Shown here piece after piece: positions 1 through 38,890 of a stretch of DNA of 38,890 nt; positions within the stretch are counted from its first letter, which is position 1, and each line of letters opens with the position of its first letter. The notes below the pieces were generated by a model. The model did no database searches, was not told the DNA's origin, and saw only the letters and a program-made list of their open reading frames with translations. The DNA is taken from positions 1 through 38,890 of the IMG/VR virus record IMGVR_UViG_3300031576_000168. One strand, 5' to 3'. This DNA is from a virus. The position numbers and the translations under genes are program-made.

Positions 1-476
1 AAGGCGGAAACGGTGGTGGGGTGGGTGGCGAAGCGAAACTCCTTGGAGGGCTCGGCGCTGGCACGAACGCTGGGGGACTCGCTCGAGTCCTTGGCGGGAC
101 CGGCGGAACCGGGGCAGGAGGTCACGGGGGGATCGCGCATCTCACAGGTGGAGACGCGGGTGCGGGTTCGGGGGGGAACGCCGGAGATGTGGTCCTCACT
201 CCGGGCAGTCCTGATGGAGCCGGCGTCGCCGGCAAGATATCCCTCGCGGGTCCGGTGGATATCACCGACGCGAAGAACATCACTCTGGGGACGACCACGG
301 GCACGAAGTTCGGCACCGCGACCACGCAGAAGCTCGCATTCTACAACTCGGCCCCCATCGTACAAGGCGCGGCGGTCGCGGACGCATCCGGGGGTGCGAC
401 CATCGATGCTGAGGCGCGGACGGCGGTCAACTCGTTGCTGGCGCGGATACGCTCGTTGGGACTCATCGCGACCTAG
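1..476 (+). CDS. C-terminal part of glycine-rich fibre/spike structural protein (5' truncated)
   Basis: The frame is open from base 3 and ends with TAG at 474-476, so the 5' end lies outside the window. The visible part starts with dense glycine repeats (GG-x-GG clusters) and then becomes a non-repetitive tail. That tail has the phrase GTATTQKLAFYNSAPIVQ and ends in an amphipathic helix around ARTAVNSLLARIRSLGL. This ending is common in fibre or spike proteins of head-tailed viruses (family knowledge). The glycine-rich frame entering the right edge of the window at 38412-38890 has the same composition, so both are probably parts of one gene split by the window ends. A role in an external appendage is inferred. 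Confidence 0.7.
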   Translation, partial: GGNGGGVGGEAKLLGGLGAGTNAGGLARVLGGTGGTGAGGHGGIAHLTGGDAGAGSGGNAGDVVLTPGSPDGAGVAGKISLAGPVDITDAKNITLGTTTGTKFGTATTQKLAFYNSAPIVQGAAVADASGGATIDAEARTAVNSLLARIRSLGLIAT

Positions 477-525
477 ACCGACAGTTTCATCGATGGACCT
501 ACCATTTGGTGGATGAGGCGACGGG

Positions 526-804
526 ATGAGCGGGAAGGAGAAGCTTGAAGAAATGCAGGCGAGTATGGGGGCACTCGACCGACGGGTAGCGGTGCTGGGC
601 CAAGTGCTGATGCTGAAGCAGGCGGAGATCAACAACCAGGCGGACCCGGAGGAGACAAAGACCTGGCTCGAACTAGATTTCGAGGAGGCCGCGCGCACGC
701 TCGGAGAGATGAGAGCCGAACGCAAGAGGATCGGGCAGATTTTCGACGAGAGGCTCAAGTCGCTCGGCGTGTTGGCCGAGCCGTCGCTGCCGTCCCCGAA
801 GTAG
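526..804 (+). CDS. small coiled-coil protein
   Basis: A 92-residue, highly charged protein that is almost entirely predicted helix, with heptad-like spacing through residues 1-85. It has no cysteines and no membrane segment. It follows the fibre gene and precedes two small membrane proteins. I do not recognise the family. It may be a virion assembly or fibre-associated protein, but this is only inferred from position. Confidence 0.65.
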   Translation: MSGKEKLEEMQASMGALDRRVAVLGQVLMLKQAEINNQADPEETKTWLELDFEEAARTLGEMRAERKRIGQIFDERLKSLGVLAEPSLPSPK

Positions 805-817
805 AGCCGAGGTGAGG

Positions 818-1186
818 GTGCTGGCCGAGGTGGTGGAGCTGCTGATTACGATGGCCGTAGCCATCGGGCTGGGCGTCGGCGCGGCCATCGTGAGCCGGGT
901 CGCGCCGCGCCGCCGGAACGGGAACGGGGCGACGGCACTTCTCAAAGCGCATATCGCGGAGGACGAGGAGCAGTTCGCCAAGATCGGGAAGCGGCTGACC
1001 GAGGGGGACAAGTTGTTCAAGACTGTGAGGGGCGATCAGGGCGCGGTGGCGGCACTTCTGGTGGAGGGGGACGAGGAGCGTCAGGCCAAGCTCAAGTTCG
1101 CCCGGCCCGACTTCTTCGAAGAGTGCGTGGCACCGCGGCTGGCTGACTTCCGCCGCGAGCGACAGCACCGCGGACGACGCCGGTAG
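818..1186 (+). CDS. small protein with one N-terminal membrane helix
   Basis: Residues about 4-28 form a hydrophobic segment followed by a basic stretch (RVAPRRR). The rest is charged and helical. I chose the GTG at 818 because the Shine-Dalgarno sequence GAGGTGA (809-815) lies just upstream. A GTG at 812 would sit inside that sequence. One-helix membrane proteins next to a multi-helix membrane protein (1225) are often part of lysis modules, but no endolysin is visible, so function is unknown. Confidence 0.6.
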   Translation: MLAEVVELLITMAVAIGLGVGAAIVSRVAPRRRNGNGATALLKAHIAEDEEQFAKIGKRLTEGDKLFKTVRGDQGAVAALLVEGDEERQAKLKFARPDFFEECVAPRLADFRRERQHRGRRR

Positions 1187-1224
1187 ACCGACAGGTTCAA
1201 GAGGGACCGTGGCGGTCGGGGAGC

Positions 1225-1629
1225 ATGGCGGACGTGGGGCCGTTCTGGAGCCTGGTATTGTACGTGGCGCTGGCCGCTCTGTGGGCGGGCGGGGGCTACA
1301 TGAAGGGCCGGCCGAAGGGCGAGCCGTTCGACCGGGCCAGGTTCATAGGAGCGCTCATCTGGGGCGCGCTGGTGGCCGTCCTGGCCGTCGCGGGCGGGCG
1401 GACGTTCGAGGCCGCAGAGGCGACGCTGGCCGGGATCATGGTGATGGGCGCGGAATTGGCGCCGGTGCTCGGATTCACGGTGTCTCTGGACGTGGTGGCG
1501 AAGATCGTCGTGCGATGGATCGACGAGCGAATCCCGTGGGAGAAACAGACTCCGGTGTGGGATCTCGTCGCGAGGCTGTATGGGTCGCGCGATCTCCCGC
1601 CGCCGGGCCCGCCGCCGGTGCCGGGCTGA
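1225..1629 (+). CDS. membrane protein with about three transmembrane helices, holin-like size
   Basis: A 134-residue protein with hydrophobic segments near residues 7-26, 37-57 and 62-90, and a proline-rich C-terminal end (PPPGPPPVPG). Size and topology resemble phage holins, but sequence alone cannot show this. It lies between the fibre gene and the head-tail connector genes, where a membrane protein is unusual for a structural operon. It could form a lysis or membrane module with the 818 gene. Confidence 0.6.
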   Translation: MADVGPFWSLVLYVALAALWAGGGYMKGRPKGEPFDRARFIGALIWGALVAVLAVAGGRTFEAAEATLAGIMVMGAELAPVLGFTVSLDVVAKIVVRWIDERIPWEKQTPVWDLVARLYGSRDLPPPGPPPVPG

Positions 1630-1701
1630 CCTGGGGCCCGAGCCCCCCACCGGAACCGGAAGGTTCATTCCTGACGCCCCCCATCGGGTGCCGGGATTCC
1701 G

Positions 1702-2121
1702 ATGGCTTACTCCCTGAAAGCCGCGGTCAAGACGCTGGCCGGCATCGGCAGCGCCGACACGGTGTGGGATTCCGACATCGACAACACGCACATCCCGATG
1801 GCCGACCGGGAGATCGACCTCTACCTCCAGGACGCGGGAGCCGCCGTGCCGCTGGTCGTCATGCCGGCCATCATTGCTGATATCTCGGCGCTCCTGGCGG
1901 CGTCGCTGTGGTGGGAGGCGCGGATTACCGTCCTCGAGCCCGCGGCGGCCGGCCAGGAGGCAAGCAAGCGGAGCTACCTGCGGAAGCGGGCGCTGGAGAT
2001 GTTGAAGCAGTACATCGCGTTCACCTATTCGGAGAACGTCGACCTCGACCGGATCGACCACGCGCTCGACGACTTCTACATCATCTACCCGCGCGACTAC
2101 AGCACGGCGGACGGGAAGTGA
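1702..2121 (+). CDS. head-tail connector / head completion protein (probable)
   Basis: A 139-residue, mostly helical protein. Its place directly before a gp10-like neck protein and a tail-terminator-like protein is where the adaptor that binds the portal is normally encoded in siphoviruses. The residues do not give me a confident family match; the call rests on size, helical content and synteny. It ends 3 bases before the ATG of the next gene, consistent with one transcript. Confidence 0.55.
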   Translation: MAYSLKAAVKTLAGIGSADTVWDSDIDNTHIPMADREIDLYLQDAGAAVPLVVMPAIIADISALLAASLWWEARITVLEPAAAGQEASKRSYLRKRALEMLKQYIAFTYSENVDLDRIDHALDDFYIIYPRDYSTADGK

Positions 2122-2124
2122 GCG

Positions 2125-2628
2125 ATGCCGATCAAGGTCGAGGTGAAGTTCGACGCGGAGCCCATCCTGCTGAAGCTGGACGCCATCCGGGTGTCGATGC
2201 CAGTGGCGACCGAGCGCGCTGTCGATCGGCTCGCGGACCTCGCGGTGACGACCTGGAAGGAGTTTGCCCTGGAGCGGACGAGCACCGGCCGATACCGGGA
2301 GAACATCGTCATCAAGAACCGCGTCCCTGGCGGCGCGGTCGTCGGCGTGAACGAGGACCGGGTGCGGTACTTCCCGTTCATCGAGAACGACACCGAGCCT
2401 CATTCAATCGAGGCGGTGCGCGCGAAGTCGCTCAGGTTCTTCTGGGGAGCGGGCCCGGCCGGGCCGGGGGTCTACTTCTTCCGGAAGGTGCAGCACCCCG
2501 GGACGAAGGGCGCGCACCACGCGGAGCGCACCGGGGAGATCGTGAACGAGCAGGCGAAGAACGTGGTGCGCGAGGTTATCGAGGAGATGATTGAGGAGCG
2601 GGTGGAGACGATTCGCGGCGGCGGGTGA
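2125..2628 (+). CDS. HK97 gp10-like neck / head-closure protein
   Basis: A 167-residue protein with features of the HK97 gp10-like family: an N-terminal helix with AVDRLADLAV, a central region ending FIENDTEPHSIEA, a KSLRFFW strand and the phrase VQHPGTKGAHH near residue 130. Those C-terminal elements (aromatic-rich strand followed by HPGTKG) are the diagnostic part. The protein joins head and tail. A second gp10-like protein is encoded at 33872. Confidence 0.75.
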   Translation: MPIKVEVKFDAEPILLKLDAIRVSMPVATERAVDRLADLAVTTWKEFALERTSTGRYRENIVIKNRVPGGAVVGVNEDRVRYFPFIENDTEPHSIEAVRAKSLRFFWGAGPAGPGVYFFRKVQHPGTKGAHHAERTGEIVNEQAKNVVREVIEEMIEERVETIRGGG

Positions 2629-2630
2629 AC

Positions 2631-3107
2631 ATGGGCTTCTACTCATCATACAACAACATCATCGAGAAAATCCAGGCGCTCCTCCAGGCCAGCGTGCGGA
2701 CGGACCTCGCGGCGGTTGCGGATGCGGACATCATCCTCGGCGATGTGCGCGACCCGTGGGCACACACACAGAGCAGGATCGTGTTCATCGGGGACGTGAG
2801 GGAGGGGAGCGCGCCTGACCTGACGTTCAAGAAGGTGGCGCCGCAGTTCGACGTGCCGATCACCATCGTAACATTCGAGCCGCCGGACAACGTGCGCGAC
2901 ACCTGGCGGCCGACCATCGCGCTCAAGATCACTGGAGACATTGTGGACGAGCTGCTGTCCAACAAGAACCTCACGGTCGCCAGCATCCGGCACGCGGACA
3001 ACGTGGAGTTTCTGCGATTCCAGGCGGTCGGCGGCCAGGACGTGACGCGCGTCCTCTCGCTCGTGAGGGCGTGGTTCAGGATCACAACGAACTATCAGCC
3101 GGCATGA
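2631..3107 (+). CDS. tail terminator / tail completion-like protein
   Basis: About 158 residues with an N-terminal helix and a mixed beta fold. It sits between the gp10-like neck protein and the tail tube, the usual position of the tail terminator that caps the tube. I chose ATG 2631, which follows GGGTGA at the overlap with the preceding stop; a GTG at 2625 would add two residues. No diagnostic motif was recognised, so the role is inferred from order and size. Confidence 0.55.
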   Translation: MGFYSSYNNIIEKIQALLQASVRTDLAAVADADIILGDVRDPWAHTQSRIVFIGDVREGSAPDLTFKKVAPQFDVPITIVTFEPPDNVRDTWRPTIALKITGDIVDELLSNKNLTVASIRHADNVEFLRFQAVGGQDVTRVLSLVRAWFRITTNYQPA

Positions 3108-3108
3108 G

Positions 3109-4104
3109 GTGGACAACTTGGCAGGAGAACGGTGGGTCGGAGTGAAGGCCGAGAGCAGTTACGGGAGCCCGGCGACGTTGCCGCCGATGAGGTTCCTTGA
3201 TGGCTCGGGGTTCGACTTCACGCCGCGCAGCGGGGATGAACTGTTCGAGGGCTACGCGGAACGCCAGCCGCGCCGGAGCGCCCGGGGAGGGTACGACGTC
3301 GAGTGGACGTGGGACATGGTCCCGGACGCGACCGAGATCGGCGAGTTGCTGAAAGCGGGATTCGGCACGGTCCTCAGCACCGCGCTCGGCGGAGGTATGT
3401 TCCAGCACGATTTCGCGCCCAAGACTCAAGACAGCCGGCTCAACTCTCTGACGATCTGGCAGTACCTCGGGGTCGAACCGACGAGCGACGACATCCAGCA
3501 TGACGGGGCCTACGTCGGCCGCGTCTCGTTGGAGGGCGCGGTGAAGAAACCCATGCTGGCGAGGTTCGAGGGCGGTTCGTCCAAGACGAACCTCGTGGAC
3601 CTGTCCGCGCAGTCCCCGTCATTCAGCAACAACGGCATCCTCATGTTCAGCGGCGCGGTCGTGACGCTGGATGCGGTGGACATCAGTGCTCGCGTGCAGG
3701 CGGCCCGATTCAACTTCGACAACAAGCCCGACCCCGATTCCGGGTACGGGTTCGGGTCGCAGTTCAAGCGCCGAGCGACGAGCGATGGGTTCCTCGCGAG
3801 CGGGGAGATCGACCTCCTGTTCGAGAACAGCGACATGCTCAAACGGTTCTTCGGCTCGTCGAGCGCGACATCCCCGACTCTGCTCCCGGGGGAGTTCGAT
3901 ATCCTATGTCGCTGGCTCGGCCCCATCGTACTCGGCCCGAGCAACCACGAGGTGCAGGTCGATCTCGATAAATGCGTCATCGACACGAGCGCGATGAAGA
4001 TGCAACAGAACAAGCGCCTCGCGCAGAACCTGAAGTTCATGGCGCGGGGCGGGCCGGGCGCGACCAATAAGGTGCGGCTCATCAACAACACCGCGAGCTA
4101 TTGA
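3109..4104 (+). CDS. major tail tube protein
   Basis: A 331-residue beta-rich protein. It opens with the VGVKAESSYGSPAT pattern common at the start of tube proteins and contains repeated GEIDLLFENSDMLKRFFG-type strand and helix elements. It is followed by the tail chaperone gene and the tape measure, the canonical order for siphovirus tube proteins. Start is either GTG 3109 or TTG 3118. The GAGGTGG at 3107-3113 is better placed for TTG 3118. No tail sheath gene is visible, so the tail is probably non-contractile. Confidence 0.7.
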   Translation: MDNLAGERWVGVKAESSYGSPATLPPMRFLDGSGFDFTPRSGDELFEGYAERQPRRSARGGYDVEWTWDMVPDATEIGELLKAGFGTVLSTALGGGMFQHDFAPKTQDSRLNSLTIWQYLGVEPTSDDIQHDGAYVGRVSLEGAVKKPMLARFEGGSSKTNLVDLSAQSPSFSNNGILMFSGAVVTLDAVDISARVQAARFNFDNKPDPDSGYGFGSQFKRRATSDGFLASGEIDLLFENSDMLKRFFGSSSATSPTLLPGEFDILCRWLGPIVLGPSNHEVQVDLDKCVIDTSAMKMQQNKRLAQNLKFMARGGPGATNKVRLINNTASY

Positions 4105-4114
4105 GGTGGTCCGG

Positions 4115-4708
4115 ATGGGCGTGGGCGATTTGTACGGGCGGCGTGGGAAGTTCGAGATCGAGATGCCGAGCGGGCTGCGGGCTCGCGGCCGGCGTGCGCT
4201 GCTTGCGGAGGTGTTCCCGCTCATCCACGCGGCCGGTGCGCAGATGGACGACGAGGAGGCGGGACAGAAGGTGATGCAGAGTCCGGAGGCCGTGAAACGG
4301 GCGCTTGCGATGCTGCCGGCGCATGTGGACGCGGTGTCCTTCCCCGAAGGCGAAAGACGGGCGGAGGGCAAGCTTACGGCGACGGGGAAGCCGACCGGCG
4401 ACGAGGTCGATATCTCGGACCTTGACGATCTAGACGGGCTGGCGCTCATCGCGGCGGTGTTCTTCAGGGGGGATCAGGCGCTCGTCGACACCTTTCGTAC
4501 AGGATCGCGGGCTCGTGGCGATGCTCGGAACGGTGGCGGAGTTCGCGCACATCAGGCCGACCCAGGTGGTGCCGAGCCTGGCGTCGACGCTGGACGAACA
4601 GACCGCGTTGATGCTGGACCTGAAGATCATCGAGGCGTACCGCGAGCTTCAGGCGGTGGCGATGGGCGGGGACGGCGACCCGAACCCGCCCCGGACCCTG
4701 CCGGGTGA
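4115..4708 (+). CDS. tail assembly chaperone, upstream frame (gpG-like)
   Basis: This gene lies between tail tube and tape measure, where tail assembly chaperones are made as a short form and a frameshifted long form. ATG 4115 follows GAGGTGG with good spacing; a GTG at 4106 lies inside that sequence. Protein-like composition extends to about base 4495 (VDTF). After that, this frame becomes Gly/Arg/Asp/Pro-rich and looks like an out-of-frame shadow, while coding character moves to the frame of 4515-4769. Either ribosomes shift frame here or the short protein has a low-complexity tail. Confidence 0.6.
   Translation: MGVGDLYGRRGKFEIEMPSGLRARGRRALLAEVFPLIHAAGAQMDDEEAGQKVMQSPEAVKRALAMLPAHVDAVSFPEGERRAEGKLTATGKPTGDEVDISDLDDLDGLALIAAVFFRGDQALVDTFRTGSRARGDARNGGGVRAHQADPGGAEPGVDAGRTDRVDAGPEDHRGVPRASGGGDGRGRRPEPAPDPAG
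4490..4499 (+). other. candidate +1 (or -2) frameshift site in the tail chaperone
   Basis: Coding character leaves the frame of 4115 and appears in the frame of 4515 near here. The step needed is +1 or -2, not the common -1. The sequence ACC TTT CGT A allows a tRNA-Phe slip from TTT to TTC at 4493-4496, giving T-F-V-Q-D-R-G-L. A run of six G (4467-4472) just upstream is a second candidate. A sequencing indel is an alternative. Confidence 0.4.
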
Positions 4709-4769
4709 GAGCGTGCAATCATCGGTCGAACGGAGGTTGCGGAAATGGTCCTCGAGAAGCAAGACATAG
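4515..4769 (+). CDS. tail assembly chaperone, downstream frame (gpT-like part)
   Basis: This frame encodes an amphipathic, helix-rich polypeptide (VAEFAHIRPTQVV, LMLDLKIIEAYRELQAVAMG) and ends 25 bases inside the tape-measure gene. GTG 4515 and ATG 4521 have no Shine-Dalgarno sequence, and the frame is open upstream to at least 4461. The natural reading is therefore the C-terminal half of a frameshifted fusion with the 4115 gene. In related siphoviruses this long form coats the tape measure before the tube polymerises. Confidence 0.55.
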   Translation: MAMLGTVAEFAHIRPTQVVPSLASTLDEQTALMLDLKIIEAYRELQAVAMGGDGDPNPPRTLPGESVQSSVERRLRKWSSRSKT

Positions 4770-5410
4770 AGATCGGGAGCACGTACGACCCGACGGGGAT
4801 GAACGCGGCTAGCGACGACTTGGTGTTCTTCAACGGGAAGGTCGTCGCGGCGGACCAAGTAGCGGCCAAAGGCTCAGAAACTTTCAGAGGTTATACTCGC
4901 GCTTTGACCGGCATCAGTATTGCGACGCGACTGGCACAGGGCGCGCTGGCTCAGTTCGGAGGCACGTTCGCCGCCGTCGGGAACGCGGCGGCGGCAGTTA
5001 TAGGCATTGTCATCGACTTAGCTCGCGCCTACCTTTCGCTGAAAGGTCCCGCGGATAAAGCCGCCACGGCCAACTGGAATCTCGCCCTCTCGAAGATCGC
5101 AGCCGCCGGGGTTGGTGCCATCATCGTTGCGGGAATCGTGGCCGCGGCCATTGTCACCGTGCTCGCCCTTCGGGCCAGCGCGGAACGCCGGCATACCGGA
5201 GGCCGCGTGAGCCGGACTGGCCTCATCGACGCCGAGCGGGGCGAACTCATCGTGCCAGCGAATGCGACCGGCGCGGAGGCGGGGGCACTGAGCCCCATGA
5301 CGGTGAACATCCAAGTCGGCACTCTGAGCGGCGATGAGGGCAGCATTACGGAGCTGGTGGCGGAGACGCGGCGCCGGCTGGGTGGGTTCACGTCCTTCGG
5401 GGTGGACTGA
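4745..5410 (+). CDS. tape-measure protein, unusually short
   Basis: A 221-residue protein with two hydrophobic segments (about 70-95 and 118-142). It has the phrase GGRVSRTGLIDAERGELIVPA-like at about 152-172 and a C-terminal MTVNIQVGTLSG plus a charged helix ending RRRLGGF. The GLIDAERGE-type element followed by a short beta end is typical of the C-terminus of tape-measure proteins. Most family members have 600-2000 residues. Using the general rule of about 1.5 Angstrom per residue, this would give a tail of only about 30 nm. It overlaps the chaperone frame and is followed by a 1-base overlap with the next gene. Confidence 0.65.
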   Translation: MVLEKQDIEIGSTYDPTGMNAASDDLVFFNGKVVAADQVAAKGSETFRGYTRALTGISIATRLAQGALAQFGGTFAAVGNAAAAVIGIVIDLARAYLSLKGPADKAATANWNLALSKIAAAGVGAIIVAGIVAAAIVTVLALRASAERRHTGGRVSRTGLIDAERGELIVPANATGAEAGALSPMTVNIQVGTLSGDEGSITELVAETRRRLGGFTSFGVD

Positions 5411-6204
5411 TGGCGGACAAGAACATCAACATAACGACCACGTGGAGCGCCGCCGCGATCACGAGCGCGGACGACGTCTACATCTTCTCCGGAGGAATCC
5501 TCAGTACCGACAGCGCAGGCAACGAGGCCAAGAGCATCCGTGTGGGGAACAACAAGGTCCGCGACACGCCGAGCGCGGGCACCCTCAAGATCGGCGCCGG
5601 CAACGGCATCAGGCTCAACAACACGACCGGCAGCGGAGGCGGGGCGCCGAACGGCGGCACGATCGAGATCGAGACGGGAGGGATAGTGTCCGACCGGACG
5701 CACGCGAGCCCGACGACGTTCGACCTTCAGGGGAAACTCTCGGTCATCAACACCGGGTTGCCGTCCATCCGGGGCCGGCTCGTGGTGTTCGATGGCACGC
5801 TCGACCTGTTGTTCACGCGGATCGACGCGACCGCTTCGGAGTTTGACCTAGGGCTGTACAAGCGGCAGGCGCCGACGACCGTATCGTTCATCCCGTTGCC
5901 GGACGGGTTCAGCGAGATCTTCGAGAAGCCGCCGAAGGTTCCGTCGCTCACAATCGAGGGAGGGAAGGACATGGAGCAATGGCTCGGTTCCCGGCTGCGA
6001 ACGGGTGAGATCGGATTCATCGAGGACGATGCGTCGTATCCGTTCCTGACGAAGCATCTCCAGGAGGAGGCGGGCAAGAACCTCCGCTGGTGGTATATCG
6101 GTCCCAAGCACCAACTCAAGGTGCGGCTGCTGGATTGCGTCACGAGGTTCGTGTCGCCGCGGAGCGTGCGACGTGCGACGTTGTCGTTGAAGGAGAGCAG
6201 CTAG
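5410..6204 (+). CDS. distal tail-like structural protein
   Basis: A 264-residue protein. Residues 1-100 look like a repetitive beta structure (many T, N, G and S with alternating hydrophobics). The second half is a mixed domain ending KHQLKVRLLDCVTRFVSPR. It lies between the tape measure and the large tail-hub protein, the position of the distal tail protein that joins tube to tip. The ATG overlaps the preceding TGA by one base, implying translational coupling. Family assignment is inferred from order. Confidence 0.5.
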   Translation: MADKNINITTTWSAAAITSADDVYIFSGGILSTDSAGNEAKSIRVGNNKVRDTPSAGTLKIGAGNGIRLNNTTGSGGGAPNGGTIEIETGGIVSDRTHASPTTFDLQGKLSVINTGLPSIRGRLVVFDGTLDLLFTRIDATASEFDLGLYKRQAPTTVSFIPLPDGFSEIFEKPPKVPSLTIEGGKDMEQWLGSRLRTGEIGFIEDDASYPFLTKHLQEEAGKNLRWWYIGPKHQLKVRLLDCVTRFVSPRSVRRATLSLKESS

Positions 6205-8559
6205 ATGGCGAACGCGCAGTTCCAGAACGAGCCTAAGTACCAGGTCAAGGTCGGAGTCAACACTTGGGACTACGCCGACGACACGAGCCGGACGCAGGTC
6301 TTGAGCATTTGGCACCGGATTGCGGAGGGCGAGGTGCAGCGGGCGAAGATCGTGGTCGAGGACCCGGCCGGCACGCTGGTCGTTGTCAAGAACGACGTGG
6401 TGCAAATCAAGGAGCAGACCGAGGGCGGATTCAAGACGGCGTTCTATGGCTACGTCGTGCACCCGGACCGGGACGGCTCGAAGATCATCATCAACTGCCT
6501 GGGCGACGAGGACAAGAAGCTGAACGACGAGCTGAAGCAGACTCAGCTCTACGAGCAGTACACCCAACCCGCACGGATACCGCCGGCCTGGGGCAACTTC
6601 CATACGCTCATCGGGGACCGGGGGATTTCGAAGGTCAGGCTGACGGGTTCGCCGACCTCAGAGGTGGACAAGGCCGCGGTGCCATTGGTCTACCTCGCTA
6701 CGATCTCGGCGCCCTCGCCCGGGCGCGGCGATTGGGACAAGGAGGCGAAGGTCTGGACGGAGATCGTGAACAGCACGGCAAACCGGCGGCACCTGTTCCA
6801 GTTCCGGGCGGAGGGGGCGTTCCTCGACCAAGTGCAGTTCATCCTGATGAATACCAGCGTGAACGACATCATCATGGACGTGTCAATCCAGCGCGACACC
6901 GGCGGCGGGAAGGCCGGAGCCGACGTGGGCATCATCGCCAGCTTCACGCTCCTCAAGGGGCTGGGCATCCAGATCATCACGGTCGGGAGCGACACGACGG
7001 GCCTGCGCGTGCCGCTGAATAAGGCGCAACTCTATTGGTGTGTGCTCCACCGGCAGAGCACGCTCGACACCGACACGTTCCGCGTCTTTGGCGCGACGGG
7101 GGCGAACGTCCCGCCTTCCACTTCGGAGTTCCCGTACCGGCAGGGGATCGGGACCGGCACGCCGTACGGGGGCTACGGCTACTACGACCGATTCACGATC
7201 ACCGGCGCGGACCGGCTGGGATTCTTCCAGCCGCACTTCCGCGACTGGGTGTCGCTGGATTATCTGCGGGACTACGTCGACGGCGGGACGCCCGCGGCGG
7301 ATCAGCACGACATGAACATCGAGAACGAGAGCGGATACCAGCCGGCGCAGGTGGACGGCGCGGCCGGGTTCGAGACGGCCATCGCGGCGTTCGCGCATGA
7401 CGACGGGTCGATAGAGGCGTTCCTGCGCGAGCTGCTGGAGCTGAAGTATGACCCGAGCGACGTGGTCTCGGAAGTTTTCACCCCGGCCAGCATCCGGTAC
7501 TGGGAGGTCAACCAAGAGACGCTGTGGGAGACGACGCAGAAGCTCGCCTCGCTGCTTATCGATAGTGCCGGAACGCACCGCGGGCGCGTGTTCTTCGAGT
7601 TCAACGACGCGACTCCGCTCGACCCGCTGCGGATGCACATCCAGCGGCGCAAGCTCGGCACGGACGCGGAGTACGCGACCGTCGGGGGCGAGGACGACCT
7701 GGTGGGTGAGGCGGGGCTGCTGTTCAGGATGAGCGACGCGGACGTGCGGGAGGAAGCCGCGACGCGCGATAACATGTACACGGTGATCGGAAGGACGGCG
7801 CACGGCGACCCGCTCTATGCGACCCGGCGCGGGACCTACGCGAACCAGCCACGGGACCGGCAGAAGATCGTGGGCGACGGGAAGCTCAAGCGGCCCGAGG
7901 AGGTGGCGGCGCGGGCGGAGGCGCTGGCGCAGCTCGCGGTGCTGGACGATCTCACGGGGTGGTTCGTGGTGCCGGGCTGGGCCCCGGAAATGTCAGGACA
8001 CTTCGCGCAGAACAGCTACAACAACATCATCAAGCTCAAGACGAGCCGGCGGAACCTCTCGGCTGGACGCAAGTTCATCGTCTACGCGACCGAGTGCACG
8101 CTCGACGGCGGGGGCGCGCGGACGAAGTGCTGGTTCGGGTTGCCCGAGCTCGACATCGTGAAGGCGGTCGCGGACGGACACCGGCTGCTGGCGAACGAGA
8201 TCGTGAAGGACGGGTTCGGCGGCATCGACACTTTCTACGTCTATGTCGAGAAGGCGCTGACGGCGGACCCGGCGTTCTGCTGGATCAGGAACGCGAGCGG
8301 CGGCGCGCCCGACGCCTGGGACGACACCGTGAGATCGCCGGGCCCGGGCGCGACTTCCAATGTGATGCCGGCGATGACGAAGTACGGAGCGGAGCCGGTG
8401 TGGCAGGCGATCTTCAATCCGTGGCTCACGTTCTCGCTCAAGGTGGGGCAGATCGAGTTTTTCGACGCCAGCCTGGTCTCGCTCGGGGCGTCGGTCTTGA
8501 GCCCGAACTTCGAGTACAGCCCGCATCAGCGGATCGTCGTCGAGGTGAAGAAACTGTGA
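6205..8559 (+). CDS. tail hub / baseplate-like protein (Tal-like)
   Basis: At 784 residues this is the largest protein in the window. Residues 1-90 carry the hub-like pattern in which a bound term is followed by VVKNDVVQIKEQT and FKTAFYGYVV, as in tail-hub and gp27/gpD-like proteins. The middle is a large beta-rich insert, and the C-terminal part contains charged helices (EEVAARAEALAQLAVLDDL) and ends in strands. Its position after the distal-tail gene supports a tail-tip role. It could carry receptor-binding or enzyme domains, but I see no catalytic motif. Confidence 0.65.
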   Translation: MANAQFQNEPKYQVKVGVNTWDYADDTSRTQVLSIWHRIAEGEVQRAKIVVEDPAGTLVVVKNDVVQIKEQTEGGFKTAFYGYVVHPDRDGSKIIINCLGDEDKKLNDELKQTQLYEQYTQPARIPPAWGNFHTLIGDRGISKVRLTGSPTSEVDKAAVPLVYLATISAPSPGRGDWDKEAKVWTEIVNSTANRRHLFQFRAEGAFLDQVQFILMNTSVNDIIMDVSIQRDTGGGKAGADVGIIASFTLLKGLGIQIITVGSDTTGLRVPLNKAQLYWCVLHRQSTLDTDTFRVFGATGANVPPSTSEFPYRQGIGTGTPYGGYGYYDRFTITGADRLGFFQPHFRDWVSLDYLRDYVDGGTPAADQHDMNIENESGYQPAQVDGAAGFETAIAAFAHDDGSIEAFLRELLELKYDPSDVVSEVFTPASIRYWEVNQETLWETTQKLASLLIDSAGTHRGRVFFEFNDATPLDPLRMHIQRRKLGTDAEYATVGGEDDLVGEAGLLFRMSDADVREEAATRDNMYTVIGRTAHGDPLYATRRGTYANQPRDRQKIVGDGKLKRPEEVAARAEALAQLAVLDDLTGWFVVPGWAPEMSGHFAQNSYNNIIKLKTSRRNLSAGRKFIVYATECTLDGGGARTKCWFGLPELDIVKAVADGHRLLANEIVKDGFGGIDTFYVYVEKALTADPAFCWIRNASGGAPDAWDDTVRSPGPGATSNVMPAMTKYGAEPVWQAIFNPWLTFSLKVGQIEFFDASLVSLGASVLSPNFEYSPHQRIVVEVKKL

Positions 8560-9152
8560 GCCCGTACGGCTATAGGTCGACGAGCCCGGCCGTGGTGCAG
8601 GACGCGCCGCGGGAGGTGTTCTACGCCCGTGACCCGCGGGCGGAGATCGGCCTCCGGGCCCCGCTCGCGAACGCCGAGAGCATCCACGCCCACACCGCGC
8701 TGGTCTCGGCGAGGCTGGGAGCAGCCAACCAAATCCGGATCACCCCGCTGGTCGTGCCCTACTTCATACTGGTCCAGGCCGTGGAGGCGCGGTGCACCTT
8801 GGCGGACGCGGACGCCCTGAACGACATAGGCCTCTACGACTGGACCGGAATGAAGATGCTCTCGTCGGGATCAACGGTCTACGCCACGGCCGGCCTGAAG
8901 ATGACCACACTTGCGACGCCGGTGAAGGTCTATCCTGGGCAGTATCATGCCGCCTGGACAAGCAATCAGGGTGGGGCCGGATCGGGCGCGGCCCTCGCCC
9001 ATGCGGCCAATCTGCCGGTCGCAGGGATGGTTCGGCGCTGCGGGACTCTCGCCACCGGCGGCGGGACGCTTCCGACGGTCATCAACCTCCAGGCCATCGT
9101 CGACACGGTCAACGCGAATTTCTGGCTGCACCTCATCGGGCGGGGGAGCTGA
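8556..9152 (+). CDS. tail-tip-associated beta-rich structural protein
   Basis: About 198 residues starting at GTG 8556, which overlaps the stop of the hub gene and has GAGGTGA 7 bases upstream. The sequence is beta-rich, with a pattern of strands around ARCTLADADALNDIGLYDW and WLHLIGRGS. I do not recognise the family. Position just after the tail hub suggests an adhesin or tip protein. The same frame is open farther upstream inside the hub gene, but that part has shadow-like composition. Confidence 0.6.
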   Translation: MSPYGYRSTSPAVVQDAPREVFYARDPRAEIGLRAPLANAESIHAHTALVSARLGAANQIRITPLVVPYFILVQAVEARCTLADADALNDIGLYDWTGMKMLSSGSTVYATAGLKMTTLATPVKVYPGQYHAAWTSNQGGAGSGAALAHAANLPVAGMVRRCGTLATGGGTLPTVINLQAIVDTVNANFWLHLIGRGS

Positions 9153-9203
9153 GTCGATGCCGGCCTGCGAAAGCGTTTTCCGCCCTGCCGGGATGAGGGT
9201 GCC

Positions 9204-9491
9204 GTGCCGTGGGAGCAGGTCTCGATCTGGATCGGATCGACCCCGCCAGACGACCCGGGCACGCCGGGCACTGGGGTGGCGTTCCTCTGGCTCGACACGA
9301 CCGACTTCAAACTTAAAGGCTTCAACGGTGTCGGTTTCGAGGCGACCTACATCGACCAGAAAGAGGTCCAGCGGTTCACTCCGCTCCAGCCGGCCCGTGC
9401 GACTCAGGTCATCTCTCCGAGTTCGGGCGGGGCGGGCGACCTTGATTTCGAGGATATCCAGCGGTTCACCGGAGGCGGGCTGATTGGTTAA
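9204..9491 (+). CDS. small virion-associated protein
   Basis: A 95-residue protein starting at GTG 9204 after GGGTGCC. It contains WEQVSIWIGSTPPDDPGTPG and then AFLWLDTTDFKLKGFNG, a pattern seen in small carbohydrate-binding or fibre-tip modules in which an aromatic-rich strand precedes a label-like repeat. QRFTP and QRFTG occur twice (about residues 56 and 86), a possible internal repeat. Function is unknown. The 51 bases before it hold no gene. Confidence 0.55.
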   Translation: MPWEQVSIWIGSTPPDDPGTPGTGVAFLWLDTTDFKLKGFNGVGFEATYIDQKEVQRFTPLQPARATQVISPSSGGAGDLDFEDIQRFTGGGLIG

Positions 9492-9822
9492 CAACTATCT
9501 CACGCCCGTCGGGGTGAATCTGAAGGCCGCTGGCGCCCTCGTCTACACAGCGCCCGTTGGAACCTCGACGATGCTGATAGTCTATTTCAGCAACGTGGAC
9601 GTGGCGAATCGGAAACTGAACGCCTACCTGCACACCGGCGCTCTGCCGGCGGCGGGCGTGGCGCGCGACGCGCTCGCGATAACTGCGAAGGATTTTACCC
9701 TCGTGAGGGAGGGGCAGCTTCAAGCCGGGCCGTTCTACCTGACGACCGGATACAAGGTCACCGCGTTCAGCGACGTGGACGACAAGATCACCGCCGTGCC
9801 GGTCGGCGTGGAGACGACTTAG
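9484..9822 (+). CDS. small beta-rich structural protein
   Basis: A 112-residue protein with an apparent TTG start at 9484, preceded by GGAGGCGGG and overlapping the end of the preceding gene by 8 bases. Alternating hydrophobics (VYTAPVGTSTMLIVYFSNV and FYLTTGYKVTAFSDV) suggest a single beta-sandwich. It belongs to a run of distal structural genes. No family was recognised. Confidence 0.55.
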   Translation: MVNNYLTPVGVNLKAAGALVYTAPVGTSTMLIVYFSNVDVANRKLNAYLHTGALPAAGVARDALAITAKDFTLVREGQLQAGPFYLTTGYKVTAFSDVDDKITAVPVGVETT

Positions 9823-9831
9823 AGGTGAGGG

Positions 9832-10317
9832 ATGGTCAGACTGCTCGTCCCGCTCATCACGACGCACAAGGACGAGCACAAGTCCGGCGGGCTGGACGCT
9901 TTCGCAGCGACCGACGTGCTCGAGGCGCTGGTGAAGCGCCTCCGCGACGGCGGAGGTGCCGACCTCCTCATCGGCACTTTGGTGGACGGCGAAGGGCTCA
10001 GGCGCAGCGGCAACAACATCGTCAGCAGCGGGATCGCATCCACGGTCCTGGCCCAGGGGCCGACCACGGTCGCGAACGAGACGGACACCGTTCTCGCGAC
10101 ATTCACCCTCGCCGATGGGCAGTCAGTCGTCGCCTCGTTCGCGGCCCGCGGGACGACCGCCGGCATCATCATCACCGGCGATACGGCTTCACCAGTCGCG
10201 ACCGGAGTGGCACAATGGTCGCTGAGAAAGACCACGACCGCGGGCCAGCACGAACTTCGGCTCCGGCACGACTTCGGGGTTTCCACCACCTTCGACTGGA
10301 AGGTCATAAGGGTGTGA
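9832..10317 (+). CDS. fibre/spike-like structural protein
   Basis: A 161-residue protein with GAGGTGAGGG directly before the ATG. The N-terminal DEHKSGGLDAF phrase followed by a helix (ATDVLEALVKRLRDG) resembles the start of several phage fibre proteins. Residues 60-161 are beta-rich, with GTTAGIIITGDTAS and a terminal DWKVIRV strand. It lies in the distal structural cluster. A role in host recognition is possible but unproven. Confidence 0.55.
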   Translation: MVRLLVPLITTHKDEHKSGGLDAFAATDVLEALVKRLRDGGGADLLIGTLVDGEGLRRSGNNIVSSGIASTVLAQGPTTVANETDTVLATFTLADGQSVVASFAARGTTAGIIITGDTASPVATGVAQWSLRKTTTAGQHELRLRHDFGVSTTFDWKVIRV

Positions 10318-10319
10318 AC

Positions 10320-10565
10320 ATGGCGAACGGGCCGCTGGAGACGTTCTCGCTCGCCTACTGCCGACAATGCGTTCCGCGCTGCGCGGTGGGCGCGGGCAAG
10401 GCGGCCAACGGGAGCTTCTCCGTGGCGTCCCACGAACTGATACCGACCGTCGTCCATACGGACATCAAGACCATCAGGGTCACCGACATCTTCCTCGACC
10501 CGGGCGAGACGCCCGCACAGCAACTCACCCGCATGGATGCGCTCTATTCGGGGAGGTATGTCTGA
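10320..10565 (+). CDS. small protein of the distal structural cluster
   Basis: About 81 residues beginning with ATG 10320, three bases after the stop of the previous gene. It has an N-terminal YCRQCVPRCAVG segment with three cysteines, then VIKTIRVTDIFLDPGETPAQQL. The cysteine pattern is too short to call a zinc finger. The stop overlaps the next ATG (TGATG), so the two are probably coupled. Confidence 0.5.
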   Translation: MANGPLETFSLAYCRQCVPRCAVGAGKAANGSFSVASHELIPTVVHTDIKTIRVTDIFLDPGETPAQQLTRMDALYSGRYV

Positions 10566-10720
10566 TGGTGCGCACCGGGATCAACGCGACGATGGCCGAC
10601 CACCACGCGCTCGTGCGGCTGCTCATCTCGAAGGGCGTGTTCACGCTGGCGGAGTACCGGACGGCGCTCAAGGCGGAGGAGCGCAAGAGCATCCGCGGCG
10701 AGCGGGAGAACATCATATGA
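10565..10720 (+). CDS. small helical protein at the end of the structural operon
   Basis: 51 residues. It contains LISKGVFTLAEYRTALKAEE, a helix-turn-helix-like phrase that is frequent in short proteins encoded after phage tail-fibre genes. The start has GGGGAGGT a few bases upstream. It is the last rightward gene of this block and ends one base from the leftward resolvase gene. Confidence 0.55.
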   Translation: MVRTGINATMADHHALVRLLISKGVFTLAEYRTALKAEERKSIRGERENII

Positions 10721-10721
10721 T

Positions 10722-11171
10722 TCAAGGCGCCGACCCGAGCGCCCGCACATTCACGCGGACGCCAGGTGGTTCGTCGTAATCGTAGACCTTCGCGGCCCGG
10801 CCGAACTCCGCCACCTGCGAATCGTCCAGTAGAACGGTCCCCGTGAGTGAGTCGTTCACCGCCCGTATCAGCTTCTCGAGGTCGCCGACTTGGCGGGAGA
10901 CCGGCCACTCCCGCAGCACCGGATTCTTCGGAAGGCGTTTGAAGACTTTGCGCAGCCGCTTCGGACGTGCGGCGATGAAGAGGTATTCAATCGACACGGG
11001 ACCGTCGTAGAGCGGCTTTCCCGCCCACGCGATCGCGGCCTCGCGCGCGACGTTCTGCCGCCACGGCTTGAGGCGCTTGCTCGATTCGACCATGATGCCG
11101 CGCCCCACGTTGCGCTTCGAGCCTTGCGGGGCGGGCTGGCCGCGGACGGTAAAGGAGACGAGCTCGGTCAT
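10722..11171 (-). CDS. rusA: RusA-type Holliday junction resolvase
   Basis: 149 residues from the start at 11171. The RusA family pattern is clear: VRGQPAPQGSKR at the N-terminus and the acidic core GDLEKLIRAVNDSLTGTVLLDDSQV at about 96-120. Candidate metal-binding aspartates are D97, D107 and D116/D117. RusA dimers cut four-way junctions, which in viruses serves recombination, branch removal before packaging and repair. The start codon overlaps the stop of the zinc-ribbon gene (11168-11332) by four bases, so both are one leftward operon. A longer upstream start is possible but would run through that gene. Confidence 0.85.
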   Translation of the reverse strand: MTELVSFTVRGQPAPQGSKRNVGRGIMVESSKRLKPWRQNVAREAAIAWAGKPLYDGPVSIEYLFIAARPKRLRKVFKRLPKNPVLREWPVSRQVGDLEKLIRAVNDSLTGTVLLDDSQVAEFGRAAKVYDYDEPPGVRVNVRALGSAP

Positions 11172-11332
11172 GCCTCGATCAACTCCGCAGGCAACCAGCG
11201 CATGAGCATCGCCGGTCCATAGACCTTGCACCAGGGACAGTAAGTCCTTGGATCTGATGGCCTCCACGACCTGTCAAGCCGCTGCTCCCCGCAAGCATCG
11301 CAGCTCACGAGCGGCACTTCTGCGCGCTTCAT
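11168..11332 (-). CDS. small zinc-ribbon protein
   Basis: 54 residues with two CxxC pairs (CDACGEQ near 11 and CPWC near 32), a typical four-cysteine zinc ribbon. It starts at 11332 on the minus strand and is the first gene of the RusA operon. A TATA-like element about 25 bp upstream would give a leaderless transcript. Zinc ribbons of this size often bind nucleic acid or proteins. A link to the resolvase is inferred only from the operon. Confidence 0.6.
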   Translation of the reverse strand: MKRAEVPLVSCDACGEQRLDRSWRPSDPRTYCPWCKVYGPAMLMRWLPAELIEA

Positions 11333-11352
11333 GAGTCGCCAGGGCGGGCTTA

Positions 11353-11362
11353 GGATATGAAT
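11353..11362 (-). promoter_or_regulatory. TATA-like element for the leftward RusA operon
   Basis: On the minus strand this reads ATTCATATCC. Its centre is about 25 nt upstream of the start codon at 11332, the usual TATA-to-TSS distance in archaea, so the mRNA would be nearly leaderless. Confidence 0.4.
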
Positions 11363-11523
11363 CAGAACAGGGGATGGGTGAAAGTGAGCGAAAGTCTGGA
11401 TCGGGCCGGGCCGAGCGGCCGGCCCTGAGCCCGGTCGAGCGGTTGTGGTCGATGGCTCAGACAAGCCCTCGCCGCTCGACCTGACCGCATCTGAAGATCC
11501 ACGATAAGCCTTCCTCCCCCTCC

Positions 11524-11560
11524 CCTCTGTCCGTCTTACATCGTGTTACATCGACAGAGG
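11524..11560. repeat. inverted repeat with two direct half-sites, candidate operator
   Basis: CCTCTGTC (11524-11531) and GACAGAGG (11553-11560) are perfect 8-bp inverted arms around 21 bases. Inside, TTACATCG occurs at 11536-11543 and again at 11546-11553, 10 bp apart, one helical turn. It lies in the 315-bp non-coding stretch between the leftward RusA operon and the rightward 11648 gene, and is followed by a purine-rich GAGGAGG tract. A regulator binding site is the simplest reading. Confidence 0.5.
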
Positions 11561-11609
11561 AGGAGGAGGAGGAGAGGAGGTAGGAGAAGGCGCCGTTTCG
11601 ATTGCAGGG

Positions 11610-11617
11610 TTCAAATA
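11610..11617 (+). promoter_or_regulatory. weak TATA-like element before the 11648 gene
   Basis: TTCAAATA lies about 35 nt before ATG 11648. A start site 25-27 nt downstream would give a leader of roughly 10 nt. The match is weak. The rest of 11333-11647 holds only the inverted repeat and a purine-rich tract. Confidence 0.3.
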
Positions 11618-11647
11618 GCCTCGGTGTCCTCGCCTGCCCGTGGTCCG

Positions 11648-12076
11648 ATGGCGAAACGCGACGTTCCGATGATTCAGTATCAGGTGCGGCTACCGGCAGA
11701 TGTGTGCAACCAGATTTATCGTGAGGACATCCCAGCTGAGATCCTGCGGCGCGTCCTCGTGCGCGCGGTCTATGATGCCTCAGCCAAACTCTCTTGGCTC
11801 AGGGGTCGCGCGACAGACCTGCGTGAGCAACTCGCGGCCGTGGAGGGCAGAATCGAGGAACTTGAAGAACTCGAGCAAGCCGACAAGTGCGCGGAGCGCG
11901 CTGCACCCGTCGTGCGTTACCTGCGGGGCGAATATGGTCCTCGAACCGTCAGGGAAATGGCGCGGTCCAATGACCCGACCTTGGACCGCTGGTTTTCAGA
12001 TCCAGCGGCGGACAAGCTGCTCAAGGAGTGCGGGCTCGACCGCGGGCAGTTGGTCGAGATCCTGAAACGGGCCTAG
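11648..12076 (+). CDS. putative regulatory protein with central coiled coil
   Basis: 142 residues. Residues 8-40 (MIQYQVRLPADVCNQIY...) look like a strand plus two helices, as in ribbon-helix-helix proteins. Residues 45-80 form a coiled coil rich in Glu and Leu, and the C-terminal part is helical with GPRTVREMARSND, which could be a helix-turn-helix. I chose ATG 11648; the upstream extension is Arg-repeat shadow. It is a single gene between a divergent control region and the RPA promoter, so it is a candidate regulator of one or both. No family is certain. Confidence 0.6.
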   Translation: MAKRDVPMIQYQVRLPADVCNQIYREDIPAEILRRVLVRAVYDASAKLSWLRGRATDLREQLAAVEGRIEELEELEQADKCAERAAPVVRYLRGEYGPRTVREMARSNDPTLDRWFSDPAADKLLKECGLDRGQLVEILKRA

Positions 12077-12147
12077 ACACGTCTGAAAATGCTTCATGGA
12101 GGGGGGAGGGAATGACCCGGATACGCCTATACAGAGGCTTCTTGGGA

Positions 12148-12159
12148 GGGGATGTCCCC
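12148..12159. promoter_or_regulatory. palindromic operator GGGGANNTCCCC, copy 1
   Basis: GGGGATGTCCCC ends exactly 8 bp before the TATA box at 12168. The same palindrome, with a different centre, sits at the same distance before the promoter at 14008. A shared operator for a repressor or activator is inferred. Confidence 0.5.
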
Positions 12160-12167
12160 TTGGTAGG

Positions 12168-12207
12168 TATATATCCTAGGTCGATTGTCTAGGCACAAGG
12201 TGATGCC
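12168..12207 (+). promoter_or_regulatory. archaeal-type promoter and short leader, copy 1 (RPA operon)
   Basis: TATATAT at 12168-12174 is followed 28 nt from its centre by GGTGATGCC (12199-12207) and then directly by the start codon. Transcription about 25 nt downstream of the TATA box would start at or just before the GGTGA ribosome-binding sequence. A CCTAG/CTAGG inverted pair (12175-12179 and 12189-12193) lies between TATA box and leader. Confidence 0.7.
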
Positions 12208-12852
12208 GTGATGACGACCGATAAGAAGTGCGAGGTCCCGGGATGTAGGAACAAAGCCAAGACGACCTGCCTCTGTTCGATGCAGGTCTGCCGGACGCAC
12301 TACAACCACTGCGTCAGGAAGTCGAAGCGTGCGCCGGTGGCGATCCAGCCGCCCGCAGTTCGCGAGCTGACCCTTCAGCAGGCGTTCAACCTGCCGACAG
12401 CGAAGGATGCGGCCGAAGGCCCAGCGGTCTATAGGGGCGTCGTGGTGGACATACGCGACACCAGCGGGTTCGTGCTACGCTGCCCGGAGTGTAGCCGGGT
12501 GCTCCAACCAAGCCACTTGGCCGCCGACAAGGGCCAACCGGTGTGCCGCATCCATATGCGGGTCGAGGGTAGGCCTGACGTGCGGTTGAAGTTCGTGGTC
12601 GACGACGGGACGGGCGCCTGCATCTTCGTCGCAGATGCGATTGCGACTCAGAAGTTCATTGGCCTGACGGTGGTCGATGCCGCCCAGAAGATGGAGGAGT
12701 GGGGCGCGAAGGGACTCCTCGAATGGATCGAGGGCAAGACCCTCGGGCGGTCGGTCAGCGTGAAGGGCAAGCTTACCGCGGACGAGTTCGGCTACATGGT
12801 CTTCGCCGAGAGCGTGGAGTACCTGATGCCGACTCCGGAGGTGGTCGCATGA
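12208..12852 (+). CDS. RPA-like single-stranded DNA-binding protein with two zinc motifs
   Basis: 214 residues. An N-terminal zinc finger (Cys 8, 12, 21, 23, 28, His 31 and nearby) precedes an OB-fold-like region at about 74-200. Within the OB fold is a second zinc site (C92, C95, C113, H116), the typical position for archaeal/eukaryotic RPA large-subunit domains. The phrase VVDDGTGACIFVADAIA matches the RPA pattern in which a strand runs into a D-G-T/S turn. The protein probably coats single-stranded DNA during replication or recombination. The first start codon is GTG 12208, directly after the GGTGATGCC leader; ATG 12211 is next. It leads an operon with the RadC-like and DUF3560 genes. Confidence 0.75.
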   Translation: MMTTDKKCEVPGCRNKAKTTCLCSMQVCRTHYNHCVRKSKRAPVAIQPPAVRELTLQQAFNLPTAKDAAEGPAVYRGVVVDIRDTSGFVLRCPECSRVLQPSHLAADKGQPVCRIHMRVEGRPDVRLKFVVDDGTGACIFVADAIATQKFIGLTVVDAAQKMEEWGAKGLLEWIEGKTLGRSVSVKGKLTADEFGYMVFAESVEYLMPTPEVVA

Positions 12853-13397
12853 GCGCCGAAGGCGGCTGGATCGACAGCCTCGAGACTTCGGCCCGCGGGC
12901 TCGTCTATGCAGTGCGCGACTTCAAGGCGCAGCTCCCCGTGGCCTGCGATGGCGACGACTCCGCACTCGACGCCCGCCTGCTCGAACTGGAGCACGTACT
13001 CGCGCGCAAGCCAGGCGCCCGGCCCAAGATCCGCAGACCTCAAGACGTGCCGGGAGTCCTGCCCGCCTTGAGCGACGAGGCCCAAGAGTGCTTCTGGGCC
13101 CTCTACCTCGACTCGAGGTGCGGGCTCATCCAGGCCGTGATGGTCAGCAAGGGAAGCGCCGACCTCTGCCTCGCGCACCCGCGCGAGGTGTTCAAGGGCG
13201 CGGTCAGGGTTGGGGCCTGCAAGATCGTGGTCGCGCACAACCATCCGTCCGGCGTGCTCGAACCCAGCCAGCAAGACCTCGAACTGACTGACCGTCTACG
13301 CGAGGCCGGGCGGGTGTTGGGCATTCCGCTTCTGGATCATGTCATCGTTTCGGCCTCGGGCGCGGCGCGCAGCGTCCTGCCGGAGGTGGCGAAGTGA
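12849..13397 (+). CDS. RadC-like JAB/MPN-domain protein
   Basis: 182 residues. The JAMM metal motif is complete: HNHPSGVLEPSQQD with H130, H132, S134 and D143. An N-terminal helical part of about 70 residues replaces the usual helix-hairpin-helix domain of bacterial RadC. RadC-like JAMM proteins are common in mobile elements; their reaction is not settled, and a metal-dependent nuclease or protease has been proposed. The ATG overlaps the RPA stop by four bases, so it is translated with it. Confidence 0.8.
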   Translation: MSAEGGWIDSLETSARGLVYAVRDFKAQLPVACDGDDSALDARLLELEHVLARKPGARPKIRRPQDVPGVLPALSDEAQECFWALYLDSRCGLIQAVMVSKGSADLCLAHPREVFKGAVRVGACKIVVAHNHPSGVLEPSQQDLELTDRLREAGRVLGIPLLDHVIVSASGAARSVLPEVAK

Positions 13398-13987
13398 CTT
13401 ACCGCGACCGCCGTCTTGCGAAAGCCGAACGGCTGCGTGAGTGGGCGCGCAAGAGGGAGGAGGCGGCGGCCCAGACGTTCAAGACTGGCGAGCAGTACCG
13501 CGGCGACATCGCGTTCAACACCCAGCCCGGCCACATCCCCGAACGGGCCCGCCTCATCGCCCGCGAGGACCGGGCGCACGAAAGCCTGAGCAAGGCGCGA
13601 GCGATGAAGTCTCGGGCCGCGGGCATCGAGGCGGCGGCAGACCACGCGATCTATTCGGATGACCCAGACGCGGTCGAGGCACTTACCACGAAGATCGCGC
13701 ATCTCGAAACCCAGCGCGCCCGGATGAGGACCATCAACGCAGCCATCCGCAAGGGTCTTGGCTGGGAGGCGAGACTCGCGGAGATGGGCGGGCCGCTCAC
13801 GGAACGCGAGGGAGCCGCACTCCTCCGCATCGCGCGATACACGCCATACCACTGCAAGAACGGCGTGCCATCGTTCCCTGCCTATGCTCTGTCAAACCTC
13901 GGCGGCAACATCAGCCGCCTGAGAAAACGACTCGCGCAGCTCAAGCCTATTCAGGTCGCGCCAGTCGATCCGTCCGGGGGTAACTAG
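13394..13987 (+). CDS. DUF3560-family protein
   Basis: 197 residues starting at GTG 13394, which overlaps the preceding stop. The N-terminal pattern AERLREWARKREEAAAQ, the GHIPERARLIAREDRA element, and the later DPDAVEALTTKIAHLETQRARMR followed by an INAAIRK phrase match DUF3560 proteins, which occur on plasmids and viruses. The function of that family is unknown. The protein is mostly helical and coiled-coil. It ends right at the operator before the 14047 promoter. Confidence 0.75.
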   Translation: MTYRDRRLAKAERLREWARKREEAAAQTFKTGEQYRGDIAFNTQPGHIPERARLIAREDRAHESLSKARAMKSRAAGIEAAADHAIYSDDPDAVEALTTKIAHLETQRARMRTINAAIRKGLGWEARLAEMGGPLTEREGAALLRIARYTPYHCKNGVPSFPAYALSNLGGNISRLRKRLAQLKPIQVAPVDPSGGN

Positions 13988-13999
13988 GGGGAACTCCCC
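13988..13999. promoter_or_regulatory. palindromic operator GGGGANNTCCCC, copy 2
   Basis: GGGGAACTCCCC begins one base after the stop codon of the DUF3560 gene and ends exactly 8 bp before TTATATA at 14008, the same spacing as copy 1. Confidence 0.5.
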
Positions 14000-14007
14000 G
14001 CCGGGGG

Positions 14008-14046
14008 TTATATACCGCTGAGGTTGGTAGGGGGGTAGGTGACGCC
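14008..14046 (+). promoter_or_regulatory. archaeal-type promoter and short leader, copy 2
   Basis: TTATATA at 14008-14014 is followed 27 nt from its centre by GGTGACGCC (14038-14046) and then ATG 14047. The arrangement is the same as at 12168. Confidence 0.7.
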
Positions 14047-14502
14047 ATGACTGAGGAGAACGAGACGAGGCAGGCAGGAGACCGCGCTGGGGGCGGCAAC
14101 GAGATGGCCAGCGGCGAAATCGAAAGCGACCTGAGCAAGCGCAGCGAGCATCCCTGCGTGATGTGCGGTTCGATGCCCAGGCTTTCCAAGGCCGAATACA
14201 TCGCCTTCGACCGTAGGTGCCGTCGTTGTTTTCACCGTGGCAAAGCGTGGGAGCGGAAAGAGGCGGCCAACACCGTCACGCAGAACGCCGAACTTGGTAG
14301 TTATGCCGTCGTAGTTTGGCGGGGAGCGGTGGCGGAAAACTGCCGCATCCTCGGAACTCGCTTCACGACCCGCGCTGCGGCGGTTGAACACGCGGAGAAG
14401 CTGCGCGGCTCACCCTCTGAATGGGGCGGGCATGATGGCATCTACGAGATCGTGAAACTCGTTGCGATCTGTGATGCTGGCGGTCTGAAGGAGGTGGCGT
14501 AG
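14047..14502 (+). CDS. putative zinc-binding protein
   Basis: 151 residues. A CVMCG pair near 37-41 and CRRCF near 58-62 form a four-cysteine zinc site. The second half is a mixed alpha/beta region (SYAVVVWRGAVAENCRILGTRF). It is the first gene behind a strong promoter with its own operator, so it is probably expressed early. I do not recognise the family. Confidence 0.6.
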   Translation: MTEENETRQAGDRAGGGNEMASGEIESDLSKRSEHPCVMCGSMPRLSKAEYIAFDRRCRRCFHRGKAWERKEAANTVTQNAELGSYAVVVWRGAVAENCRILGTRFTTRAAAVEHAEKLRGSPSEWGGHDGIYEIVKLVAICDAGGLKEVA

Positions 14503-14503
14503 C

Positions 14504-14695
14504 ATGTCCTCTGGGACGAAGCGACCCGTCCCAACCCGATGGTGTGAATGCGGCCCATCCTATCGCGGCCCTCACGTCTATGTCCCAGGCAAGTGTGTCC
14601 CAAAAGAGGGCGAGTGCTTCACTTGCCAATGTGATGAGGACTGCAACCACACCTGTTGCAACGCCGATTCACCGAAGGCCGCAGGGGGTGACTGA
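14504..14695 (+). CDS. cysteine-rich mini-protein
   Basis: 63 residues with nine cysteines: CEC, C at about 30, CFTCQC, C, and CC. The pattern suggests one or two zinc sites. ATG 14504 lies one base after the preceding stop. No family is known to me. Confidence 0.5.
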   Translation: MSSGTKRPVPTRWCECGPSYRGPHVYVPGKCVPKEGECFTCQCDEDCNHTCCNADSPKAAGGD

Positions 14696-14697
14696 GC

Positions 14698-15480
14698 ATG
14701 GCCCCCTGCCCTCAATCGAAGACCGGCCACTGCTGGACCGACCTCGCGCACGACGCGAAGTGCGCCAAATGCTGCCACTGCGGCGAGGTGCGCGACCTTC
14801 CGCCGAAGGTGGTCGAGGTCCTCGTGAACGTTCATGCGACCCGCAAGGTTCCGGGCGCGGTCCAATACTCTAGCGATGAGAAGGGAGGCTCCATCTCGCT
14901 GCGCGCCTCGATCCGCGAGGGTGAGAACATCATGGGCGCGACCCGGATGCTCTGGGACCTCGCGGAAGTCGAGCTTGAGAAGCGCGGCCTCACGGTCGTC
15001 AGGAAGGAGGCCGAGGTCGGGCGCGTGCGACCGAAGGCCCGATGCCGCTTCGAGACGCCCGACCGCCGGTGCGCCGAGATCGCGGTGCCGGATGAGGACT
15101 TCTGCGAGGCTCATCTGGTGCAGCCTGCGCCAGCCAAGCCCACTGAACCCAAGAAGGGCGATGAACCCGCAACCGCCTCGTCATCGGCTACACCCGCGGG
15201 CGAGCCCTCTGGGGCCTTCAAGCCTGCCGACCAGCAGCCAGCGCGCGCCGCAGACGAGATGCCGCTACCCGAATGGATCAAGAACCGGGTGGCGAGTTGG
15301 GAGGGCGTGCCGGAAGTCAAGCGGCGCGAGGATGGGGCCTACCGCGGCCTGATGACCGTCATCGAGCAGCAGGGCGGGCGCAAGATGGGCTACTGGGCCT
15401 ACCTTCTGGATCGACCCGACGCGCTCGAAGCGATGAAGAAGTGGGCCGCCCGGTGGGGTTGGAAGGGGGCGGGTGCGTGA
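14698..15480 (+). CDS. zinc-finger protein with linker and C-terminal helical domain
   Basis: 260 residues. The N-terminus has a cluster of cysteines (C4, C12, C22, C25, C26, C28) with two histidines. A middle domain (45-120) is mixed alpha/beta, and CRFETPDRRC with CEAHL near 117-140 forms a second zinc-like site. An Ala/Pro-rich linker (145-180) follows. The C-terminal domain (about 185-260) contains WASWEGV and YWAYLLDRPDAL. It might bind DNA, but the family is not recognised. Confidence 0.55.
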   Translation: MAPCPQSKTGHCWTDLAHDAKCAKCCHCGEVRDLPPKVVEVLVNVHATRKVPGAVQYSSDEKGGSISLRASIREGENIMGATRMLWDLAEVELEKRGLTVVRKEAEVGRVRPKARCRFETPDRRCAEIAVPDEDFCEAHLVQPAPAKPTEPKKGDEPATASSSATPAGEPSGAFKPADQQPARAADEMPLPEWIKNRVASWEGVPEVKRREDGAYRGLMTVIEQQGGRKMGYWAYLLDRPDALEAMKKWAARWGWKGAGA

Positions 15481-15659
15481 GCAACCACCCCATCAGGTAC
15501 GAGGATCGGGAGACCAATGGCGGGCGCACGTTCCACCGCGCCATCTGCGGCTGCGACTGGGCCTCCCTTTGGGTCAGGCTCATGGATCTGGCGAGCGACG
15601 CGGCCGACGCCCACCGGGACGAGATGCGGGCCGCCGGGCTGCTCGAGGTGAGTGCATGA
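15477..15659 (+). CDS. small hypothetical protein
   Basis: 60 residues starting at GTG 15477, which overlaps the preceding stop by four bases. It has a GGRTFHRAICGCDWASLW core and an acidic helix with DAADAHRDEM. One CxC pair is present. The family is unknown. Confidence 0.5.
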   Translation: MSNHPIRYEDRETNGGRTFHRAICGCDWASLWVRLMDLASDAADAHRDEMRAAGLLEVSA

Positions 15660-15778
15660 CGCTCCCCTCGGAGGCGAGAACCGTTAGGGTATGCTGGAAG
15701 TCCACCAATGGGCACTGTCCCTGTTTCTACCTAGCGGGGGGCGCGTGTTGCATTTGCCGGAGACGGAGGCGGTCGTGA
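15656..15778 (+). CDS. cysteine-rich mini-protein, 40 residues
   Basis: It starts with ATG 15656 overlapping the preceding TGA by four bases and ends TGA overlapping the next ATG. It has five cysteines (CWK, CPCF, CCIC) and ends in an Arg run. The coupled start and stop positions are the main support for it being a real gene. Confidence 0.45.
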   Translation: MTLPSEARTVRVCWKSTNGHCPCFYLAGGACCICRRRRRS

Positions 15779-15972
15779 TGCCGCCCCCAACCCATCTCAT
15801 CGTGAGGAAGGACGGCATCCTCTGCTGCGTCTGCTGTTCCCTGGAACCCGTCCATCCTGGCGACGGGACTACCATGGACACTCTCCTGCTCGCTTTCGAC
15901 GGAGTGATGCGCCGGCACCCGGCGAAGGAGCACGGCGACCCTTTCAAGGCCTCAGGGGGGCGAGCCACATGA
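15778..15972 (+). CDS. small cysteine-containing protein
   Basis: 64 residues from ATG 15778, which overlaps the previous stop. It contains a CCVCC cluster near residue 15 and histidines downstream (HPGDG, RRHPAKEHGD). It ends four bases into the SWIM gene. The same frame is open upstream to 15691, but that part has no ribosome-binding site. Confidence 0.5.
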   Translation: MPPPTHLIVRKDGILCCVCCSLEPVHPGDGTTMDTLLLAFDGVMRRHPAKEHGDPFKASGGRAT

Positions 15973-16661
15973 GGCCCGGCGAGAAGGCCCTGCAAGCCGT
16001 CGCGCGAGCCGAGGCAGCCCAAGGGCCAGAGCAGCTGGCGCAGGTCGCGCTCGCGGCCCTCTACGCCGCAGAACAGACGGCACTCGTGGCCCAGCAGAAG
16101 GTAGAGAAAGCGCGCGCCGACCTGAAGACAATCCTCGAAACGCTGCCGGTGAAGTCGGTCGATCTCGAGGGTGGTCGTTGGCGCGCCGACATCAGGACCG
16201 TGAGCGACACGCGCTTCAAGGCCGACGAGATCCTGAACCTGCTGCAAAGCGACGAGTACGAGCGCGCGACCAAGCCCGCCATCGACCGAGATGGCTTGAG
16301 GCACGTTCAGGACGAACGGCTGGCGAGTGGGCGCGACCCGCTGCCGATCGTGGTCGTACAGGAGGAACGGATGTACGTCTCGTTCCAGGGCGCGCCGCGG
16401 GCGAAGCGCCCGCCCGAGTCGCGCGCGGGCCGGGCGTCAAGCATCCCAGAATCGGCCATCGCGAAGGCGAGCGAGAACGAGTGGGTGGTAGCATCGTCTT
16501 CCGGGAGCGGAACCTACACCGTGCGGCTCGATGGCGAGCCCGCGACCGGGACATGGAGCTGCACATGTCCGGACTCAATGCAGCGGTCGGGCCCAAACTG
16601 CAAGCACGCGATCCGAGTGCGTGAACTGGTGGCGCGCGGCCACTTCGGGGAGGGGGTCTGA
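15969..16661 (+). CDS. SWIM zinc-finger protein
   Basis: 230 residues. The C-terminal CTCPDSMQRSGPNCKHAI has the SWIM pattern CxC-x(n)-CxH (C198, C200, C211, H213) after two beta-strands (EWVVASSSGSGTYTVRL). Residues 5-60 form an Ala/Gln-rich helix bundle, and the middle is alpha/beta. SWIM domains bind DNA or protein partners and occur in recombination factors and transposases. No catalytic domain is attached. The stop overlaps the next ATG. Confidence 0.75.
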   Translation: MRPGEKALQAVARAEAAQGPEQLAQVALAALYAAEQTALVAQQKVEKARADLKTILETLPVKSVDLEGGRWRADIRTVSDTRFKADEILNLLQSDEYERATKPAIDRDGLRHVQDERLASGRDPLPIVVVQEERMYVSFQGAPRAKRPPESRAGRASSIPESAIAKASENEWVVASSSGSGTYTVRLDGEPATGTWSCTCPDSMQRSGPNCKHAIRVRELVARGHFGEGV

Positions 16662-16858
16662 TGCGACCCGAGCCCGGCATCGACCGCGACCTCGCGGCCC
16701 ACATCCGCAAGCTGGGCGGCCCCTTCTTCCCCCTCATTGAGGCGTGTGGCAACTGCGACGCGCAGATCGAGCGCGACTCCAAGCGGAGCCCTTGGCGACA
16801 CTCGGAACCGGAGGACGCGGACAACTGTCATGGCTACATGGGGGTGGTGGGGCCATGA
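16661..16858 (+). CDS. small zinc-site protein
   Basis: 65 residues with CGNC near residue 29 and C56 and His 47/57 further on. ATG 16661 overlaps the stop of the SWIM gene, and its own stop overlaps the next gene. The family is unknown. Confidence 0.5.
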   Translation: MRPEPGIDRDLAAHIRKLGGPFFPLIEACGNCDAQIERDSKRSPWRHSEPEDADNCHGYMGVVGP

Positions 16859-17154
16859 GGGGCATCAGGCTGCTCGCGTCCCCGTGGGTGATGAAGATCC
16901 TCGAAGCCTGCTGGGACAAGCCCGCGGGTTTCAACTTCATCAAGGCCTACTGCGGGCGCATCAGCGGCAAGACGCTCGCCGCCACGTTGCGCGATCTCGA
17001 GGCGGCCGGATTGGTGGAGAGACGCCCGTTAGCACAACCCTCCAACAGAGTCGACTACGCGATCCTAGACCATGGCATCATCGTGGCGCAGCAGGCGACC
17101 ATCCTAGAGATGAAGCTCGAAACGGCAGCGAGGTCAAGGAAAGGCAAGAGGTGA
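16855..17154 (+). CDS. winged-helix transcriptional regulator (HxlR/MarR-like)
   Basis: 99 residues. The order helix, helix, recognition helix and wing is visible: PWVMKILEACW, FNFIKAYCG-RISGKTLAATLRDLEAAGLVER, then a wing around QPSNRVDYAI. The phrase TLRDLEAAGLVER is typical of HxlR and related regulators. It is a candidate controller of viral early genes and could bind one of the palindromes listed here. The ATG overlaps the preceding stop. Confidence 0.75.
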   Translation: MRGIRLLASPWVMKILEACWDKPAGFNFIKAYCGRISGKTLAATLRDLEAAGLVERRPLAQPSNRVDYAILDHGIIVAQQATILEMKLETAARSRKGKR

Positions 17155-17159
17155 TCCTC

Positions 17160-17735
17160 ATGGGCGACATTGGGAAGAAACGTAGGGCGTACGAACTTGC
17201 TATCAGAGGCTTCGAACAGCAGCATGAGGAGGCGGAGCGCGCGGTCGAGCGAATTGACAACCAGCTTGCGGAGACGCACAAGCGCCAGCTGGATCTCGAG
17301 GCTGAGAAGGCGGGGGTTCACCGCGACCTTGAAATCATCGAAGAGGCCATCCGCGACTCGCGTATCCGGCTGCAAGCCCTCGAAGCACCAATCACGGAAG
17401 CGATAGAGGGTACTGGACCCGTCGAGGTCGCCGCGGCCCCGAGATCGCGTGGGGAAGGCTACGCGACCCGGCGAGCCGCAATCCTAACAGCAGCTCGACG
17501 CGCCAACGGTGGCTGGTTCAAGGCTGCCGATGTAGAGGGTCGAGATGATAATCCGGCATGGTCCAAAGTCTTGGCAGACCTAGCTGATTCCAGCGTGCTC
17601 GAGGCAGAGGGCGAAACGAAAGCCCGTCACTATCGACTGCTGCGCGATCCAGAGGTTCAGGTCGCGCCCGCCGAGACTGCCGAGGAGCGGGCCGAACGCA
17701 TCAGGGAAGCGCGGGCCGCCGGGCTCTTGAAATGA
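17160..17735 (+). CDS. coiled-coil protein with C-terminal winged-helix domain
   Basis: 191 residues from ATG 17160, preceded by GAGGTGATCC, a full match to the expected archaeal 16S 3' end. Residues 10-95 are an uninterrupted coiled coil. Residues 105-160 look like a winged helix (TRRAAILTAARRANGGWFKAADVEGR ... VLADLADSSVLEAEG). A helical end with EERAERIREARAAGLL follows. It resembles a dimeric DNA-binding regulator, but the family is not known to me. Confidence 0.65.
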   Translation: MGDIGKKRRAYELAIRGFEQQHEEAERAVERIDNQLAETHKRQLDLEAEKAGVHRDLEIIEEAIRDSRIRLQALEAPITEAIEGTGPVEVAAAPRSRGEGYATRRAAILTAARRANGGWFKAADVEGRDDNPAWSKVLADLADSSVLEAEGETKARHYRLLRDPEVQVAPAETAEERAERIREARAAGLLK

Positions 17736-17742
17736 GGGATGG

Positions 17743-17946
17743 ATGACAGACCGATACGAGCCCCCAGCCATCACGCTCACGGGCCCGCCGCCCAAGACGG
17801 GCGCCTGGTTCGTGCTCTGCCCGAAGTGCGGCCACCCGAACCTCGAACTCGGGCCCGAAGTCAGGCCCAAGTGCGGCGACCAATACTGCCGGGCCGACAT
17901 CCCGACGGAAGCGACGCGCTATCGAGAACAGGGACTTCCGCAGTAG
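17743..17946 (+). CDS. zinc-ribbon mini-protein
   Basis: 67 residues. LCPKCGHPN at about 25-33 and a second CGDQYC at 44-49 form a four-cysteine zinc ribbon. It begins with ATG 17743 eight bases after the previous stop. Function is unknown. Confidence 0.55.
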   Translation: MTDRYEPPAITLTGPPPKTGAWFVLCPKCGHPNLELGPEVRPKCGDQYCRADIPTEATRYREQGLPQ

Positions 17947-17960
17947 CCTTAGGAGGTCTG

Positions 17961-18227
17961 ATGCAACCTGAAAGGTATATATCCCCGACTCGCCCTGCCC
18001 AAGCAGGTGACGCCAGCATGATGAAGCCTCCCATCAGCCCGCCCCGCGACCTGTTCTCCTACGGGCCAGACTTGGTCGACGAACATCTGGCCGCCGCGAT
18101 CCGCCGGCTGCTTGCCCTACAGATCATCGCGGACGAACTTGGGCGGCATGACCTCATGGGGCAGTTCAGCGTACAGATCGCGCAACTCCGGAAGCACTAC
18201 CAAGACGCCAACCGGGTGCCGCCATGA
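17961..18227 (+). CDS. small helical protein with two possible starts
   Basis: The long form starts at ATG 17961 behind a strong AGGAGGT and has 88 residues. A short form starts at ATG 18018 behind the internal TATA/GGTGACGCC promoter and has 69 residues. Both are in one frame. The core (DEHLAAAIRRLLALQIIADELGRHDL) is a helical bundle. The family is unknown. The N-terminal 19 residues of the long form are encoded by the promoter itself. Confidence 0.6.
   Translation: MQPERYISPTRPAQAGDASMMKPPISPPRDLFSYGPDLVDEHLAAAIRRLLALQIIADELGRHDLMGQFSVQIAQLRKHYQDANRVPP
17976..18017 (+). promoter_or_regulatory. archaeal-type promoter and short leader, copy 3 (inside a coding region)
   Basis: TATATAT at 17976-17982 is followed 27 nt from its centre by GGTGACGCC (18006-18014) and ATG 18018. 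It lies inside the 17961 reading frame. No GGGGANNTCCCC palindrome precedes it. Confidence 0.65.
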
Positions 18228-18478
18228 CCATCACGCTCAAGCCCCGGCTCAAGCGGTGCGTCCGGTGCGGATTCCGCGGTCGCCTTGCGCGCACCGCGCG
18301 ATCCTGCCCATCATGCGGCGGCCCGAATGTCGGGCTGGAGAACATCGGCGGCTACCCTGCCCATCTGAACCCAAACGCATGGAGAGCGATCTCCGCAGGG
18401 AAGGGAAGCGTAGAGAGGCCGGCGCGCTCGGGCCCCCTGCTCGGCGCGCCGGGCTCGCATTTTTCGGAGGACGCATGA
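18224..18478 (+). CDS. zinc-ribbon protein
   Basis: 84 residues with an N-terminal zinc ribbon (CVRCGF at 12-17 and CPSCGG at 28-33). The C-terminal half is low complexity. ATG 18224 overlaps the preceding stop (ATGA). Confidence 0.6.
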   Translation: MTITLKPRLKRCVRCGFRGRLARTARSCPSCGGPNVGLENIGGYPAHLNPNAWRAISAGKGSVERPARSGPLLGAPGSHFSEDA

Positions 18479-18654
18479 CGGCTCCAGATTGGCCCGAAGA
18501 ACTGAAGAGGCTGCGTCACCTCGTTCGTGAAGCCTACTCCTACACGCTGGACAACCAGCCGGTGAGAACCTACTGCATCCTGCAGCGCATCGACGTGGAG
18601 CTAACGAGACTGGAGACGTGGCCCGGACTCGCGACGAAGCGGAGGAAACGATGA
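18475..18654 (+). CDS. small helical protein
   Basis: 59 residues from ATG 18475, four-base overlap with the previous stop and GGAGG close upstream. It is a helical protein (ELKRLRHLVREAY, LQRIDVELTRLE). No family was recognised. Confidence 0.5.
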   Translation: MTAPDWPEELKRLRHLVREAYSYTLDNQPVRTYCILQRIDVELTRLETWPGLATKRRKR

Positions 18655-18905
18655 CGGCCCACAAGCCACTGACGTCGAGGGAACTCGACGAACTCCTCAG
18701 TCGCGTTAATCGCGGGACGATGCCGGTCGATGTCGAAGACTTGGTCCGGGACCTGCGCGCGGCGCGGGCGGCGCTGGTATTGGTGATGAGCGAACTACAC
18801 GAAATGACGAGCGACATCACGCTGAACGAGGAGGATGAGGAGAACGTGCGCGCCGCACTCACGGCTGGCCGCGACGCGCTCCCACCGGAGGATTCCAATG
18901 ACTGA
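18651..18905 (+). CDS. small acidic helical protein
   Basis: 84 residues from ATG 18651 with GGAGG upstream and a four-base overlap with the preceding gene. It is helical, with DVEDLVRDLRAARAALVLVMSEL and an acidic tail. No family was recognised. Confidence 0.5.
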   Translation: MTAHKPLTSRELDELLSRVNRGTMPVDVEDLVRDLRAARAALVLVMSELHEMTSDITLNEEDEENVRAALTAGRDALPPEDSND

Positions 18906-19086
18906 TCCCATTCGCCCAATCTTCGATACGAACCGTGGTCTCGTCTGTCTGGGCTGCGGTGAGTGCCACAAGGTCAAGGGTCGAATGGAAACCTGGCTCC
19001 TCGCTAGAAAGGTCAAAGCGTTCGAGAATCTGCATTCCTCCTGCCGTGAGAAGAAGGAAGTCCACATCGAACCGGGGGAACCATGA
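18898..19086 (+). CDS. zinc-binding mini-protein
   Basis: 62 residues. CLGCGEC at 17-23 and HSSC near 46-49 provide zinc ligands. ATG 18898 overlaps the end of the previous gene by eight bases, and GGAGG lies just upstream. No family was recognised. Confidence 0.5.
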   Translation: MTDPIRPIFDTNRGLVCLGCGECHKVKGRMETWLLARKVKAFENLHSSCREKKEVHIEPGEP

Positions 19087-19304
19087 AGGCCCGACCGTGC
19101 AAGGGAGAACACATCGAGGACGAGAACGCGACCAACCAGTCCGAGAGATGCGGCACTCCTTACTGCCGGGCGAGCGCGTTCCGCTGCGCGCGCTGCGGCT
19201 GGTGGATCGCCGAGTGCCAGTGTCATTCATGCGACGGCGCAAGCCGGATCTCGCCGACACGGGAACGTAGGAACCACCAGCGTCGGCTTGCCGAGGGATT
19301 GTGA
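19083..19304 (+). CDS. zinc-finger mini-protein
   Basis: 73 residues with a dense cluster of cysteines and histidines (C6, H9, C23, C28, CARCGWW, CQCHSC). This could bind two zinc ions. ATG 19083 overlaps the preceding TGA. Confidence 0.5.
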   Translation: MKARPCKGEHIEDENATNQSERCGTPYCRASAFRCARCGWWIAECQCHSCDGASRISPTRERRNHQRRLAEGL

Positions 19305-19789
19305 TGGCCGGCCACCCCGTGACCCGCGACATAAGGCAGGAGAACCGCCTCATCGCCGCCGCGCTCCACGTCGCCCGCTGCCCCGAACACGGCGATGACG
19401 TGCGCGCCGCGGCCCGCGATGGATGCACGAATTGCCGTAGATACGACGCGGAGAGCGAGTCCGGCCCCCTCGCCCTCGGCCTCTACGATTTCACCCCGGA
19501 ACGCCGCTACCGCGCCGATGAAGACGACATCCCGCTGACGCAGTTCCTCGCCCGACGCATCGAGGACATCGCGAAGATGGAAGGCAAAGTGTGCCCTTGC
19601 CACGGCGATCTCGCCGCCTTCGGCGGGCCGAAATCCAAGCTCCCGTCCGCGTTCGCAAAGGCAGCCCGAGGTGGGAAAATCAAGCGCGACCCGCTCTCTG
19701 AGCACAAGAGCGCGCGGCGGGGAGTGGACGGGACGCCAGGTAGAAATAGCGCCCGATGCTCAAAATACAATTGGGTGGGAATCGGATGA
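19301..19789 (+). CDS. hypothetical protein with zinc-like cysteines
   Basis: About 161 residues; starts at GTG 19301 or ATG 19304. It has C-x(15)-CTNC near 26-45 and CPCHGD near 97-102, enough for a zinc site. The C-terminal 40 residues are basic and disordered-looking. The family is unknown. Confidence 0.5.
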   Translation: MMAGHPVTRDIRQENRLIAAALHVARCPEHGDDVRAAARDGCTNCRRYDAESESGPLALGLYDFTPERRYRADEDDIPLTQFLARRIEDIAKMEGKVCPCHGDLAAFGGPKSKLPSAFAKAARGGKIKRDPLSEHKSARRGVDGTPGRNSARCSKYNWVGIG

Positions 19790-20298
19790 CTGACCAAGAG
19801 AAGTGCGCTCGAACCATTCCACTGTCGCGGGGTAAGGTTGCTATCGTAGATGCCGAGGACTATGACCGGTTGGCCGCCTTCAGATGGCATGCAAAACCGG
19901 ACGGCAACACTTGGTATGCGGCACGTTCATTCCGCAAGGGTCGGACGACCCTGCACGATTCGATGCACCGCGTTGTTTTCGACGTCGAGAATGGTGTAGA
20001 GGTTGACCACATCAATGGAGATGGATTGGACAACAGACGAGCGAACCTCCGGCGCGCTACCAAATCTCAGCAGCAGGCCAACAAGTTCGGCGGTATCAGA
20101 TCGGCAACAGGATTCAAGGGAGTAAAAAAGGCCAGTTGGCGCACTAAGATTGCCTACGAGGCCCGCATCAAAGTTGGTCAGAAGCAGATCCATCTTGGGT
20201 GCTTCGACACCGCCGAAGGGGCGGCGAGGGCCTACGACAAAGCCGCCAAGAGGTACTTTGGTAAGTTCGCCCGATTGAACTTCGAGGAGGTGGCCTGA
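19786..20298 (+). CDS. HNH endonuclease with C-terminal AP2 DNA-binding domain
   Basis: 170 residues. The HNH core is visible as H61, DH at 74-75 (VEVDHINGDGLDNRRANLR) and N87, the standard HNH-3-like pattern. Residues about 109-168 form an AP2 domain (GFKGVKKASWRTKIAYEARIKVGQKQIHLGCFDTAEGAARAYDKAA, with the AYD motif). HNH-AP2 proteins are typical free-standing homing endonucleases of viruses. Local base composition is less GC-rich than its neighbours, which fits recent acquisition. ATG 19786 overlaps the preceding stop. Confidence 0.9.
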   Translation: MTDQEKCARTIPLSRGKVAIVDAEDYDRLAAFRWHAKPDGNTWYAARSFRKGRTTLHDSMHRVVFDVENGVEVDHINGDGLDNRRANLRRATKSQQQANKFGGIRSATGFKGVKKASWRTKIAYEARIKVGQKQIHLGCFDTAEGAARAYDKAAKRYFGKFARLNFEEVA

Positions 20299-20894
20299 TG
20301 TCTGATGAGTGTCAAAGATGCGGCCGGAGTGATGGATTGCACGATGTTCGAGGGCATCCTGAAGAGTTCTCGGAAGGAACCGGCAAGTCTCTGGCTGGGG
20401 GCGGACAGGAGCCAGCACCCGATGGGATGGGGGCCACTGTTCGCGGCAGCCCCGCTGTGCGCCCCGCGAACCCCGGTCCGAGCCCAAGTGATGGCCCATG
20501 TCGATACTGTGGCAGAACGAAAGCACAATGCGCGGATGAGCGAGAGGATTCCTGTTGCGAGAGGTGTTCCATCGGAGGATGGATAGCACTCCACGAAAGA
20601 ATCCCCGCAATCCTTGGCTCGGGCGAGAAGCCCCCGACAGGGGAGGATGCCAAACCATTGAGTGGTGCGGAACAGGATGCGACCCATCTCTGCGGAGGAA
20701 AGCGATTCGTTCCGATGGCGCATCACCAAGACGCTCACCGTAAAATCAAGGAACTCGGCGCCCGCTTGATGGAGACTTCGGCTCTCTTGGGTGATGCGTT
20801 GGAGCGACAGGTTGACCCATGCGATCATGCCGACGTGGGCAAACCCGGCTGCTTGACTTGCGACACTGTGAGGTTGGATCGGGTGAGTAAATGA
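20298..20894 (+). CDS. multi-cysteine hypothetical protein
   Basis: 198 residues. Zinc-like sites appear at CQRCGR (5-10), CRYCGRTKAQC (about 68-78), CCERC (about 86-90) and CDHAD...GCLTC near the C-terminus. Regions between them are low complexity. ATG 20298 overlaps the AP2-HNH stop. It may be two or more joined zinc modules, as in other small proteins of this run. The family is unknown. Confidence 0.5.
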   Translation: MSDECQRCGRSDGLHDVRGHPEEFSEGTGKSLAGGGQEPAPDGMGATVRGSPAVRPANPGPSPSDGPCRYCGRTKAQCADEREDSCCERCSIGGWIALHERIPAILGSGEKPPTGEDAKPLSGAEQDATHLCGGKRFVPMAHHQDAHRKIKELGARLMETSALLGDALERQVDPCDHADVGKPGCLTCDTVRLDRVSK

Positions 20895-21577
20895 CCGACA
20901 AGGAACCCGCGCCGCTGACGGAGGAGGAGTTGACAATCTTGGGTCAGGGGTCGCAGGTGCCATCAGCCCAGCAGCGTCCCCGTCGGCTAAAGGACGAGGT
21001 GGGGAAGCGAGGCGAGCAGGAGATTCGCTCCCTCCGCACCCGCTGCGAGCAGTTGAAGAAACTCCTTGAGGCAGAAGTGGACGCTGGCGAGAGATGGCAG
21101 AAGCGAGCAGAGCAGGCCGAGGCGAGGGTGAAGGAACTGACTTTGGTTGCTGCCGAAAGAGTGAATCCCTTGGCGGTCAATCAGCCGTGCAAGACCCGCG
21201 ACGGGATCTCTTGTCTCACTCACCGCAAGTCAATGCAGGACTGTTTCAACGAAAGGCCGACTTATGAAGAACTTCTGAAGGAATGCGACTCTCTCAAGGC
21301 GCGGCTGGAGGAGGCGGAGGAGCAGAAGCGGCAGGATGGAATCACGATTGAGTTGTTGGTCAAGGAGCGCGACCAAGCGAAGAAGCAGGTTGCCGATGAT
21401 GATGAGATAATCAGGATTCTCACCATCGAAAGAGACAGGGCGAGGGCTGAGGTGGAATCGATGTCAGCGAGTCTTAGAAGTTTTGTGGCTGATAGGGATG
21501 AGTGGAGAGGCCGCGCCGAGGCAGCCGAGGCCGACCTGAAGGACGCGCAAAAACGCCTTAAGGACGCGGGCCTATGA
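20891..21577 (+). CDS. long coiled-coil protein
   Basis: 228 residues. Residues 30-90 and 125-225 are long coiled coils rich in Glu, Arg, Lys and Leu, separated by a linker with CKTRDGISCLTH. No enzymatic motif is seen. It may be a scaffold or an oligomeric partner for a DNA-binding protein. ATG overlaps the preceding stop. Confidence 0.55.
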   Translation: MTDKEPAPLTEEELTILGQGSQVPSAQQRPRRLKDEVGKRGEQEIRSLRTRCEQLKKLLEAEVDAGERWQKRAEQAEARVKELTLVAAERVNPLAVNQPCKTRDGISCLTHRKSMQDCFNERPTYEELLKECDSLKARLEEAEEQKRQDGITIELLVKERDQAKKQVADDDEIIRILTIERDRARAEVESMSASLRSFVADRDEWRGRAEAAEADLKDAQKRLKDAGL

Positions 21578-21696
21578 CATCACTGGCAACCGGATCGCCG
21601 GAGGCCCGGTCGGGAAGCGGGTTAATCACCTGTGGCACCCGACCGTCAATCTTAATATCCTCCGTGCCGATGGCCTCGATGCCACAGGTGATATGA
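21574..21696 (+). CDS. possible 40-residue peptide overlapping an RNA hairpin
   Basis: ATG 21574 overlaps the coiled-coil stop and the frame ends TGA at 21694-21696, overlapping the ATG of the HNH gene. It spans the long inverted repeat at 21625-21692, so translation through it could open that hairpin. As a protein it is unremarkable, and it may instead be a leader peptide or no gene. Confidence 0.3.
   Translation: MTSLATGSPEARSGSGLITCGTRPSILISSVPMASMPQVI
21625..21692. repeat. 12-bp perfect inverted repeat masking the ribosome-binding site of the HNH gene
   Basis: ATCACCTGTGGC (21625-21636) and GCCACAGGTGAT (21681-21692) are perfect complements separated by 44 bases. The right arm contains GGTGAT, the ribosome-binding sequence that lies directly before ATG 21693/21696. 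In RNA the left arm would pair with it and hide the start. Confidence 0.6.
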
Positions 21697-22163
21697 TGAG
21701 AGGAACTGTTTGGGAGAGATTTCAGCACTACGCGGAGATTCGGGGACGGGATGAATGTTGGCCGTGGAACGGAGACACGAAAGAGGACGGCTACGGTAGA
21801 CTTGCGCTCGACCGAACTGGTAAACACGTCAGGGCGCACCGATTCGCCTACGAGCATTTCATCGGCCCGATTTCAGAAGGTAAGCAGACAGATCACCTTT
21901 GTCGGAATCGTTGCTGTGTCAATCCGTGGCATCTTGAACTTGTAGATAGCAAAACGAATACGATGAGAGGCGACGGCCCGACAGCGAAGAACGCGAAGAA
22001 GAAGGAATGCAAACGAGGTCATCCGCTGGCTGGCGTCAATCTACTCGCGACTCGTCATTCCGATGGACATATGATGAGGAAATGTCGCGCTTGCCAACGG
22101 ATTCACAGCCTGAACAACTACTACAAGGTCGCCGCGCTCCAGGGCAAGAGGGGGGATGGGTGA
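21693..22163 (+). CDS. HNH endonuclease (homing type)
   Basis: 156 residues. The N-terminal CWPWNG-x-GYG pattern, then AHRFAYEHFIG, TDHLCRNRCCVNPWHLE and a final N give a standard HNH fold with C-x-x-C zinc pairs. The C-terminal half has a zinc site (CKRGHPL and CRACQR). Starts at ATG 21693 or 21696. The region is less GC-rich than its neighbours, consistent with a mobile homing gene. Confidence 0.85.
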   Translation: MMRGTVWERFQHYAEIRGRDECWPWNGDTKEDGYGRLALDRTGKHVRAHRFAYEHFIGPISEGKQTDHLCRNRCCVNPWHLELVDSKTNTMRGDGPTAKNAKKKECKRGHPLAGVNLLATRHSDGHMMRKCRACQRIHSLNNYYKVAALQGKRGDG

Positions 22164-22512
22164 GGGGATGAGCGTCCGTCGATCCTGCCGGCGGTGTACT
22201 CGTGGACTGCGCAATGGGCGCCGGTTCTGCTCGCCCTGCGCGCGCAAGCAAGATGTCTGCGTTCGGTGTGGGCTGCGCGACCCGGTGCCCGGCCTTGCCT
22301 ATTGCGGTCGATGCCGGGAACTCCGGCAGGCCCAGAAGAAGCGTGCGGCCCCTCGCCCCCGCAAGCGCGGCCAGCCCTCGACCCTCATCCAAGTGAAGCG
22401 CGACCTCGGCGGCCGTTGCCCACACTGCGGGACCGCAATGGCCCAACACCGCGACTGCGTCGCCGTTCCCTCCCCCATGAGGTTCAGAGGCCAGAAGTTT
22501 CTGGAGGTGTGA
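22156..22512 (+). CDS. multi-zinc-finger protein
   Basis: 118 residues (ATG 22156; ATG 22168 is equally good, with GGGTGAGGGG before it). Three zinc modules are seen: CRRC...CSPC, CVRCGL...YCGRC and CPHCG with a later H/C. The linker is basic. It is probably a nucleic-acid-binding protein; no family was recognised. Confidence 0.6.
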   Translation: MGEGMSVRRSCRRCTRGLRNGRRFCSPCARKQDVCVRCGLRDPVPGLAYCGRCRELRQAQKKRAAPRPRKRGQPSTLIQVKRDLGGRCPHCGTAMAQHRDCVAVPSPMRFRGQKFLEV

Positions 22513-22514
22513 AG

Positions 22515-22802
22515 ATGTTGCGGATCTTGAAGTGCTGCCGATGTGGGCATCGCTGGCCATCGCGTGGCGACCCGGCCATCTGCCCGAAGTGCAAGTCCCC
22601 ATACTACCGAACCCCTCGTCTCTCGAAGAAGGCGCGCCTCGAGATCCAGACTAGGGCAGGCCGGAAGGGTCGCAGAGAGCAGCTCAAGAAGCCCAAGACC
22701 CAGACGTGGCGCAAGGCCAAGGCCACGATGAAGGCGGGCGACTTTATCATCGAGGACGGCCAACCCATCGGAATCGCCGCAGGCAGACGAGGTCGATCCT
22801 GA
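22515..22802 (+). CDS. zinc-ribbon protein with basic C-terminus
   Basis: 95 residues from ATG 22515 behind GGAGGTG. CCRCGHRWPSR at 7-17 and CPKCKSPYYRTPR at 23-35 form the zinc ribbon widespread in archaeal and viral proteins. A Lys/Arg-rich helix follows. It probably binds nucleic acid. Confidence 0.65.
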   Translation: MLRILKCCRCGHRWPSRGDPAICPKCKSPYYRTPRLSKKARLEIQTRAGRKGRREQLKKPKTQTWRKAKATMKAGDFIIEDGQPIGIAAGRRGRS

Positions 22803-23104
22803 TGGTGTCGGAATCTGAAGGCATCGACATCGAACTTCTCAGCCATCGAATCCAAGGCAAGCTTGCAGTGCGAACGGTGGTCCGCGTCTGCGGATTCCCG
22901 CACCCTGTTCAAGACCTCGCAGGCATTGGAGTAATGTGTGGCGAACCGCCAAGTCACGCTCAAGCTCATCGTTTTTTTGCTCTAGGGCATCCGGATGCTG
23001 AGGAGGTTCCGCCGCGCCTGAATCCCGCACACGTCGCCAAGCTCGTCAGTCTAATCAGGGAACACGGCAACGAGAAGGGGGTGGGTCAATCCCGCGAGGA
23101 GTGA
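22802..23104 (+). CDS. hypothetical protein, uncertain reading frame
   Basis: 100 residues; ATG 22802 overlaps the preceding stop. The second half (HPDAEEVPPRLNPAHVAKLVSLIREHG) looks like protein, but the first half is doubtful. A run of seven T at 22972-22978 lies inside, and the local composition is less GC-rich. A frame error cannot be excluded. Confidence 0.35.
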   Translation: MVSESEGIDIELLSHRIQGKLAVRTVVRVCGFPHPVQDLAGIGVMCGEPPSHAQAHRFFALGHPDAEEVPPRLNPAHVAKLVSLIREHGNEKGVGQSREE

Positions 23105-23682
23105 AGGATGGCCATTCCATCAATTGGAAAGGCGGGCGCACGGTGGCCTCGAACGGTTACGTGCTCATCTATGTCGGCCATGCCCATCCACTGGCAGACG
23201 TGCGAGGCTACGCCTATGAGCACCGCCTCGTCGCGATGAAGAAGATTGGTCGGCTGCTGACAAGTGAAGACATAATCCACCACATTGACCACGACAAACA
23301 GAACAACATCCCCTCAAACGTGGAGATAGTTACTCCTGCAGAACATCGTCACCGACATCGAATCCACAAGCGCGGCCTCCGCGAACCTGACGAGGCCAAT
23401 CCGTCCATCTCGTGCGCGTGTGGCTGCGGCGCCCGTCTTAGGAAGTACGACGGGTCCAATCGACCGCGCCGCTACATCTCGGGGCACAACGAGCCGTCTT
23501 CCCCGACGGTTGACGCGATCCTAGGAAACCTCGACATAAGGCCAATGACGAGGATGGAACTTATCGAGCAGACGGGCATTTCGAAGCGAGCAGTCGCGGC
23601 TTGTCTCTCGAAGCTGAAAAGCCGCGGTCGAGTCTTCAACCATCCTCATGGTGTTTGGCAGCGAACGCCGGGAGTTCCATGA
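23101..23682 (+). CDS. HNH endonuclease with C-terminal helix-turn-helix
   Basis: 193 residues from GTG 23101, which overlaps the preceding stop. The HNH core is GYAYEHRLVAMKKIGRLL, then DIIHHIDHDKQNNIPSNVEIVT and HRHRHRIH, with all three catalytic elements. A central CACGCG zinc-like turn follows, and the C-terminal MTRMELIEQTGISKRAVAACLSKLKSRGRV is a winged-helix/HTH domain. It differs in architecture from the other HNH genes. It is probably mobile or a regulator of insertion. Confidence 0.85.
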   Translation: MKDGHSINWKGGRTVASNGYVLIYVGHAHPLADVRGYAYEHRLVAMKKIGRLLTSEDIIHHIDHDKQNNIPSNVEIVTPAEHRHRHRIHKRGLREPDEANPSISCACGCGARLRKYDGSNRPRRYISGHNEPSSPTVDAILGNLDIRPMTRMELIEQTGISKRAVAACLSKLKSRGRVFNHPHGVWQRTPGVP

Positions 23683-23855
23683 GCTTCTATCATGGTGTGT
23701 GGGGCTGCGAGCTGCTGGACGGTACATCTTACCATGCGATGCCGGCGGGATGGTGAGGCGGTGTGGCTCTGGCTGCCGGACCCCGCGTTATCTCTCTCTG
23801 CTCGGGCTCCGGAGCGCTCGCCTTCGAAGTCCTCTGGGAAAGGCTGATGCGATGA
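23679..23855 (+). pseudogene. broken reading frame, possible methyltransferase remnant
   Basis: From ATG 23679 the frame gives 25 residues (ELLDGTSYHAMPAG) and stops at TGA 23754-23756. The same frame then continues open to TGA 23853-23855 with PRVISLCSGSGALAFE. The first segment resembles the start of an N6-adenine methyltransferase, and SLCSGSGALAFE resembles a methyltransferase AdoMet motif. Both are short, so this is a weak inference; it could also be two micro-ORFs. It lies just before two Mom-family genes and a ParB-like gene, where methylases are often found. Confidence 0.35.
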
Positions 23856-24373
23856 TGTCGGAGTTCGCGTTCATCGACTCGGTCGTGCCGATCAAGTCGT
23901 TGCCCGATGCCGTCCGGCCAATACGCTGGAGGGACGTGCGCCGGTTCGTGACAGCATTTCACTATCTCCATCGCGCGCCCCCGGGATGCCGGTTCGCTCT
24001 CGGGGTGTTTACGGAAGGAGGGAAACGGATGATGGGCGTCATGGTATTCGGTCGGCCGGTCGCCCGACTGGAGGACCAGACCGGGACGCTCGAACTGACG
24101 CGGATGGTTCTCTGGCCGAGCCCGAAGAACAGCGAGAGCCGCGCCCTTTCGCTAGCGGAGAAGTGGCTGCGAACGAATGCGCCGAGCGGCATCCGCCGGC
24201 TTATCGCCTATGCCGATTCCGAACGGCACACGGGAACGATTTACCGAGCGGCGAATTGGACGGAAACGAAACGCGATACCAGACGACCCGGTGATGGATG
24301 GACTTCGCGGAAGGACCGTATCCGTGATGCTGGCGGGCCGAAGATCAAGTTCGAGCGGGTGCTCCGGACATGA
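23852..24373 (+). CDS. Mom-family-like DNA modification protein, paralogue 1
   Basis: 173 residues from ATG 23852. The GNAT-like pattern of the Mom/XF1762 families is clear: HYLHRAPPGCRFALGVF, MMGVMVFGRPVARLED, LELTRMVL (about 80-87), IAYADSERHTGTIYRAANW (about 118-136). Mom of phage Mu modifies adenine in viral DNA to block restriction. Substrate and chemistry here are not known. It is separated from paralogue 2 by a ParB-like gene. The stop overlaps the next ATG by four bases. Confidence 0.75.
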   Translation: MMSEFAFIDSVVPIKSLPDAVRPIRWRDVRRFVTAFHYLHRAPPGCRFALGVFTEGGKRMMGVMVFGRPVARLEDQTGTLELTRMVLWPSPKNSESRALSLAEKWLRTNAPSGIRRLIAYADSERHTGTIYRAANWTETKRDTRRPGDGWTSRKDRIRDAGGPKIKFERVLRT

Positions 24374-24861
24374 AACCCCTTCAGTTCGAGCGTCGCTCGC
24401 TCGGTTCGCTGAAGCCCGACCCAGCTAACCCGCGCTCGATGCCCGAGGAACAGATGAAGGCCTTGGAGACGAGCATCGACCGGTGGGGACTGGTGGATCC
24501 AATCGTCATCAACAAGGACGGCACCATCATCGGGGGCCACCAGCGATACGAGGCCCTCAAGCGGAAGGGCATCGCGGAAGCCGATGTCGTGGTGCTGGAT
24601 CTGCCGGAGAACGAGGCGCGCGCCCTCAACATCGCCCTTAACCGCATCCACGGCGACTGGGATGTGGGGAAGCTCGAATCCCTGCTGCAAGACCTCGAAG
24701 CGTCGGGCATCGACCTCCAGCTAACGGGGTTCAGCCAGGACGAGATCGACAAGTTGCTCAACGCGGGTGAGTTCAGCCCTATCCCCGAGGATGCCGTCCC
24801 GCGGCTGGACGAAAGAAAGAAGGTGAAATGTCCTGAGTGCGGCCACGAGTTTGCACCTTGA
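24370..24861 (+). CDS. ParB/Srx-like nuclease-domain protein with C-terminal zinc half-site
   Basis: 163 residues. The N-terminal ParB-like pattern is present (LKPDPANPRSMPEEQMKAL, LVDPIVINKDGTIIGGHQRYEALKR, with GGHQRY at 55-60). A helical middle follows, and the C-terminus is KVKCPECGHEF, a CxxCxH zinc half-site. Single-domain ParB-like proteins in viruses often sit next to DNA-modification genes, where they may bind DNA or NTP. The position between two Mom-like genes supports this. It is not a partition system, since no ParA is present. Confidence 0.85.
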   Translation: MKPLQFERRSLGSLKPDPANPRSMPEEQMKALETSIDRWGLVDPIVINKDGTIIGGHQRYEALKRKGIAEADVVVLDLPENEARALNIALNRIHGDWDVGKLESLLQDLEASGIDLQLTGFSQDEIDKLLNAGEFSPIPEDAVPRLDERKKVKCPECGHEFAP

Positions 24862-25516
24862 CTGGTGCTCAGTCCAGGCCGCGCGCCACGCCGTCATGCG
24901 CTGGCACTACTCGAAGAGGCTGCCCACCGGCAAAGCAAACTGCATCGGGGTCTGGGAAGAGGACAAGTTCATCGGAGCCGTCATCTTCTCGTTGGGCGCT
25001 TCGCCCTACCTCGGCAAACGGTGGAAGCTGCCCCAGCAATCGGTCTGCGAGCTGACGCGGGTGGCACTCACGGCCCACCGCGCGCCCGTGTCCCGGATAA
25101 TCGCCATCGCGGTCAGGCTCGTGAGACGCCGCAACCCCGGACTCCGGCTGATCGCCTCGTTCGCCGACCCGCTCCACGGCCACCACGGCGGCATCTACCA
25201 AGCCTGCGGCTGGATCTACACGGGCAAGACGAAGGTCGCGGATGCGTGGGAGCACCGGGGTAAGGTGCTCCACATCCGGGCCTTCAGCGGGCACAACTTC
25301 GGCCGCCCGCGCATGAAGCTCCCGGCCGGCGCCAAACCCATCAAGGTCCCGGCCAAGCATCGTTATCTACTCCCGCTCGATCCACAGACGCGCGCGCTCA
25401 TCGAGCCCGCGCGCCAGCCGTATCCACGCGCCGGTGGTGTAGAGGGCAGCACGGCCCCCAACCAGGGGGCAAGGGGCGGTTCGAACCCGACCCTGGCGCA
25501 TCCCGAAGAAAGCTGA
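24851..25516 (+). CDS. mom: Mom-family adenine modification protein, paralogue 2
   Basis: 221 residues, starting at TTG 24851 and overlapping the ParB-like gene by 11 bases. The pattern is closer to the Mom family of phage Mu than paralogue 1: RWHYSKRLPTGKANCIGVWE, KFIGAVIFSLGA, CELTRVAL (66-73), SFADPLHGHHGGIYQACGWIYTG (103-125). Family members carry out adenine methylcarbamoylation of viral DNA. Residues from about 195 are encoded by the tRNA-like element and are probably not a conserved domain. Confidence 0.8.
   Translation: MHLDWCSVQAARHAVMRWHYSKRLPTGKANCIGVWEEDKFIGAVIFSLGASPYLGKRWKLPQQSVCELTRVALTAHRAPVSRIIAIAVRLVRRRNPGLRLIASFADPLHGHHGGIYQACGWIYTGKTKVADAWEHRGKVLHIRAFSGHNFGRPRMKLPAGAKPIKVPAKHRYLLPLDPQTRALIEPARQPYPRAGGVEGSTAPNQGARGGSNPTLAHPEES
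25428..25500 (+). tRNA. degenerate tRNA-Gly-like element overlapping the Mom gene end
   Basis: A cloverleaf can be drawn. The acceptor stem GCGCCGG pairs with CTGGCGC (one G-T). The D arm is GTGT/GCAC with loop AGAGGGCA. The anticodon stem GCCCC pairs with GGGGC, and the T loop is TTCGAAC. Discriminator A and C35-C36 fit tRNA-Gly. Two defects stand out: U33 is A, giving loop CAACCAG and anticodon ACC, and the T stem carries a bulged A (25490). Either it is a decaying tRNA captured from a host, or an atypical functional or structural RNA. No CCA is encoded. Confidence 0.5.
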
Positions 25517-25524
25517 CCGCGCAC

Positions 25525-25566
25525 TATTAAATGGGGTTCTATACTCCCCAAGCAAGGTGACGCCAG
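25525..25566 (+). promoter_or_regulatory. archaeal-type promoter and short leader, copy 4
   Basis: TATTAAAT (25525-25532) is followed 28 nt from its centre by GGTGACGCC (25556-25564) and then ATG 25567. The spacing matches the other three copies. It begins directly after the end of the Mom gene and the tRNA-like element. Confidence 0.7.
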
Positions 25567-26358
25567 ATGGGCCTTCAGAGAGGACTAGACGGGACTGAGG
25601 TTGAACGCAAGCAGGACGCGAGGGTGTCGTACACCTTCATCGCGGGCGGCTATCGCGCGAAGCTCAAGGAAGACGTAGCCGCCAGCCTCGAGTCGCAGGT
25701 CGACAAGATGAAGGAAACCGGCAAGGCGACGCAGAGCGACATTGACGACTTCCTGAAGGGCTGGGTCGAGAATGCGGTGCGCGTCATCCCGCGGCGGAAG
25801 CGTAACCGGCAAGATCGTGAGACACTCGAACTGCTCGTCACGACCATCGCGGTTGGGGGCAACCCGATGCCGCGGGTCAGTGCCGAGGTCGATGATGAGG
25901 GCTTCGGGCAGCTCAAGCTCGACGGGCATAGTGTGGTGGTCCGCTGGCGGCGCGACGTGCGCGAGATCATCACGTGGCTGACCAACAAGTTCAAGGTCAG
26001 GACCCAGAAGCCGACCTTCGCCGCCAAGCTGACGAAGTGGCAGAAGACGCTGGATGGCGCGGGAGGCGACGAGGTCGCGGCGGCGCGCGAAGAGGTCCGC
26101 GGGCTCCGGCGTGATTGGTTGGAACATGGGATGAAGCTGCTCCCCAAGCTGGCGGAGGAAGGTGAGTTCAAGCGCCACGCCAACGCACTGGAGAAAGCGG
26201 TCTTCGAGGAGCAGAAGGTCCGGACGAGGGTCGAGCGACCGAAGGCCCCGAAGGTCAGGAAGAAAGGCAAGCAGGGCAAGCTGCAAGCCGATGGTGGGAC
26301 GGATGACCGAGAAGCAATCAAGGCGCGCTGTCGGGCCGCGGCGGAGGCGGTCCTATGA
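25567..26358 (+). CDS. hypothetical protein, first gene of the fourth promoter unit
   Basis: 263 residues, no cysteine clusters. An N-terminal mixed region (VSYTFIAGGYRAKLKEDV) is followed by a helical region and a long Lys/Arg-rich coiled coil with a basic tail (PKVRKKGKQGK). The charge distribution suggests nucleic-acid contact, but no family was recognised. Its own strong promoter indicates separate control from the Mom cassette. Confidence 0.6.
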   Translation: MGLQRGLDGTEVERKQDARVSYTFIAGGYRAKLKEDVAASLESQVDKMKETGKATQSDIDDFLKGWVENAVRVIPRRKRNRQDRETLELLVTTIAVGGNPMPRVSAEVDDEGFGQLKLDGHSVVVRWRRDVREIITWLTNKFKVRTQKPTFAAKLTKWQKTLDGAGGDEVAAAREEVRGLRRDWLEHGMKLLPKLAEEGEFKRHANALEKAVFEEQKVRTRVERPKAPKVRKKGKQGKLQADGGTDDREAIKARCRAAAEAVL

Positions 26359-26564
26359 CGACGATGATTCCGGAGCCGGTGAAAGATGCGCTCGACAAGG
26401 CGCTTCGCCTACACCGGCTCGTATCGGATCAGCTCGACAAGATGCGTGAGCTGCGCGGAAAGTCCGCGACTGGTCAGGAGCTTTTGGTGTTCGACGCTAT
26501 CGAGGCGTTGAATACCGGGCTCGCGGACCAGATTCGGCGGACGCGGGAAGGTGAGATAGAATGA
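26355..26564 (+). CDS. small helical protein
   Basis: 69 residues, helix-rich (VKDALDKALRLHRLVSDQLDKM and EALNTGLADQIRR). ATG 26355 overlaps the preceding TGA by four bases, so it is co-translated with the upstream gene. No family was recognised. Confidence 0.5.
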   Translation: MTTMIPEPVKDALDKALRLHRLVSDQLDKMRELRGKSATGQELLVFDAIEALNTGLADQIRRTREGEIE

Positions 26565-27016
26565 GCCCGCAACATCACGCTTACGAGAGCACGACCGTTC
26601 CGGAAGCGACGACGCAGGGCGAGATCCGAAAGCTCCTGATGGCGAACGGGGCCCGCGGTTACCAGCAGAGCGAGTTCTTGGCGGAAGGAATCGTCGAGGT
26701 CAAGTGGGCGCGAGAAATCAAAGTCGATGGCCGCCCGGTTTTCCAACCGCTGCGCGTCCGCGTCTCGGTCAAGGGGAAGCGCCCCGCCACGGTGTGGCGC
26801 GCGGTCTACTGGCATCTCAAGGCGAAGTTCGAGATCGTGCAGTTCGGCATCCTCTCGTTCGAAGAAGAATTCTTACCGTACTTCGAAATGCGTTTGCCAG
26901 ACGGCCGCATCGGGACGGTGGCGGAACTGATGGTCCCGAACCTGAAGCGCGCGCTCCCGCCGCCGATCTTGGACGCGATGCGGGCGCTACCGCCGGGGGA
27001 GGAGGTGGAACGATAA
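26561..27016 (+). CDS. hypothetical protein
   Basis: 151 residues with alternating strands (GIVEVKWAREIKVDGRP, RVRVSVKGKRPATVWRAVYWHLKAKFEIVQFGILSFEEEF) and a C-terminal helix. It has an alpha/beta fold of unknown family. ATG 26561 overlaps the preceding stop; the stop TAA at 27014-27016 overlaps the ATA start proposed for the next gene. Confidence 0.55.
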   Translation: MSPQHHAYESTTVPEATTQGEIRKLLMANGARGYQQSEFLAEGIVEVKWAREIKVDGRPVFQPLRVRVSVKGKRPATVWRAVYWHLKAKFEIVQFGILSFEEEFLPYFEMRLPDGRIGTVAELMVPNLKRALPPPILDAMRALPPGEEVER

Positions 27017-27312
27017 CCGACTGCAAGTTCATTCTCTGGACCCACAAGGAAGGCAACCTCGGGTTCGAGTTCCGATACTGCACCGCGCACTGGCAAGCAC
27101 GAGAGAAGTGCTTGGAAATCGAGATGGAGCGACGAGACCGTGCGGCGAAGACCGCCTACCAAGAACGGCAGGCCGTCATTGATCGGATGTTCAACGAGCA
27201 AGCAGAGAGGCGCCGAGAGTTCGAACTGCGCTGGCGGCGGCGACGCGAGCGGCTGGTTCGCGGATTCGAACGTCGGATTGCCGGCATGAAGGCAGTGCGG
27301 ACGCGACCATGA
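27013..27312 (+). CDS. charged helical protein with apparent ATA start
   Basis: About 99 residues. The frame is coding (CKFILWTHKEGNLGFEFRYC followed by an Arg/Glu-rich helix), but it has no ATG, GTG or TTG near its beginning. ATA 27013 lies behind GGAGGTGG with ideal spacing and overlaps the TAA of the preceding gene, the same geometry as the ATGA overlaps nearby. An ATA start is the simplest reading; a sequencing change from ATG is an alternative. The protein is highly basic at its C-terminus. Confidence 0.5.
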   Translation: MTDCKFILWTHKEGNLGFEFRYCTAHWQAREKCLEIEMERRDRAAKTAYQERQAVIDRMFNEQAERRREFELRWRRRRERLVRGFERRIAGMKAVRTRP

Positions 27313-27539
27313 CCCCCACCTTCGCCGAACCCCGGATCGCCGTCGGCGGCTGCGCCAACTGTTTCATCCAGCAGGGCGAAGTCGTGTGGGGCGGGCCAGA
27401 GCCCGACTATCGCTGGCTGTGCATCAACTGCGGTGAGCCCTACGCGAAACGCCGCGCCTTCCTCAAGCCGGGCCAAGTGCCGCCCGAGACGGATGTCGTG
27501 CCGGTCGGCCACGCGCGCTATCCGGCGGCGCCAGCATGA
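27309..27539 (+). CDS. zinc-ribbon protein
   Basis: 76 residues. CANCF near 15-19 and CINCGEPY near 39-46 form a four-cysteine zinc ribbon. ATG 27309 overlaps the preceding stop. The C-terminal part is Pro/Val-rich. No family was recognised. Confidence 0.55.
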   Translation: MTPTFAEPRIAVGGCANCFIQQGEVVWGGPEPDYRWLCINCGEPYAKRRAFLKPGQVPPETDVVPVGHARYPAAPA

Positions 27540-27667
27540 TGACCCGTTCCGAAGCCCTGACCACTCTGCTCGCCGACGTCCGCCAAGCCGAGACGTATCT
27601 TCTCCTTCTCGACCGCGGCGAGGAGCATTATCGCCGCTCGCTCGAATGCTCGCGGAGGATTTCCTGA
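27536..27667 (+). CDS. small helical protein, 43 residues
   Basis: ATGATG at 27536/27539 overlaps the preceding TGA, and its stop overlaps the ATG of the DUF4326 gene. The sequence is a single amphipathic helix region (LTTLLADVRQAETYLLLLDR). Tight coupling on both sides supports it as a gene. Confidence 0.4.
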   Translation: MMTRSEALTTLLADVRQAETYLLLLDRGEEHYRRSLECSRRIS

Positions 27668-27942
27668 TGCCCCGCGTGCTGAATGTCCATGACTTCCAAC
27701 GCGGAATCGACGACCTTCCGCCCAACACGGTCACCGTGATGCGCCCGTCAAGGTGGGGGAACCCGTTCCGTATTGGCAAGGACTGCACCCGCGACGAGGC
27801 TGTGGACCAGTTCGAACTTCACCTCCTCGCTTCTCCGGAACTGCTCGCCGATCTCGACGAACTCAAAGGGAAAGACCTCGTGTGCTGCTGCGCGCCAAAG
27901 CGATGCCACGGCGACGTCCTGCTGAAGTACGCCAATAGGTGA
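27667..27942 (+). CDS. DUF4326-family protein
   Basis: 91 residues. The DUF4326 pattern is complete: SRWGNPFRIG at about 28-37, ELKGKDLVCCCAPKRCHGDVLLKYAN at the C-terminus with C73-C75 and CHGD at 80-83. Cysteine and histidine spacing suggests metal binding or a nucleotide-related fold; the molecular role of the family is not established. It is common in viruses. ATG overlaps the previous stop. Confidence 0.8.
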   Translation: MPRVLNVHDFQRGIDDLPPNTVTVMRPSRWGNPFRIGKDCTRDEAVDQFELHLLASPELLADLDELKGKDLVCCCAPKRCHGDVLLKYANR

Positions 27943-27945
27943 ACG

Positions 27946-28365
27946 ATGGCCGTCGACCTCGAGATGCCGCCTTGCGGCGTCTGTGATGGCCCAGCCTATC
28001 GCCACCGCACCGATGTCCGATGTCTCAAGTGCGCCAAGCTTGCCACTCTGCCCACCTGCAGGGCTCCGGGCGTCTGCGGCGCATGGGTGCCGGATGCCTA
28101 CGCCGAAGGCTGGCGGCTCGTCCGTCCCGGCTACACTGCCCGACAATGTCGGCCGTGTCGGTTAGCCTGCCGATGCCACCTCATCAATGATCCATCGCAA
28201 CGTTCGTGTTCCCCGTTGCGCGCCAAGACCCAATGCGATCTCTGCGCGACCGGCACCTGCCTCTCCTGCGTTGACCGTCGGTGGCCGTGGGACCATTCGG
28301 ACGATTGGCTCTGCTGCTGCGGGCAGAGATTTCATCGGTGGCAGCACGAGTACCAGCCTCCCTGA
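27946..28365 (+). CDS. multi-zinc-finger protein, last gene of the accessory run
   Basis: 139 residues with about 21 cysteines: CGVC...CLKC, CRAPGVC, CRPCRLACRC, CDLCATGTCLSC and CCCG-x-RFH. It probably binds several zinc ions. The cysteine order does not match a family I recognise. It ends before the non-coding stretch in front of the terminase genes. Confidence 0.6.
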   Translation: MAVDLEMPPCGVCDGPAYRHRTDVRCLKCAKLATLPTCRAPGVCGAWVPDAYAEGWRLVRPGYTARQCRPCRLACRCHLINDPSQRSCSPLRAKTQCDLCATGTCLSCVDRRWPWDHSDDWLCCCGQRFHRWQHEYQPP

Positions 28366-28689
28366 AATCCAGCGAGCAAGCCTTAACCACCCCCTCCCAT
28401 TACCGGCGGGTGAGCTGGGCAAGGAGGAACGCCCCTTCGCGCCCGCCTGCCCCCCGCGCCTCACCAGACGGCGTCACCTGTCCCAGAGGCGCGGGCAAAC
28501 CCCCCCACCCTCGACTGGCCGCCAGAGGCTCCCTTTGCCCCCCTAGGTCGCGCACAAGCCCCAGAACCCCCATTCTACCGGCCTCCAAACCCAGATAGGA
28601 GGGGGTCTTGAGCCGGGCCAGTCGATTCGGACCCCCTATGACCATTGGCCCCCAAAGCCTATCATAGGCGGTTCCCATTAGCGGCCAGC
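28366..28689. other. non-coding, palindrome-rich stretch before the terminase genes
   Basis: 324 bases without a credible gene, rich in C runs. Features seen: AGGGGGTC (28600-28607) and GACCCCCT (28630-28637) as an inverted pair; TTGGCCCCCAA as a short palindrome; and GCCTATCATAGGC, a perfect 13-base palindrome at 28657-28669. The last lies about 27 bp before ATG 28690, so it could be a promoter. Packaging-start sequences (cos/pac) are often located just upstream of the small-terminase gene; this is the best candidate. Confidence 0.5.
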
Positions 28690-29445
28690 ATGACGAAGGG
28701 GCGTCGAGGTGCGGGGGGTAGCCCGAGGCTGACCCCAGAACAGGTGCTTGCGATACCGGGGCTTCTGGTCGAGCTTGGCAGCAAGGCCGCCGTCGGTCGG
28801 CATCTTGGGGTGGGGGTCACGGCCATCGACTACCGGCTCCGGCAGCTCACCGGGACGAACGTCACCTCTCTGAAGGGTGAGATCGCCCAGCAGGTCGCGG
28901 CGATCCAAGCCGCACGAACAGCCGAGCCCACCCCTACCGCGCCGCCTCCTCCGATTCAAGAAGGTGGACCTACCGCGCCCTCAGCAGATCCGGCAGGGCT
29001 CGTTCAGAAGCCCGACCGGGAAAGGTTCGACCCGCGGCGCGCACTCGAGCAGGTCGCGCGCGGCACGATGGCTGCTTTCGGGGACGCTATCGAGCGCGCT
29101 AAGGGGGCCGAGAACGCCAAGCTCCCGCTGGAGCGCACGAAGGCTCTCAAGGATGCGGCATGGCTGGCGGCGCCGGCGCGCGACTCCTCTCAAGTGTTAG
29201 ACGCGATCCAGCGCCAGGACAAGCTGATGCAACTCAGAGAGCGGGAGGTGGCGGCCCGCGAGACTCATGCCCGCGCAGCGGCCGAAGGCAAGCTGGGCGT
29301 GAAGGTCAACATCGCGGTGGGCATCAAGCTGGACCTAATGGAGCAACTGCTCACGGTCGTGCGGGCCGAGCTTGGGCCCTCGTCGGCCTTTGAACGGATC
29401 GCGGCGCGGGCGAGGCAAGCGCTTGAAGCGGAGGGGCCGGTCTGA
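28690..29445 (+). CDS. terS: terminase small subunit (probable)
   Basis: 251 residues from ATG 28690. An N-terminal helix-turn-helix is visible (LTPEQVLAIPGLLVELGSKAAVGRHLGVGVTAIDYRLRQL), followed by a Pro-rich linker and a helical C-terminal part. DNA-recognising small terminase subunits have this layout and are encoded immediately before the HNH and large-subunit genes, as here. No sequence motif proves it. The stop overlaps the next ATG. Confidence 0.6.
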   Translation: MTKGRRGAGGSPRLTPEQVLAIPGLLVELGSKAAVGRHLGVGVTAIDYRLRQLTGTNVTSLKGEIAQQVAAIQAARTAEPTPTAPPPPIQEGGPTAPSADPAGLVQKPDRERFDPRRALEQVARGTMAAFGDAIERAKGAENAKLPLERTKALKDAAWLAAPARDSSQVLDAIQRQDKLMQLREREVAARETHARAAAEGKLGVKVNIAVGIKLDLMEQLLTVVRAELGPSSAFERIAARARQALEAEGPV

Positions 29446-29978
29446 TGAGTTACCGCGAACGACACCCCAGCCAGCCTGCCAAGACGTTTGAAGTTGGGAA
29501 GTGTCGCCGCTGTGGGGCCGCCGTGGAGAAGGGCAGGCGGAACTGGTGCGGCCAGACCTGCATCGACGCCCACATGCGGGCGCGCGGGTTCCGATACAGG
29601 ATCGAGGGTCGGTTGGCCAACATCGAAACCCACGGAGTCCCGACCTGCGATGGCTGCGGAGCCCGCGAGGCCGAAGTGGCGAAGCAGCAGTGGGCCATCA
29701 TTCTACGAATCGAACGCGAGCTGAAGCAACGGGACGACGACATCTGGGGCATGACGAAACAAGAGCGCAGGGCCTACGAGGCTGCCCACCGGAGAAAGCA
29801 GTTCGAAGTCGACCACAAGACCCGGCTGGCCGATGGCGGGACCCACGAGGTCCGCAACCTCCAGCTCCTATGCTGGCAGTGCCATCAGGCCAAGACGGCA
29901 CGCGAGGCGCGTGGGCCCGGACGGGCGGGTGCTGAGCCGGGTCTACGAAAGGTGAATCGACTGGAGGGGTATGGCTGA
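29445..29978 (+). CDS. HNH endonuclease of the packaging module
   Basis: 177 residues. CRRCGAAVE and CGQTC (zinc), CDGCG, then the HNH core QFEVDHKTRLADGGTHEVRNLQLLCWQCHQAKT with DH, N and H residues in place. HNH proteins next to terminase genes assist cleavage in HK97-like phages, so this one is probably functional in packaging rather than a homing gene. Starts at ATG 29445 with a one-base overlap to the terS stop. Confidence 0.85.
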   Translation: MSYRERHPSQPAKTFEVGKCRRCGAAVEKGRRNWCGQTCIDAHMRARGFRYRIEGRLANIETHGVPTCDGCGAREAEVAKQQWAIILRIERELKQRDDDIWGMTKQERRAYEAAHRRKQFEVDHKTRLADGGTHEVRNLQLLCWQCHQAKTAREARGPGRAGAEPGLRKVNRLEGYG

Positions 29979-31462
29979 TGGAGGCCATCCCGCCCCAAGC
30001 ACCCGATTGGGCAGGTGCGATCCGGCGGGCGGCTGAGTCCGGCGACTCGCTCCGAGCTGAGCGGTTGCGATACTTGAGTGACTCGGTGCTGTTCTGGGAG
30101 AAGTTCATCCGGCCCTACCGGGCCGCGGATGCAGTGCCGCCTGCTGCCTGCCATGTCGAGGCGCGCGCGTTCCTGAGAGCCCATCGCGAGGCCGTGGTCT
30201 TGATGCCGGTCGGCCACCTGAAGACCAGCATCCTCACCGTGCAGTCTCTCATCGAGGAGGTCTGCGCCGATCGCACACGGCGCCACCTCGTTATCAACAT
30301 CTCCCAGAAGGGCGCGGAAGACATACTCTCTGAGGTGCAGTTTCATCTGGAGAACAACACGGATCTCATCGATGTCTTCGGACGCTTCAAGACGCGGGAG
30401 GCCAAGTGGACCCAGCAGAGGTTCGACGTGATCGGCAAGCCCCCCTCGACCACGCCGAGCGTCATGGGGGTGGGGGTCATGTCGAAGGCCATCGGGAAAC
30501 GCCTTGATGGCATCTGGGTGGACGATGCCGAGGATGAGGACTCGACCCGCACCCGCACCATGAGGAACCACACTTGGAACTGGTTTGACCGAGTGGTGCT
30601 GTCGCGGCGTGAGCCCACTTGCCGGACACAGATCGTAGGGACTGCATGGCGTGACGAGGACACGCCGCACCGGCTGCACGCGGAGCAGGGCTGGCCGATG
30701 CTGGTGTTCAAGGCGTTGGACGATGAGGGGCGGGCGCTGTTTCCCGGGAAGGTGCCGCTGGCCGAGCTGCTGCGCCGGCGCACGCAGTCGGAGCGCACGT
30801 TCAGGCTGATGTACCAGAACGATACGAAGGCGAATCGCGGGGAGGCGTTCGATCCGGATTGGATTTACGAGGAGGACCGCTGGGTGGACAGCGTGCCGGC
30901 GGACACGGTGCGGACGCAGATATTCGACCCGGCGATGAGCAGTGCGGACCGCCGCGGTGGGAGCTTCAACGCGGGCATCCTGCTGGGGGGTCCGCTCGCG
31001 GACGACAGCATCGTACTCATGGCGGTTTATGCAGTGAAGTCCGAGCGGCCGTTCGAGATCGAAGCGGCGCTGGTGAACGCCTGGAAGCCGCACCGCCGGT
31101 TGCAGGAAAGGATCGCCATGTTCAATCCGGTGATGAGGATGGGAGGCCGGATGGCGGACGGGCCGCCGATACGCGAGATTCACGGTCATGCGAAGGACAA
31201 GCTAACACGGGTACAGAGTCTCGAGGAATGGTTCAGGCACAAACCGGAGATGGGGATCGTGAGCCGGCTGAAGTTCCTGAAGTCGCTGCGGGCGGAGGGG
31301 ACACGCCGGGCGATGTGGGAGTTGTTCATGGACGAGTACTCGGCGTTCCCGAACGCGGATCACCTCGACTTGCTGGACGCGCTCCAGATGGGGCTGTACG
31401 AATTGACGTACCGGGCCGGGAACATGAACTTCGAGAGCGTCTGGCAAGGCGAGCAGGATTAG
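29978..31462 (+). CDS. terL: terminase large subunit (ATPase-nuclease)
   Basis: 494 residues. The ATPase has a Walker-A-like PVGHLKTS at 77-84, Walker B LDGIWVDDAED at 176-186, and a coupling-type GTAWRDED at 221-228. The nuclease domain shows FDPAMSS (about 316) and a late NADHLDLLDAL with acidic residues near 465. It pumps DNA into the procapsid and cuts it. The stop is a single TAG at 31460-31462; the same frame remains open into the portal gene. Confidence 0.9.
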   Translation: MEAIPPQAPDWAGAIRRAAESGDSLRAERLRYLSDSVLFWEKFIRPYRAADAVPPAACHVEARAFLRAHREAVVLMPVGHLKTSILTVQSLIEEVCADRTRRHLVINISQKGAEDILSEVQFHLENNTDLIDVFGRFKTREAKWTQQRFDVIGKPPSTTPSVMGVGVMSKAIGKRLDGIWVDDAEDEDSTRTRTMRNHTWNWFDRVVLSRREPTCRTQIVGTAWRDEDTPHRLHAEQGWPMLVFKALDDEGRALFPGKVPLAELLRRRTQSERTFRLMYQNDTKANRGEAFDPDWIYEEDRWVDSVPADTVRTQIFDPAMSSADRRGGSFNAGILLGGPLADDSIVLMAVYAVKSERPFEIEAALVNAWKPHRRLQERIAMFNPVMRMGGRMADGPPIREIHGHAKDKLTRVQSLEEWFRHKPEMGIVSRLKFLKSLRAEGTRRAMWELFMDEYSAFPNADHLDLLDALQMGLYELTYRAGNMNFESVWQGEQD

Positions 31463-31519
31463 GCGGACGAATGGCTGGGCGACCCCAAGTTCTTCATACC
31501 GGCGGTCCATCTACCCAGC

Positions 31520-32977
31520 GTGCCGAAGGCGAGGCCGAGGGACGAGGCTGTGAACGCCCGGACGTTCGAGACGGCGAACGCGGGCGTGCCGATGTGGGAG
31601 ACGAGCGGATCGGACGAGGTGGACACCCCGAGCCGGAAGGTCGGCACTTCGCTGTGGAAGAAGCGGGTCAGAAGCGAGGACCTATTCGATCTGTACCTAC
31701 GGAACCCGCTGGCGCAGGCCGTGGTCGACATGCCGGCGGAGGAGATGTTCGACCGCTGGTTCGAGGTGACGGAGCCGGTAGGTGCCGCCCTTAGGATCGA
31801 GGAATTCGACGAGGAGTTTCAGACCAAGAACAACGTTACGCTGGCACGCAGATACAATGGCATCTACGGCTACGCGGTGATGCTGGTGGACCTGAGCGGT
31901 GCGGGCGGGCGGAACTTCGTCCCAGCTCGGCGGGGCGAGCGGCTGCTGAAGATGTTGCCGATCTCCAGCGGCAACAACTTGGTTTCGCGGCCGAAGATTT
32001 TTCAGGACGAGGACCCGCGCAGCGACACCTATGGCGAGATTCAGAAGTACGAGTTTCAGTTCATGGTGCAGGGCCGGACGGTCCAACAGACATTCCATTC
32101 CAGCCGGGCGAGACACGTCGCGGTCAAGACGCTGAACAACGACCCGTTCGGGATTCCCGACCTGCAGGCGCTCTACAACTATCTGGTCTCGTGGGACACG
32201 ACGATGTGGAGCAGCGGGGAGATCGTGGCCAAGAACGCTCGGGCCTACAATGTCGCGACCCCGCCGAAGGATGCCAGCTCGACGGAGATCGCCAGCGGGA
32301 AAAAGCATCTCAAGGACCCGAGACAGGGCGAGACGGTCATCGCGCCGCCGGGCTGGGAGTTCAAGGAGATGGGCGGAGCGGCGCTGACGTTGAATCCGAT
32401 ACAGTTCGCCCAGGTGTTCATCGAGGCGGTATCGGCGGGCTCAGGCATCCCGAGGCCGGTTCTGATGGGCACGGAAGCGGGTGCGGTCGTGGGCGCGGAG
32501 ACGAACCTCCAGCGGTATCACCGGGTGCTGCGCGCTGAGCAGGCCGACTACTGGACGCCTTGGCTCAAGAGGTTCTATGGTCACATGGAGGAGCTAGGCA
32601 TCCTCAACGTCGACGCGAGCAAGTTGAAGCTGAAATGGAGGCCGCTGTTCGAGTTGACGGCCGAGCAGGAGGCGCGGACATGGCAGGCGAAGGCCGACGC
32701 GATCTCGCGGATCAAGCAGGCCGGGGGCTTCCCGGTGACGGACGAGCAACTGAACATTCTCCGGGTCGAGATGCCGAATCCGACGGAGCTGCGGGCGCAA
32801 CTTGCGGTTCGTGCTGCGGCGCCGCCCGCGCCGGTGCCGGGCGAGATCACGGCCGGACTCAACTTGCCGGCGCCGCCGGGCAGCGCGGCGGCGGGCGGCG
32901 CGCCCGTTCCGCGAGGCGAGCAGCCTGCGGGCGGAAACATCCCCGAGCAGCTGCGTCGTCGCGAGCAGAGGGCGTGA
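31520..32977 (+). CDS. portal protein (DUF1073-like)
   Basis: 485 residues. The pattern LFDLYLRNPLAQAVVDMPAEEMFDRWFEV, the GIYGYAVMLVDLSG element, IPDLQALYNYLVSWDTTMWSSGEIVAKN and SGIPRPVLMGTEAGAVVGAETNLQRYHRVLR match DUF1073-type portals. A helical C-terminus with an Ala/Pro-rich tail follows. GTG 31520 is the first start codon of this frame but has no ribosome-binding site. The frame is the same as terL, from which it is separated by one TAG codon and 57 bases. Confidence 0.85.
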   Translation: MPKARPRDEAVNARTFETANAGVPMWETSGSDEVDTPSRKVGTSLWKKRVRSEDLFDLYLRNPLAQAVVDMPAEEMFDRWFEVTEPVGAALRIEEFDEEFQTKNNVTLARRYNGIYGYAVMLVDLSGAGGRNFVPARRGERLLKMLPISSGNNLVSRPKIFQDEDPRSDTYGEIQKYEFQFMVQGRTVQQTFHSSRARHVAVKTLNNDPFGIPDLQALYNYLVSWDTTMWSSGEIVAKNARAYNVATPPKDASSTEIASGKKHLKDPRQGETVIAPPGWEFKEMGGAALTLNPIQFAQVFIEAVSAGSGIPRPVLMGTEAGAVVGAETNLQRYHRVLRAEQADYWTPWLKRFYGHMEELGILNVDASKLKLKWRPLFELTAEQEARTWQAKADAISRIKQAGGFPVTDEQLNILRVEMPNPTELRAQLAVRAAAPPAPVPGEITAGLNLPAPPGSAAAGGAPVPRGEQPAGGNIPEQLRRREQRA

Positions 32978-32981
32978 ACGG

Positions 32982-33311
32982 ATGCACGGATGGGACGACG
33001 ACCCCGGAGGCAACACCTCGAACGCGGCCATCTGGGAGATTCCCTACGCGGGGACGGTCGCGTTCACGATCACGAGCGGCTCCTACACGGACGGCTCGCT
33101 GTCGGCCGCGGAGGTCTACGCATGGCTCCAGATCGCGGAAGCCATCGAGATGCAGCGCGAGGAGGACGAGCGCGCCGCGCGCCGGCTGATGAGGAAACGC
33201 CGCGTCCGCAATGCGCCTCGGCCGATCTGGATGTCGAGGTCGGGCCGTGTGCCGTGGGCGCCGCATCCGGCGATCTACTACGGGGCGAAGCGATGGAGGT
33301 ATGCGTCGTGA
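32982..33311 (+). CDS. small hypothetical protein of the head gene cluster
   Basis: 109 residues from ATG 32982. An N-terminal beta-like region (IPYAGTVAFTITSGSYTDG) is followed by a charged helix (EAIEMQREEDERAARRLMRKRR) and an aromatic-rich end. It may be a minor head protein. No family was recognised. Confidence 0.55.
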   Translation: MHGWDDDPGGNTSNAAIWEIPYAGTVAFTITSGSYTDGSLSAAEVYAWLQIAEAIEMQREEDERAARRLMRKRRVRNAPRPIWMSRSGRVPWAPHPAIYYGAKRWRYAS

Positions 33312-33541
33312 TGAGAGCGGCGAGTCTTGACGATCCTGCGGCCGTCGCCTTGCTGGAAATGGCGCGGACGAGGGGACCGCCGGCCTTCTGCGGCTGCGAC
33401 CCGAAGCGATGCCAGCACCGATTCCCCGAGCGCCCGAATCTGGAGGAGATGGCGCACCGCTGGGTGGAGGCGGCATATCGGATCGAGGTCGAGGCGACGG
33501 ACGACCCCGCGACGATGCTCGTGACAGCAAGCATGTCTTGA
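33311..33541 (+). CDS. small hypothetical protein with cysteines
   Basis: About 76 residues from ATG 33311 (GTG 33308 also possible). CGCDPKRCQHRF gives a C-x-C-x(4)-C-x-H zinc-like site near 27-36; the rest is helical. The start overlaps the preceding stop. Confidence 0.5.
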   Translation: MRAASLDDPAAVALLEMARTRGPPAFCGCDPKRCQHRFPERPNLEEMAHRWVEAAYRIEVEATDDPATMLVTASMS

Positions 33542-33548
33542 GGCCACC

Positions 33549-33875
33549 ATGCCGGGCCAACAGAGTCCGCTGCGGAACGGAAGGTGCGGGGGATGCGGGA
33601 CCCCGAGCGGCCATCGGCCGGGGATGCACGAGGAGCTGTGCGCGGGCCCGCGAGCGCGGGGGCTGCCGTGGTTCGGCGCGATGCGGCGACCTGTCGGGAA
33701 CCATCGGGGCAACGGGAACGGGAGGTCGGTGTGCATCGTGTGCCGGCTGGCTTGGTGGATCACCCGGACGAAGGCCGATGGGAACGCGCCGAAGTTCGCG
33801 CTCGACCGGCACCTCTCTTGCTTCAATACGTTCCGCACCCATCCGGGGTTCGCGGTCGCACGGAGGATCGCATGA
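33549..33875 (+). CDS. small zinc-like protein
   Basis: 108 residues. CGGCG near 13-17 and C31, then CIVC near 62-65 provide zinc ligands, with His residues between. It lies between head genes. No family was recognised. Confidence 0.5.
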   Translation: MPGQQSPLRNGRCGGCGTPSGHRPGMHEELCAGPRARGLPWFGAMRRPVGNHRGNGNGRSVCIVCRLAWWITRTKADGNAPKFALDRHLSCFNTFRTHPGFAVARRIA

Positions 33876-34294
33876 TGGCCGAGGCGCGAAATGCCATTCT
33901 CACGCGGGGCGAGTTCGAGCCGCCGCTGCTGGAGTTCGAGTACGAGCTGCCGCTGGACATCTTGCCGCAAGAGGCGTGGCAAACGGCGGTGGAGATGGCG
34001 AACGAACGTCTGTCCGTGCTTGAGGGCGACCTGAGAATCTTCACGCCGGTCGATACCGGGGCGCTGGTGAGATCACTCCTGACGAAATCGGCGAGCGTTT
34101 TCGACGCCAGTATCGGCGCGGGGTATACGGAGCCGTACGGGTGGTGGGTGAACTACGGCACCGAGACGTTCGACGGATACCACTGGTTCGAGCGGATCGT
34201 GCAGGCGCACATCGAACGGTTGCAGGGCGATCTGCTGGAGCTAGCGCGCCGGCTCGCGTTCCCCGGTGAGGGGATCGGCTTCTTCGGGGTGTGA
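33872..34294 (+). CDS. second HK97 gp10-like protein
   Basis: 140 residues from ATG 33872 (GGAGG upstream). The phrase LRIFTPVDTGALVRSLLTKSAS, then GYTEPYGWWVNYGTETFDG and HWFERIVQAHIERL is typical of gp10-like neck or minor-head proteins. It is the second such gene, after 2125. The two may play different roles, head side and tail side, or one may be a decoration factor. Confidence 0.7.
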   Translation: MMAEARNAILTRGEFEPPLLEFEYELPLDILPQEAWQTAVEMANERLSVLEGDLRIFTPVDTGALVRSLLTKSASVFDASIGAGYTEPYGWWVNYGTETFDGYHWFERIVQAHIERLQGDLLELARRLAFPGEGIGFFGV

Positions 34295-34298
34295 GGAG

Positions 34299-34472
34299 AT
34301 GCCGAAAGGCCACGCCCGGAAGGACTGCCGCTGGTGCGGGTGGAGCGGCGGGATGGGGCCGGGTTCCCAATACTGTCCGCGATGCGGGCATCGAGCCCTG
34401 GAGAGCCCGTTCAGGATGCGGGGCAGGTTGCCGCCGGTGCCGGCGCTCCGCGACCCGCGAACGGGCCGATAG
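34299..34472 (+). CDS. zinc-ribbon mini-protein
   Basis: 57 residues. CRWCGWSGG near 10-18 and CPRCGH near 26-31 form a zinc ribbon, and the tail is Pro/Arg-rich. ATG 34299 follows GTGAGGAG. It is the last gene before the control region of the capsid operon. Confidence 0.6.
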   Translation: MPKGHARKDCRWCGWSGGMGPGSQYCPRCGHRALESPFRMRGRLPPVPALRDPRTGR

Positions 34473-34486
34473 TGTTCGGGAGAGAT

Positions 34487-34513
34487 TATTAAGAACCTCG
34501 TCCATTCTTAATA
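34487..34513. promoter_or_regulatory. 9-bp palindrome with TATA-like arm before the capsid operon
   Basis: TATTAAGAA (34487-34495) and TTCTTAATA (34505-34513) are perfect complements with a 9-base spacer. The left arm can serve as a TATA box, so the site could be a late promoter with a built-in operator, or a structured RNA element. It is AT-rich within GC-rich DNA. Confidence 0.5.
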
Positions 34514-34549
34514 GCAAGCGGGACTCCCCCGTTCGCCTCGACATCCCTC

Positions 34550-34572
34550 CGCCGCCGCTGATCCCGGCGGCG
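34550..34572 (+). repeat. GC-rich hairpin in the leader of the capsid operon
   Basis: CGCCGCCG (34550-34557) and CGGCGGCG (34565-34572) pair perfectly around a 7-base loop; CCCTTTCT follows. It might terminate transcription from upstream or stabilise the late mRNA. The T run is too short for a firm terminator call. Confidence 0.4.
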
Positions 34573-34646
34573 CCCTTTCTCTCGGCAGATTCATCAGCGA
34601 GGAGGAGCACGGGGCGCGACCGGAAGTTTCTTCGCCGCGGCGCGCC

Positions 34647-36128
34647 ATGTCGCCGCGGGATACGATGCCGCTCAAGATCGGGGACAGGACGTACGCGGAC
34701 TTCGACGCTGCGGTGCGCGGAGTCATGCGGAAGTTCGGCTGGAGCATGGAGCGCGCGAGAGCCTACGTCGGGAGCATCCAGAAGAAGCAGGAGGCGAACC
34801 AGGTCAAGGGGATGAATACCGATTGCGGCTGCTACCCGGAGATCTCTGTCCGTCTCGAGGCGGCGAACGCGGCGGTCGACCGGATGCCCCATGCGACGCA
34901 CGCGACGGACAACGCCGGCCGCCAGCTCTGGAGGGAGGAGGGCCACGAGTTCATCGTGCCGGCGCGGGTCACTTCGGCGGGCGTGATGAACGGCGCGCAC
35001 AAGAGTCCCGAGGAGATCGTGCGACTGTTCGACGAATGGCCGGACGAGGTGCCACTGACGTTACTGCATCCGGCCGGCGGGATCGACCCGAAGCCGGAGG
35101 AGATCATCGGGAGCAGCCGAGGGAAGCGGCTGCTCGTCGACGAGGACCTGATGCCGGTTATCGAGGTCGACCATCATTACGATCTGCGGACGCCGAATGG
35201 ACGCGCGGCCGCAGAGGCCAACAAGCGCGGTGAATGGCTGGACAACAGCATCGCCTACAGGCACAACATCGTTCCCGAGATCGGAACGTTCCGTGGACGA
35301 GCCTACGACCGACGTGAAGCAAACCTTAAAGTGGCGCACGTGGCTGTTCTACCTACAGGACACGGCGCGTGTTCGAAAGACCAGAGGTGCGGAATCATGG
35401 TGAACGATGGCGCAGGAACCGGGACTTCTCCGACGACAGGACCGCCCCCGCCAGCCGCCGCCGCGCCACCCGCCGCACCGCCGGCAGTCCCCATTCCAGT
35501 GCCTGCAACTAATCTCACTCCATCCGTCCCGACGGAGCCGACACCCGAGCAGATTGCGCGGATCACCGCGCTCGTGCTGAAGGGCGCGACCCCCGAGGCG
35601 CTTCTCGCGGCCGGCAACGCAGGCGCGACCGAAGCGAAGAAGGCCACGGACGAGCTGAAGAAACTCCAGGACGCGGAGGCTGTCCGGGTGAAGGCCGAGA
35701 ACGAGGCGCACGACCACGCGCTGCGGGCCGTGGGCAAGAACAAGATCACCGACGAGGACATCAAGGCGATGTCTCTCGACGAGAAGAAGCGCACCCTGAA
35801 GCTGATGGGTGTGCAGGGCGCGAACGCCGGCGAAGCTGTGAAGCAGCTGCACGCCGCGTTCGACAAGGCGCTCCAGGCGAAGAACAAAGCGATCACCGCG
35901 GACGAGCTCGCGGCCATGTCGCTGCCGGAGAAGGAACGCGCGCTCAAGTTCGCCGGGCTCAACGCCGGCGAGATCACATCATCGCTCCCATTCGCCGCGA
36001 TGGCACCGGGTGCGCCGACGAATCAGGGCGGCGCCGACAACGGCTCCGAGCTGACGGTCGGAGACGTGTGGAACGCGCCCCTGACGAACCAGGGCGTGAG
36101 CCGCAAGGACGAGCAGAAGAAAGCGTAG
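34647..36128 (+). CDS. prohead protease fused to scaffold (DUF2213-like)
   Basis: 493 residues. Residues 12-48 carry a short motif common in phage head proteins (YADFDAAVRGVMRKFGWSMERARAYVGSI). Residues about 60-255 form the DUF2213-like protease domain, ending AHVAVLPTGHGACSKDQRCGIMV. A Pro/Ala-rich linker (about 258-295) is followed by a long helical scaffold domain (300-460). The protease would cut the scaffold during head maturation. No Ser-His pair can be assigned with certainty by eye. A second ATG lies at 34665. Confidence 0.75.
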   Translation: MSPRDTMPLKIGDRTYADFDAAVRGVMRKFGWSMERARAYVGSIQKKQEANQVKGMNTDCGCYPEISVRLEAANAAVDRMPHATHATDNAGRQLWREEGHEFIVPARVTSAGVMNGAHKSPEEIVRLFDEWPDEVPLTLLHPAGGIDPKPEEIIGSSRGKRLLVDEDLMPVIEVDHHYDLRTPNGRAAAEANKRGEWLDNSIAYRHNIVPEIGTFRGRAYDRREANLKVAHVAVLPTGHGACSKDQRCGIMVNDGAGTGTSPTTGPPPPAAAAPPAAPPAVPIPVPATNLTPSVPTEPTPEQIARITALVLKGATPEALLAAGNAGATEAKKATDELKKLQDAEAVRVKAENEAHDHALRAVGKNKITDEDIKAMSLDEKKRTLKLMGVQGANAGEAVKQLHAAFDKALQAKNKAITADELAAMSLPEKERALKFAGLNAGEITSSLPFAAMAPGAPTNQGGADNGSELTVGDVWNAPLTNQGVSRKDEQKKA

Positions 36129-36168
36129 GGGAGTTCACTGTCGCAAGTGGCCGGGAAGGGATGCTGAG

Positions 36169-36606
36169 ATGCCGACGAATGTGGTAGATGGGCTGGCGGG
36201 CGAGGTCGTTGCTGGAGACGGGCCGCACATCATGCGCCTCTCGTGCGTGGCTACGGGGACGATGTCGCCTGGCGACGCGGTCAAGTACACCGCGCAGCAC
36301 ACGGTCCAGCGATGCAACGCCCAGGCCGACGAAGTGCTCGGGTACGCCGAGCGCGACGCCGAGAAGGGGACGACCGACTTCGCGACGGGGGATCGAGTCT
36401 CGGTCATCAAGCTCGGGTCGAACTGCGTCATCATGGCGAACGCCGGCGCGACCGTTACGCGCGGCAAGGTCGCCATCCTGCACACTTCTCCGCATCTCGT
36501 CCAGGACGCAGGAGCGCTGCCACTGGCGGTGCGGAGCGCGGGCGTGTTCGTCGCGAGCCGGACGGGCGCTGGCATAGTCCAGCTGAACCCGGCCGGACAC
36601 CCCTAG
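36169..36606 (+). CDS. capsid decoration protein (DUF2190-like)
   Basis: 145 residues, almost all beta. It has the pattern VVAGDGPHIMRLSCVATGTMSPGDAVKYTAQHTVQR ... ADEVLGYAERDAEKGTTDFATGDRVSVIKLG, as in decoration proteins of the DUF2190 type, and no cysteine pairs. It lies directly before the capsid gene, the usual place for a head decoration protein that strengthens the shell. Confidence 0.7.
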   Translation: MPTNVVDGLAGEVVAGDGPHIMRLSCVATGTMSPGDAVKYTAQHTVQRCNAQADEVLGYAERDAEKGTTDFATGDRVSVIKLGSNCVIMANAGATVTRGKVAILHTSPHLVQDAGALPLAVRSAGVFVASRTGAGIVQLNPAGHP

Positions 36607-36655
36607 GCAGGCGGAGGACTCACAGTCGCGGAGCTGACACGGAAGGGATCGGGAC

Positions 36656-37489
36656 ATGGCAAGCGCACTGACGGACGAGCAGATCAAGTTCCTGCGGACC
36701 GCGGTCGTGAACACCCTCCGGGAGAACCTCGTCGCGCGCACGATCTTCCCCACGAGCCCCATCGGGAAGGGGAAGCGGAAGTTCGACTACGACGAGGAGT
36801 CGGAGATGGGCGCCGCGGGCATCGTGCATCCGGGCAACCCGTTCCCCGAGGACAAGACCGAGCTCACCCGGAGGAGCGTCCGCGTCTCGAAGATCGGCAA
36901 GGCGTTCTCGATAACGTTCGAGGATCAGGACGCCAGCGAGACGGAAGGGATGCCACTGAGCACCCGGCTCGCCCGGCAGGCCGCGAGGCGCGTGGCCGAG
37001 CTGGAGGAGCAGATACTCCTGTTGGGCAACACGACCTATACCATCGACGGCATCGAGAACGTCGCGGGCAGCAACACGACCGCGGCCGCCGCGACCTGGA
37101 GCAACGCCGCTGCGAAGCCTTACCAGGACGTGAACGACGCGATCACGAAGCTGGAGGAGGACAACGTCGACACCTCGCGCATGGTGCTTATCGTGCCGCG
37201 GGCGACCTACGGGCACCTCCGCCGGCTGTCCGCGCAGGACAACGTCATCCTCGACCAAGTGCTGAGCATCGTGCCGCGGGTCGTGCCGAGCGCGACCATC
37301 ACCGCGACGCAGGCGCTGCTCGTAGCGCCGAGCCCGGAGAACTTCGAGATCGCCATGTCGGAGGACGCGATGACGAAGGGCCCGGTCATGGACGAGAAGC
37401 AGGAGAAGCACTTCTTCAAGGTCCGGGAGCGGTTCGGGTTCGCGATCTACCACCCGACGGCGATCTGCAAGATCACCGGCGTCGCCTGA
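36656..37489 (+). CDS. major capsid protein, HK97 fold
   Basis: 277 residues, short for the family. It shows an N-terminal helix (LTDEQIKFLRTAVVNTLRENLVARTIFP), an E-loop-like region with FDYDEESEMGAA, a spine helix with TRLARQAARRVAELEEQILLLG, a P-domain with AYQDVNDAITKLEEDNVDTSRMVLIVPRATYGHLRR, and a C-terminal part ending MDEKQEKHFFKVRERFGFAIYHPTAICKITG. The order and FGFAIYHPTAICKI ending resemble encapsulin-like capsid proteins. It is preceded by a decoration gene and followed by a stable hairpin. Confidence 0.85.
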   Translation: MASALTDEQIKFLRTAVVNTLRENLVARTIFPTSPIGKGKRKFDYDEESEMGAAGIVHPGNPFPEDKTELTRRSVRVSKIGKAFSITFEDQDASETEGMPLSTRLARQAARRVAELEEQILLLGNTTYTIDGIENVAGSNTTAAAATWSNAAAKPYQDVNDAITKLEEDNVDTSRMVLIVPRATYGHLRRLSAQDNVILDQVLSIVPRVVPSATITATQALLVAPSPENFEIAMSEDAMTKGPVMDEKQEKHFFKVRERFGFAIYHPTAICKITGVA

Positions 37490-37511
37490 GCGTAACGATC
37501 ACGCCGCCAAT

Positions 37512-37538
37512 GGCGGGAGGACTCGTCATCCTCCCGCC
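37512..37538 (+). terminator. 10-bp hairpin after the capsid gene
   Basis: GGCGGGAGGA (37512-37521) and TCCTCCCGCC (37529-37538) pair perfectly around a 7-base loop, 22 bases after the capsid stop. No T run follows, so it may stabilise the abundant capsid mRNA rather than end it. Confidence 0.45.
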
Positions 37539-37575
37539 CGAACGCTTCAAGTAGCCTGCAACTTATCTCCGCCGC

Positions 37576-37938
37576 ATGGCGGAGAAGGGCGAGCAGAAGG
37601 GCGCGGGCGAGTACACGTGGCTGGGCAGCGGACGTATGGGCATTCCGGGCAAGGACGGGTCGCTAAACTTCAAGCCGGGGGAGACGAAGGAGATACCGAA
37701 GGCGTACCTCGACACCGCGGGCGCGAAGCAGATGGTGAAGGATCGACTGCTGCTGCCGAAGGCGGAGGCGGAAGCCGAGCTCGCACGGCGCGCCGTGGAG
37801 GCCACGAAGCCGAAGCCCGTGCGCCGGCCGGGCCAGGCGGAACGGGATCTTGAGAACCGCGAGACGGGGAGGGCTGCGATCACGGACGTCGCGGACGTAG
37901 ACATTCGGACAGGCGGCGCGGACCCGGATGACGAATAG
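37576..37938 (+). CDS. small head-associated protein
   Basis: 120 residues from ATG 37576. An N-terminal beta part with GAGEYTWLGSGRMGIPGKDGSLNFKPGETKEIPKAYL, then a charged helix and an acidic tail. The N-terminal phrase with a GET-x-E-I turn is common in small phage head proteins. The exact role is unknown. Confidence 0.6.
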   Translation: MAEKGEQKGAGEYTWLGSGRMGIPGKDGSLNFKPGETKEIPKAYLDTAGAKQMVKDRLLLPKAEAEAELARRAVEATKPKPVRRPGQAERDLENRETGRAAITDVADVDIRTGGADPDDE

Positions 37939-37981
37939 CAAAGGCTTTTCCGCCGCCGGTCCATCTCCGTGCGGGTAGGGC

Positions 37982-38407
37982 TTGCCGACCGTTCTCGTTT
38001 CCAACCCGTCCGCGACGAAGGACGCGCAGGACATCACCACAACGGATGCGAGCGAGGTCAACGGCTTGAGCACCGGCGGGAACCCGGTCGGGAATCCGGC
38101 GGACTGGATGCGCGCGAAGGACCTTGACCCGGACTACATCTTCCACTGCATCATTTCGGGCGGCGGGTCGACGGCCCGCCTGAAGGTCTACGCCTCGGTC
38201 GCGAAGAAGGATGAGGAGAACCCATCGGCCGCCACGTTGGACGCGAATCAGTACCAGGTCGCGACGCAAGACAAGGCGGCGCCGGATACGCATGATTTCG
38301 TCTTGACGACCAAGTACGACTACCTCAAGCTCACGATCACGCGGGTCGGTGCGCCCAACACGAGCGTCAAGACGTACGTGACCGCGCGAGGAAACAAAGG
38401 GGCGTGA
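37982..38407 (+). CDS. beta-rich structural protein
   Basis: 141 residues from TTG 37982. Alternating strands (HCIISGGGSTARLKVYASV, HDFVLTTKYDYLKLTITRV) suggest an Ig-like or jelly-roll decoration or fibre module. The TTG is preceded by GGGTAGGG. It lies between head genes and the fibre gene. Confidence 0.55.
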   Translation: MPTVLVSNPSATKDAQDITTTDASEVNGLSTGGNPVGNPADWMRAKDLDPDYIFHCIISGGGSTARLKVYASVAKKDEENPSAATLDANQYQVATQDKAAPDTHDFVLTTKYDYLKLTITRVGAPNTSVKTYVTARGNKGA

Positions 38408-38411
38408 TGCC

Positions 38412-38890
38412 CTGGTCCATACCACGAACTACATCTCGCCTGACCTTCAGCGGGATCGGTTCGGACTTCAGGAGCGCACGTCCGCGCCGGTCAGCATCGC
38501 GGACGTGGGGCAGTTCTACACGAAAGAGGTCTTGGGCGAGACGGAGCTGTTCTACCTCCAGGCGGATGGCACTGAGATCCAGATCACGAGCGGCACCGGG
38601 CTGAACGTAACGTCCGGGGTCACTGGCAGCGGTGCCAACACCCAGGTCGCGTTCTGGACGGGTGCGACCTCTCTTGGAGGGGACACCGGACTGACCTACG
38701 ATTCCGCCACTGACACGCTGCAGGTCGGACCGGCAGGGACAGCGGGAACGATTGAAGCCGTCAGTTCGGCTGGAGGCGGCGGTCTAGTGCTGCGGACGCG
38801 GAGCACGGGCGGGAATGCGCCGCCGTTGAGCGTCACGTCCGGCGATGGCGCTGGAGGCGGGGTGGGCGGAAACATCGTGGTCACTGTCGG
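38412..38890 (+). CDS. glycine-rich fibre/spike protein, N-terminal part (runs off the window)
   Basis: The frame is coding: HTTNYISPDLQRDRFGLQER, SAPVSIADVGQFYTKEV, ETELFYLQADGTEIQITSGTG, then a Thr/Ser/Gly-rich repeat region to the last base. The N-terminal phrases are typical of head-fibre or spike proteins. No ATG, GTG or TTG begins this frame. A CTG at 38412 lies directly after GCGTGATGCC, similar to the GGTGAYGCC leader; the ATG at 38407 is one frame off. A CTG start or a 1-base sequence error are both possible. It probably continues into the gene at position 1. Confidence 0.65.
   Translation, partial: MVHTTNYISPDLQRDRFGLQERTSAPVSIADVGQFYTKEVLGETELFYLQADGTEIQITSGTGLNVTSGVTGSGANTQVAFWTGATSLGGDTGLTYDSATDTLQVGPAGTAGTIEAVSSAGGGGLVLRTRSTGGNAPPLSVTSGDGAGGGVGGNIVVTV

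Follow-up and report, generated by a model that had tools for sequence, protein, structure and literature searches.

The window analysed here is the entire 38,890-nt viral stretch of IMG/VR record IMGVR_UViG_3300031576_000168; L-numbers denote the loci and contigs compared with it. Four closely packed features were found on its plus strand, namely mom1, a parB-like gene, mom2 and a tRNA-Gly-like gene, with the following coordinates.

23852..24373, plus strand: Mom1, a short Mom-family GNAT, XF1762-like, without the C-terminal KHRY...PYPK part
24370..24861, plus strand: ParB-like protein with a C-terminal CxxC (ParB_N; phrog_620, 2.6e-49), overlapping the start of Mom2
24851..25516, plus strand: Mom2, a full-length Mom GNAT (PF25680)
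25428..25500, plus strand: tRNA-Gly-like gene (ARAGORN) with anticodon ACC, A33 and A73, overlapping the 3' end of mom2
25461..25463, plus strand: anticodon ACC (positions 34-36); its loop is closed by the pair C32-G38 (alignment and pair counts)
25490, plus strand: position of the conserved T-stem bulge, an A (RNAalifold on the element alignment)
25500, plus strand: discriminator base A73, the sole A among 114 distinct elements, the other 113 having U

The original prediction, made from the DNA letters, had recognised two Mom-family proteins here, and profile searches bore this out. PF25680 (curated cut-off 27.1 bits) matches Mom1 at 1.4e-25 (90.6 bits) and Mom2 at 4.5e-43 (147.7 bits), and both proteins also match phrog_1384. 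The common core proposed for the two was recovered as an alignment of 135 residues with 28% identity, containing the ELTR, S, AD and IYxAxxW elements. By score Mom1 is a member of the XF1762 family NF045478 (76.1 bits against a cut-off of 50), from which it differs in that a ParB-like gene and then a full-length Mom come after it. The expected GNAT fold was confirmed by structure prediction and comparison with phage Mu Mom: structure 8bv8 is the top match for both AlphaFold2 models, with a Z of 20.5 and an rmsd of 2.9 over 184 residues for Mom2 (pLDDT 95.4), and a Z of 15.5 for the weaker model of Mom1 (pLDDT 68.1). Next after Mu Mom, Foldseek ranks acyl-CoA GNATs as the nearest folds. No further aminoacyl-tRNA transferase fold was conspicuous among its matches, which we do not count as counter-evidence. 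Ser81 of Mom2, the equivalent of Mu S124, aligns with S96 of Mom1 and is S in 61 and T in 7 of 68 aligned Moms; R70, S81 (S or T), D106 and Y116 are conserved in the Moms aligned. S124A is the inactive mutant in the Mu Mom structure 8bv8.

The two proteins had been taken for old paralogues or separate captures. Consistent with this, they fall into different well-supported groups in a tree of 98 Moms (SH-aLRT 98 and 97). The short XF1762-like Moms with which Mom1 groups (98) lack a tRNA, whereas all 23 rows of the set holding Mom2 (97) have one on the 3' side. No close relatives of Mom1 were found in the viral contigs. The two enzymes might make different modifications or form a heteromer, as the original prediction proposed.

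The protein encoded between the two moms is ParB-like, as predicted (ParB_N PF02195, 32.9 bits against the Pfam cut-off of 26.3). Its C-terminus has a single CxxC, the zinc half-site likened in kind to Com-type regulators, which scores below every Pfam cut-off (Zn_ribbon_4, 17.5 bits against 30.3). Two Mom-like enzymes with a ParB-like partner in an archaeal virus had been thought an unfamiliar combination; a ParB-like partner is in fact the rule in the Mom family. In two viral sets, a ParB gene lies just upstream of mom in 71/72 and 66/66 of the loci with sufficient upstream sequence (137/138 together), and the same holds for 15 of 39 bacterial-genome loci. Nor is the double mom unique to the window, as four other contigs (L021, L039, L044 and L103) have two. 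The 'broken frame' described upstream (∼23683-23851) was not confirmed; none of its frames gave a family match. We also considered it as a methyltransferase remnant and rejected this, the motif-I-like stretch being at chance level only (E 0.33; E 2). Near the mom cassette, two HNH endonucleases (HNH_3) are encoded at 21693-22163 and 23101-23682, the latter fused to a winged-helix-like C-terminal part.

The homologous part of Mom2 stops at about 25429 (PYPR), and the remainder of the ORF is the tRNA region. This tRNA-Gly-like gene was absent from the original prediction. It was found by ARAGORN, which calls a tRNA-Gly at the mom end both in the window and in L004; a tRNA-Gly is likewise annotated at the mom end in the record of Salinibacter phage B2_17. 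We examined the 3' end of mom in 80 viral relatives, and nearly all have the same fold there. From a gapless alignment of 28 elements (27 loci of the first viral set plus the window) we built a covariance model, R1. In the window, whose element is among the 28 training sequences, R1 gives a single match (72.9 bits, E 2.2e-16). Matches were obtained in 82 of the 88 loci of the first viral set, 27 of which had trained the model, always on the mom strand and at the mom 3' end; elsewhere in the 521 kb of these loci nothing scored below E 0.4. As the query for this set contained tRNA-encoded residues, its prevalence is biased, and the unbiased figures are those from an independent set and from a scan with a tRNA pattern. 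The independent set, collected with the Mom of Enterococcus phage phiEf11, a Mom without a tRNA, gave matches in 47 of 79 loci, again confined to the 3' end of mom. Among bacterial sequences, whether prophages or MAG contigs, R1 matches adjoin mom in several groups, including Gammaproteobacteria, Desulfobacterales, Planctomycetes and Dehalococcoidia.

For the reverse test, we scanned the viral collection with a pattern that describes just the 3' half of the tRNA and is blind to mom; it matched at least 120 loci. Among the 120 matches listed, a Mom profile match lies directly upstream of the element in 70 and directly downstream in 41 (111 adjoining), and mom is found at 0.4-1.3 kb in 3 more; all 114 are on the same strand and none on the opposite one. 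In most of the remaining 6 listed loci the element is near a contig edge; among these, L269 has a visible PYPK end, and L249 and L284 have a Mom-like C-terminal piece by eye. Apart from ParB-mom-tRNA, we observed the orders tRNA-mom-ParB (L193), tRNA-ORF-mom-ParB (L195) and a divergent one (L200), so the tRNA-mom link survives rearrangement. In L191 the mom tRNA is present twice, the second copy (5653-5725) being near-identical and ∼2.2 kb past the first, with no detected Mom adjoining it. In Microbacterium phage Appa (L009), a tRNA-Gly(ccc) at 5630-5704 lies just after mom on the opposite strand.

No such tRNA was found with the Firmicutes and Yersinia-type moms or with Mu mom; the tRNA gene is therefore not obligatory for mom, and the host tRNAGly must serve those moms that have no tRNA gene of their own. 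A possible association with XF1762-like phage moms was dropped, R1 finding nothing in L211-L216.

Acceptor, D, anticodon and T stems all find support in the alignment of the 28 elements, where 97.6% of the cells are paired and each of the four stems shows compensatory changes. Changes on both sides were seen in 17 of the 22 pairs, and the covariation exceeds that of 500/500 shuffles and of all slid registers, the shuffle count (0/500) not being a probability because the aligned elements are kin. The folding energy of the window element is only modestly better than that of its shuffles (z -1.83). For the T arm, we also tried a G:A mismatch with an extra pair (a 13-bp stack), which pairs 81% of the T-stem cells against 100% with the bulged A, and this was rejected. 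The T-stem bulge is kept with compensated neighbours in L166, L193, L049 and L067.

Of the 114 distinct elements, 102 were parsed automatically and 98 of those have an NCC anticodon; the 16 others, read by eye, have NCC in the loop too. The positions at which GlyRS recognises its tRNA for charging with glycine are G1-C72, C2-G71, C35, C36 and U73 or A73 (PMC9976931), U73 being the base of Bacteria and A73 that of Archaea and Eukarya (PMC9976931; PMC6097841). Both G1-C72 and C2-G71 are present in 98/98 of the parsed NCC elements, and besides the near-constant U73 a CCA is encoded in 87/114. The window element has the whole set, with A73 at the discriminator position. A pattern search for more A73 elements yielded none. 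At the 3' end of mom in L163 (∼1425-1497) and L164 lies a tRNA-Gly(TCC) that, by eye, is canonical and has A73.

Features of decoding are much less constant. Decoding tRNAs have U at position 33. Position 33 of the 98 elements is T in 34, G in 32, A in 19 and C in 13, so that U33 is kept in 34/98. Positions 32 and 38 can form a Watson-Crick pair in 91/98, leaving a loop of 5 nt. In 94/98 distinct NCC elements the T stem has a bulged A. The window element departs from an ordinary decoding tRNA, with its U33 and open 7-nt anticodon loop, in having A33 and the C32-G38 pair. Elements upstream of mom mostly keep U33, and they keep the bulge; their loop is 6 nt by eye, and in this mom-downstream class U33 is present in 12 of the 13 elements that a 7-nt parser reads as NCC. 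The constancy of the identity positions together with the loss of U33 and of the 7-nt loop indicates that charging has been kept by selection and decoding relaxed. Most elements escape both ARAGORN and the Rfam tRNA model RF00005. The latter does not match the window element at the gathering threshold or at any E up to 10, and among 12 sources tested just L041 passes. L044 and L103 have very short anticodon hairpins, with ACC or TCC seemingly in a 3-nt loop.

In 94 of 109 cases the mom frame runs through the element without a stop. Element frames are open far more often when they coincide with the mom frame: the counts, mom versus non-mom, are 43/49 versus 19/60 and 48/49 versus 27/60. The encoded peptide varies between loci since the mom frame varies relative to the tRNA, and it seems that openness is kept and not a particular peptide. 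The coding use and the RNA use of the mom 3' end seem to compete, and a single transcript may serve either translation or tRNA release.

We consider it very probable that mom1-parB-mom2-tRNAGly is a DNA adenine modification cassette carrying its own glycine donor. The element itself is best read as a tRNAGly that is dedicated to providing Mom with glycine and has largely given up decoding. This reading is built on the observed genes, fold, tRNA-mom linkage and covariation, and on the kept identity positions and lost decoding features. The host GlyRS would charge the virus-encoded tRNA with glycine, and Mom2, a GNAT, would take the glycyl group from it and place it, probably via Ser81, onto adenine N6. 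The amine of the glycine would then attack C6 via a five-membered ring and displace N6, giving alpha-N-(purin-6-yl)glycinamide, the known Mom product, also called carbamoylmethyl-adenine. The Mu product, alpha-N-(deoxyribofuranosylpurin-6-yl)glycinamide (Swinton 1983, as cited in PMC3874153), is an isomer of N6-glycyl-adenine. The altered anticodon loop and the bulged T stem would bar the tRNA from the ribosome, directing its glycine to DNA; our guess is that the bulge probably keeps it from the elongation factor (EF-Tu). The ParB-like proteins would probably recruit Mom, bringing it to the DNA.

We lean, with less assurance, towards a broader proposal: a class of virus-encoded tRNAs, released from decoding and lying within or next to mom, has evolved only to carry glycine to DNA. 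It would be matched to the host GlyRS, with U73 in bacterial viruses and A73 in a possibly archaeal virus here, and possibly shared by the two Moms.

A glycine donor of this kind has already been announced for Mu, in a report of an October 2025 meeting, according to which the Mu modification depends on tRNAGly (PMC12908700), and our genomic linkage is a line of evidence independent of it. In the open literature, with most subscription papers and preprints lying outside the search, we found no paper linking mom with a tRNA gene, and a mom-linked, widespread, virus-encoded, largely non-decoding tRNA family appears to be undescribed. Mom2 is of the same family as Mu Mom over its full length (profile 1.1e-29), with the same fold (Z 20.5), and Mu Mom ends at the same PYPK. 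The settings differ, Mu having com, one mom, no ParB partner and no tRNA gene, whereas the window has two moms, a ParB-like protein and its own tRNAGly. Such a tRNAGly, kept out of translation to serve a transferase, would have a counterpart in the FemXAB system of the Gram-positive cell wall, as cited in PMC6097841. There the acceptor is peptidoglycan, whereas here it would be DNA, and here the tRNA is virus-encoded, adjoins the gene of its user and has a shortened anticodon loop and a bulged T stem. The TacT toxin is a GNAT that recognises charged tRNAGly through U73 and G71; since it acetylates the glycine of Gly-tRNAGly (PMC9976931), a GNAT acting on this substrate has precedent. TacT thereby stops translation, whereas Mom would put the glycyl group on DNA.

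The fact that the frame of mom is kept open across the nested element, so that processing would cut the mom message, could also point to regulation: a tRNA-like fold, through cleavage by RNase P/Z or binding of Mom or GlyRS, would control the mom mRNA without ever donating glycine. Artificially expressed Mom is reportedly toxic (PMC12707154), and Com control of Mu mom offers a parallel. We regard this explanation as unlikely, because 41 of the 120 listed elements (at least 120 in all) sit upstream of mom, and because regulation has no need of NCC, G1-C72, C2-G71, U73 or an encoded CCA (87/114). It also leaves the reported tRNAGly dependence of Mu unexplained, although both roles may coexist. 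An attachment-site remnant, left as a tRNA-like 3' end by mom after integration into a host tRNA-Gly gene, has practically no probability in our estimate. tRNA genes are frequent integration sites (PMC12324425), but the element is complete, diverged, covarying, mom-oriented and mom-linked across viruses of unrelated hosts. The compensatory changes in all four stems contradict a remnant, and no integrase match was obtained among the scanned window proteins.

Phage tRNAs are common, and a few of the elements look canonical (L041, L163/L164, actinophage L052 and L007), as would be expected of an ordinary tRNA-Gly for translation, or of a decoy or replacement against host anticodon nucleases, that adjoins mom merely through a shared defence or late operon. 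We find this very unlikely. Glycine alone was found, almost always adjoining mom; the 3' class lacks U33 and has a shortened anticodon loop and a bulged T stem, and ARAGORN and the Rfam tRNA model miss most elements. Highly improbable, too, is an incidental tRNA link with acetyl-CoA as the donor of Mom, in iron-assisted chemistry, as Karambelkar is reported to have proposed in 2020. The GNAT fold and its CoA-dependent nearest neighbours agree with such a donor, and an acyl-CoA such as glycyl-CoA was assumed in an earlier text (PMC7824862). Against it speak a conserved link to a glycine tRNA, seen when starting from either gene, the fact that the product is a glycinamide, and the Mu meeting report.

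The source of the Mom side group was long unclear. The tie between a tRNAGly gene and mom across many viruses is independent genomic evidence for a glycyl-tRNA donor; it accounts for the product being a glycinamide, and lets one predict the mom systems that come with a tRNA of their own. As the same gene adjoins mom in a very wide range of viruses, the data suggest that the glycine attached to viral DNA is delivered by a tRNA which the viruses themselves encode. If true, this would be a clear example of tRNAs put to use in DNA chemistry, and of a tRNA family overlooked by most tRNA finders and partly concealed in coding sequence.

The A73 of the window element is consistent with the archaeal host supposed in the original prediction, and the virus is possibly archaeal. 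Assignment of the host from terminase and portal was abandoned, the relatives being too distant and mixed (Haloarchaea and Gammaproteobacteria); the terminase search gave no close viral contig. Elsewhere in the window, 27433-27942 encodes a DUF4326 protein (1.2e-22), and 36656-37489 a capsid-like protein for which the encapsulin family PF04454 (2.8e-22) outscores the phage capsid families.
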